Assembly: GCA_030066555.1 (NCBI GenBank)
Contig: JASJBK010000048.1
Location: forward strand, 1 to 47,916
Direction of reading: 5' to 3'
Length of the DNA: 47,916 bases
Source: Halieaceae bacterium
GTDB taxonomy: Bacteria; Pseudomonadota; Gammaproteobacteria; Pseudomonadales; Halieaceae
Both the position numbers and the translations under genes were made by a program. The notes under the pieces were generated by a model. It did not search any database. It was not told where the DNA came from and saw nothing but the letters and a program-made list of their open reading frames with translations. This document shows, in pieces, positions 1-47,916 of the stretch (position 1 is its first letter; each line of letters opens with the position of its first letter).

Positions 1-683
1 ACCACCGCGGCACAGGCACCGCTGCCGCAGGCCTGGGTTTCGCCCACGCCGCGCTCGTACACCCTGAGGCGAATCTCCCTGTCCGATATCACCTGCATGA
101 AGCCGGCGTTGACCTGCTGTGGAAAACGCTCGTGGGACTCGATCAAAGGCCCCAGGCGCTCCACCGGCGCGCTCTCCACGTCGTCCACCTGCATCACGGC
201 GTGGGGGTTGCCCATGGACAGGGCTGAAATTTCCAGCTGCTGGCTGTCGACCTCCAGCCTATAGCGCTCGGCGCGGCTCTCGGCGTCAAAGGGTATATCG
301 GCAGGTTCAAAGCGCGGCGGGCCCATGTTGACCTCCACCTGCTTGTCCTTGCGCACCTTGAGGTCCATGGGGCCGCCGGCGGTTTCCACGCTGATCTTGT
401 AGCGGTGGGTCAGGCGCCGGTCGCGCACGAATCGGGCCACGCAGCGCGCGCCGTTGCCGCACTGTTCCACCTCGCGGCCGTCGGCGTTGAAAATGCGGTA
501 GCGGAAATCCACGTCCGGGTCCTGGGGTGGTTCGACCACCAGCACCTGGTCACAGCCGATGCCCAGGCGACGGTCGGCCAGCTTGCGAATATGCGCCGGG
601 CGCAGGTTGCAGCGCTGGCTCACCAGGTCGAGGACCACGAAGTCGTTGCCCAGGCCCTGCATCTTGGTGAACTTGAGTCTCAC
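1..683 (-). CDS. dapF: Diaminopimelate epimerase, 3' end truncated by window edge
   Basis: Minus-strand GTG start at 683 reads [21 protein letters not shown]..., through CGNGARC and up to [16 protein letters not shown] at the window edge. Not in the ORF track (no stop inside the window). Start overlaps the lysA stop (GTGA). Confidence 0.95.
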
Positions 684-1945
684 GCCGCGCCTTCCTGGTC
701 CGGCAGCAGTTGCTCGCCGCGCAGCAGGTCGTCGATAGTCTCGCGGGCCCTCACCAGGTGTGCCGTGTCACCATCGACCATGACCTCGGCCGCCCGCGGC
801 CGGGTGTTGTAATTGGAACTCATGGTAAAACCGTAGGCGCCGGCGTCCATGACCGCCAGCAGGTCGCCCGCGGCCAGCGCCAGCTCGCGCTGCTTGCCGA
901 GAAAGTCGCCGGTCTCGCACACGGGACCGACCACGTCGTAGGCCAGGGTTTCAGCGTCCTCACGCGGGCTGACCGGCAGGATGTCCATCCAGGCGTCGTA
1001 GAGGGCCGGGCGCAGCAGGTCGTTCATGGCGCCGTCGACAATCGCAAAGTGGTGGCCACCGTTGCTCTTGAGCGCATTCACCCGGGTCAGCAGGAGGCCG
1101 GCCTCGGCGCAGATCGAACGCCCGGGCTCGAACATCAGCTTGAGCTTGCGGTCGCCCAGGCGCTCACGCACCGCGGCAATGTAGTCGGCGGTGGCCGGCG
1201 GCTCCTCGTCGCGGTAGCGCACGCCCAGTCCGCCGCCCAGGTCCAGGTGGGAAATGCCGATACCGTCGGACTCGAGTGCATCTACAAGCTCAAGCAGGCG
1301 ATCGAGTGCATCGAGGAAAGGACTGATCTCGGTAAGCTGCGAGCCGATGTGGCAATCCACGCCCACCACTGCAATGCCCGGCAGGTCCGCCGCGCGGCGG
1401 TAACTGTCCGGTGCGCTCTCCCAGGGTACCCCGAACTTGTTCTGCTTGAGGCCGGTAGAAATATACGGATGGGTGCGGGCATCCACGTCCGGGTTCACGC
1501 GCAGGGACACCCGCGCCGTGCGCCCCATCTCCACGGCCACCGCAGACAGCAGGTCCAGTTCGCTGTCGGATTCAACGTTGAAGCAGAGGATGTCGAGCTC
1601 GAGCGCGCGGCGCATTTCCTCCGGGCGCTTGGCGACGCCTGAAAACACCACCTTGCGCGGATCCCCGCCGGCGGCCAGCACCCTCTCGAGCTCGCCCAGT
1701 GAAACGATATCGAAGCCCGCGCCCAGGCCGGCCAGCAGGTTCAGTACCGCCAGGTTAGAGTTGGCCTTGACGGCGTAGCAGACCAGGTGCTCAGTGCCCG
1801 CCAGGGCTTCCTCATAGGCGAGGAACTTGCGCGACAGGGTGGCCTTCGAATAGACAAAGGTCGGCGTACCGTAGCGCTCGGCTATGGCTGCCAACGGCTG
1901 CGCCTCGGCGCACAGCACGCCATTGCGGTAGTCAAAGTCACGCAT
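680..1945 (-). CDS. lysA: Diaminopimelate decarboxylase
   Basis: 421-aa ORF with PLP fold type III decarboxylase features ([26 protein letters not shown]); between lptM and dapF. Confidence 0.95.
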
Positions 1946-1953
1946 TGTGTGGT

Positions 1954-2082
1954 TTATTCCGGTGTGTCCTGTTCGGCGGGCTGTGGCGGCGGTGTCGGAT
2001 CCTGTGGGATGTACAGATCACCCTTCTGCCCGCAGCCAGCCAGTACCAGCAGCAACAGGACCAGGTAAGGCTTTAAGCGCAC
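1954..2082 (-). CDS. lptM: LptM/YifL-like small lipoprotein (42 aa)
   Basis: GTG start; translation (V/M)RLKPYLVLLLLVLAGCGQKGDLYIPQDPTPPPQPAEQDTPE. Lipobox LAGC followed by GQKGDLYIP; immediately upstream of lysA. Below the ORF-track length cutoff. Confidence 0.88.
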   Translation of the reverse strand: MRLKPYLVLLLLVLAGCGQKGDLYIPQDPTPPPQPAEQDTPE

Positions 2083-2177
2083 TGCACGATTCCACTAGGC
2101 GAAAGCAGGCATTATAGCTGCGCCCGTTAGGCCAGGCGAGCCGCCCCGCCGACAGAACAACAACATGGAGTAGCACT

Positions 2178-3155
2178 GTGCGCATCACCATCTTCCCCGC
2201 GCTTTGCCTGGCACTGTTAGGTAGCCCGGCGTTCGCCGACCCCCTCTATGCCAAGAACCTGGCGCCGCTGGCCGGCTTGTTTGGCTTCCCCAACATGCGC
2301 CAGGCGCAGACGCTACCGGCGGGCGAGTTCTGGACCTCGGTCAATGGCAACATCGCCAACAACTACAGCGTCGATGACAACGCCCGGGAATTCGTGAACT
2401 TCGACGTGGAAACGCGGCGCTTCGCCCTGCGCGGGGCGGTTGGCCTGGGCTGGGGAGTGGACTTTGAAGCCGAGATGCCGTGGGTGCGGCACGAGGGTGG
2501 CGATCTCGACAAGCTCATCGAGGACTGGCACGACTTCTGGAACCTGCCCGACGGCGATCGCGACCAGGCCCCGCGGGACCTTGTCGATATCCGTTTCACT
2601 ACGCCCGGTGCAGCCTTTTCGCTGCAGGACGAGGTCGATGGCTGGGGCGACCTGAACCTGGCGCTGACCAAACAGCTGTGGAACTCGGATACCGCCGCCA
2701 TCAGCATTCGCGCTGGGGCCAAGCTCGGCACTGGTGACGAAGACGAGTTGCTGGGCAGCGGCAGTGAGGACTACTACCTGAGTTTCAATGCCAGCGGCGC
2801 ACACCGCGGCGACTGGCCCATTACCTGGCACGCCCACGTCGGCTACCTGCGCGCCGGTGACGCCGACGTGCTGGGCGATATCCAGGAGCAGGACCTCTGG
2901 TTCGCTAGCGGCGGCATGGAGTGGCGGACCTGGCAGAAGTTTCACCTGAAGCTGCAGATCGACAGCCACGCCGCGGTGGCGGATTCCGCGCTGACCCAGC
3001 TCGGCGATACCAGTGTGCAGATCACCGCCGGCGGTAGCTGGCTGTTTGCCCGTGGCTGGGAGGCGGAGTTCAGCTTCAGCGAGGATATCGCCGTGGATAC
3101 CTCACCGGACTTCGTACTGCAGTTCGGGCTGCGTTACCAGGTACCCGGCAGCTAA
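2178..3155 (+). CDS. DUF3187-like outer-membrane/periplasmic protein
   Basis: 325-aa ORF, GTG start, signal peptide (LCLALLGSPAFA), beta-rich alternating pattern to a C-terminal aromatic strand (LQFGLRYQVPGS). Confidence 0.6.
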   Translation: MRITIFPALCLALLGSPAFADPLYAKNLAPLAGLFGFPNMRQAQTLPAGEFWTSVNGNIANNYSVDDNAREFVNFDVETRRFALRGAVGLGWGVDFEAEMPWVRHEGGDLDKLIEDWHDFWNLPDGDRDQAPRDLVDIRFTTPGAAFSLQDEVDGWGDLNLALTKQLWNSDTAAISIRAGAKLGTGDEDELLGSGSEDYYLSFNASGAHRGDWPITWHAHVGYLRAGDADVLGDIQEQDLWFASGGMEWRTWQKFHLKLQIDSHAAVADSALTQLGDTSVQITAGGSWLFARGWEAEFSFSEDIAVDTSPDFVLQFGLRYQVPGS

Positions 3156-3162
3156 CGCTCAT

Positions 3163-4560
3163 CTATCGAGAAGCAAGCCTCGCGGCGGCGCGTTCCGCTG
3201 CGGCGCGCACCTGGGCTGGAGCGGTGCCGCCGATATGGTCTCTGGCGGCCACAGAGCCCTCCAGGGTCAGTACTTCGAAGACATCCTCGCCAATCTGCTC
3301 GCTGAAACCCTGTAGCGTCTCCAGGCTCAGCTCTGCCAGGTCGACTCCCTCGGCTACCCCGTGGGCGACGGCCGAGCCGACAATCTCATGGGCGTCGCGG
3401 AACGGAATGCCCTTGCGCACCAGGTAGTCTGCCAGGTCGGTGGCGGTGGAAAAGCCGCGCAGGGCGGCCTCGCGCATATTGTCCCGGCGCGGCACGATGG
3501 CCGGCGCCATATCGGCAAAAGCGCGCAGGCTGTCGAGCAGGGTATCCACGGTATCGAACAGCGGCTCCTTGTCCTCCTGGTTGTCCTTGTTATAGGCCAG
3601 TGGCTGGCTCTTCATCAGGCTCAGCAGGGACACCAGGTGGCCGTTCACGCGCCCGGTCTTGCCGCGTACCAGCTCCGGCACATCGGGGTTCTTTTTTTGC
3701 GGCATGATCGAGCTGCCGGTGCAGAAGCGGTCGGGCAGTTCCACGAAATCGAACTGCGCCGAAGTCCAAAGCACCAGTTCCTCGGACATGCGTGACAGGT
3801 GGGTCATGATAAGCGCGCCGGCGCCCACAAACTCGATGGCGAAGTCGCGATCGCTGACCGAGTCCAGCGAGTTTTCCGTCGGGCCGTCAAAGCCGAGTGC
3901 TGCGGCAGTTTGCGCGCGATCGATCGGGTAGGAGGTGCCGGCCAGGGCGGCCGCGCCCAGCGGGCTGAAGTTCATGCGAGCCCGACAGTCCATCAGGCGT
4001 GTGTAGTCGCGCTCCAGCATTTCGTTCCACGCCAGCAGGTGGTGGCCGAAGCTCACCGGCTGTGCCGTTTGCAGGTGCGTGAAGCCCGGCATGATGGTGT
4101 CGGCTTCCGCCGCTGCCAGCTCCACCAGGCCCCGCTGCAGTCGCGTCAGCTCCGCGCCAATGTCGTCGATGGCGCCGCGCAGGTAGAGCCGGATGTCGGT
4201 AGCCACCTGGTCATTGCGGGAGCGCCCGGTGTGCAGCTTCTTGCCAGCGTCGCCGATCAGCGCAGTCAAGCGCGCCTCGATATTCATGTGAACGTCCTCG
4301 AGCTCAATCGACCAGTCAAAGTTGCCGGCTTCGATTTCGGCGGCTATCTGCTCGAGCCCACCCTCTATGGCGGACAGTTCTTCAGCGCTGAGAACGCCGA
4401 CGTCCGCGAGCATGCGCGCGTGGGCCAGGGAACCGGCGATATCCTGCTGCGCCATGCGCTGGTCGAAGGCGACCGACGCCGTGAAACGCTGTACGAAGCT
4501 GTCGGTGGGTTCGGTGAAGCGCCCGCCCCAGGTCTGGCTGGTGGAGTCTTTCTTGCTCAT
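3163..4560 (-). CDS. argH: Argininosuccinate lyase
   Basis: Signature [30 protein letters not shown]. Track ORF begins at 4647 but the conserved N-terminus [15 protein letters not shown] starts at 4560. Confidence 0.95.
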
Positions 4561-4671
4561 GGATGCCTTAAATGCTGCTGCGCCGAATCGCGGAGGCTTG
4601 CCGCTCCAGCGCGGGGATGCAAGTATAGCAGCATAAAAACTGCTCACTGCGAGGCGCGTGACGCGCGGCGT

Positions 4672-5751
4672 ATGGCAATAAAAAGTCCCAGGACCATGAC
4701 CGGAGACAGCAACGGTTCGGCGCAGGCGCCGGGCGAATTCTTTATTCCCGACTTGTGCGCCACCCGGCCAGTGCTGCTGATGTTCATCCTGTCAGAGCTG
4801 CTGGTGGTGGTGTATGTACTGGGCGGCAGCCGCCTGCCCAGTTTCGACTGGGGCAGTTTCGCGCTTGCCTCCCTGTTTGTGCAGTGGATCATGCTGTTGT
4901 GCGCCGGCCTGCTGTGTGCATCGCGTCCGCTGCTGGCGCGCCTGTCTCTGCCGGTGGGTGTAGTGCTGAGTTTCGTGATTATCCTGCTGGTCACCGCGGC
5001 CAGCAGCCTGGTGGCCTCGCTGGTGCTGGCCGACACCGGCGTTGCGCTCCTGGATGGCTGGTGGATGCTGCGCAACCTGCTGGTGGCCGTTGTGTTCGGC
5101 GGCATAGCCCTGCGCTACTTCTACCTGCAACAGCAGTTGCGCGCCCGCGAACAGGCAGAGCTGAACGCGCGCATCGAGTCCCTGCGCTCCCGTATCCGCC
5201 CCCACTTCCTGTTCAATACCATGAACAGCATCGCCAGTCTCATCGGCACACGACCGGAACAGGCGGAGCAGGCGGTAGAAGACCTGTCAGAGCTGTTCCG
5301 CGCCAGCCTGGTGGAGAACGATGACGGCGTCACCCTGGCCGACGAACTGCACCTTTGTCGCCTCTACCTGGGTATTGAACAGCTGCGACTGGGGGAGCGC
5401 ATGCAGGTGAACTGGGACGTCGACGAGGCCGCCCTGGCCTGTTCCCTGCCTTCCCTGCTATTGCAGCCGCTGGTGGAAAATGCGGTTTATCACGGCGTTG
5501 CGCGCCTGCCCGAGGGCGGCAGTATCGGCATCAGCGCCCAATGCCAGGACCAGAGTGTTCGGGTGGAAATTGAGAACCCCGTGCCCGCGGCGCCGGGCTC
5601 CAGTGGTAACGGCCACCAGATCGCCCTGGAGAATATTCGCCAGCGCCTGGACGCGATCTACGGCGGAGCGGCAGATCTGGAGATGATCCCCGGCGACGAT
5701 GAGCACCGCGTGGTACTGACTGTGCCCATGACGCCGGAGTCTGCGGCGTGA
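4672..5751 (+). CDS. algZ: LytS/AlgZ-type membrane sensor histidine kinase
   Basis: Multiple TM segments, then [16 protein letters not shown] (His_kinase) and [14 protein letters not shown] (HATPase). Downstream overlap with algR. Start could be 4672 or 4696. Confidence 0.85.
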
Positions 5752-6470
5752 GGATTCTTGTCGTTGACGATGAGCCGCTGGCTCGCGAGCGGCTGCTGCG
5801 GCTGCTGGATAAAGTGGCCCCTGAGGCCGAGACGCACGAGGCGGGCAATGGTGCCCAGGCGCTGGAGCTGGTGGCGTCTACCCAACCGGACCTCCTGTTG
5901 CTCGATATTCGCATGCCAGGTATGGACGGTATTGCCGTGGCCTCAGCGCTGCAATCCCTGGAGCAACCGCCGGCGGTGATCTTCTGCACCGCCTACGACC
6001 AGTTTGCCCTGCAGGCCCTGGACAACCAGGCGGTGGCCTACCTGCTGAAACCCGTGCGCGAGGAAAAGCTGCGCGACGCTCTCGGCCGCGCGGGTAAACT
6101 CAATCGCCTGCAGTTAGCGGCGCTGGAAGATGGCTCGCCGGGCCGCACCCATCTGGTCAGCGAGACTCACCGCGGTGTCGAGATGGCGGCCGTGGACGAA
6201 GTGCGCTGCCTGGTGGCCGAGCAGAAATATGTTAGGGCCATTTACCCGGGAGGGAGCCTGCTGCTGACTGAGACCCTCAAGGAACTGGAGGAAGAGTTCG
6301 GCGGCCGTTTCCTGCGTGTGCACCGCAATGCGCTCGTGTCGCGCAGTCATGTCGCCGGTCTCGTTCGCGACGGGGAAGGTTGGGCGGTGAGCCTGGAGGG
6401 GGTCGAGGAGCAGCCCGCGGTCAGCCGCCGTCACCTGTCGGCCCTCAAGGAAAACCTGCGACTTGGTTGA
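5748..6470 (+). CDS. algR: LytTR-family response regulator
   Basis: Receiver [16 protein letters not shown]...LLLDIRMPGMDG...LLKPV and C-terminal LytTR (HRNALVSRSHV). GTGA overlap with algZ. Confidence 0.9.
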   Translation: MRILVVDDEPLARERLLRLLDKVAPEAETHEAGNGAQALELVASTQPDLLLLDIRMPGMDGIAVASALQSLEQPPAVIFCTAYDQFALQALDNQAVAYLLKPVREEKLRDALGRAGKLNRLQLAALEDGSPGRTHLVSETHRGVEMAAVDEVRCLVAEQKYVRAIYPGGSLLLTETLKELEEEFGGRFLRVHRNALVSRSHVAGLVRDGEGWAVSLEGVEEQPAVSRRHLSALKENLRLG

Positions 6471-6523
6471 GCTTTTCGTATCATGGGGCGCACCAGGCCC
6501 CACCAACATAAGATGAAACACAC

Positions 6524-7456
6524 ATGGACCAGACCCTCAGGATTGCAACCCGTGAAAGCCAGCTGGCGCTGTGGCAGGCCGAATACGTCAAGGCCGAACT
6601 GGAATCCGCCCACCCCGGCCTGACGGTGGAACTGGTGCCGATGACGTCCCGCGGTGACCAGTTGCTCGATGCACCGCTGGCCAAGGTCGGCGGCAAGGGC
6701 CTGTTCGTCAAGGAACTGGAGGCCGCGCTGCTGGAAGGGCGCGCCGACATCGCCGTGCACTCCATGAAGGACGTTCCCATGGAATTCCCCGACGGGCTCG
6801 GCCTGGGGGTGATCTGCCCGCGGGAAGACCCGCGCGACGCATTTGTCAGCAATACCTACCAGTCTCTGGAGGACCTGCCTGCCGGCAGCGTGGTAGGCAC
6901 GTCCAGCCTGCGCCGCGAGTGCCAGCTGCGCAGCCGCCGCCCGGACCTGACGGTCAATTTCCTGCGCGGCAACGTCAACACCCGCCTGGCCAAGCTCGAC
7001 GCCGGCGACTACGACGCCATCATCCTCGCCAGCGCCGGGCTGATCCGGCTCGGCATGGCGGAACGCATTACCCAACCCATGGCAGTGGAGGCTTCCCTGC
7101 CCGCCGGCGGGCAGGGCGCTGTGGGCATCGAGCTTCGCAACGATGACAGCCGCACCCTCGATTTGATTCGGCCGCTGCATCACGAGGCCACGGCGCGCTG
7201 CGTGGGCGCCGAGCGAGCGCTCAATACCCGCCTCGAGGGCGGCTGCCAGGTACCGATCGCGGCTTACGCGATTGCCCATCCCGATAACCATGGCCAGCTC
7301 TGGCTGCGCGGCCTGGTGGGAAGTAACGATGGCGAGACCATCCTCCGCGCCGAGGCCTCTGCCGATGAGAGTGCCTTCGAATCCCTCGGCATTGCGGTGG
7401 CTGAAGACCTGCTGGGGCAGGGCGCGGGCGAGCTGCTCGCGGCGGCCTATGCCTGA
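6524..7456 (+). CDS. hemC: Porphobilinogen deaminase (hydroxymethylbilane synthase)
   Basis: [49 protein letters not shown]. Confidence 0.97.
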
Positions 7457-7468
7457 TCGGGTATCCCC

Positions 7469-8239
7469 GTGGCCGGCACCTCGGTCCTGGTAACACGGCC
7501 CGAGGGCCAGGCGCGGGAACTCGGAGAGCGCATCGCCGCTGCCGGCTTCCGGCCGGTTTACGCGCCGCTGATGGCCATCGAGGCCTTCCCCGAGCCCAGC
7601 ACCGAACAGCGCCAGCTCCTGCTGGACCTGTGTCATTTTGAACATGTGATCTTTGTCAGCCGCAATGCCATTCGCCATGGCATGGCCTGGATCGAGGATT
7701 TCTGGCCGCAGCTGCCGGCCGGCATTCAGTGGTATACCGTGGGCAGCAGCTCCGCGGCGGCGCTGGCAGCCTATGGCATAGATGTGCGCCAACCCGAATC
7801 CGACATGACCAGTGAGGGCCTGTTGGCCCTGCGGTCGCTGTCAGCAGTGCAGGGCCAGCGCGTACTTATCGTCAAGGGTGAGGGCGGTCGGGCGCACCTG
7901 CGCGAGACCCTGCAGGCGCGCGGTGCGCGGGTGGAAGAGCTTGAGGTTTACCGGCGTAGCAGGCCTGCCTACGGTCCCGGCGAGCTCGCGCAACGCATGG
8001 CCTCTGGCGAGGTCCGGGTGGTGCTGCTTAGCAGTGGCGAAGCCCTCGACAATATGGTGTCATTGCTCGGAACGTCGGGGCTGGAGAGAGCCAGCCAGTG
8101 CACCCTGGTAGCTCCGGGTGCGCGGGTTGCCGCCGCGGCTTCTGCCGCGGGTTTCACCCGGGTGGTAGAGGCGCAGAACGCCACCGATGACGCCATGCTG
8201 GCGGCGCTGTGCGCACTGCCTGGCCTGGCTTCCAATTGA
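7469..8239 (+). CDS. hemD: Uroporphyrinogen-III synthase
   Basis: VLVTRPEGQARELGERI...; directly downstream of hemC. Confidence 0.9.
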   Translation: MAGTSVLVTRPEGQARELGERIAAAGFRPVYAPLMAIEAFPEPSTEQRQLLLDLCHFEHVIFVSRNAIRHGMAWIEDFWPQLPAGIQWYTVGSSSAAALAAYGIDVRQPESDMTSEGLLALRSLSAVQGQRVLIVKGEGGRAHLRETLQARGARVEELEVYRRSRPAYGPGELAQRMASGEVRVVLLSSGEALDNMVSLLGTSGLERASQCTLVAPGARVAAAASAAGFTRVVEAQNATDDAMLAALCALPGLASN

Positions 8240-9555
8240 CCAATACGGAACAGACATTGAGCGACGCACCCAAAGAGTCTCCGGAAGACAAGCCCGACGA
8301 AGAGACCCCCGGCAGTGACGGCGCCGGTGAAGACACGGCCAGCCCGGCCGCAGAAGCAGCGGATGCGGACAGCCCGCCAACTCCTGCACTGCCTGAGACC
8401 GCTGAAAAGCCTGAAAATCCTGAAAAGCTGAGCCCGGAGCCTGCTCCGCAAGCAGCTCGAGTGCGCCGCCCCTCGGAAGCGGATGTACCCTCCAGTACCG
8501 GTGGTCGCGCCGTGGCCATACTGGCGCTTCTGCTGGCGCTCGGTGCGGCGGGATTCTCCGGCTGGCTGTACCTGCAGCAGGAAACCCGCAGGCAACTGCT
8601 GGACGAGCGTGAGGCACGCCTCGATGAGGACGTCGAGCGCATCAGCCAGACCGCAGAAGCCGCCCGCGCTGCCGTGGCCGATGCCATCGCTGCCAGCCAG
8701 CAGGCCACCACCGATGTCGCCGCGCGTCTCGCGGAAGAGCGCAATCGCAGTGCCGAGGCCCTCGCGGAACAGCGCAGTGCGCTGGAGGCGGTCGAGGCGT
8801 CCCTGCGCAGCCAGCGCCGGCAACTTCTCGAGATCAGTAGCACCGACCGGGTCGATTGGACCCTGGCCGAGGCCGAGTACCTGCTGAGACTCGCCTACCA
8901 GCGCCTGCTGATGGCGCAGGATGTTTCCTCTGCCCTGGCCCTGCTGGGCAGCGCCGACGCCATTTTGCGCGAGCTGGATGACACCGCGCTGTATCCAGCC
9001 CGGGAAGCCATTGCCGCCGATATGGCAGCACTGCGCGCGGTGCCCGATGTGGATGTGGAGGGCACCTGGCTGCGGTTGAAGGCCCTGGCCGGCCGGGTGG
9101 ACAGCCTGATCCTGTTCGAGCTGCCCACCCTCGAAGAGCAGCGCGAGGTGGTACCGGCGGACGTCGGCTGGCGCGAGCGACTGGCGCTGGGTTTCGAGGC
9201 GGCCCTGCAGAAAATTTCCGATTACCTCGTTATCCGCCGCCGCGACGAGCCCTACGAGGCGTTGATGGATCCCCAGTGGGAGCAACTGGTGCGACAGAAC
9301 CTGCGCATGCAGATTGCCCAGGCCCAGGCGGCGCTGCTGGCCGGCAATCCCACGCTGTACCGGTCCAGTATCGACGCAACGCGGCGCTGGTTGGCTGAGT
9401 TCTTCGACTTCAATGCCGCCGATGTGAACGCGCTGGATGCGGAGCTGGCAGAACTGGAACAGGTGACGATCACCTCGGATTTGCCGGATATCGGCCGCTC
9501 CCTGGAAACGGTAAAGGACGTGATCGACGCTCGCCACGCGGTGAGGGAAGGCTGA
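8236..9555 (+). CDS. hemX: HemX-like membrane protein (uroporphyrinogen-III C-methyltransferase-like)
   Basis: Acidic/Pro-rich N-terminus, one TM (AILALLLALGAAGFSGWLYLQQ), coiled coil; between hemD and hemY. TTG 8236 (TTGA overlap with the hemD stop) or ATG 8209 are candidate starts. Confidence 0.85.
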   Translation: MTNTEQTLSDAPKESPEDKPDEETPGSDGAGEDTASPAAEAADADSPPTPALPETAEKPENPEKLSPEPAPQAARVRRPSEADVPSSTGGRAVAILALLLALGAAGFSGWLYLQQETRRQLLDEREARLDEDVERISQTAEAARAAVADAIAASQQATTDVAARLAEERNRSAEALAEQRSALEAVEASLRSQRRQLLEISSTDRVDWTLAEAEYLLRLAYQRLLMAQDVSSALALLGSADAILRELDDTALYPAREAIAADMAALRAVPDVDVEGTWLRLKALAGRVDSLILFELPTLEEQREVVPADVGWRERLALGFEAALQKISDYLVIRRRDEPYEALMDPQWEQLVRQNLRMQIAQAQAALLAGNPTLYRSSIDATRRWLAEFFDFNAADVNALDAELAELEQVTITSDLPDIGRSLETVKDVIDARHAVREG

Positions 9556-10553
9556 TGCGCCGCCTGTTCCTGGTGGTGATGGTGATGCTGCTGGGCGGCG
9601 TCGGCCTGGTGGCCCTGATCGAAACCGACCCCGGCTATGTGCTGTTGTCCTACGGCAACTACACCCTCGAGACCAGTCTCTGGGTGGGGCTGGTGCTGCT
9701 TTTCGTTTTGTACCTGCTGGTGAGTATGTTGCTGCGCCTGCTGGGTCGCTTTCTCGCCACCCGCGGGCTGGTCGCGGAGTGGATGTCCCGACGCGCCTAC
9801 AGCCGTATGCTGGCGCGCTGCCAGATGCAGCTCGACGCCGGCAACACCCAGCAGGTGATCGACACCCTCGAAGACCTCAGTCGGCTGCATGCCCAGGAGC
9901 TGCGCTTGCTGGCCCGGGCCCGCGACGGCCAGGGCGACTGGCAGGAAGTGATTGGCCTGATGCCCAGGCTGCGCAAGCAGCGCGTATTCGGCGAGCCGGC
10001 GCTGGACGCCTTTGAGCAGCGCGCCTACCTGGGCCTGCTGGCGGAAAGTGACAGCCTCAAGGAGACCTGGGCCAGTTTCCCCGCCGAGCAGAAGAAAAAC
10101 CCGCGGCTGGTGGAAGACTATGGCCGGCGCCTGCTGGAATCTGGTGATGACCTGGAAGCGGAGAAAGTGCTGACAAAGGCTATAAAGCGCGAGTGGGATG
10201 GCGGCCTGGTGGCCCAGTACGGACGTATCAGCGGTCGCGACCCGTCCCGGCGCCTGAAGCTGGCGGAGGGTTGGCTCAAGCAGCACCCGGAAGACGCCAG
10301 CCTGATGCTGTGCATTGGCCGCATAAGCCTGCTAAACAATCTGTGGGGTCAGGCCCGCGAGTATTTCGAAACCAGCCACCGGCTAAAGCCCAATGCCGAG
10401 GCCTGCGCCGAACTGGCGCGACTGTTGTTCAGTCTTGGCGAGCGCGAACTCAGTGCCCAGTACTACCGCGAAGGCCTGTTATTGCGGGAGTCCGACCTGC
10501 CGGAACTCCCGCAGCCCAAACCCGAGCGACTCGGCAGCCTGCATTCCGTTTGA
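9555..10553 (+). CDS. hemY: HemY-like TPR membrane protein
   Basis: Two N-terminal TM segments (LFLVVMVMLLGGVGLVAL, VGLVLLFVLYLLVSMLL) then TPR-like helices; start overlaps hemX stop (TGATG). Confidence 0.88.
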   Translation: MRRLFLVVMVMLLGGVGLVALIETDPGYVLLSYGNYTLETSLWVGLVLLFVLYLLVSMLLRLLGRFLATRGLVAEWMSRRAYSRMLARCQMQLDAGNTQQVIDTLEDLSRLHAQELRLLARARDGQGDWQEVIGLMPRLRKQRVFGEPALDAFEQRAYLGLLAESDSLKETWASFPAEQKKNPRLVEDYGRRLLESGDDLEAEKVLTKAIKREWDGGLVAQYGRISGRDPSRRLKLAEGWLKQHPEDASLMLCIGRISLLNNLWGQAREYFETSHRLKPNAEACAELARLLFSLGERELSAQYYREGLLLRESDLPELPQPKPERLGSLHSV

Positions 10554-10702
10554 CGCCGGCCGGCGATCGCGTTCAGTTCTCTCAGCTTCCTGGCCAGGGT
10601 TTATTGCTGGCCTGCTATCGTGTTCAGTTCTCTGAGCTTCTGAGCGAGGGTTTATTGTTGGCCCGCTAGTGTGTTCAGCTCCGTCAACTTCTCAGCAAGA
10701 TT
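10550..10702. repeat. Degenerate tandem repeat, 3 copies of 51 bp (10550-10600, 10601-10651, 10652-10702)
   Basis: Copies aligned by eye: ttgacgccggccggcgatcgcgttcag..., ttattgctggcctgctatcgtgttcag..., ttattgttggcccgctagtgtgttcag.... Adjacent copies match at about three quarters of positions by hand count. Confidence 0.9.
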
Positions 10703-12274
10703 CCCTTGCAGCGCCTCCAGGGCACCAAACTGTTCGCGGGCGCCGGCGATTTTGGGACCCACCTCGTCAGTCATTTTCATTTGCAGCTCGTTGGTTAGCT
10801 CGGTAACCCCCTCGCGGATCGCACCTTCCAGGGCGGCCTGGAAAATCTGGTCCATGTCGGAGGCGAGGCTGACTTCGGGGTTAGTGAGGGTGCCGCTGAA
10901 ACCCAGCTGCATCATGAACTCGGTACTGGACTGCAGCACCCGGGCCAGTAGCTCGGCCGAGCGGCCGGCGCCCTCGCGCAACACAGTATCGAACTGGGTG
11001 CTGGTGAAGCGGTTGGTAAAGCCGCCGTCCAGCTGCCCGCCCTTGACGGTTAGTTCACCGGTGACGTTGGCGAGGGTCTGCAGCAGTGTCACTCCGAGAG
11101 TTTCCGTACCTGCCAGGTTCATATTCTTGAGCGGCAGGTCGGCGATATCGATCCTCACGCTGTCGCTGGGTTCGCCGCGGTGGTCGACGTTGGCATTGAC
11201 GCTCAGGTTGCCGCCGTCGAGGCTCGAGCCTTCCAGCAACAGGGTCGCCACCTGGTCGGCATTCTCCAGCGGCCAGGCGAAGTCCTTGAGCTCGCCGTTT
11301 ACCGACAGCCCGGCTGCGGAGGGCAGCAGGCTGCCATTGACCGCAGCGCGGCGCACGAAGATGGGCATGGCATCTTCCTGGGTGGCGGCTTCGCCGCTCG
11401 CATTGAACGCCAGCGGTGCCAGCACCTGTTGCAGCAGGCCGTCGAGGTCGCCGCGCATCACCTGCTGGCCGAGCAGGGCGATCTGCTCGCTGGACAGGCC
11501 AAGCGAGTTGACCACGCGGTTGGTATATTTTTCCGGCAGCTTGCCGGCCAGTTCGACCTGTTCGCGCAGCATTTGCATATCACCGCGGAAATCCTGTGAC
11601 AGGTTCTGCAGGCGCTGCAACTCGTCGTTCACTTCCTGGTACACCGCCTTCACCTCTTGGGCAGCGCGCAGGGCCTGCAGCGGCTTGTCGACGTTCTTGA
11701 GGCCGCGAATGCGGTCCTTCCAGGCCTTGACGTCATCCTCGTCAGGGACCGAGTCGAGGTTCCGCTGCCACTTGGCCTGGGTATCCTCGAAGGTTTGCTC
11801 CAGGGCCTCCACTTCGCCGACCAGCGCGTCGCGCTGTTCGTCCAGCAGGCGGTCCACGTCGGGCAGTTCAAAGTCGGGTAGACCTATCCTGGCGATGCCG
11901 CTGTCTTCTTCCACCAGCGGACGCAGGATGGTGGCCGGGGTTGCGCGGGGCGCAAAGGCCAGCAGGCCATCGACCTGCATGTCGGAGACTTCTACCACGT
12001 TTTCCGCCAGCTTGATGATGTCGATGTCAACGTAGACCCGATCGGCCTGTACCAGATTGCGCATGGCGTTGCGACGGTCGGCGACCTGCAGCTCGTAGAG
12101 CGTAGCCTTGCCGACAAAAGGCTTGAGACTGAGCCGGTCGATGCTGACCTCGGCGCCGTACTGTTCGGTGGCCAGCTGCTCGAATACCGGCTTGGCCAGC
12201 GCGTCCAGGAAAGCCAGGTAGACCACCAGGATCAGCGTCAGGAACAGGACGATGTAGGTGCTGATACGACTCAT
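10652..12274 (-). CDS. TIGR03545/AsmA-like membrane-anchored protein
   Basis: 540-aa ORF with N-terminal TM (TYIVLFLTLILVVYLAFL), AsmA/DUF748-style start and a long coiled-coil middle. Confidence 0.65.
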   Translation of the reverse strand: MSRISTYIVLFLTLILVVYLAFLDALAKPVFEQLATEQYGAEVSIDRLSLKPFVGKATLYELQVADRRNAMRNLVQADRVYVDIDIIKLAENVVEVSDMQVDGLLAFAPRATPATILRPLVEEDSGIARIGLPDFELPDVDRLLDEQRDALVGEVEALEQTFEDTQAKWQRNLDSVPDEDDVKAWKDRIRGLKNVDKPLQALRAAQEVKAVYQEVNDELQRLQNLSQDFRGDMQMLREQVELAGKLPEKYTNRVVNSLGLSSEQIALLGQQVMRGDLDGLLQQVLAPLAFNASGEAATQEDAMPIFVRRAAVNGSLLPSAAGLSVNGELKDFAWPLENADQVATLLLEGSSLDGGNLSVNANVDHRGEPSDSVRIDIADLPLKNMNLAGTETLGVTLLQTLANVTGELTVKGGQLDGGFTNRFTSTQFDTVLREGAGRSAELLARVLQSSTEFMMQLGFSGTLTNPEVSLASDMDQIFQAALEGAIREGVTELTNELQMKMTDEVGPKIAGAREQFGALEALQGNLAEKLTELNTLAGQQ

Positions 12275-12338
12275 GCAAGGGCTCCGAGAGAGACGGCGCT
12301 AGTATAGCCCAGCGCATTGGAGAAGAAGGACCCGGGCG

Positions 12339-13817
12339 CTAGATGCCGAGCTCATCCCACATGGCGTCGACCCGGGCTTTGACTTCGGGGTCCATGATGA
12401 TGGGCTGGCCCCATTCGCGATCGGTTTCACCCGGCCACTTGTTGGTGGCGTCCATGCCCATCTTCGAGCCGAGGCCGGAGACCGGTGAGGCAAAGTCCAG
12501 GTAGTCGATGGGCGTGTTGTCGATCATCACCGTGTCGCGCTGGGGGTCCATGCGCGTTGTGATGGCCCAGATCACGTCGTGCCAGTTGCGGGCATCGACG
12601 TCGTCATCGGTGACGATGATGAACTTGGTGTACATAAACTGGCGCAGGAAACTCCAGGCGCCGAACATCACGCGCTTGGCATGCCCAGGGTATTCCTTGC
12701 GCATGGTGATGACCGCCAGCCGGTAGGAGCAGCCCTCCGGTGGCAGGTAGAAATCGACAATCTCCGGGAACTGCTTCTTCAGTAGCGGTATCAGCACCTC
12801 GTTCAGCGCTGCGCCAAGCACCGATGGCTCATCCGGCGGCCGCCCGGTATAGGTGCTGTGGTAGATCGGGTTTTCCCGGTGGGTGATGGTGTCCACGGTA
12901 AATACCGGGAAGGACTCCACCTCGTTGTAGTAGCCGGTGTGGTCGCCGAAGGGGCCCTCGTCGGCCATTTCGCCCGGTTCCAGGTAGCCCTCGAAAATGT
13001 ACTCAGAGGTCGCGGGCACCTGCAGGCCGTGCTTTTTGCACAGTTCGCTGTAGCAGTCCACCACCTCGGTCTTGCCGCCGCGCAGCAGGCCGGCGAAGGC
13101 GTATTCCGACAGGCTGTCGGGTACCGGAGTGACCGCGCCCAGGGTGGTAGCCGGGTCGGCGCCCAGGGCCAGTGCCACCGGGTAGCGTTCACCTGGGTGC
13201 TCGAGCTGCCAGTCGCGGTAGTCCAGGGCGCCGCCGCGGTGGCTGAGCCAGCGCATGATCAGCTTGTTGCGGCCGATCAGCTGCATGCGGTAGATGCCGA
13301 GGTTCTGGCGTTCCTTGTCGGGGCCGCGGGTTACCACCAGCGGCCAGGTGACCAGCGGGCCGGCGTCGCCGGGCCAGCTGGTCTGGATGGGAATGTCGTA
13401 CAGGTTGACCTCGTCGCCCTGTTTCACGTGGTACTGGCAGGGGGCGTTCTTCACCACTTTCGGTGCCATGTTCAGCACCTGCTTCAGAACCGGCACCTTT
13501 TCCCAGGCGTCCTTGATGCCCTTGGGGGGGTCGGGCTGGCGCAGGTAGGCCAGCAGCTCGCCGACCTCGCGCAGGGCCTCGATGCTGTCCTGGCCCATGC
13601 CCAGGGCGACACGCTCCTCGGTACCGAACAGGTTGCCCAGCACCGGGGTATTGAACCCTTTGGGGTTTTCGAACAGCAAGGCAGGACCGCGCGCCCGCAG
13701 GGTGCGGTCGCAGATCTCGGTCATCTCGAGATTGGGGTCGACTTCCGCGGTGATGCGCTTGAGCTCACCGCGAGCTTCCAGGAAGTCGATAAAGCCGCGC
13801 AGGTCAGCGTATTTCAT
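12339..13817 (-). CDS. ubiD: 4-hydroxy-3-polyprenylbenzoate decarboxylase
   Basis: 492-aa [25 protein letters not shown]..., [33 protein letters not shown]. Confidence 0.95.
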
Positions 13818-13841
13818 GTCGCGCAGGCTCCCGGCTTGGCG

Positions 13842-15110
13842 TTACTTGCGCTTCATGGAGAGGAAGAATTCCTCGTTGGTCTTGGTGTCCTTGAGCTTGT
13901 CGGTCAGGAACTCGATCGCCGGCAGGTCTTCCATGCCATGCAGCAGCTTGCGCAGGATCCACATACGCTGCAGCTCCTCCTCGCTGGTGAGCAGGTCTTC
14001 GCGGCGGGTGCCGGAGCGGCGGATGTTGATCGCGGGGTAGACGCGCTTCTCTGCCACCTTGCGGTCCAGGTGCAGTTCCATGTTTCCGGTGCCCTTGAAT
14101 TCCTCGTAAATCACCTCGTCCATCTTCGAGCCGGTGTCGATCAGGGCGGTAGCAATAATGGACAGGCTGCCGCCTTCTTCGATATTACGCGCAGCGCCAA
14201 AGAAGCGCTTCGGGCGCTCAAGGGCATGGGCGTCGACACCGCCGGTCAGTACCTTGCCGGAGGAGGGCACCACGGTGTTGTAGGCGCGCGCCAGGCGTGT
14301 GATGGAGTCCAGCAGGATCACCACGTCGCGCTTGTGCTCGACCAGCCGCTTGGCTTTCTCGATCACCATGTCGGCGACCTGCACGTGGCGCGCCGGCGGC
14401 TCGTCGAAGGTCGATGCCACTACCTCGGCGCCCTGGGCGCCCACCGAGCGCTGCATCTCGGTCACTTCTTCCGGACGCTCGTCGATCAGCAGCACGATCA
14501 CGTAGCACTCGGGGTTATTGCTGATAATCGCCTGGGCGATGTTCTGCATCATGATGGTCTTGCCGGCCTTGGGCGGCGCTACCAGCAGGCCGCGCTGGCC
14601 CTTGCCGATCGGGGCCACCAGGTCGATGATGCGGCCGGTCAGGTCCTCGGTGGAGCCGTTGCCTTTCTCCAGCTGCAGGCGCTCGTTCGGGAACAGCGGT
14701 GTCAGGTTCTCGAACAGGATCTTGTGCTTGGAATCTTCCGGCTTGGTGAAGTTGACCTCACCGACCTTCAGCAGGGCGAAGTAGCGCTCGCTGTCCTTGG
14801 GCGGGCGAATCTTGCCGGAGATCGAGTCGCCGGTGCGCAGGTTAAAGCGCCGGATCTGGCTGGGTGACACGTAAATATCGTCAGGGCCGGCCAGGTAGGA
14901 GCCCTCTGCCGAGCGCAGGAAGCCGAAACCGTCCTGCAGGATTTCCAGTACGCCATCGCCGTAGATATCCTCGCCGCTTTTCGCGTGGCGTTTGAGGATG
15001 GAGAAGATGATGTCCTGCTTGCGAGAACGGGCGATGTTATCCAGGCCGATCTCCGAGGCGATGTCGATCAGTTCCTGGGTGGATTTTGTTTTGAGGTCAG
15101 TCAGGTTCAT
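13842..15110 (-). CDS. rho: Transcription termination factor Rho
   Basis: [25 protein letters not shown]..., Walker [25 protein letters not shown]-terminal FLSMKRK. Confidence 0.98.
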
Positions 15111-15410
15111 GATTTTTTGTAAGTCTGGAAGTAGGTCCGAGATATCCGAGATAAGAGAGAGGTCTGCGCGGACGGCCGCGGTTCGTGCGTTTGCATGACG
15201 GTCGTGCCAGACGATTATTCCGGTCAGTTCGCCAGGGTGTTTCCGCTTGGCTGACGCTTGGCTAGCGAATTGGCTGCTAGTACCGAAGCAGGTGGCCAGG
15301 TGGTTGCGCCGTCGACGCTCAGGGAGTTTTTGCTTGTTATAGGCCCTGCGGGGAGCAGGACGCGATGAAATGTAGCACGGCCACCGGGGGGCGTCTATAC
15401 CCCCCGAGGC

Positions 15411-15446
15411 AAAAAAACAGCACCCGGCAGAAGCTGCCGATAGTGC
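15411..15446 (-). terminator. Probable Rho-independent terminator of trxA
   Basis: Plus strand aaaaaaa-cagcac-CCGGCAG-aag-CTGCCG-atagtgc: CGGCAG/CTGCCG stem (15425-15439) extended by GCAC/GTGC; the A7 tract is T7 after the stem on the minus strand. Confidence 0.75.
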
Positions 15447-15458
15447 CGCAGGTGTGCT

Positions 15459-15785
15459 TTAGACCGACGCCTCGACGAACTCGGTAAGCTGCGTCTTGGA
15501 CAGGGCGCCGACCTTGGTGGCTTCGGCATTGCCGCCCTTGAAAATAATCAGGGTGGGGATACCGCGAATACCAAACTTGGGCGGTACTTCCGGGTTGGCG
15601 TCAACGTCGACCTTGCAGACCTTGATCTTGCCGGCGTACTCGTCGGCGATCTCGTTCAGCACCGGTGCGATCATCTTGCAGGGGCCGCACCACTCCGCCC
15701 AGAAGTCGACCAGTACGGGCAGGTCGGAGTTCAGGACTTCGCTGTCGAAGGTGGCGTCGCTTACATGAACGATTTGTTCACTCAT
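15459..15785 (-). CDS. trxA: Thioredoxin
   Basis: [18 protein letters not shown]...[16 protein letters not shown]...[11 protein letters not shown]. The upstream part of the track ORF (to 15926) is not thioredoxin-like. Confidence 0.96.
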
Positions 15786-16019
15786 GGGTTGTCTCCAGGG
15801 TGTTTCGGTAACGGTAAGCGCGCAATCATACCAAAGGCGCATCGCCGCACAAGGAATCTGCCGGGACCCTTTAGCACCTTTCGGCATCCCCATAGCCGCA
15901 ATTGGTATAAGCTGAGGGTTTTTCATCGTGGAACCATTGCTCGAAATCCGTAACTAATCAGGCCGGGTTCGACGCTGTTTGCACAACAGCGCCTGCACAA
16001 ACCAAAAGGCACAGACATC

Positions 16020-18191
16020 ATGAACAGGAAGCAGATTGCAGTACTGGTAGCTATCGGCGTGGCGATTGCGCTCTGGGTCAGTTTTGACCTGGGTAGCTAC
16101 CTGAGCTTCGATGAGATCAAGGCGCGCATGGGTGATTTCCGTGCCTTCTACGCGGAGCACCCCTGGAGCACCGGTGCGATTTACTTTGCGCTCTACGTGG
16201 TGGTTACCGGCCTGTCACTGCCGGGTGCCGCGGTCATGACCCTGGCCGGAGGTGCCCTGTTCGGATTCTGGTATGGCCTGCTGCTGGTGTCCTTTGCGTC
16301 CAGTGTTGGCGCCACCCTGGCCTGCGGAGTCTCCCGCGTGTTGCTGCGCGACTGGGTGCAGAGTCGCTTCAAGCGCCAGCTCAAGTCGGTCAACGCGGGC
16401 TTCGAACGCGACGGCGCCTTCTACCTGTTCGGCCTGCGACTGGTACCCCTGTTCCCGTTCTTTGTGATCAACCTGGTGATGGGCGTGCTGCCTATTTCCC
16501 TGTGGCGCTTTTACTGGGTCAGCCAGCTGGGCATGCTGGCCGGTACCGCGGTATATGTAAATGCCGGTACCCAACTCGGGCAGCTTGAGGGGCTTGGCGG
16601 CATCCTCTCCATCGACCTGCTGCTGTCCTTCGCGCTGCTGGCGGTATTCCCGCTGCTGGCGCGCGGCCTGCTCAATGCCATCAAGGCCCGCAAGGCGCTG
16701 GCCCGCTTCCAGAAGCCCGGCCGGTTTGACGACAACATGCTGGTCATCGGCGCCGGCTCTGCAGGCCTGGTGGCGGCGCTCATTGCCGCAACTGTGCGCG
16801 CCAAAGTCAGCCTGGTGGAACGCCACAAGATGGGTGGCGACTGCCTCAATACCGGCTGTGTACCGAGTAAGGCCCTGATTCGCTCCGGCCGTATCGCCGA
16901 GTACCTGCGGCGGGCGCCGGAATTCGGTCTGGGTGCTGTGGATGCGCAGGTGGATTTTCCGGCGGTCATGAACCGCGTGCAGTCGGTGATTGCGAAAATC
17001 GAGCCCCACGACTCCGTGGAGCGCTTCACGTCCCTTGGCGTGAATTGCATCAGCGGCGAAGCGAAGCTGGTCTCTCCCTGGGAGGTCGAGATCGACGGTG
17101 TGCGCCGCAGCGCCCGCAATATTGTCATCGCCTCCGGCGCCCGGCCCTTCGTGCCCCCGGTACCGGGGCTTGCCGAGCAGGATTACCTGACCTCGGACAG
17201 CCTCTGGGAACTGCGCGAGCTGCCCCCGCGCCTGCTGGTGATGGGTGCGGGCCCGATTGGCTGTGAGCTGGCCCAGGCCTTCTCGCGCCTGGGCAGCAAG
17301 GTCACCCTGGTAGATATGGCGCCACAAATCATGCCTCGCGAGGATACCGAGGTGGCCGCCCATGTGACCGAGGTGTTTCGCGCATCCAACATCGACGTGC
17401 TGACCGATCACAAGGCCGTGGGCTTCCGGCGCGAGGGGGATCGCAATATCGCCGAGTTTGAGCACGCCGGCGCAGGCAAGACCCTGGAATTCGACCGTGT
17501 GCTGGTGGCCGTCGGCCGCAAGGCCAATTCGGAAGGACTGGGCCTCGAGGAACTGGGAATCGAGACCAACCCTAACGGCACCCTGGTGGTCGATGAATTC
17601 CTGCGCACCAGCGTACCCACCGTACTGGCCTGCGGCGATATTGTCGGGCCCTACCAGTTCACGCATATGGCCAGCCACCAGGCCTGGTACACGGCGGTGA
17701 ATTCCCTGTTCGGCTTCGCCCGCAAGTTCCGGGTCGATTATTCGGTGGTGCCCTGGACCACCTTTACCGATCCGGAAGTGGCGCGGGTCGGCATCAATGA
17801 GCTGGAGGCGAAGGAGCAGCACATCCCGTACGAGGTCACCCGCTACGATATCGATGATCTCGATCGCGCCATTGCCGACAGCGAGGCCCACGGTTTTATC
17901 AAGGTGCTTACCGAACCCGGCAAGGACCGCATCCTCGGCGTCACCATTGTCGGCTATCACGCCGCCGAACTGCTGGCCGAGTACGTGCTCGCGATGAAAC
18001 ACGGCATTGGCCTCAACAAGATTCTCGGTACCATCCACGTCTATCCGACGCTGTCCGAAAGCAACAAGTTCGTGGCCGGCGAGTGGCGCAAGGCGCGCAA
18101 GCCCGAGGGGCTGCTGGACTGGGTCGAGAAACTGCACAACTGGCGCCGCGGTGGAACCCCCGCCGAAGCGGCGCCTCAGTCCAGCCACTAG
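16020..18191 (+). CDS. Fusion: TVP38/TMEM64 (DedA/VTT) membrane domain + FAD-dependent pyridine nucleotide-disulfide oxidoreductase
   Basis: N-terminal ~230 aa multi-TM with VTT features; C-terminal ~480 aa with MLVIGAGSAGLVAA, GGDCLNTGCVPSKALIR, MGAGPIGCELAQ, ACGDI and the dimerisation domain. Confidence 0.9.
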   Translation: MNRKQIAVLVAIGVAIALWVSFDLGSYLSFDEIKARMGDFRAFYAEHPWSTGAIYFALYVVVTGLSLPGAAVMTLAGGALFGFWYGLLLVSFASSVGATLACGVSRVLLRDWVQSRFKRQLKSVNAGFERDGAFYLFGLRLVPLFPFFVINLVMGVLPISLWRFYWVSQLGMLAGTAVYVNAGTQLGQLEGLGGILSIDLLLSFALLAVFPLLARGLLNAIKARKALARFQKPGRFDDNMLVIGAGSAGLVAALIAATVRAKVSLVERHKMGGDCLNTGCVPSKALIRSGRIAEYLRRAPEFGLGAVDAQVDFPAVMNRVQSVIAKIEPHDSVERFTSLGVNCISGEAKLVSPWEVEIDGVRRSARNIVIASGARPFVPPVPGLAEQDYLTSDSLWELRELPPRLLVMGAGPIGCELAQAFSRLGSKVTLVDMAPQIMPREDTEVAAHVTEVFRASNIDVLTDHKAVGFRREGDRNIAEFEHAGAGKTLEFDRVLVAVGRKANSEGLGLEELGIETNPNGTLVVDEFLRTSVPTVLACGDIVGPYQFTHMASHQAWYTAVNSLFGFARKFRVDYSVVPWTTFTDPEVARVGINELEAKEQHIPYEVTRYDIDDLDRAIADSEAHGFIKVLTEPGKDRILGVTIVGYHAAELLAEYVLAMKHGIGLNKILGTIHVYPTLSESNKFVAGEWRKARKPEGLLDWVEKLHNWRRGGTPAEAAPQSSH

Positions 18192-18213
18192 TCTTTTGAC
18201 CGGCCGGCAGGGC

Positions 18214-18468
18214 ATGGCCGACTGGCACGTCTACCTGCTGCGCTGCTGTGATGGCAGCTTTTATACAGGGATCGCCCGGGATCTCGAGCGCCGCCTGCGC
18301 CAGCATAATGGCGAACTTGCCGGCGGCGCCCGCTATACCCGCGGCCGACGCCCGGTAGAGCTGGCCTGGTCCGAACCCTGTGCCGATCGCGGTGCCGCAC
18401 AGTCGCGGGAAGCCGAGGTGCGCAAACTACCGCGTTCTGAGAAGCTGAGGCTGGCAGGCATCGGCTGA
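18214..18468 (+). CDS. GIY-YIG domain protein (YhbQ/UPF0213-like)
   Basis: MADWHVYLLRCCDGSFYTGIARDLERRLRQHNGELAGGARYTRGRRPVELAW; internal start within the longer track ORF. Confidence 0.85.
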   Translation: MADWHVYLLRCCDGSFYTGIARDLERRLRQHNGELAGGARYTRGRRPVELAWSEPCADRGAAQSREAEVRKLPRSEKLRLAGIG

Positions 18469-18560
18469 ATAACGGTGAACCGAACCTGAAATCGCCCTGA
18501 CAGGTTGATCCCTGGCCGTAATGGGCAAAATTCCAGGCTCGTCGGCGAAGATTGCTTGAA

Positions 18561-20456
18561 TCAGCCTGTGGCCAACTCCGCTTCGAGCTCTTCGAGCTCC
18601 TGTTGCAACGCCAGCCAGTCGTGCTCCAACGTGTCGGCCTCCTGTCGCAGGCGGCCCTGTTCCCGCAGCAGTTCATCCAGCTCGGTTTTGCGCTCGCTAT
18701 CGTAGAGACCGGTGTCCGCAAGTCGCTCGTTGAGTGATGCCAGTTCGGACTCGGTTCGCTCCATCGCGGTCTCGGTCTGGTCGATCTTTTTCTTCAACGG
18801 TCGCAGCTGCTCGCGCTGGCGGGCCGCGGCCTGGCGCTGGGCCTTGCGGCCGCCCCGTTCGGCCCCGTTAGCGGTCGCGGGGACGTCACGCTGCTGCTTG
18901 AGCACCCACTGCTCGTAGGTGCTGACATCGTCCTGGTACTCGCTGACCCGCCCGTCGTGAACCAGCAGGAGCCCGTCGACGGTGTTGCGCAGCAGGTGGC
19001 GGTCGTGGGTCACCAGGATCATGGCACCCTCGTAGCTCTGCAGTGCCAGGGTCAGGGCGTGGCGCATTTCCATGTCGAGGTGGTTGGTGGGTTCGTCCAT
19101 CACCAGCAGGTTGGGACGTTGCCAGACCACCATGGCCAGTGCCAGGCGGGTCTTTTCGCCGCCGGAAAAGGGCGCGATCGGCACGCTGGCCTCGTCGCCA
19201 CGAAAATCGAAGCCGCCCAGGAAATCCAGCACTTCCTGCTCCCGTGCCTCCGGACGCAGGCGCTGCAGATGGGTAAATGCGCTGGCCCCGAGGTCCAGGG
19301 CTTCCAGCTGGTGCTGGTCAAAGTAACCTACCGCGCAGTGCGCGCCTTCGGTGCGCGAGCCCTCCAGCAACTGCAGGTCTCCCGTCAGGCTCTTGAGCAG
19401 TGTGGACTTGCCGGCCCCATTGCGGCCCAGCAGTCCAAGGCGGCTGCCGGGTCGCAGGGTCAGCTCCACGCCCTCCAGCACCGGCTGGTCGTAACCGAGG
19501 TTCGCCTCGCTCAGTGACAGGATCGGGTCGCTGGCGCGGGCCGGCTGCAGGAAGGAAAAGGAAAACGGAGAATCCACGTGGGCGGGAGCAATAGCCTGCA
19601 TGCGCTCCAGTTCCTTGAGCCGGCTCTGGGCCTGGCGCGCCTTGGTGGCCTTGTAGCGAAAGCGGCGCACGAAGGCGTCGATTTCGGCAATGCGGCGCTG
19701 CTGTTTCTCATAGCTGGCCTGCTGGTTGGCAAGCCGTTCCGCGCGCTGCTTTTCAAAGGCCGAGTAGTTGCCCTTGTAGGCGCGTACACGCTGGTGCTCG
19801 ACATGCAGCACCTGGTCACAGGTAGCATCGATGAACTCGCGGTCGTGCGAGATCAGCATCAGGGTGCCGGGGTAGGCTTTCAACCACTGCTCCAGCCACA
19901 AGGTGGCATCGAGGTCCAGGTGGTTGGTGGGCTCATCCAGCAACAGCAGGTCCGAGGGTGCCATCAGGGCGCGGCCGAGGTTGAGGCGAATGCGCCAGCC
20001 GCCGGAGAAGCTGTTTACCCCGCGGGCGTGGTCGCCGGGGGCAAAGCCCAGTCCATCCAGCATGCGCTGGGCCCGGCGCTCGATATCGTAGCCGCCGGCT
20101 GCGTCCATGGCCTGGTGTAGCGCCGCACTGTGCTCGAAATCTCCGCTGGCCTCGGCGGCGGCCAGGTCATTGCGGATGCCGGCGATTTCGGGATTACCTT
20201 CGATCAGGAACTCCAGTGCGGTGGCCTCGCTAGGCGCAATTTCTTGCGCCATGGCGGCGATCTGCATGCCTTCGAGCCCGTCGATATCGCCCGCATCGGC
20301 GCCTAGTTCTCCGAGCAATAACGCAAACAGGCTGGACTTGCCGCAGCCATTGGCGCCAGTCAGCGCCAGGTGCTGGCGCGGCTGGATGGTGAGATCCACC
20401 TCGCGCAGCAATACCTTGGCGCCGCGGCGTAGACTAATATTGCGCAGTATGATCAT
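18561..20456 (-). CDS. ABC-F family ATPase, YheS type
   Basis: Two ABC cassettes (GANGCGKSS, GRNGAGKST; LLLDEPTNHLD, VMDEPTNHLD; FSGGWRIRLNL, FSGGEKTRLALA), N-terminus MIILRNISLRRGAKVLL, C-terminal coiled coil. Confidence 0.9.
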   Translation of the reverse strand: MIILRNISLRRGAKVLLREVDLTIQPRQHLALTGANGCGKSSLFALLLGELGADAGDIDGLEGMQIAAMAQEIAPSEATALEFLIEGNPEIAGIRNDLAAAEASGDFEHSAALHQAMDAAGGYDIERRAQRMLDGLGFAPGDHARGVNSFSGGWRIRLNLGRALMAPSDLLLLDEPTNHLDLDATLWLEQWLKAYPGTLMLISHDREFIDATCDQVLHVEHQRVRAYKGNYSAFEKQRAERLANQQASYEKQQRRIAEIDAFVRRFRYKATKARQAQSRLKELERMQAIAPAHVDSPFSFSFLQPARASDPILSLSEANLGYDQPVLEGVELTLRPGSRLGLLGRNGAGKSTLLKSLTGDLQLLEGSRTEGAHCAVGYFDQHQLEALDLGASAFTHLQRLRPEAREQEVLDFLGGFDFRGDEASVPIAPFSGGEKTRLALAMVVWQRPNLLVMDEPTNHLDMEMRHALTLALQSYEGAMILVTHDRHLLRNTVDGLLLVHDGRVSEYQDDVSTYEQWVLKQQRDVPATANGAERGGRKAQRQAAARQREQLRPLKKKIDQTETAMERTESELASLNERLADTGLYDSERKTELDELLREQGRLRQEADTLEHDWLALQQELEELEAELATG

Positions 20457-20970
20457 CGGCGCGGATTCTACCGACGCGGTCCCCGCGAATCCATTGTGGA
20501 CCTTCTCCCTGGAGCTCTACGCCCGTGAGGGCGTGGCAGGCCAATGCCTGGACCTGCAGGATCGATTGGGCGTGGACGTCAACCTGTTGCTGTATGCGGT
20601 GTTTGCGGCGACGCGCGGTGTCGAGGTCTCGGCCGCGGACCTTGCCGCTGTCGAGGCAGCTATTGCGGAATTTCGCGACCAGGTATTAAGGCCCCAACGG
20701 GCGCTGCGCCGACGCCTCGACAAGCAGGGTGATGGAGTCGATGCACGGCAGGCCATGCTGGATGCCGAGCTGGCGCTGGAGCGCCTCCAGCAGGACCGCA
20801 TGTGGCAGGCGCGACGCCCGTCCGGGGAATGGGCGTCCGGGGCTGGAGCTATGCCCTTGCGCGGCAACCTGGGCGCCCTGGCGGCGCACTCGAAGATTTC
20901 AGAAGCGGAGCTGGAGGATTTCGCGCTAACGCTGGAGCATCTGCTGCCGCTGCTGCTGGCGGAGCTGTAG
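20449..20970 (+). CDS. TIGR02444 family protein
   Basis: MIIGADSTDAVPANPLWTFSLELYAREGVAGQCLDLQDRLGVDVNLLLYAVFAA..., typical of the TIGR02444 N-terminus. Confidence 0.75.
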   Translation: MIIGADSTDAVPANPLWTFSLELYAREGVAGQCLDLQDRLGVDVNLLLYAVFAATRGVEVSAADLAAVEAAIAEFRDQVLRPQRALRRRLDKQGDGVDARQAMLDAELALERLQQDRMWQARRPSGEWASGAGAMPLRGNLGALAAHSKISEAELEDFALTLEHLLPLLLAEL

Positions 20971-21729
20971 CTGGTGCTCGATCCAGGCGCCGATGCGGTT
21001 CCAGTGGGATTTCTCCTCCTCGACCTGGGCACCCCGCAAATCGCTGATGCCGAGGCCCTCGGCCGCGGTGCGCGTGTAGAGCTGGCTGTCCCGGGTGTAG
21101 GTGACCCGCGGCAGGCCCAATTCCGCCAGGAACTTGTTCAGGGTCGAAAACATGACGGTGTTGCGTCTGACCCGATTGGCGATCACCAGTAGCTGCTTGT
21201 TCTGCTCGCGCAGGGCGCCGGTTATCTCGATTTCGCGGATGAAGTTGGCCGCCGAATGGATATCGATGGGTGAGGGCAGGATGGGTACCAGGACCAGGTC
21301 GGCATCACTGATGCGGGCATACAGGTCGGTGCCGGTCAGCCCGGCCGGCGAGTCCACCACCACCCGCTCCACGTGGCGCGGGAGCCGGTTGCGGAAGCTG
21401 CGGGTCTCGGTGCTGCTGGTGCGGCCGTAGGCCGCAATACCTGAAATCGGGGCGGCCCTGTCGGGGCGCAGTTTGAGCCAGTGAGCGCTGGAAGCCTGGG
21501 GATCGAAGTCCATCAGTGCGGTCGCCATGTCGCGGGTCGCGAACCAGGCCGCGAGGTTAGTAGCCAGCGTGGTCTTGCCACAGCCACCCTTGGCGTTGGC
21601 GACCAGCACGGTGCGCGGCTGCGCCCGGGGAATGACCCGGAGATCACCGAAATCCCTGTGCTGGTGGGGGTTGTCACCCTGTGAGCCGTGGCCCTGCATG
21701 GACTCTGCTACCTCGACATGAAGCGTCAC
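20926..21729 (-). CDS. ParA/MinD-like P-loop ATPase (orphan)
   Basis: Deviant Walker A VANAKGGCGKTTLATNLAAW, ALMDFDPQASSAHWL, VVVDSPAGL. Confidence 0.85.
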   Translation of the reverse strand: MTLHVEVAESMQGHGSQGDNPHQHRDFGDLRVIPRAQPRTVLVANAKGGCGKTTLATNLAAWFATRDMATALMDFDPQASSAHWLKLRPDRAAPISGIAAYGRTSSTETRSFRNRLPRHVERVVVDSPAGLTGTDLYARISDADLVLVPILPSPIDIHSAANFIREIEITGALREQNKQLLVIANRVRRNTVMFSTLNKFLAELGLPRVTYTRDSQLYTRTAAEGLGISDLRGAQVEEEKSHWNRIGAWIEHQLQLRQQQRQQMLQR

Positions 21730-21980
21730 TTAAAATGTAGCACACGCTGTGTTGAGTGGAAGGGTGCCTTGATTTGTGATCGCGCGCCGCCTGACCGAGG
21801 TCACGGAATTCACCCTGACCTGGCAGGGGTATGCGCAGCGCTGGCACCACGACCGGTAAGGGTAGTAGACTCTCTGACCCCGGCGCGACGAGACCGCAGA
21901 TCTGGCCGGGCATCACGCGGGCACGCCTGGGCGGCCCCTCCAATTGGATTAGCTTCATTTCGCAAAACCTGGAACCCATT

Positions 21981-22724
21981 ATGAGAATTTCTAGCATCGG
22001 GCTGGCGCTCACGGCAGCGCTGCTTACCGCCGCCTGCAGCCAGCAGGACAACACGCCCGCCGAACAACCGGTGATCCTGGAAACCACCGAGCAGCGCCTC
22101 AGCTACGGCATCGCCTACGGCCTCGGCGAGCGTCTCAAGGCCGATGGCGTGCCGCTGGAACTGGATGCCTTCAGCGCCGGCCTGCGCCACGCTTTCGAGG
22201 GTGAAGAGCGCCTGCTGACCCAGGAAGAAATCGGCCAGGAGATGCAGGCCTACCAGCAATCACGTATGGCGGAGCGCCAGGCAGAGGCTGAACTGGCTGC
22301 CTCGAATAACGTCGCTGAGGGTGATGCCTTCCGCGCCGAGTACGCCCAGGGTGAAGGGGTGATGAGCACCGAAAGCGGCATGTACTACAAGGTGCTGGAA
22401 GCCGGCGACGGTCCCACGCCAGGCGCCGAGGACACCGTGGAAGTACACTACCGCGGTACCCTGGTGGATGGAACCGAGTTCGACAGCTCCTACGCGCGCG
22501 GCAGCACTGCGACCTTCGGGCTCAACCAGGTGATTCCCGGCTGGACCGAGGGCCTGCAGCTGATGCCGGTCGGCTCGAAGTATGAGTTTGTCATTCCGCC
22601 GGAGCTGGCCTATGGCGCCGGTGGCGCGGGCCAGCAGATTGGCCCCAACGCGACCCTGGTATTCCAGGTAGAACTGGTGCGTATCGAGTCAGACGAGGCG
22701 CCAGAACAGACAGACGAGGGCTGA
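21981..22724 (+). CDS. FKBP-type peptidyl-prolyl isomerase lipoprotein (FkpA/Mip-like)
   Basis: Lipobox LLTAAC; FKBP N-domain plus VEVHYRGTLVDGTEFDSSYARG, VIPGWTEGLQLMPVGSKYEFVIPPELAYG. Confidence 0.93.
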   Translation: MRISSIGLALTAALLTAACSQQDNTPAEQPVILETTEQRLSYGIAYGLGERLKADGVPLELDAFSAGLRHAFEGEERLLTQEEIGQEMQAYQQSRMAERQAEAELAASNNVAEGDAFRAEYAQGEGVMSTESGMYYKVLEAGDGPTPGAEDTVEVHYRGTLVDGTEFDSSYARGSTATFGLNQVIPGWTEGLQLMPVGSKYEFVIPPELAYGAGGAGQQIGPNATLVFQVELVRIESDEAPEQTDEG

Positions 22725-22743
22725 TATAGCCTGGGGTGCAGTC

Positions 22744-22763
22744 CGGGCCGCGACAGCGGCCCG
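22744..22763. other. Strong GC hairpin between convergent FKBP and rsd genes (possible terminator without U-tract)
   Basis: CGGGCCGC-gaca-GCGGCCCG, perfect 8-bp stem with 4-nt loop. Confidence 0.5.
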
Positions 22764-22777
22764 CGAGTTCGCCCCGC

Positions 22778-23245
22778 TTATTCCGCTGCCAGCTGGGCGG
22801 CGTGGCTACCGTGCAGCAGGGCGATCAGCCGATCTTCCAGGGCAAAGCGGGATTCCAGCACTTCACCCAACAGTGACAGGTCAGCGTCGACATCGACAAG
22901 ATCGCCAGTGGGGTATTTCTCTTCAAAGCCTAGGATCACCTCCGTAGTGTCGCCGATATTGGGAATCAGCACGTCGGCTACCTCACCGCTGCCGTCAGCG
23001 AAGATCTCCGCTTCTTTCTGCAGGGCCACGAACACTTCGAAATGGCCCGCCGAGACATAGTCCACCAGTATCTGGCACAGCCGCTCGATGCCCTCATTGA
23101 CGCGCTCGAGGGGCGCGTCCCGATCCAGGGTGGCGGCAATGGCGGTGTACTTGACCAGCACCTCGCGACGCTCTTTCAGCCAGCCCTGCAGTAGCTCCTC
23201 TACCGCTTGCCAGGTCTCCCGTGAATCCTTGCAGTTGTCTAGCAT
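22778..23245 (-). CDS. algQ: Rsd/AlgQ anti-sigma-70 family regulator
   Basis: 155 aa, MLDNCKDSRETWQAVEELLQGWLKERREVLVKYTAI..., helical Rsd/AlgQ pattern. Confidence 0.87.
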   Translation of the reverse strand: MLDNCKDSRETWQAVEELLQGWLKERREVLVKYTAIAATLDRDAPLERVNEGIERLCQILVDYVSAGHFEVFVALQKEAEIFADGSGEVADVLIPNIGDTTEVILGFEEKYPTGDLVDVDADLSLLGEVLESRFALEDRLIALLHGSHAAQLAAE

Positions 23246-23311
23246 GCCTGTGTGCCGCCACTCTCGCCGATATTGGGTAATGGATGTGCGATGAAATCTG
23301 CTGGCGCCAGG

Positions 23312-23824
23312 TCAGTCCTGCGCCCCTTGCCCGGAACCGTCACCGCGGAACAGTTGCCAGCCAACTACAACTACCAGTGCGGTAAATAGTAACAAGGTCT
23401 GTTCGGGAATGCTCAGGCCCATGAAGGTCCAGACCACTTCCGCACAATTGCCGTCGCCCATAAGGATCAGCTCCAGCGTTTCGCTGAGCGGGAAAGTCTC
23501 CAGCATATAGGCCAGTCCCGGTCCGCAGGCCGGCACCATATCTTCCGGCAGGTGCTGCAGCCAGACATGGCGCCCGGCGACGGCGGCGCCACCCAGCGCG
23601 AACAGGCCGGCCAGCACGGTGTACACACGGTGGCCCACCAGGCCCGGGCCGTGGGCAAAGGCGACCAGGGCAAACACGCCGCAGCCTGCCAGCAGGACCC
23701 GCTGGGTCATGCACAGCGGGCAGGGCACCAACCCCAGCACCCGGTCCAGGTAGAAGGCAAACAGCATCGCCACGATACACAGGCCGGCGATCAGGCCGTT
23801 GGTCAGGCGGGGGGAAGGTAGCAT
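23312..23824 (-). CDS. dsbB: Disulfide bond formation protein B
   Basis: Four TM segments, periplasmic CPLC and a second Cys pair (PACGPGL...GDGNCAEVVW). Confidence 0.92.
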   Translation of the reverse strand: MLPSPRLTNGLIAGLCIVAMLFAFYLDRVLGLVPCPLCMTQRVLLAGCGVFALVAFAHGPGLVGHRVYTVLAGLFALGGAAVAGRHVWLQHLPEDMVPACGPGLAYMLETFPLSETLELILMGDGNCAEVVWTFMGLSIPEQTLLLFTALVVVVGWQLFRGDGSGQGAQD

Positions 23825-23827
23825 GGT

Positions 23828-24418
23828 TTATTCCTTGTAACGTGCTGCGTGTTGGCGGCAAAAATCCTGTAACTCCGGGTAAAAGACCAGGAAAGCCCGT
23901 TCCAGTTCCGGTAGCAGAGGGGTCAGTAGCTCATCTGCCCGGTCCAGGGGATTGGGTTTGCGCATCCGCTCGCCGATGCGCCCGGCGGCGGAGGCCACCG
24001 TATCCCAGTGGCGGTATTGCATCAAGAGATCATACTGCTCCAGCCGCCCTGCCATGCGCCGGGCGGGTTCGCTGAGGGCAGCCCGGTGCTCATTGAGCAC
24101 CACGTATACGCGCTGGCTGAAATGACCAAGCTCCACCTCGGCAAAATGCTGCCAGTGCTGGCTGAGCAGGTAGTCGAAACAGAGATCGAAAAGGATGCCG
24201 GCATAGCGCCGCGTGCCCTCGGGAAACTGTGAGCGTGCCTCGTCAAGGGCGGGGTGGCGATCGGTAAAGCCGTCTATCGCCCGGTGCAGGTCGACGCCCT
24301 GGTGCAGCCAGGCTGGCAGCGAACCCGGCAACGGGCCCTTGAAGTAGTCGCCTTCCAGGGCGCCGGCGAGCAGCGCGTCATCCGGCCAGGCCAGGTGGAA
24401 GTGGGCGAGAAAATTCAT
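23828..24418 (-). CDS. acpH: Acyl carrier protein phosphodiesterase (AcpH-like)
   Basis: MNFLAHFHLAWPDDALLAGALEGDYFKGPLPG..., HRAIDGFTDRHP. Confidence 0.88.
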   Translation of the reverse strand: MNFLAHFHLAWPDDALLAGALEGDYFKGPLPGSLPAWLHQGVDLHRAIDGFTDRHPALDEARSQFPEGTRRYAGILFDLCFDYLLSQHWQHFAEVELGHFSQRVYVVLNEHRAALSEPARRMAGRLEQYDLLMQYRHWDTVASAAGRIGERMRKPNPLDRADELLTPLLPELERAFLVFYPELQDFCRQHAARYKE

Positions 24419-24442
24419 ACCGCTGTGCTGCCGGGCGGGGGC

Positions 24443-26029
24443 CTAGAGCGCGTCGTACTGCTGGTAGTAGTTGGCCAGGTAGGTTTCGAAATCGACACTG
24501 TTCGCCGCTTCCACTGCACGCTGCGCCTCGAGAGAGGCGTTGCTGGCTTCCCGGAACGCGGCCAGCTGGCTGTCTTCCAGCGGTTGCGCAGTCAGCTGCT
24601 CGGCCCAGTTGCGGCTGGCTTCCATGGCGAGGGTAAAGAAGGGCAGGTCCCGCTCTGCCATGTCCGCCAGGATTCGCGCGGAGGGCGTTAGCGCGGGGTC
24701 GTTGAGTTTGTTCACCTGGTCGGCCAGTACCCGGGCGTACTCGTCGCCGTCGTGGGCGGCATCCAGGGCGGCGGCGACTGCCGCGATAGCCGTCAGCAGT
24801 TCGTGGCCATACTCGGCCAGCGGCTTGTCGCCCTCGCGGGTGGCAAGGGTAAGCCCCGGCTCGCGGCCGCGGTTGACTACCGCCAGCTGATTGGCGGCAA
24901 TGCGGTGGGGCTCTTCGTCATCACATTCCGGGCTGTCAGCCAGCAGGCAGTGCAACAGGAAGCTGTCCAGGAAGCGGATCTGGTCGGCATCGATGCCGAG
25001 CGGCAGATAGGGATTGACGTCGATACAGCGCACCTCGACGTATTCGATACCATCCCGGCGCAGGGCGCCCAGCGGAGTCTCTCCAGACTCGGCCACGCGC
25101 TTGGGGCGGATCGGGCTGTAAAACTCGTTCTCAATCTGCAGCAGGCTGGTATTGAGCTGCTTTTCGTGGCCGGATTCGCCAATGCCGATGGCGGCATAGT
25201 CCGCGTGGGGCTGGACGATCGCATCCTTGAGGGTGGCGATGTAGGTGTCCAGCGAGTTGTAGCAGACCGCGAGGTTCTTCTGGGCATTGCTCTGGTAGCC
25301 CAGGTCGCCCATGCGCAGGGAGGTACCCTTGGGTGCATGCAGGCTCCTGGCCTGCTCGTCGAAGGGCTCGAGGCCATGGTAGTTGCCGTCGCGCAGGAAG
25401 CTGGAGCACACTGCCGGCGAGGCACCGTACAGGTAGATCAGCAGCCATGACCAGCGGCGGAAGTTGCGAATCAGGCCCAGGTAGCGCTCGGTAATGAAAT
25501 CCTGCAGCGGGCCTGTGTCGCCCTCGGCGGCCTGAGCCGCCTGCCACCAGGCCCGGGGCATGCTGAAGTTGTAGTGGATGCCGGCGATGGTCTGCATCAG
25601 TCGCCCATAGCGGTGGCCCAGGCCGTAGCGATACACAGTCTTCATGCGACCGACGTTGGAGTCGCCGTAGCGGGCTACCGGGATATGGTCGTCGTCGCCC
25701 AGTACGCAGGGCATGCTGGCGGCCCACAGCAGCTCATCGCCGATCTCGCCGTAGGTAAAGCGATGGATGTGTTCCAGGGTGGCGAGGCTTTCCTCGATGC
25801 TGGTCGAAACCGGCGTGATGAACTCCAACAGCGCCTCGGAGTAGTCCGTGGTGATGTAGTCGTGGGTCAGCGCGGAACCCAGGCCCGCCGGGTGGGGCGT
25901 CTGCGCCAGCCGACCGTTGGCGTCGATGCGCAGGCTTTCCTTCTCGAGGCCGCGTTGGATGCCGGTCAGCAGCGGGCGCTGCTGGGGGCCGGCGAGCTCA
26001 GCCAGGCGCTGCTCGTAGGTGGAAGACAA
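24443..26029 (-). CDS. gshA: Glutamate-cysteine ligase
   Basis: 528 aa; RGLEKESLRID, DYITTDYSEALLEFITP, YVEVRCIDVNPYLPLGID. Confidence 0.94.
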   Translation of the reverse strand: MSSTYEQRLAELAGPQQRPLLTGIQRGLEKESLRIDANGRLAQTPHPAGLGSALTHDYITTDYSEALLEFITPVSTSIEESLATLEHIHRFTYGEIGDELLWAASMPCVLGDDDHIPVARYGDSNVGRMKTVYRYGLGHRYGRLMQTIAGIHYNFSMPRAWWQAAQAAEGDTGPLQDFITERYLGLIRNFRRWSWLLIYLYGASPAVCSSFLRDGNYHGLEPFDEQARSLHAPKGTSLRMGDLGYQSNAQKNLAVCYNSLDTYIATLKDAIVQPHADYAAIGIGESGHEKQLNTSLLQIENEFYSPIRPKRVAESGETPLGALRRDGIEYVEVRCIDVNPYLPLGIDADQIRFLDSFLLHCLLADSPECDDEEPHRIAANQLAVVNRGREPGLTLATREGDKPLAEYGHELLTAIAAVAAALDAAHDGDEYARVLADQVNKLNDPALTPSARILADMAERDLPFFTLAMEASRNWAEQLTAQPLEDSQLAAFREASNASLEAQRAVEAANSVDFETYLANYYQQYDAL

Positions 26030-26121
26030 ACCGGCTCCTCGGGTGGTCAGCTTGAGTGGCCGATGAGTTTAGGGGCGGGAAGGTTGTAAAACAAGACTTC
26101 GAGGCAGGTATAAATAGATGC

Positions 26122-27186
26122 CTAGAGCGCGTCGAGGTTGCGCTCCAGCAGCTTGCAGACGAAGTTCTCCTGGATCTCCTGTTCCTGGCCGGTCGCCATC
26201 ATGATGCGCGACAGGATCAGCCCGTAGCGCATACCGGCAAAGATCCAGTAGTACTGGAAATCGTCCACCCTATAGCCCGTGGCGGCCTGCCAGCGCGCCA
26301 CGCTGTCATCGTAGCTGGGCAGCCCCTCGAGCCGGGGCAGTCCCAGTCCGTCGGCAAAGGTGTTGTCGATAAAGCAGTACCAGGCCAGGTCCTGCACCGG
26401 ATTGCCGATCACCGCCATCTCCCAGTCCAGTACCGCGGCGACCTCGCTGCAATCTGCGGTAAAAATGATGTTGCCGATGCGGGCATCGCCCCAGCACAGT
26501 CGGGTCATTTCGCTTACCGGTTGATTGGCTTCCAGCCAATCGAGGGCACGGGTGCAGATGGCGTGCTGCCGACCCTCCAGGGCCCAGTCGTGGTAGCCCC
26601 GCCAATGGGCAAGCTGGCGCTGCAGGGGGGTGCCGGTGCCGCCGTCGTCGAGGAAGTTGATGCCCAGGGCCTCGTGGTCGAGCTGGTGGAAGCGCGCCAG
26701 TACATCGATGCCGACATTCCAGAGCTGTTCACGTTGTTCGAGGCTGGTTTCGTGCATGAGCCAGCCGTCCATGTTGTAGGGCGGCATATCGGTGGGAATA
26801 CGCCCCTCGGTTTTCTTCATCACATAGAACGGCACGCCCAGCACCGAGGGATCGGTTTCCAGCCCGCGCAGTACAGGCACCGGGATGTCGGTCTCGCGGC
26901 CCAGCACGTCCATGATGCGGTACTGCAAGGTCAGGTCGTAGTCACGGAAAACCGGTCGCTCGATCTGCGGCTGCAGGCGACCGACGCAGGCTTCACGGAC
27001 TGCTTCACCGCCAGATTCCCAGCTGGCGTCGAACAGCAGGGTGACATTGGACATGCCCGTGGACTCCGGAATCTGTAAGTCAGAAATCGCTACCGTCGTC
27101 CCCTGGCGCTGGCTCAGCCAGGCCGCGAGCTTCTCGCGGGTGCCCTCGAGATCTTCTACCAGGGGAGTGGGGCGCTGGTCCTCCAC
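26122..27186 (-). CDS. APH-like phosphotransferase (ACAD10/11-type)
   Basis: SNVTLLFDA, Brenner motif CWGDARIGNIIF, VLDWEMAVIGNPVQDLAWY. Confidence 0.85.
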   Translation of the reverse strand: MEDQRPTPLVEDLEGTREKLAAWLSQRQGTTVAISDLQIPESTGMSNVTLLFDASWESGGEAVREACVGRLQPQIERPVFRDYDLTLQYRIMDVLGRETDIPVPVLRGLETDPSVLGVPFYVMKKTEGRIPTDMPPYNMDGWLMHETSLEQREQLWNVGIDVLARFHQLDHEALGINFLDDGGTGTPLQRQLAHWRGYHDWALEGRQHAICTRALDWLEANQPVSEMTRLCWGDARIGNIIFTADCSEVAAVLDWEMAVIGNPVQDLAWYCFIDNTFADGLGLPRLEGLPSYDDSVARWQAATGYRVDDFQYYWIFAGMRYGLILSRIMMATGQEQEIQENFVCKLLERNLDAL

Positions 27187-27299
27187 GCGTGCTCCTCAGC
27201 CGTGGGCCGGCTCGTCATTGGTCGGGCTACAGCCTAGGACAGTGGCACCAGGCGCGCCATAGCTGGGCTATAGTAGGAACAAATTTCAGGAGCCATGGT

Positions 27300-28163
27300 A
27301 TGAAAATCGGACTGATCCCGGTCAATATCGGCTTTCCCCACCAGCAGGCGATGATCGACTTTGCCCAGCAGGCGGAAGCGGCCGGTGTGGAATCCCTGTG
27401 GACCTTCGAGCACGTCATCGTGCCGATGGACTATGAGTCGAAGTATCCCTATGACAAATCGGGAAAGATGGCGATCACGCCAGAGACCAACTTTGTCGAC
27501 CCGTTGATCTGCCTGTCGGCGGTGGCGGCGGCCACCAGCAAGGTGCGGCTTGGCACCGGGGTCAATATCCTCTCCCAGGCCAATCCGCTGTACATGGCCA
27601 AGCAGGCGGCGGGCTTGGATTTCCTGTCCAACGGCCGTTTCATGCTGGGGGTGGGCATCGGCTGGCTGGAGGAGGAGTTCGACGCCGTAGGTGTGCCTTT
27701 CGCTCGCCGCGGGGCGCGCTTTGACGATTACGTGCAGGCCATGCGCAAGGTCTGGTCCGGCGAGGTGGTGGAACACCAGAGCGATTTCATCAGCTGGACC
27801 AACTTCAAGAGCTACCCGGTGCCGGTGCAGGATCGCCTGCCGGTAATCATTGGTGGCGACAAGGGCAAGGTCTACCAGCGCATCGCGAAGTACGGCGACG
27901 GCTGGTACGCGCCCACCCGCAGCCCCGAGGACCTGGCAGCCCGGCTCGAGGAGTTGAAGGCCGTGTGTGCCGAGGAGGGCCGCGACTACGACGAGATCGA
28001 GATTACCGCCATGTGGACCCTGCGCGGCGGTATCGACGAACTTAAGGCTTATGCAGACCTCGGCGTGGCGCGCCTCAATGTACCGCTGGCCGCCATGCGC
28101 GAGGCCAACCCGGCGGACGGCCTCGACAAGCTGCATCACGAGGTGATCAGCAAGGTCGCCTGA
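27300..28163 (+). CDS. LLM-class (luciferase-like) flavin oxidoreductase, TIGR03619-like
   Basis: MKIGLIPVNIGFPHQQAMIDFAQQAEAAGVESLWTFEHVIVP..., RFMLGVGIGWLEEEFDAVG. Confidence 0.83.
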   Translation: MKIGLIPVNIGFPHQQAMIDFAQQAEAAGVESLWTFEHVIVPMDYESKYPYDKSGKMAITPETNFVDPLICLSAVAAATSKVRLGTGVNILSQANPLYMAKQAAGLDFLSNGRFMLGVGIGWLEEEFDAVGVPFARRGARFDDYVQAMRKVWSGEVVEHQSDFISWTNFKSYPVPVQDRLPVIIGGDKGKVYQRIAKYGDGWYAPTRSPEDLAARLEELKAVCAEEGRDYDEIEITAMWTLRGGIDELKAYADLGVARLNVPLAAMREANPADGLDKLHHEVISKVA

Positions 28164-28177
28164 ACCCTGCGGTGTTG

Positions 28178-29632
28178 CTAGCTCGAGCTGCGCAGCAGCC
28201 GGTCGACGATGCGCTCGAGGTGCGCGAGGCTGGAGCATTCCGCCGCGAAGTGACAGCAGGACAGGTAGCGGGGCATCTCTGAATCACCGCTGCCCCAGAG
28301 GGCTCGCGACTCCGGATTGAGCCAGATAACCTGCTTGGACCGCGCGTAAATACTCTGCATCACGTCCAGCCGCGGATCGCCGTTGTTATTGCGGGCGTCG
28401 CCAAGGATGATCACGGTGGTCTGGCTGTCTATATCGTCCAGTGCCAGCTGGGCAAAGTCCATCAGGCTCGAGCCGTAGTCGGTGGCACCGCCGTATTGCC
28501 AGTTCACCAGCTCCACCGCCTTCTCTACCGGGTGCTGGGCGAACAGCTCGCTGACTTCCCCCAGCCTGTTGGAAAAGGCAAAACTGCGTACCCGCGGCAG
28601 CACATCGTACAGGCTGTACAGGAACATCAGCAGGAACTTGGCGTAGGCTGACACCGAGCCGGATACGTCACAAACCGCGAGAATCTGTGGGCGCTGTTTC
28701 CTGGTGGACTTCCAGTACAGGTTGAACAGCACGCCCTCGTGGGCGATGCCCCGGCGCAGGGTCTTGGCCATGTTGAGCTGGCCGCGCCTGGTCACCTTGC
28801 GGCGCCGGGAATGGCGGGCGGCAAGTTTCTTGGCCATACGCCGCACCAGGTCCTGCACCCGGTGCAGGTAGTGATGCTCGATATGGCTCAGTCGCGCCTT
28901 GGCCAGCACATCGTCCATGAACTGCTGGTTGCGACCCTGGGCGTGTAGCAGGTATTCCCGTTCGACGTGGTCGCGCACCAGTTCCCGCAGCCGGTCCCGG
29001 TAGGCCTGGAGTTCGCCGAGGGCGTCGCTGCCACGGTTTTCCAGGTCGACGATAGCGCTGCGAATATGGCCTTCCCCGAGTTCGTCGAGGATGCGGCGGG
29101 TGAACTGTCCCTTCTGGGTAAACATCTGGATTTCCGGCAGCCCGACTTCGTCACCCGCCCGGGCGATAGCAAGCGCCAGCGAATTGCGGTCGTCGTTGCG
29201 CAGCATGTCCATGATAGGGACGTCGAGCTGGCCGGCGAGCTCTGGGTCGCTGGCCAGCTCCCCCTCCAGGTCGAGCCGGGTCTCGCCACCTTCGCCATCC
29301 ATTTGCTGCAGCGCAGCCTCAGCCGCTTCCAGGTCTGAGGGATCGGCTCCCGGTATGGCGTCTCCCTCGCTGTTGGCGGCCTCCTGCTCGGTGGCCTGTT
29401 GCTCAATTGATTGGGGCAGCTGGTAGGAAAAGAACTGGTCGAAGCAGCGATGGAAGGTGACCTTCTCTTCGGCGGTCTTCGCCAACGCCAGCGACAGGCC
29501 GCTGCGCAGCTGGTTGCGGTCCTCGTAGCCCAGGGTGGTGATCACCTGCACCGCATCGAGGGTTTCAGCGGGAGAGATGCGCACATCATGGCTGCGCAGC
29601 ACGTTGATGAAACTGACCAGCCGGGAGGGCAT
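28178..29632 (-). CDS. VWA-domain (CoxE-like) protein
   Basis: MIDAS AVCDVSGSVSAYAKFLL in the C-terminal VWA domain; adjacent to MoxR ATPase. Confidence 0.85.
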   Translation of the reverse strand: MPSRLVSFINVLRSHDVRISPAETLDAVQVITTLGYEDRNQLRSGLSLALAKTAEEKVTFHRCFDQFFSYQLPQSIEQQATEQEAANSEGDAIPGADPSDLEAAEAALQQMDGEGGETRLDLEGELASDPELAGQLDVPIMDMLRNDDRNSLALAIARAGDEVGLPEIQMFTQKGQFTRRILDELGEGHIRSAIVDLENRGSDALGELQAYRDRLRELVRDHVEREYLLHAQGRNQQFMDDVLAKARLSHIEHHYLHRVQDLVRRMAKKLAARHSRRRKVTRRGQLNMAKTLRRGIAHEGVLFNLYWKSTRKQRPQILAVCDVSGSVSAYAKFLLMFLYSLYDVLPRVRSFAFSNRLGEVSELFAQHPVEKAVELVNWQYGGATDYGSSLMDFAQLALDDIDSQTTVIILGDARNNNGDPRLDVMQSIYARSKQVIWLNPESRALWGSGDSEMPRYLSCCHFAAECSSLAHLERIVDRLLRSSS

Positions 29633-29652
29633 AAGGCTCAGGTGCTACCGGC

Positions 29653-30609
29653 TCAGGCGCCGCTGGCGACGCCGGACCTGGGTGGATTGAGCAGGCTCCT
29701 GAGTTCCGGCTCGGTGGCCTCGATGTCGTCCTGGAACTTCAGCAGCACATTGAGGGTGCTGCGCACCGTGTCCTCGTCGAGTTGTTCCGCATGCAGGAGC
29801 AGCAGGCTGCGGGCCCAGTCGATGGTCTCGCTGATGGCCGGCGCCTTCTTCAGGTCGAGCTGGCGCAGGGAGTGCACAAAGGCCACGATCTGCTCCCGCA
29901 GGCCCTCGTCTACATCCGGCACCCGGCTGCGTACGATGCGCTCTTCCAGGTCGGTGGTAGGGAAGGGGATATAGAGGTGCAGGCAGCGGCGCTTGAGTGC
30001 GTCGGAAATATCCCGGGTATTGTTACTGGTCAGGAACACAACGGGTGAGCTCTTCGCCTTGACGGTACCGATCTCCGGGATCGATACCTGGTAATCGGAG
30101 AGGATTTCCAGCAGCAGGGATTCGAACTCGTAGTCCGACTTGTCCACTTCGTCGATCAGCAGGATCGAGCCCTCGGATTCATGCATGGCCTTGAGCAGCG
30201 GCCGCGGTTCGAGAAAATCTTCGGAGTAGAAGATGTCGCCGAAGTGATGTAGTCGATCTACGGATTCCGCCAGGCCCTTGGCGCCCTGTAGCAGGTCGCC
30301 GAGCTTTTCCTTCAACACCTGCGTATACAGTAACTGCTTGCCGTACTTCCACTCATACAGCGCCTTGGCCTCGTCCAGGCCCTCGTAGCACTGCAGGCGA
30401 ATCAGCGGCAGCTCCAACAGTTTGGCGGTGGTCTTGGCCAGCTCGGTCTTGCCAACCCCGGGCGGCCCCTCCACCAGGATGGGCTTGCGCAGCTGGCAGG
30501 CCAGGAACACGGCGGTGGCAATCTCGTCACTGCAGATATATCCGTGCTGCTCGAAGCCGGCCTTGATGTCAGCCGCCGAGGCGAGCTGGGGGAAGTCCAG
30601 GGTATTCAC
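29653..30609 (-). CDS. MoxR-family AAA+ ATPase
   Basis: Walker A EGPPGVGKTELAK, Walker B SILLIDEVDKSD, sensor VVFLTSNNTRD. Confidence 0.93.
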   Translation of the reverse strand: MNTLDFPQLASAADIKAGFEQHGYICSDEIATAVFLACQLRKPILVEGPPGVGKTELAKTTAKLLELPLIRLQCYEGLDEAKALYEWKYGKQLLYTQVLKEKLGDLLQGAKGLAESVDRLHHFGDIFYSEDFLEPRPLLKAMHESEGSILLIDEVDKSDYEFESLLLEILSDYQVSIPEIGTVKAKSSPVVFLTSNNTRDISDALKRRCLHLYIPFPTTDLEERIVRSRVPDVDEGLREQIVAFVHSLRQLDLKKAPAISETIDWARSLLLLHAEQLDEDTVRSTLNVLLKFQDDIEATEPELRSLLNPPRSGVASGA

Positions 30610-30670
30610 GTGCGGTCCTTTGCTGAGGATTGTCTAGTGTAGCGGATTCGACCTGCCTGCTGCCCGGGCC

Positions 30671-31606
30671 TCAGCCGAAGTTGTGGTCAGCCGCTCGCTG
30701 GGCCGCCTGCTCCTGCACTTCGAAGAACTGCTTCACCGTGCGCTCGATAATGGCCGCGGCGGGTTCTACCCGGTCGATCAGGCTGGCGGACTGGCCGATC
30801 AGCGCCACGCTGGCCTCCAGGTCGCCACCGAAATACAGGTCGAGAATGTTGGCAAGCACCTTCGAGCCATCTGCGCCCTCGCGCAGGGCGGCGGTGGTGT
30901 CGCTCTTGCGAGCGCGCACTGGTGGCATGCCCGCGGTGTTGACCAACCAGGTATCGGTATCGCTGGCCTCGACGATGGCACTCTTGAAATTCTGGTGCAC
31001 CGGGCTCTCGGCAGCGGACACGAAGCGAGTACCCATTTGTACGCCCTCGGCGCCGGCCGCGAAAGCGGCAGCCATGCCAATGCCGTCACTGATGCCGCCG
31101 GCGGCGACCATGGGAATATCGCAGCGACGGCGGATGCCCTGCAGCAGCGGCAGCAGGCCAACCGGGTCGGGGTTCTTGAAACCGCCGCCCTCCGTACCCT
31201 CGACAATCAGGCCGTCGACGCCGCACTCCACCGCCTTCATGGCACTCTTCAGGGTGGCCACCGAGTGATAAACGGTAATGCCGGCATCCTTGAGCATATC
31301 GATGAACTTGGCCGGGTTGCCCGCCGAGGTGGTGACGAACTTCACGCCGTGCTCCACCACGAAGCGCACCATGCTGTCGTCGCGCAGGAACAGTAAGGGC
31401 AGGTTGACGCCAAAGGGCTGGTCGGTGAGCTCGGCCATGGCGCGGATTTCCCGCTGGCAGTTCTCGGTTTCACCGGATGAGGTTTCGATGATGCCGAAGC
31501 CGCCGGCATTGCAGACGGCAGAGGCCAGCTGCGAGCGGGCGATCCAGCCCATGGGCGACTGCATGATGGGATAGCGGCTGCCCAGGTGCGCAAGTACACG
31601 GTTCAT
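30671..31606 (-). CDS. Nitronate monooxygenase-like (NMO/NPD) flavoprotein
   Basis: PIMQSPMGWIARSQLASAVCNAGGFGII, MVAAGGISDG, GAEGVQMGTRFV. Confidence 0.88.
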   Translation of the reverse strand: MNRVLAHLGSRYPIMQSPMGWIARSQLASAVCNAGGFGIIETSSGETENCQREIRAMAELTDQPFGVNLPLLFLRDDSMVRFVVEHGVKFVTTSAGNPAKFIDMLKDAGITVYHSVATLKSAMKAVECGVDGLIVEGTEGGGFKNPDPVGLLPLLQGIRRRCDIPMVAAGGISDGIGMAAAFAAGAEGVQMGTRFVSAAESPVHQNFKSAIVEASDTDTWLVNTAGMPPVRARKSDTTAALREGADGSKVLANILDLYFGGDLEASVALIGQSASLIDRVEPAAAIIERTVKQFFEVQEQAAQRAADHNFG

Positions 31607-31626
31607 GGGTGTTCCTGTACGGGGGT

Positions 31627-32625
31627 TTATCCCCCAGTGGTGTTCATGAAGCGGACGATGTCGGGTTCCTCGTCCAGGTCGAAATGGTGTTTCTCGGGTT
31701 TGAGGTCCATGGCGGCGACGATCGCCTGCTTGAGGGCCTCGTCGTCAACAGCGGGGTCACGCAGCAGGACGCGCAGGTCCATGCTGTGTTCATTGCCCAG
31801 GCACAGCAGCAGTCGGCCTTCGACGGTGACCCGCACCCGGTTGCAGAGGTGGCAGAAGTTGTGGCTGTGGGGAGAGATGAAACCAACCCGGCTGTCGCTG
31901 CCGGACACCGCCCAGTAGCGCGAGGGGCCGCCGGTCTGCTCGGTGGTGGCCGTGAGCTGGTAGCGGCTGCCGATCACTTCGCGCACCTCGTCGCTGGAGC
32001 AGAAGGTCAGGGCCCGGTCGTGGTCGTCGATCAGGCCCAGCGGCATCTCCTCGATAAACGAGATATCCAGCTCGCGGTCGAGGGCGAAATCCACCAGGTC
32101 GAGAATTTCTTCCTCGTTGCGCCCTTTCATGATCACGGTGTTGAGCTTGATGCGCTCGAATCCGGCAGCGCGTGCGGCGTCGATACCCCTCAGCACCTGC
32201 TGGAGATCACCGGTGCGGGTGATGCGCCGGAATTTGTCGTCGTCGAGACTGTCGAGGCTGATATTGATGCGCCTGACCCCGGCCGCCTGCAGCGGTTCGG
32301 CGTAGCGATCGAGCTGGGAGCCATTGGTGGTAATCACCAGTTCGCGCAGGCTCTCGATGGCGCCCAGCTGCTCCACCAGGTGCATGACATTGTGGCGCAC
32401 CAGCGGTTCGCCGCCCGTGAGGCGGATCTTCTTTACGCCCAGCGCCGCAAAGGCGGCACCCACCCGGTACAACTCCTCGAGGGTGAGCACCTCGGCCCTG
32501 GGTACGAAGGTCATATCCTCAGCCATGCAGTACACGCAGCGGAAATCGCAGCGGTCTGTCACTGACAGGCGAATGTAATCTACGGTGCGGCCAAAGCGGT
32601 CGACCAGGGCAGGTGTTTTGTCCAT
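31627..32625 (-). CDS. moaA: GTP 3',8-cyclase (molybdenum cofactor biosynthesis MoaA)
   Basis: Radical [29 protein letters not shown]-terminal double glycine NTTGG. Confidence 0.96.
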
Positions 32626-32648
32626 AGCCCATCGATTCTACTGGGAAT

Positions 32649-32716
32649 ACCGCCGTTGCTCTAGGGCACCTTCAGCCCACAGCCCGGGGCGTCTCCGGGC
32701 CAAGCGGCGGTGCCCT
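32649..32716. promoter_or_regulatory. Nested inverted repeats in the moaA/HHDH-like intergenic region
   Basis: Outer arms AGGGCACC (32663-32670)/GGTGCCCT (32709-32716), inner arms GCCCGG (32682-32687)/CCGGGC (32695-32700); alternative arms ACCGCCG (32649-32655)/CGGCGGT (32705-32711). Confidence 0.6.
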
Positions 32717-32751
32717 TGTTACACTACGGTGTCCTCTAAGGGAGAATAACA

Positions 32752-33426
32752 ATGGCGGGACGGCTGCAAGGCAAGCGCATCCTGATTACCCAGGCCGATG
32801 ATTTCATGGGGCCCACTTTTGCGGACGCTTTCCGGGAGGAAGGCGCCGAAGTCCTGGAAGACCGAACTGATCTCACGGTGCCCGCGGCCGCCGCCGAGGT
32901 GGTTGCTGCGGCCGGCGAAATCGACGTGCTGGTGGCCAACCTGGCGGCGCCCTCGGACGCGGCCTACGCGGTGAAGGTGTCTGACGAGCGCTGGAACCAC
33001 CTGTTCGACGTGATGGTGCACCCGATGCATCGCCTGGTGCGCGCCGCCCTGCCGGCCATGATGGAACGTCGCTCCGGCAAGATCATCGTGGTGGGCAGTG
33101 CCACCGGTCTCAAGGCGGCTCCCGGCACCGCACCCTACAGTGCCGCCCGCAGCGCGCAGGTGGGCTATGTGCGCAGCGTAGGTGTTGAAGCGGCGCGCTT
33201 CAATGTGCAGATCAACCTGATAGCCCAGCACTTCGTGGAGAATCCCGAGTACTTTTCCGAGCAATTCCAGCAGACCGATGCCTTCAAAAAGTTGATGGCA
33301 GAGGTGCCTGCCGGGCGCCTGGCGCGCCCCGAGGAAGACGCCGCCCTGGCGATATTCCTCGCTTCCAGTGAATCCGACTTTTTCGTGGGTCAGGCAATCC
33401 CGTTCTCGGGCGGATGGGCACAGTGA
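32752..33426 (+). CDS. Halohydrin dehalogenase-like protein (SDR superfamily, non-canonical)
   Basis: 224 aa. N-terminus RILITQADDFMGPTFA has T-x4-F-x-G instead of the Rossmann TGxxxGxG; catalytic S116-x12-Y129-x3-R133 (GSATGLKAAPGTAPYSAARSA) in place of YxxxK. Confidence 0.78.
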   Translation: MAGRLQGKRILITQADDFMGPTFADAFREEGAEVLEDRTDLTVPAAAAEVVAAAGEIDVLVANLAAPSDAAYAVKVSDERWNHLFDVMVHPMHRLVRAALPAMMERRSGKIIVVGSATGLKAAPGTAPYSAARSAQVGYVRSVGVEAARFNVQINLIAQHFVENPEYFSEQFQQTDAFKKLMAEVPAGRLARPEEDAALAIFLASSESDFFVGQAIPFSGGWAQ

Positions 33427-34478
33427 GAACTGCGTTTATTGCGCTGGCGCTGCTGCTGGCGGGCCACGCCTGGGCCGATGCCCCGCCGGCAGACTGCGAC
33501 CCGGTGGACGGCATCACCTCGATCTGTGGGCTGGTGGCGCCGGAGGATATCGAGCTGCTGCCCGGCGGACGCTACCTGGTGTTCAGCCAGATGCAGGAGG
33601 GCCTGGGGCTGTCGCTGCTGGACTCTCGCGATGACAGCGTAAGACCGCTGTATCCGCCGGGAGCCACCCAGGCGGAGCCCAGCTGGGGCGACGCTGCCTG
33701 CCCGCCGCGACCGGCAGACCGGATGCTGTTGCACGGGATTCACCTGGCCCGCCGCGCCGACGGTCGCCTACAGGTGCTGGCGGTCAACCACGGCGGCCGT
33801 GAGTCGGTGGAGTTCTTTGAGATTCTCGAGCCCCGCCAGGACCTGCCGGTGGCCTTGTGGCGCGGCTGCGTGCTGACCCCGGAGCCCTTCTTCTTTAACG
33901 ATGTGGTGGGCCTTTCCGACGGTGGCTTCCTGGCCACCAACATGTACGACCGCAATGCCCAGGCCTGGGATGCGATCAGGGCCTTGTTTGGTTACGAGAG
34001 CGGGAATGTACAGCGCTGGAGGCCCAGCTCGGGATTTGAAACTGTGCCCGGCACCGCTGCACGGGTGCCCAACGGCATCGCCATCGCGCCCGATGAGAAG
34101 CACTTCTACCTGAACGCCTACCTTGGCAGCGAAGTGGGCAAGTACAAGCTCGACGGGGGTAACCCGGTGACCGTGCTTTCCATTGCGCGCCCCGACAACT
34201 CTGCCTGGGACAGTCGCGGCCGCCTGCTGGTGGCCAGCCACGACGATAGGCTGCGTGCCATTGTCGACGGAATTCCCGGGAGCGACGGTGGTCCTGTGGA
34301 CCTGCGTTTCAGGATTATTGCCATCGACCCTGAAAGTCACGAGACCGAGGTGGTCCTGGAGCGCGAGGGCGCTCCGATGGGCGGTGGCACGGTGGCGGTC
34401 GATGCGGCGGGGCACCTCTACATCGGCTCCTACGCGGGGGACAGGATCATTAAATTCCCCCTGACGATCGAGCCGTGA
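33423..34478 (+). CDS. Secreted paraoxonase (PON)-family / SMP-30-like six-bladed propeller lactonase-like protein
   Basis: Signal peptide MRTAFIALALLLAGHAWA (GTG start 33423; ATG 33414 also possible). PON-like blocks: APEDIELLPGGRYLVFS, LLHGIHL, LAVNHGGRESVEFFEI, FFNDVVGL, VPNGIAIAPDEKHFYLNAY, RPDNSAWDSRGRLLVASH, APMGGGTVAVDAAGHLYIGSYAGDRI. Confidence 0.78.
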   Translation: MRTAFIALALLLAGHAWADAPPADCDPVDGITSICGLVAPEDIELLPGGRYLVFSQMQEGLGLSLLDSRDDSVRPLYPPGATQAEPSWGDAACPPRPADRMLLHGIHLARRADGRLQVLAVNHGGRESVEFFEILEPRQDLPVALWRGCVLTPEPFFFNDVVGLSDGGFLATNMYDRNAQAWDAIRALFGYESGNVQRWRPSSGFETVPGTAARVPNGIAIAPDEKHFYLNAYLGSEVGKYKLDGGNPVTVLSIARPDNSAWDSRGRLLVASHDDRLRAIVDGIPGSDGGPVDLRFRIIAIDPESHETEVVLEREGAPMGGGTVAVDAAGHLYIGSYAGDRIIKFPLTIEP

Positions 34479-35857
34479 GCACGGGGCCGGTTCGCGCTAT
34501 TGCAATGATTGCCGGCCCGCTGTTGGCGGTGCTGGTGCTGGTGGGCATGTTGCAGGCGGGCTATTCCCGGGAGATCGCCGTCACTGCACTGGTGGCGAGC
34601 TGGTGCGTGGTGTGGTGGATTTTTGAGCCGGTGCCGATTCCCGTCACCTCTCTGCTGCCGCTGGCTATCCTGCCCCTGATGAGCGTGCTGACCCCGGCGG
34701 AGGTGGGCGCGGCGTATGGCAGCCCGCTGATTCTGTTGCTGCTCGGCGGCTTTATCCTGTCCCGCGCCATGGAAACCAGTGGCGCTCACCGACGGGTGGC
34801 GCTGAACATGATGCGCCTGTTTGGTAGCGACAGTGACCGGCGGCTGGTGTTCGGGTTCATGGCGGCGGCGGCGGTGCTGAGCATGTGGATTTCCAATACC
34901 GCTACCACCCTGATGTTACTGCCAGTGTCCATGGCGATTATCGAGCGCGCCCGCGGCGAGGCACTGGCGGTGCCGCTGCTGCTGGGTATGGCCTACGCTG
35001 CCAGCGTTGGCGGCATTGCCACCCCGATCGGAACACCGCCCAACCTGATCTTCATGCAGATCTTCACCGAGACCACCGGGGCCGAGGTGAGCTTCGTGCA
35101 GTGGATCAGTTGGGGCCTGCCGGTTGTGCTGGTGATGGTGCCGCTGATGGGCATCTGGCTGACTCGCAACCTGCGCGGTTCCAGTGAGGTCGACCTGCCG
35201 GAACCTGGCGCCTGGCGGGTAGAAGAACAGCGCGTGATGATTGTGTTCGCGCTGACCGCACTGGCCTGGGTAACACGTACCGAGCCCTTCGGCGGCTGGC
35301 GTGCCTGGCTGGACCTGCCCATGGCCAACGACGCCTCGGTGGCGATGCTGGCGGTGGTGCTGATGTTCATGATCCCCAACGGCAAGGGCGAGCGCCTGCT
35401 GAACTGGGAACAGGCCGTGACTATTCCCTGGGGTGTGTTGATCCTGTTCTCTGGTGGTATCTGCCTGGCCAAGGGTTTCGTGGCCTCTGGCCTTAGCGGC
35501 GTGTTGGGAGAATGGCTGGCCTCGCTCAACTACCTGCCTATCTGGCTGCTGATCGGCATCATCTGCCTGGTGGTGACCTTTATGACCGAGACCACCAGCA
35601 ATGTGGCGACCACTACCCTGCTGATGCCGATTCTCGCAGCCGCTGGTCTGGCGGCTGATATTCCCCCGGAGGTATTGATGGTGCCGGCGGCGATGACCGC
35701 CAGCTGCGCCTTCATGCTGCCGGTGGCCACCGCGCCCAACACGGTGGTCTATGGCAGCGGCAAGATCAGCGTGCAGCGCATGGTGCGGGAGGGCTTTGCC
35801 CTCAATATGCTGGGTGTACTGGTAGTCGCAAGCATCTGTTTCTGGCGGCTTGCGTAA
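34475..35857 (+). CDS. DASS/SLC13 (NadC-type) anion:Na+ symporter family
   Basis: 460-aa polytopic protein; WISNTATTLMLLPV, TPIGTPPNLIF, TETTSNVATTTLLMPILA; GTGA overlap with the preceding gene. Confidence 0.9.
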   Translation: MSTGPVRAIAMIAGPLLAVLVLVGMLQAGYSREIAVTALVASWCVVWWIFEPVPIPVTSLLPLAILPLMSVLTPAEVGAAYGSPLILLLLGGFILSRAMETSGAHRRVALNMMRLFGSDSDRRLVFGFMAAAAVLSMWISNTATTLMLLPVSMAIIERARGEALAVPLLLGMAYAASVGGIATPIGTPPNLIFMQIFTETTGAEVSFVQWISWGLPVVLVMVPLMGIWLTRNLRGSSEVDLPEPGAWRVEEQRVMIVFALTALAWVTRTEPFGGWRAWLDLPMANDASVAMLAVVLMFMIPNGKGERLLNWEQAVTIPWGVLILFSGGICLAKGFVASGLSGVLGEWLASLNYLPIWLLIGIICLVVTFMTETTSNVATTTLLMPILAAAGLAADIPPEVLMVPAAMTASCAFMLPVATAPNTVVYGSGKISVQRMVREGFALNMLGVLVVASICFWRLA

Positions 35858-35889
35858 CAAGGGCTGGAGCAACTCACCCAGGACTCGCT

Positions 35890-36687
35890 GTGCAAGCCGC
35901 TAAATTCTTCGACCTGTTGTGGTCAGACTTCCTCGATCACGCGCCCAGTGCCGGCGCGATTCACGGCCTGCTCGGCGGCGGTGAGCCGATCGTCAACGAC
36001 CATATCGCGCTGCGCACCTTCGCCACCCCGGTACTCGGGCTCGAAGCGCTGCACCCGCTATTTGCCCGGATGGGATTTACCGTCGGTGACGAATACCGGT
36101 TTGCCGCCAAGAAGTTGAGGGCGCGCTACTATCGGCACCCGCAAGCGGGGATTCCCAAGATTTTCATCAGCGAACTGCTGCTGGATGAGTGCAGCGCACG
36201 GCTGCGCGACATTGTGCTCCGGTTATGTGAGCAGGTGCCTGCCGATGCCCCCGGCAACCCGGGATTCCTGGCCTCGGGTCGGCACTGGGTCCTGGACTTC
36301 GGCACCTACCGGGCGCTGCTGCAGGAAAGCGAGTATGCAGGATGGCTGGCCGCCCACGGCTTCAGGGCCAACCACTTCACTGTCGACGTCAATGCACTGA
36401 GAGGTTTTGGCTCGGTCGCTGCGGTCAACAGGGCGCTCAAGGCGGCAGGTTTCGTGTTGAATACCTCGGGTGGAGAAATCAAGGGATCGCCCTCCGTGCT
36501 GTTGGAGCAATCATCCACCCTGGCCGATCGGGTGAAGGTGGAATTCAGTGACGGTGCGCAGGTCATTCCCGGGTGTTTCTACGAGTTTGCCCGCCGCTAT
36601 CCGCAGGCGGACGGCTCGCTCTACCAGGGTTTCGTGGAGGCCAACGCCGACCGGATCTTCGAGAGCACCAACGCCCTGGCCAGCTGA
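35890..36687 (+). CDS. DUF1338-domain protein (2-oxoadipate dioxygenase/decarboxylase-like fold)
   Basis: VNDHIALRTFATPVLGLEALHPLFARMGFTVGDEYRFAAKKLRARYY..., ANHFTVDVNAL, QVIPGCFYEFARRYP. Confidence 0.75.
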   Translation: MQAAKFFDLLWSDFLDHAPSAGAIHGLLGGGEPIVNDHIALRTFATPVLGLEALHPLFARMGFTVGDEYRFAAKKLRARYYRHPQAGIPKIFISELLLDECSARLRDIVLRLCEQVPADAPGNPGFLASGRHWVLDFGTYRALLQESEYAGWLAAHGFRANHFTVDVNALRGFGSVAAVNRALKAAGFVLNTSGGEIKGSPSVLLEQSSTLADRVKVEFSDGAQVIPGCFYEFARRYPQADGSLYQGFVEANADRIFESTNALAS

Positions 36688-36688
36688 G

Positions 36689-36910
36689 TTAGCTGCCGGG
36701 CTGTGAGTCCTGCTCTTCCTCGGAGTTCTCGCGCACCCGCTGGTCTATATAGCCGCTGAGTGCGGCCGCCCCGGCCCCGCCGATAAAGCCCCCGAATACG
36801 CCGGCCAGGGTGGCGGTGGCGGCGTCTCTTGTGAAGATATAGATAATGAGACCGACCACGGCGCCCAGGAAAGTACCGGTCGTAAGCCAGGTCATGAGCA
36901 TGGTTTTCAT
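36689..36910 (-). CDS. Small membrane protein (73 aa)
   Basis: MKTMLMTWLTTGTFLGAVVGLIIYIFTRDAATATLAGVFGGFIGGAGAAALSGYIDQRV; two predicted TM helices, charged tail. Confidence 0.5.
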   Translation of the reverse strand: MKTMLMTWLTTGTFLGAVVGLIIYIFTRDAATATLAGVFGGFIGGAGAAALSGYIDQRVRENSEEEQDSQPGS

Positions 36911-36936
36911 GGTACGACTATCTTAAACAGAAGCCG

Positions 36937-37905
36937 TCAGAAGCTGAAGTTTTCCCCGACCAGCTCCTCGGAGACGCGCCACAGACGCTCGGCGGCGTCT
37001 TCATCCAGCGCGTAGGCGCGCACGCCGTGGCTGGTGGATTCATTCTCGATCGGCGCCACCCCGCAATCCTCCAGGTAGACAGCGCCCTGTCCGTCCAGTT
37101 CTGGCGCGGTGGCAGCGTATACCGAGGTGGCGGCGCCGGCGGCGGTGGACTTCAGGGTCCAGTTGCCGATCTGCTCGGCGCGGGCGTTGATGAGGGCCCG
37201 ATCCTCGTCGTCCATATGGCGGCTCAGCTCGGTCTCGATGACGCCGGGATGCACGGCATAGGCGCGTACGCCGCGGTTGCGCAGGCGCGCGTCCAGCGCC
37301 ACGGCAAACAGGATATTGGCGGTCTTGGACTGGCCATAGGCAGCCCACTTGTTGTAGCCACGGCCCGAGAAGTCCAGGTCGTCGAAGTCGACCGGCGACA
37401 TGTGATGGGCCCGGGAGCTTAGTGCTACCACCCGCGCGGGTGCCCCCTCGAGCAGCGCCGGCACCAGCCGGTTGGTCATCAGGAAGTGCCCCAGGTGGTT
37501 GGTGCCAAATTGCAGTTCGAAGCCTTCCTCGGTGGTGCCGTGGGGACAGGCCATGATGCCGGCGTTGTTGATCAGGATGTTGAGCGTGTCGTAGCGGGCC
37601 AGGTAGGCATCGGTAAAGGCGCGGATGCTGGCCAGCGAACCCAGCTCCAGTTCCATCACGTCGACTGCCTGGTTGCCGGTGGATTCACGAATGTCGGCGA
37701 CGACTTCTTCGCCGCGGACCATGTTGCGCGCGGTCAGGGTCACGGCGGCGCCGTGTGCTGCCAGGGTGCGCGCTGTTTCAACTCCCAGCCCGGCGGTGCC
37801 GCCGGTCACCAGGGCGCGGGCTTCGGTAAGGTCGATGCCCTCCAGCACCTGGTCAGTGGTGGTGTCGTGTCCGAAATTGGCGCGATCGCTCATGGCAGCT
37901 TCCAT
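36937..37905 (-). CDS. Classical-type short-chain dehydrogenase (retinol dehydrogenase/protochlorophyllide reductase-like)
   Basis: TGGTAGLG, NNAGIM, YGQSK; start 37905 or 37893. Confidence 0.88.
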   Translation of the reverse strand: MEAAMSDRANFGHDTTTDQVLEGIDLTEARALVTGGTAGLGVETARTLAAHGAAVTLTARNMVRGEEVVADIRESTGNQAVDVMELELGSLASIRAFTDAYLARYDTLNILINNAGIMACPHGTTEEGFELQFGTNHLGHFLMTNRLVPALLEGAPARVVALSSRAHHMSPVDFDDLDFSGRGYNKWAAYGQSKTANILFAVALDARLRNRGVRAYAVHPGVIETELSRHMDDEDRALINARAEQIGNWTLKSTAAGAATSVYAATAPELDGQGAVYLEDCGVAPIENESTSHGVRAYALDEDAAERLWRVSEELVGENFSF

Positions 37906-37947
37906 TGGTTTATTGTTGTATCTGCGTATGGGTAGGGCCTGGAGTCT

Positions 37948-37971
37948 GCCCCGGCCGAGTCGGACCGGGGC
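37948..37971. other. Strong intergenic hairpin
   Basis: GCCCCGG-CCGagtCGG-a-CCGGGGC, in the gap between peroxiredoxin and SDR genes (both minus). Confidence 0.5.
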
Positions 37972-37983
37972 CGTGTCGCTGGT

Positions 37984-38463
37984 TTACAGCAGTTCCATCA
38001 TGGCTTCTGCGGAGCTGACCTCGATGCCTGCACCCGGCTCAACGTTCAGGTGGGTCACGGCGCCGTCTTCCACGACCATCGCGTAACGCTGGCTGCGGCT
38101 ACCCATGCCGAAACCGCTACCGTCCAGCACCAGGCCCAGGGCCTCGGTGAGCTCGCCGTTGCCGTCGGCCAGCATCAGGATTTCCGCGGCATTCTGCGCT
38201 TCGCCCCAGGCGCCCATGACGAAAGCGTCGTTGACCGACAGGCAGGCGATGGTGTCCACGCCCTTGGCCTTGATCTTGTCGGCATGGACCACGAAGCCCG
38301 GCAGGTGCGTCATGGAGCAGCCCGGTGTGAAGGCGCCGGGTACCGCGAACATCACCACTTTCTTGCCCGAGAAGATCTCGTCTGTGGTGATGTCTTCCGG
38401 ACCCTGGGGTCCCATTACTTTGAGAGTGACGCTGGGTACTTTGTCGCCAACTTGGATGGTCAT
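37984..38463 (-). CDS. Peroxiredoxin (Prx5-like)
   Basis: MTIQVGDKVPSVTLKVM..., AVPGAFTPGCSMTHLPGFV. Confidence 0.92.
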   Translation of the reverse strand: MTIQVGDKVPSVTLKVMGPQGPEDITTDEIFSGKKVVMFAVPGAFTPGCSMTHLPGFVVHADKIKAKGVDTIACLSVNDAFVMGAWGEAQNAAEILMLADGNGELTEALGLVLDGSGFGMGSRSQRYAMVVEDGAVTHLNVEPGAGIEVSSAEAMMELL

Positions 38464-38555
38464 GCTAATCTCCGTGCAGTGAGGCGCCCATTCGGGGCGG
38501 GGATGTCGGGCCGAGGCCCACTGCGAATGAGTATAGACCCTGAGGCGAGCCGTTG

Positions 38556-39191
38556 ATGCATTGTCCTCTATGCGGCGCGTCTGGGGCGGAGTTTTTTCAT
38601 CGCGACGGCCAGCGTGAGTATCTGCGCTGCGTCGACTGCCAGCTGGTTTACGTACCGCCACGCTATTTTCTCGACCTCGAGAGCGAGCGCGCCGAGTACA
38701 GCCTGCACGAGAACGACCCGGCCGATGAGGGCTACCGCGGCTTCCTGTCCCGTCTCGCCACGCCGCTGATGGAGCGCCTGCCGGGCAATGCCCGCGGCCT
38801 GGACTTCGGCTGTGGCCCGGGTCCGGCGCTGGTGGCCATGCTGCGTGAGGCGGGCCACGACGTGTCCCGCTACGACCCCTTCTTCTTTCCCGACCGCACG
38901 CCACTGTCGCGTCGCTACGACTTCATCACCGCCACCGAAGTGGTCGAACACCTGCACCGGCCCGGCGAAGAGCTGGAACGGCTGTGGGCCATGCTGCGGC
39001 CGGGCGGCTGGCTCGGCATCATGACCAAGCTGGTGATTGACGCGAACGCCTTTGCGGGCTGGCACTACAAGAATGACCTGACCCACGTGAGTTTTTTCTC
39101 CCGCGACACCTGGACCTGGTGGGGTGAATGCCGAGACGCCCGGCCGGTGTTTGTCGGCAATGACGTTATTTTGCTGCGGCGGGAGCGATGA
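38556..39191 (+). CDS. SAM-dependent methyltransferase with N-terminal Cys4 (zinc-ribbon-like) segment
   Basis: MHCPLCG...LRCVDCQLVY, then LDFGCGPGPALVAML, TATEVVEHLHRPGEELERLWAMLRPGGWLGIMT. Confidence 0.85.
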   Translation: MHCPLCGASGAEFFHRDGQREYLRCVDCQLVYVPPRYFLDLESERAEYSLHENDPADEGYRGFLSRLATPLMERLPGNARGLDFGCGPGPALVAMLREAGHDVSRYDPFFFPDRTPLSRRYDFITATEVVEHLHRPGEELERLWAMLRPGGWLGIMTKLVIDANAFAGWHYKNDLTHVSFFSRDTWTWWGECRDARPVFVGNDVILLRRER

Positions 39192-39813
39192 GGGTGCGGT
39201 AGATGTTGCGCACCTGCTCGTAGAAGTCGCGCTGCTGCTCACCCAGGTAGGGAGCGATCATGCTCATCAGCTGGTAAACACCCTGGTGAATGATCAGCGC
39301 CGGGGGGCGGTCCTGGTGCAGCAGGTGGTCGTAGTTGAGCCAGTAGGTCAGCAGTAACACCATGTTGTCGACCAGAGCCTCGGCTTCCTCGTCGCTGGTA
39401 CTGACCACCGCGGCTTCGCTGAGGGTGCGCCATACTGCGGTAATCGCCGCGTGCTTGAGGTCGACAAGGCGCCGAAAACGCCGGCCCAGCTCGGGATAGC
39501 GCGCGAGCAGGTCGCTGAGGTTGCGGTAGAGAAAGCGGTATTTGTACATCTCCTCAAACACCACATACAGGTAGAACCAGTTGTCTTCCACACTGAGCGG
39601 GCGGTCGATGGGCGCCTTTAGAATTTCGGTGATGCCGTGCTCGTACTGGTCGAAGAGCTCGGCGATGATCACGTCCTTGCCCTTGAAGTGGTAGTAGAGA
39701 TTACCCGGACTGATATCCAGCTCATTGGCGATATCAACCGTAGTGGTATTGGGCTCTCCCTCGTGGTTAAACAGCGCGAGACTGGAGTGGAGGATGCGAT
39801 CCCGGGTTTTCAT
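39166..39813 (-). CDS. TetR-family regulator, PhaD-like
   Basis: MKTRDRILHSSLALFNHEGEPNTTTVDIANELDISPGNLYYHFKGKDVIIAELFDQYE; next to two phasin genes. Confidence 0.85.
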   Translation of the reverse strand: MKTRDRILHSSLALFNHEGEPNTTTVDIANELDISPGNLYYHFKGKDVIIAELFDQYEHGITEILKAPIDRPLSVEDNWFYLYVVFEEMYKYRFLYRNLSDLLARYPELGRRFRRLVDLKHAAITAVWRTLSEAAVVSTSDEEAEALVDNMVLLLTYWLNYDHLLHQDRPPALIIHQGVYQLMSMIAPYLGEQQRDFYEQVRNIYRTLIAPAAAK

Positions 39814-39831
39814 GGCGCGCAGGCAGTGGAC

Positions 39832-40338
39832 TTAGCGGCGCTTGCGGGCGGGGGTGGTGCTTTTTCTGGCGGCAGCCTTTTTGCGCGCCGGTGCCTTCTT
39901 CCTGGCCGGGGTTGTCTTGCTGCCGGTGGCCTTTTTCTTTGCCGGCGGCTTTTTTGCAGCAGCCCGCTTGCGCGCGGGTTTCTTGGCAAGGCTCGCCACC
40001 AACGAATCCAGCTTGCTTTCCAGCGCGTCCAGCCGGGCGTTGATGGCCTCGATCTCGTCACTGCGCCCCAGGTTCAGGTGGAAGGTGTCGCGTACCCGGC
40101 CAATGCGCTCTTCCACGCTGAGGCTGCTGGTCCTGCGGATCGAAGACAGGGAGTCCCGCACTTCGTCCTCGAGCCGGCTGCCTTTCTCGACCAGCTCGCG
40201 AAACAGCCGCGGCGGTTCCTTGGCGGCTTCCTCGAGCTTGCCCTGGGCGTCGCGGATGGCCTTGCCATAGGCGCCAAGACCGGCCAGCCAGATATTGCGG
40301 GCGATGTCGGAGGGCTTGTCGGAGTTATCGTTGCTCAT
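39832..40338 (-). CDS. Phasin / PHA granule-associated protein with C-terminal Lys/Ala-rich (PhaF/AlgP-like) tail
   Basis: NIWLAGLGAYGKAIRDAQGKLEEAAKEPPRLFRELVEKGSRLEDEV... and tail AKKPARKRAAAKKPPAKKKATGSKTTPARKKAPARKKAAARKS. Confidence 0.87.
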   Translation of the reverse strand: MSNDNSDKPSDIARNIWLAGLGAYGKAIRDAQGKLEEAAKEPPRLFRELVEKGSRLEDEVRDSLSSIRRTSSLSVEERIGRVRDTFHLNLGRSDEIEAINARLDALESKLDSLVASLAKKPARKRAAAKKPPAKKKATGSKTTPARKKAPARKKAAARKSTTPARKRR

Positions 40339-40374
40339 GATCGTCGCCTTGCGGGATGGGGCTTTCGATCATAC

Positions 40375-40406
40375 AAAAAAAGGGGGTCACTAGGACCCCC
40401 AAAAAA
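40375..40406 (-). terminator. Rho-independent terminator/attenuator between the two phasin genes
   Basis: Plus strand aaaaaaa-GGGGGTC-actag-GACCCCC-aaaaaa; on minus the 7-bp stem is followed by T7. Confidence 0.82.
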
Positions 40407-40455
40407 TGCGCTCTGGGCGCACTGTAGAACCTGGACTAAACGTCCGGGTATAAAC

Positions 40456-40926
40456 TCAGGCTGCCTTCGAGGTGATGGTCTCGCGCAGTGATTCGAAGCT
40501 GTCGCGGGCCTTGTCGAGGCGGGCGCGGATTTCAGTGCGCAGCTCGTCCGTGTCAGCCAGCTTCAGTTCGGGAAGCTCGATGTCCTTGAGGCGCTTCTTG
40601 GCCTTGCTTTCGACCTTTTCGCCGTGCTTGACCAGGTCGTTGAACATGTTTTCCGCCTTCTTCTGGCGGGCCTTCATGCGCTTCTCAGCTTCTTCCAGCT
40701 GGCTTTGTGCTTCTTCAAAAGCCTTGCCGTAGAAACCCAGGCCGGCGAGGAATACATTGCGTGCGTTTTCCTGGGCCTTTTCAGCGAAAGTCGGCTGAAC
40801 CGGCTTCTTCGCAGCGGTCTTTTTCGCGGTGGTCTTCTTGGCGGCGGCCTTCTTGGCAGCGGACTTGCGTGCCGGAGCCTTCTTGGCTTTTGCCTTGGCC
40901 TTGGCGGCGGTTGCTTGAGTTGCCAT
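40456..40926 (-). CDS. Phasin family protein with N-terminal Lys/Ala-rich tail
   Basis: MATQATAAKAKAKAKKAPARKSAAKKAAAKKTTAKKTAAKKP then NVFLAGLGFYGKAFEEAQSQLEEAEKRM... Confidence 0.87.
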   Translation of the reverse strand: MATQATAAKAKAKAKKAPARKSAAKKAAAKKTTAKKTAAKKPVQPTFAEKAQENARNVFLAGLGFYGKAFEEAQSQLEEAEKRMKARQKKAENMFNDLVKHGEKVESKAKKRLKDIELPELKLADTDELRTEIRARLDKARDSFESLRETITSKAA

Positions 40927-40956
40927 GTTTCATCTCCCTCGATGTTCTGTTGGTGA

Positions 40957-41916
40957 ATGGCGCGCCGTTGTCAGCGCTATACTCACAAGCTACGGGGATT
41001 TATTAGAAACGGCATACTAATAATCAGACACTTACTGGTAATTTTTCTCACGTTGCTCGCCGCTGCCGGTGCCGCTCAGGCGCAGGACCTGGAGCCGCGC
41101 GCCTATGCCAATCTGCCGGTGGGGCAGCAGTTTTTTGCAGCCGGCTATGCCTACTCTGAAGGTGAACTGAACCCGGCACCGGGCGTGCCTATTACAGACG
41201 CCGAGATGGAGGTCGACACCTTCGTGGCCGCCTATCTGCGCACCCTGGACCTGTGGGGCAAGGCGGGGCGCGTAAGTGTGGTGGTCCCCCGCACCTGCTT
41301 CAAGGGTGATGCCTTTCTCAACGGCGAATTTGTCCAGGGCGATCGCTGCGGCGCCGCCGACCCCATCATCAACCTGATCTACCTGTTCTATGGTGCGCCG
41401 GCGCTGAGCCTCGAAGAGTTTCGCCGCACGCCGCAGCATCGGGTAATTGGCGCGGGGCTCAGGGTGCGCGCGCCGCTCGGCGACTACAACAACGAAAACC
41501 TGATCAATCACAGCGCCAATCGCTGGGAGTTTCGCCCTGAGCTGGGTATCTCCAATCGCTGGGGCCGCTGGGGTGCCGATGCGGCGGTGTCGGCGGCCTT
41601 ATTTACCAAGAATGATCGCTTTGCCGGTCGCACCGAGCTTGAGCAGGACCCGCTCTACCAGGTGCAGGCGCACGTGATCTACTTCCTGAGCAGGGGGCGC
41701 TGGCTGTCGATCAACGGCAACTACTTCTGGGGCGGGCGCACCGAGCGCGACGGTGTGCGCCAGGACGATCGCCAGGACAACTCCCGGGTTGGAGTGACCC
41801 TGGGTTGGCCGATCAATCCCCACAACTCGCTGAAGTTCTATGCCAGCCGCGGCGTCAGCACCCGCATTGGCAACGATTTCGATACCCTGGGCTTCCTCTA
41901 CCAATATCGCTGGTAG
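40957..41916 (+). CDS. Outer-membrane beta-barrel, Phenol_MetA_deg (pfam13557)-like
   Basis: Signal peptide (LVIFLTLLAAAGAAQAQ), beta-strand-rich, C-terminal GFLYQYRW; start codon uncertain. Confidence 0.65.
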   Translation: MARRCQRYTHKLRGFIRNGILIIRHLLVIFLTLLAAAGAAQAQDLEPRAYANLPVGQQFFAAGYAYSEGELNPAPGVPITDAEMEVDTFVAAYLRTLDLWGKAGRVSVVVPRTCFKGDAFLNGEFVQGDRCGAADPIINLIYLFYGAPALSLEEFRRTPQHRVIGAGLRVRAPLGDYNNENLINHSANRWEFRPELGISNRWGRWGADAAVSAALFTKNDRFAGRTELEQDPLYQVQAHVIYFLSRGRWLSINGNYFWGGRTERDGVRQDDRQDNSRVGVTLGWPINPHNSLKFYASRGVSTRIGNDFDTLGFLYQYRW

Positions 41917-42014
41917 CCGCTGGCGGCTGCGTTAAGAAAAGCAAAGCAATAATCCCCGGTGGCTCTCGAGGCGTATACTTCTAAATCAATACGTTGCGCG
42001 AACGGCGGCACTGA

Positions 42015-43208
42015 ATGCTCAAACACAGATACTTCCTGCCTGGCCTGGTCATGACAGTTGGCATCGCACTGTCAGTGGTGATCCTGACTGGCAAGCCTCG
42101 CCCTGAGGCGGTGGAGCAGGAGTTACCGCCGCCGCCGTTGGTGGAAGTCATCATGGCGCAACCCGGCGAAATGACGCTGACCGCCACCAGCCAGGGCACG
42201 GTGCGCCCCCGTCGTGAGATCAACATTGTCAGTCAGGTGGGCGGCATTGTGGTCGCTGCCGACCAGCACTTCGCTGACGGCGGATTTTTCGACGCCGGTA
42301 CCGTGCTGGTACAGCTGGAGGAGGCTGATTATCGGCTCGAGTTAATCCGCGCCGAGGCGCAGGTGGCAGATGCCGCGCAGCTGGTGGCACAGGAGAAGGG
42401 CCGCAACCGCCAGGCGGCGCGCGAGTGGCGCGACCTCGGCAATGATGAGGCAAATCAGCTGTTCCTGCGCAAGCCCCAGCTCGCCGGCGCCGAAGCCGCA
42501 CTGGAAGCGGCGAAAGCCAATGTCGAACAGGCCCGGCTCAACCTGGCGCGCACGTCGATCAGTGTGCCGTTCAACGGCCGCATCCGCGAGAAGATGGTGG
42601 ACGTGGGCCAGTACATCACCCCCGGCACACCCGTGGCGAAGGTCTACGACACCGATGTCGTGGAAGTGCGTCTGCCGCTCACCGATCGCCAGGTGGCGCT
42701 GCTGGACCTGCCGCTCAATTTCCGCAGTGGCGACAGCATGCCGTCACAGGCAGCCGTGACCCTGACTGCGCGCTTCGCCGACCGTGAGTGGCAGTGGCCC
42801 GGGCGCGTGGTGCGAACCGAGGGCAGCATCGATGTCGACAGCCGCGTTATCTACGCCGTGGTGGAAGTGGAGAAACCCTTTGAGCCGACGGCTGGCAGCG
42901 AGCGGCCTCCGCTGTCCATCGGCCTGTTTGTTGAAGCCGAGATCCAGGGGCGCCAGCTCGACCAGGTGGTCACCCTGCCGCGTAACGCCCTGCGCAACGA
43001 CGGCACGGTGCTGCTGGTGGATGCCGAGGAACGGCTGGCGACTCGCCCGGTAAGGGTTCTGAAGAGTGCGCGACGCCAGGTCTGGGTGCAGGGCCTCACC
43101 GATAGCGACCAGGTGGTCGTTTCCCAGCCGGCAGTGGCAGTGGAGGGCATGGCGGTGACTGTCCGCAACGTTGATGGCCTGTTGGGCAGCGTCGGCAACG
43201 GGGGTTAA
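42015..43208 (+). CDS. RND efflux periplasmic adaptor (HlyD/MFP family)
   Basis: 397 aa; TSQGTVRPRREINIVSQVGGIVVAAD, ARTSISVPFNGRIREKMVDVGQYITPGTPVAKVYD. Confidence 0.93.
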   Translation: MLKHRYFLPGLVMTVGIALSVVILTGKPRPEAVEQELPPPPLVEVIMAQPGEMTLTATSQGTVRPRREINIVSQVGGIVVAADQHFADGGFFDAGTVLVQLEEADYRLELIRAEAQVADAAQLVAQEKGRNRQAAREWRDLGNDEANQLFLRKPQLAGAEAALEAAKANVEQARLNLARTSISVPFNGRIREKMVDVGQYITPGTPVAKVYDTDVVEVRLPLTDRQVALLDLPLNFRSGDSMPSQAAVTLTARFADREWQWPGRVVRTEGSIDVDSRVIYAVVEVEKPFEPTAGSERPPLSIGLFVEAEIQGRQLDQVVTLPRNALRNDGTVLLVDAEERLATRPVRVLKSARRQVWVQGLTDSDQVVVSQPAVAVEGMAVTVRNVDGLLGSVGNGG

Positions 43209-43211
43209 GTC

Positions 43212-46200
43212 GTGATTGCCTGGTTCGTTCGCAACCCGATTGCCGCCAACTTGCTGATGGTGCTGATCATCGTCGGCGGTTTCACCGGGGTGCCGGCCCT
43301 GGAGAAGCAGTTCTTCCCCGAAATCGAATTGAACATGGTCAGTGTGTCCATGCCCTATCTGGGCGCCGGCCCCGGCGAGGTGGAAGAGCAGATTTGCGTG
43401 CGCATCGAGGAAGCCGTGCACGATCTCAATGGCGTCAAGGAAATCCGCTCTACCGCCCGGGAGGGCATGGGTACCGTGCTGGTCGAAGCTGAGCGCGGCT
43501 ATGATATGCAACGGCTTACCGCAGAGGTTAAAACTCGCGTCGATGCCATCACGACCTTCCCGGCCGAGGCCGAGCGGCCGATCATTACCGAGCTTGCCCA
43601 CCGGCGGCACATGGTTTCGGTCACCGTCGCAGGAGACATCGGAGAGGAGAATCTCAAGGCCCTTGCGGAGACCTTGCGTGACGACCTGGCAGCGCAACCT
43701 TATGTCTCCGTGGTGGAGGTCATTTCACCGCGCCCCTACGAAGTGTCGGTCGAAGTTTCCGAGTACACCCTGCGGCGCTACGGGCTGCGCTTCGACGATG
43801 TGGTGCGTGCCATCCAGACCTCGTCCCTCAACCTTCCTGCCGGCACCATCAAGGCGGAGACCGGTGATATCCGCCTCCAGACCCGCGGCCAGGCCTATGA
43901 GCGGGCGGACTTCGAGAACATTGTGCTGGTCAGCAAGCGCGACGGTACCCGCGTGTTGCTTGGGGATGTTGCCACCGTTATCGACGGGTTCGAAGACATG
44001 GACGTACGCAGCCGTCTCAACGACACGCCTTCCCATGAACTCCAGGTGTTCGTGACATCCCGGCCCAATGTGCTGCTGACCAGCGAGAGCGTCGCCCGCT
44101 GGGTGGAGGAGGCGACGCCGAGGCTACCGGAGGGCGTCAGCCTGACCATGTGGCGCGACCAGTCAGTGCCCTTCGCCAGCCGCGTGGAAACCCTGGTCAA
44201 GAACGGCGTGGGTGGACTGATCCTGGTGTTTGCAGTACTGGTGCTGTTCCTGCGGCCGATGCTGGCGATCTGGGTCTGCGTGGGTATCGCGGTGGCTTTC
44301 CTGGGCACCTTCTTCATCCTGCCCTACACCGGCGTGCGGCTGCACATGATCTCGCTGTTTGCATTCCTGTTGATACTGGGGATCGTGGTGGACGACGCCA
44401 TTATTGTCGGCGAGTCGATACACTCCCGGCAAACCAGTGGCGACCTCGGGGACCATGGCGCCATCCTCGGCGCCCAGGGCGTGGTGAAACCGGTGATGTT
44501 CGCGGTAATTTCGACCATGATTTTCTTCGCGCCCATGTGGTTCATGCCTGGCGATATGGCGGACGTGGCCAAGTCTATCCCGACTGTAGTTACCCTCGCG
44601 CTGGCATTCTCGCTAGTGGAGTGCATGCTGATCCTGCCCGCCCACCTCGCACACATGCGACCCGTGAAGCCCGCGCGTAGTGGCTGGTTGGCGAGTCTCG
44701 AGCGGTCGCGGGAGCGCTGCGCAGATGCGATGGTCAGCTTTGCGGCCAACCGCTACCGGCCCTTCCTGGAGCGCAGTCTCAGTCGCAACCTGCTGACCCT
44801 GAGCCTGTTCTTTGTGTCGCTGCTGCTGACCCTGAGCATTTATGCCGGCGGTTGGATCAAGTCCGGTTTCTTCCCCTCGGTGACTTCCGACTGGGTGGTA
44901 GCCCAGGTGGAGTTAAAGGAAGGCATTGCCTTCCAGGACACCCTGGATCGCCTGCAACAGGTGGAAGCCGCGGCCATCCGTACCAAGCAGGCCTATAACA
45001 GCCGTGACGAGCTTAACCGTGAGGGCCCGGTCATTGGCCTGATCAACTCGAGGGGCAGGGACAACCAGATTGATGTCTGGATGGAACTGGAGAACAAGGA
45101 TGTCAACATCGCCGAGGTCAGCGAGTACTGGCGCGAGCAGATCGACGATCTGGGAGAGGTGGAGGATTTCACCCTCGATTACACCATTCGAGATGATGAC
45201 GAACCGATTCGCCTGGTACTGGCCTCGCCTTCGGTGGAAGACCTGCAGAGCGTGGCGGAGGAGTTGCGTGCCACCCTGCTCAGTTACCCGGGCGTCTACA
45301 ACGTCAATGACAGCCTGCAGGCACCCAGGGAAGAGATCGAGCTGGACCTGAAGCCCGCTGCAGAGAACCTGGGTATCACCCTGGCCGACCTCGCCCAGCA
45401 GGTGCGGCGCGCTTTCTATGGTGCCGAGGCCCAGCGCATCCCGCGCACCCGTGAAGACGTCAAGGTGATGGTGCGCTACCCGGAACAAGAGCGGGTTTCC
45501 GTCGACAATCTCAACGAAATGCGTATTCGCACCCCCGACGGGCGCGAGGTGCCCTTCGAGACCGTCGCCGAAGTGCGTTATGTGAGCGGCTACCAGACCA
45601 TCGAGCGTAAGGACCGCAAGCGCACCCTGGAAGTGACCGCCGAGGTGCAGGAAGGCAAGTCCAGCCCGCGCGCGGTGGTAGATGAGATCCTGCGCCGCGA
45701 CCTGCCGCGCTGGCGGACCCTGTATCCTGGCCTCTCCATGGCCCTGGACGGTGAGTTGCAGGAGCAGCAGGAGTTCTCGGCGGCCCTGATCAAGTACATG
45801 GGCCTGTCGATGCTGATCATCTATGGGTTGATGGCGATTCCGTTCCGCTCCTACTGGCAGCCGGTGCTGATTCTCACCGCCATCCCGTTCGGCATCATGG
45901 GCGCCATCTGGGGCCATATCATCATGGGTCGCGAGATCAGCATGTTCTCGCTGATGGGTGTGCTGGCCTGCGCCGGGGTGGTGGTGAACGACAACCTGGT
46001 GTTGATCGACCGCATCAACCAGCTCAGGGCCCAGGGGCTGTCAGTGCTGGAGTCGCTGCTACAGGGCGGGCAGGACCGTTTCCGGCCGATTATCCTCACC
46101 TCCCTGACGACATTTATCGGCCTTCTGCCGATCATGTCGGAAACCAGCGTGCAGGCGCAGTTCCTGATTCCGATGGTGATTTCGCTGGCCTTCGGTGTGC

Positions 46201-46340
46201 TGTTTGCCACCGCGGTGACGCTGTTGCTGGTGCCGGCCCTGTACCTGTTTGGTGAACAGTTCCAGGACAAGTTTATCCGCCGCAAGCGCCCGGTTTTGCG
46301 CAGCGGGGAGTCACCCCGGGAGTCAGTGCAGGGCGCCTGA
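43212..46340 (+). CDS. RND efflux permease (AcrB/HAE family)
   Basis: 1042 aa; WFVRNPIAANLLMVLIIVGG, GIVVDDAIIVGES, GRPIILTSLTTFIGLLPI-like block (FRPIILTSLTTFIGLLPI). Confidence 0.95.
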   Translation: MIAWFVRNPIAANLLMVLIIVGGFTGVPALEKQFFPEIELNMVSVSMPYLGAGPGEVEEQICVRIEEAVHDLNGVKEIRSTAREGMGTVLVEAERGYDMQRLTAEVKTRVDAITTFPAEAERPIITELAHRRHMVSVTVAGDIGEENLKALAETLRDDLAAQPYVSVVEVISPRPYEVSVEVSEYTLRRYGLRFDDVVRAIQTSSLNLPAGTIKAETGDIRLQTRGQAYERADFENIVLVSKRDGTRVLLGDVATVIDGFEDMDVRSRLNDTPSHELQVFVTSRPNVLLTSESVARWVEEATPRLPEGVSLTMWRDQSVPFASRVETLVKNGVGGLILVFAVLVLFLRPMLAIWVCVGIAVAFLGTFFILPYTGVRLHMISLFAFLLILGIVVDDAIIVGESIHSRQTSGDLGDHGAILGAQGVVKPVMFAVISTMIFFAPMWFMPGDMADVAKSIPTVVTLALAFSLVECMLILPAHLAHMRPVKPARSGWLASLERSRERCADAMVSFAANRYRPFLERSLSRNLLTLSLFFVSLLLTLSIYAGGWIKSGFFPSVTSDWVVAQVELKEGIAFQDTLDRLQQVEAAAIRTKQAYNSRDELNREGPVIGLINSRGRDNQIDVWMELENKDVNIAEVSEYWREQIDDLGEVEDFTLDYTIRDDDEPIRLVLASPSVEDLQSVAEELRATLLSYPGVYNVNDSLQAPREEIELDLKPAAENLGITLADLAQQVRRAFYGAEAQRIPRTREDVKVMVRYPEQERVSVDNLNEMRIRTPDGREVPFETVAEVRYVSGYQTIERKDRKRTLEVTAEVQEGKSSPRAVVDEILRRDLPRWRTLYPGLSMALDGELQEQQEFSAALIKYMGLSMLIIYGLMAIPFRSYWQPVLILTAIPFGIMGAIWGHIIMGREISMFSLMGVLACAGVVVNDNLVLIDRINQLRAQGLSVLESLLQGGQDRFRPIILTSLTTFIGLLPIMSETSVQAQFLIPMVISLAFGVLFATAVTLLLVPALYLFGEQFQDKFIRRKRPVLRSGESPRESVQGA

Positions 46341-47198
46341 AGTGGCGTCGCCCAACTGGGCGGTAAAGTCCGGGCGTTGGAAGCGGTACTGAGCGTTGCA
46401 GAACTCACAGTCCATCTTTATCTCGGGTTCCTCGTCGAGCAGCTTCAGCAGCTCGGTAGGGCCGATCGACAGCAGCGCATTGTGGCAGCGCTCCCATGAG
46501 CAACTGCAGGCGAAGCGCACGAGCTCGCCGGCAAACAGGCGTACCTTGTCCTCGTGGAACAGTCGATAGAGCAGGGTTTCCTGCTCCAGCTCCAGTACTT
46601 CAGCACGCTCCACGGTCTCTGCCAGGGTACAGGCGTGTTCCCATTGCCCGGCCCTGACAACCGCATCCTGGGTGACCTGCTCCGGCAGCTGCTGCAATAG
46701 CAGGCCGGAGGCCACCTCACCGTCGCTGGCCAGCCACAGGCGGGTGGCCAACTGCTCTGAATTCTCGAAATAGCTTTCGATACAACCGGCCAGGCTGCCG
46801 CTGTCCAATGGCACGATGCCCTGGTAGCGTTGGCCCTCGTTGGGCTCGATGGTGATCGCCAGGTGGCCAGAGCCGAACAGTGCGGTAAATTCGCTGGCGG
46901 TGGCAGTCTCGGCGCCGCGGGCGATGGCCCGCACCTCCAGGTTGTTGTTGCACTCGGCCATCAGCAGCGGCAGCTCGCCGTCGCCCTGCGCCTGCAGGAT
47001 CAGCCGTCCCTCGAACTTGATGGTGGTGCTCAGCAGCACTGCGGCAGCCAGGAACTCGCCGAGCTGACGCGCCACCCCGGCAGGGTAGGCGTGGATCGCG
47101 AGAATGTCGCGGTAGGCGCTGTCCAGGTGCACGATTTCGCCGCGGATATCCGCTTCCTCGAAAATGAATTTCCTGGTCAGGTTTCGCTCAGTGCTCAT
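46323..47198 (-). CDS. hslO: Redox-regulated chaperone Hsp33
   Basis: Zinc/redox cysteines FACSCSWERC and DCEFCNAQYRF; upstream hslR. Confidence 0.95.
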   Translation of the reverse strand: MSTERNLTRKFIFEEADIRGEIVHLDSAYRDILAIHAYPAGVARQLGEFLAAAVLLSTTIKFEGRLILQAQGDGELPLLMAECNNNLEVRAIARGAETATASEFTALFGSGHLAITIEPNEGQRYQGIVPLDSGSLAGCIESYFENSEQLATRLWLASDGEVASGLLLQQLPEQVTQDAVVRAGQWEHACTLAETVERAEVLELEQETLLYRLFHEDKVRLFAGELVRFACSCSWERCHNALLSIGPTELLKLLDEEPEIKMDCEFCNAQYRFQRPDFTAQLGDATSGALH

Positions 47199-47575
47199 AT
47201 GTCCTGCTTGAAGCGGTGAATCTGGCGGCGCTGTTTCTTGGTGGGGCGCGAGACCGGGTGGTCTAGCATGCCGCCGGCCGCCTTGCGGGCCGCCGCGTGC
47301 TCCTCGCGCCTGCGCAGGCTGTCCGGGGTTTCCTCGTAGAGGGCTCGCGCTTCCGGGGCGCCGCGGCGTTGGTCTGACAGGGCCAGTACGACGACGTCCT
47401 TCTCGTCCCAGCCCTGGCGGATGCGCAGCTGGTCACCGGCGGCGATTTCCTTGCTTACCTTGACCCGCTGGCCCCCAAGCTGCACTTTGCCGCCCTCGAT
47501 GGCCTGCTTGGCGAGGCTGCGCGTCTTGAAGAAGCGGGCCGCCCACAGCCACTTGTCGAGTCGAATCTTGTCCAT
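47195..47575 (-). CDS. hslR: Heat shock protein 15 (S4 RNA-binding)
   Basis: MDKIRLDKWLWAARFFKTRSLAKQAIEGGKVQLGGQRVKVSKEI; ATGA overlap with hslO. Confidence 0.94.
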   Translation of the reverse strand: MDKIRLDKWLWAARFFKTRSLAKQAIEGGKVQLGGQRVKVSKEIAAGDQLRIRQGWDEKDVVVLALSDQRRGAPEARALYEETPDSLRRREEHAAARKAAGGMLDHPVSRPTKKQRRQIHRFKQDI

Positions 47576-47588
47576 GGGCAGCAGTGTA

Positions 47589-47916
47589 TCAAAGCTGCCC
47601 GTCGGGCATGATTTCATCGAAGTGATGAATGCCCGGAAAACGCGTCTCCAGGCGCTTGTCGAGCTTGCTGTCGGGCTGCAGCAGGGTCAGCAGGTGGGCG
47701 ATCCCGTAGCGCCGGGCGGCGTCCAGTACCGATTCGTTATCGTCGATCAACAGGGTGCGGGCCGGGGTAAAGGGGTGGGTGGCGTGCAGGCGATGCCAGA
47801 ATTCGAGATCCTCCTTGGGCACCTTGTAGTCATGGGATACCACCATTTCGTCGAACCAGCGCCCGATGCCGGTGCGGTCCAGCTTGAGGTCCAGCACCGT
47901 GCGATGGGCATTGGTA
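47589..47916 (-). CDS. yrfG: HAD-family GMP/IMP nucleotidase (YrfG-like), 5' end truncated by window edge
   Basis: TNAHRTVLDLKLDRTGIGRWFDEMVVSHDYKVPKEDLEFWHRLHATHPFTPARTLLIDDNESVLDAARRYGI; yrfG-hslR-hslO order as in E. coli. Confidence 0.88.
   Translation of the reverse strand, partial: TNAHRTVLDLKLDRTGIGRWFDEMVVSHDYKVPKEDLEFWHRLHATHPFTPARTLLIDDNESVLDAARRYGIAHLLTLLQPDSKLDKRLETRFPGIHHFDEIMPDGQL

Follow-up and report, generated by a model that had tools for sequence, protein, structure and literature searches.

The gene at positions 32752–33426 of the 47,916-nucleotide stretch of DNA analysed here (the window; contig C239 in a draft genome of 3.2 Mb) is predicted from its sequence to encode a cofactor-independent B-type halohydrin dehalogenase (HHDH), a reading to which we assign a probability of roughly 0.92. 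On the basis of its matches to HheB and HheD enzymes, a confident structural model and a phylogenetic tree, we regard the protein as a member of an already known kind. An earlier, sequence-only reading had proposed an HHDH from two motifs, and that interpretation was borne out, as sequence, fold and tree all grouped the protein with HheB/HheD and not with NAD(P)-binding short-chain dehydrogenases (SDRs).

Motifs, fold and phylogeny

The gene and its two diagnostic motifs, as defined in PMC4989007 and PMC11976700, are located as follows:

32752..33426, + strand: predicted B-type HHDH gene, 224 aa, ATG start (homology, model, tree)
32788..32811, + strand: HHDH motif 1, T13-Q-A-D-D-F18-M-G20
33097..33150, + strand: HHDH motif 2 with S116, Y129 and R133 (S-x12-Y-x3-R)

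The N-terminus of the 224-aa product, translated from 32752–33426, is ILITQADDFMGPTFA, and an AGGGAG read directly in the sequence a few nucleotides 5' of the ATG is a probable ribosome-binding site. In HHDHs, motif 1 (T-x4-F/Y-x-G) forms the lining of the nucleophile pocket at the place where SDRs have their glycine-rich loop for NAD binding, and motif 2 (S-x12-Y-x3-R) represents the Ser-Tyr-Arg triad (PMC4989007, PMC11976700). The window protein carries T-x4-F/Y-x-G in place of T-G-x3-G-x-G together with S-x12-Y-x3-R, and does not possess the classical SDR combination of a T-G-x3-G-x-G loop and Y-x3-K. Retranslation placed T13-F18-G20 at 32788–32811 and S116-Y129-R133 at 33097–33150, precisely where they had first been noticed. 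The accompanying argument that such a pair is unlikely to arise by chance also held: in a set of 2096 ORFs (≥150 aa) taken from the window and every fetched locus, 98 had the pair at the correct spacing, all of them HHDH-like with a Y-x-x-A-R ending. Not one ORF of the 36 classical-SDR control loci had it; the classical SDR pair was present in 34 ORFs there. Residues T13, G20, S116, Y129 and R133 were invariant across 41 aligned homologues with identities down to 38%. Separately, in the HHDH relative at L084:6001-6681 the Thr of motif 1 is replaced by Ser (SQAxDFMG), a position for which PMC11976700 mentions two natural variants.

A phmmer search of the PDB returned HheB (4zd6, 234 bits), an HheD8 mutant (8xxb, 220 bits) and HheD2 (7b73, 219 bits) as the best matches of the window protein, followed by 6a41 (105 bits) and FabG-type SDRs (~101 bits), and the comparison with characterised Hhe enzymes that had been called for thus came out on the side of the HHDHs. 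The AlphaFold2 model, built as a monomer, had a mean pLDDT of 95.4 and a pTM of 0.92. Its nine top Foldseek matches were all HheB, HheD2 or HheD8 chains (TM 0.95–0.97, identity 49–53%); classical SDRs ranked after these chains, with TM ~0.89 and identity of at most 30%, and the identity to HheG was 23–24%. By phmmer, Foldseek and the tree alike, characterised HHDHs are nearer to the protein than NAD(P)-dependent SDRs are.

General domain libraries gave a less specific picture. The Pfam label of the window protein is adh_short_C2, and in the NCBIfam profile search no model scored above its cut-off, the hits being to SDR-type domains only. Since both libraries see only SDR-type domains, the automatic label would be 'SDR family oxidoreductase', as had been anticipated; HheD2 itself carries this name in the PDB. 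Generic annotation of this type conceals HHDH genes as SDRs.

A maximum-likelihood tree of 102 rows was constructed from the window protein and its relatives, six reference proteins and SDRs from the genome that holds the window. Its HheC and HheA2 rows were confirmed to be identical to PDB chains 1pwx and 1zmo. The proposed phylogeny of HHDHs versus classical SDRs placed the window protein, apart from the SDRs of the genome, in a 25-member clade that includes HheB; the support of 99/99 applies to this clade as a whole and not to its inner order. Subtype B is assigned by this clustering with HheB, the one characterised B-type sequence in the tree. The clade adjoins a larger one of D-like sequences, and HheD2/HheD8 lie apart from the window protein. 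All sampled HHDHs split from the genome's own SDRs with a support of 99/87, a node to be read with caution because the SDR rows as well as HheA2 and HheC are long branches.

Operon and predicted role

The HHDH gene opens an operon of overlapping genes, in which it is followed by an SMP-30-like gene and a DASS symporter. The neighbouring genes are:

31627..32625, − strand: moaA, divergent neighbour (TIGR02666, 380 bits; conserved in the genus and in L031)
33414..34478, + strand: SMP-30/gluconolactonase-like protein with an N-terminal signal-like segment (Pfam SGL, 34.6 bits)
34475..35857, + strand: DASS-family sodium-coupled anion symporter (TIGR00785, 260 bits, cut-off 198.6)

The HHDH gene shares its last 13 nt with the start of the SMP-30-like gene, and the SMP-30-like (SGL) gene its last 4 nt with the start of the symporter gene; moaA and the HHDH are probably functionally unrelated. 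The order HHDH, SMP-30-like gene, symporter is maintained in the genus; in L031 (72% identity) the HHDH–DASS pair is present without the SMP-30-like gene. Among individual loci, the SMP-30-like gene also follows the HHDH in L028-L030, and the symporter lies downstream of it in L030 and L031. A catabolic operon of the window type conserved family-wide was considered and rejected: the HHDH–DASS pair is confined to the genus and L031, and the context differs beyond them. The adjoining symporter suggests that the substrate or product may be an anion, and the symporter and SMP-30-like gene together point to no single substrate. A promoter scan of the operon region found nothing, and terminator matches there were at the level of shuffled sequence. 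The recurrent cluster formed by antisense ORFs that overlap the HHDH gene was judged spurious and set aside.

Further from the operon, a gene for a MadB-like AAA ATPase (29653–30609, − strand; NCBIfam NF047784, 322.6 bits, below the cut-off of 475) adjoins a gene at 28178–29632, and this pair is conserved in L030 and L031. On the 3' side of the symporter, a gene at 35890–36687 (+ strand) matches 2-oxoadipate dioxygenase/decarboxylase (HGLS, 100 bits); this HGLS-type gene was not found in the loci of relatives.

The catalytic activity of the window protein is predicted by homology. Following the published mechanism (PMC4989007), R133 would lower the pKa of Y129, S116 would hold the substrate hydroxyl and Y129 would take its proton, after which the alkoxide would displace the vicinal halide to yield an epoxide. 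The halide would depart into a pocket built from the T13–G20 loop, at the NAD(P) site of other SDRs, and in the reverse direction epoxides could be opened with halide, azide, cyanide or nitrite. In the cell, the enzyme may handle natural halohydrins or epoxides and pass the epoxide on to epoxide hydrolases whose genes lie at other sites of the genome. The genome carries one LEH-type and one EHN-type epoxide hydrolase, both away from the HHDH gene, and beside this gene no epoxide hydrolase or other dehalogenase gene was recognised. For HHDHs in general, natural substrates are not established (PMC4989007, PMC11976700).

Family distribution and association with GST genes

The sequence-only reading had described HHDHs as rare, a statement that proved to be outdated. 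A scan of genome contigs identified HHDH relatives in at least 545 confirmed cases, and in the host family one is present in 24 of 141 genomes (E ≤ 1e-30). The closest named relatives among the matches listed are 'Halieaceae bacterium' MAGs, with 89–92% identity. A 2016 review already listed dozens of HHDHs obtained with the same motifs, later ones being mostly A- or D-type (PMC4989007). The family is common in environmental Pseudomonadota.

The neighbourhoods of these relatives, with genes called by a simple script, revealed a recurrent association with GST genes. A GST gene lies within 1.5 kb of the HHDH in 24 of 80 loci versus none of 36 classical SDR loci (Fisher p 4e-5, ignoring relatedness), the SDR controls all being from the host family and not paired with the HHDH loci by genome; within the host family itself, a GST is in reach (1.5 kb) of only 2 of 18 HHDH loci. 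It directly adjoins the HHDH in 17 of 76 loci, corresponding to 10 parsimony changes on the tree, and is found within four genes in 38 of 76. On the same strand as the HHDH are 34 of these 38 GSTs, versus 283 of 510 for all neighbours. Since GSTs are common (3 to 31 genes per relative genome), chance adjacency would account for about one case in the set. The loci concerned are:

L048, L058, L072, L079, L082, L085, L098, L101, L104: glyoxalase–GST set
L032, L033, L035, L038, L040-L042, L049, L053, L057, L067, L093, L102, L103: other loci with a GST at or near the HHDH

Several arrangements were observed: TauD–GST–HHDH in Rhodobiaceae-type MAGs, a GST immediately upstream of the HHDH (L032, L093, L102, L103), a divergent GST with an HpaB-type monooxygenase (L053, L057, L067), and the order HHDH–glyoxalase–GST in many gammaproteobacteria. 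Examples of the GST and glyoxalase arrangements were confirmed by Pfam, L033 with a GST C-terminal match only. The association, seen in several independent arrangements, suggests that some of the HHDH family may have a role with electrophiles that is linked to glutathione. A title and abstract search of the open-access literature found no paper on an HHDH–GST link, and the recurrent pairing provides a testable lead on what HHDHs do in nature.

These observations bear on the somewhat unlikely alternative that the window gene encodes an enzyme of the HHDH fold whose natural reaction is with another epoxide or electrophile, for example anion opening of a cellular or dietary epoxide, partly glutathione-coupled, with dehalogenation as a side activity. 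The GST frequencies, the independent adjacencies and the glyoxalase–GST pairs are consistent with it, and the 2016 review leaves room for it, stating that other physiological functions cannot be excluded (PMC4989007). However, the window gene has no GST neighbour anywhere in the 47.9 kb of the window, a gene neighbourhood says nothing direct about the reaction, and the characterised HheB of the same clade dehalogenates halohydrins. A broader proposal, prompted by the repeated and independent origin of gene pairs with GSTs and glyoxalases, is that much of the B/D-type family would serve in nature to deal with reactive epoxides or other electrophiles through glutathione-linked chemistry and not to degrade pollutants, the window enzyme being a variant with an anion symporter instead; we consider this doubtful. 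That the protein is a drifted classical NAD(P)-dependent short-chain dehydrogenase with altered motifs is highly improbable, for although generic SDR models match in Pfam and NCBIfam and the Rossmann fold is common to FabG-type enzymes (TM ~0.89), the glycine-rich loop is gone, Lys is replaced by Arg, the length is 224 aa, and the nearest neighbours, like the tree placement, are all on the HHDH side.

Two other arrangements were noted among the relatives. An HpaB-type flavin monooxygenase gene directly follows the HHDH on the same strand in L050, L059, L069, L073, L090 and L100 (Pfam-confirmed for L050), often with a divergent ABC transporter of the branched-chain amino acid type. Three genes upstream of the HHDH, L074:3914-4828 encodes an alpha/beta hydrolase (Pfam Abhydrolase_1) that by eye is haloalkane dehalogenase-like; together with the HHDH it would fit a dihaloalkane-to-epoxide route.

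Comparison with characterised enzymes

As a predicted B-type HHDH, the window protein shares the Ser-Tyr-Arg triad and motif 1 with HheC (1pwx), HheA2 (1zmo) and HheG (5o30), but these are far more distant, HheG at 23–24% identity and HheA2 and HheC on long separate branches, and the C-terminal extension of the HheC type is absent from it. HheD2 (7b73) and HheD8 (8xxb) resemble it more closely, with both motifs, Phe in motif 1, TM 0.95–0.97 and 49–50% identity; unlike the window protein, they group with other D-type relatives in a clade of their own. The nearest counterpart is HheB of Corynebacterium sp. N-1074 (4zd6), which has both motifs, a fold TM of 0.96, 53% identity, membership of the same clade, a similar length (227 versus 224 aa) and the same I-A-Q-H-(F/W) pocket segment. 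The two differ in motif 1, where Phe18 of the window protein corresponds to Tyr in HheB, in their gene neighbours and in their hosts, HheB coming from an enrichment isolate grown on haloalcohols and the window protein from an uncultured gammaproteobacterium of Halieaceae type. The window gene would thus add an uncharacterised B-type enzyme, ~53% identical to HheB, to the small set used in biocatalysis.
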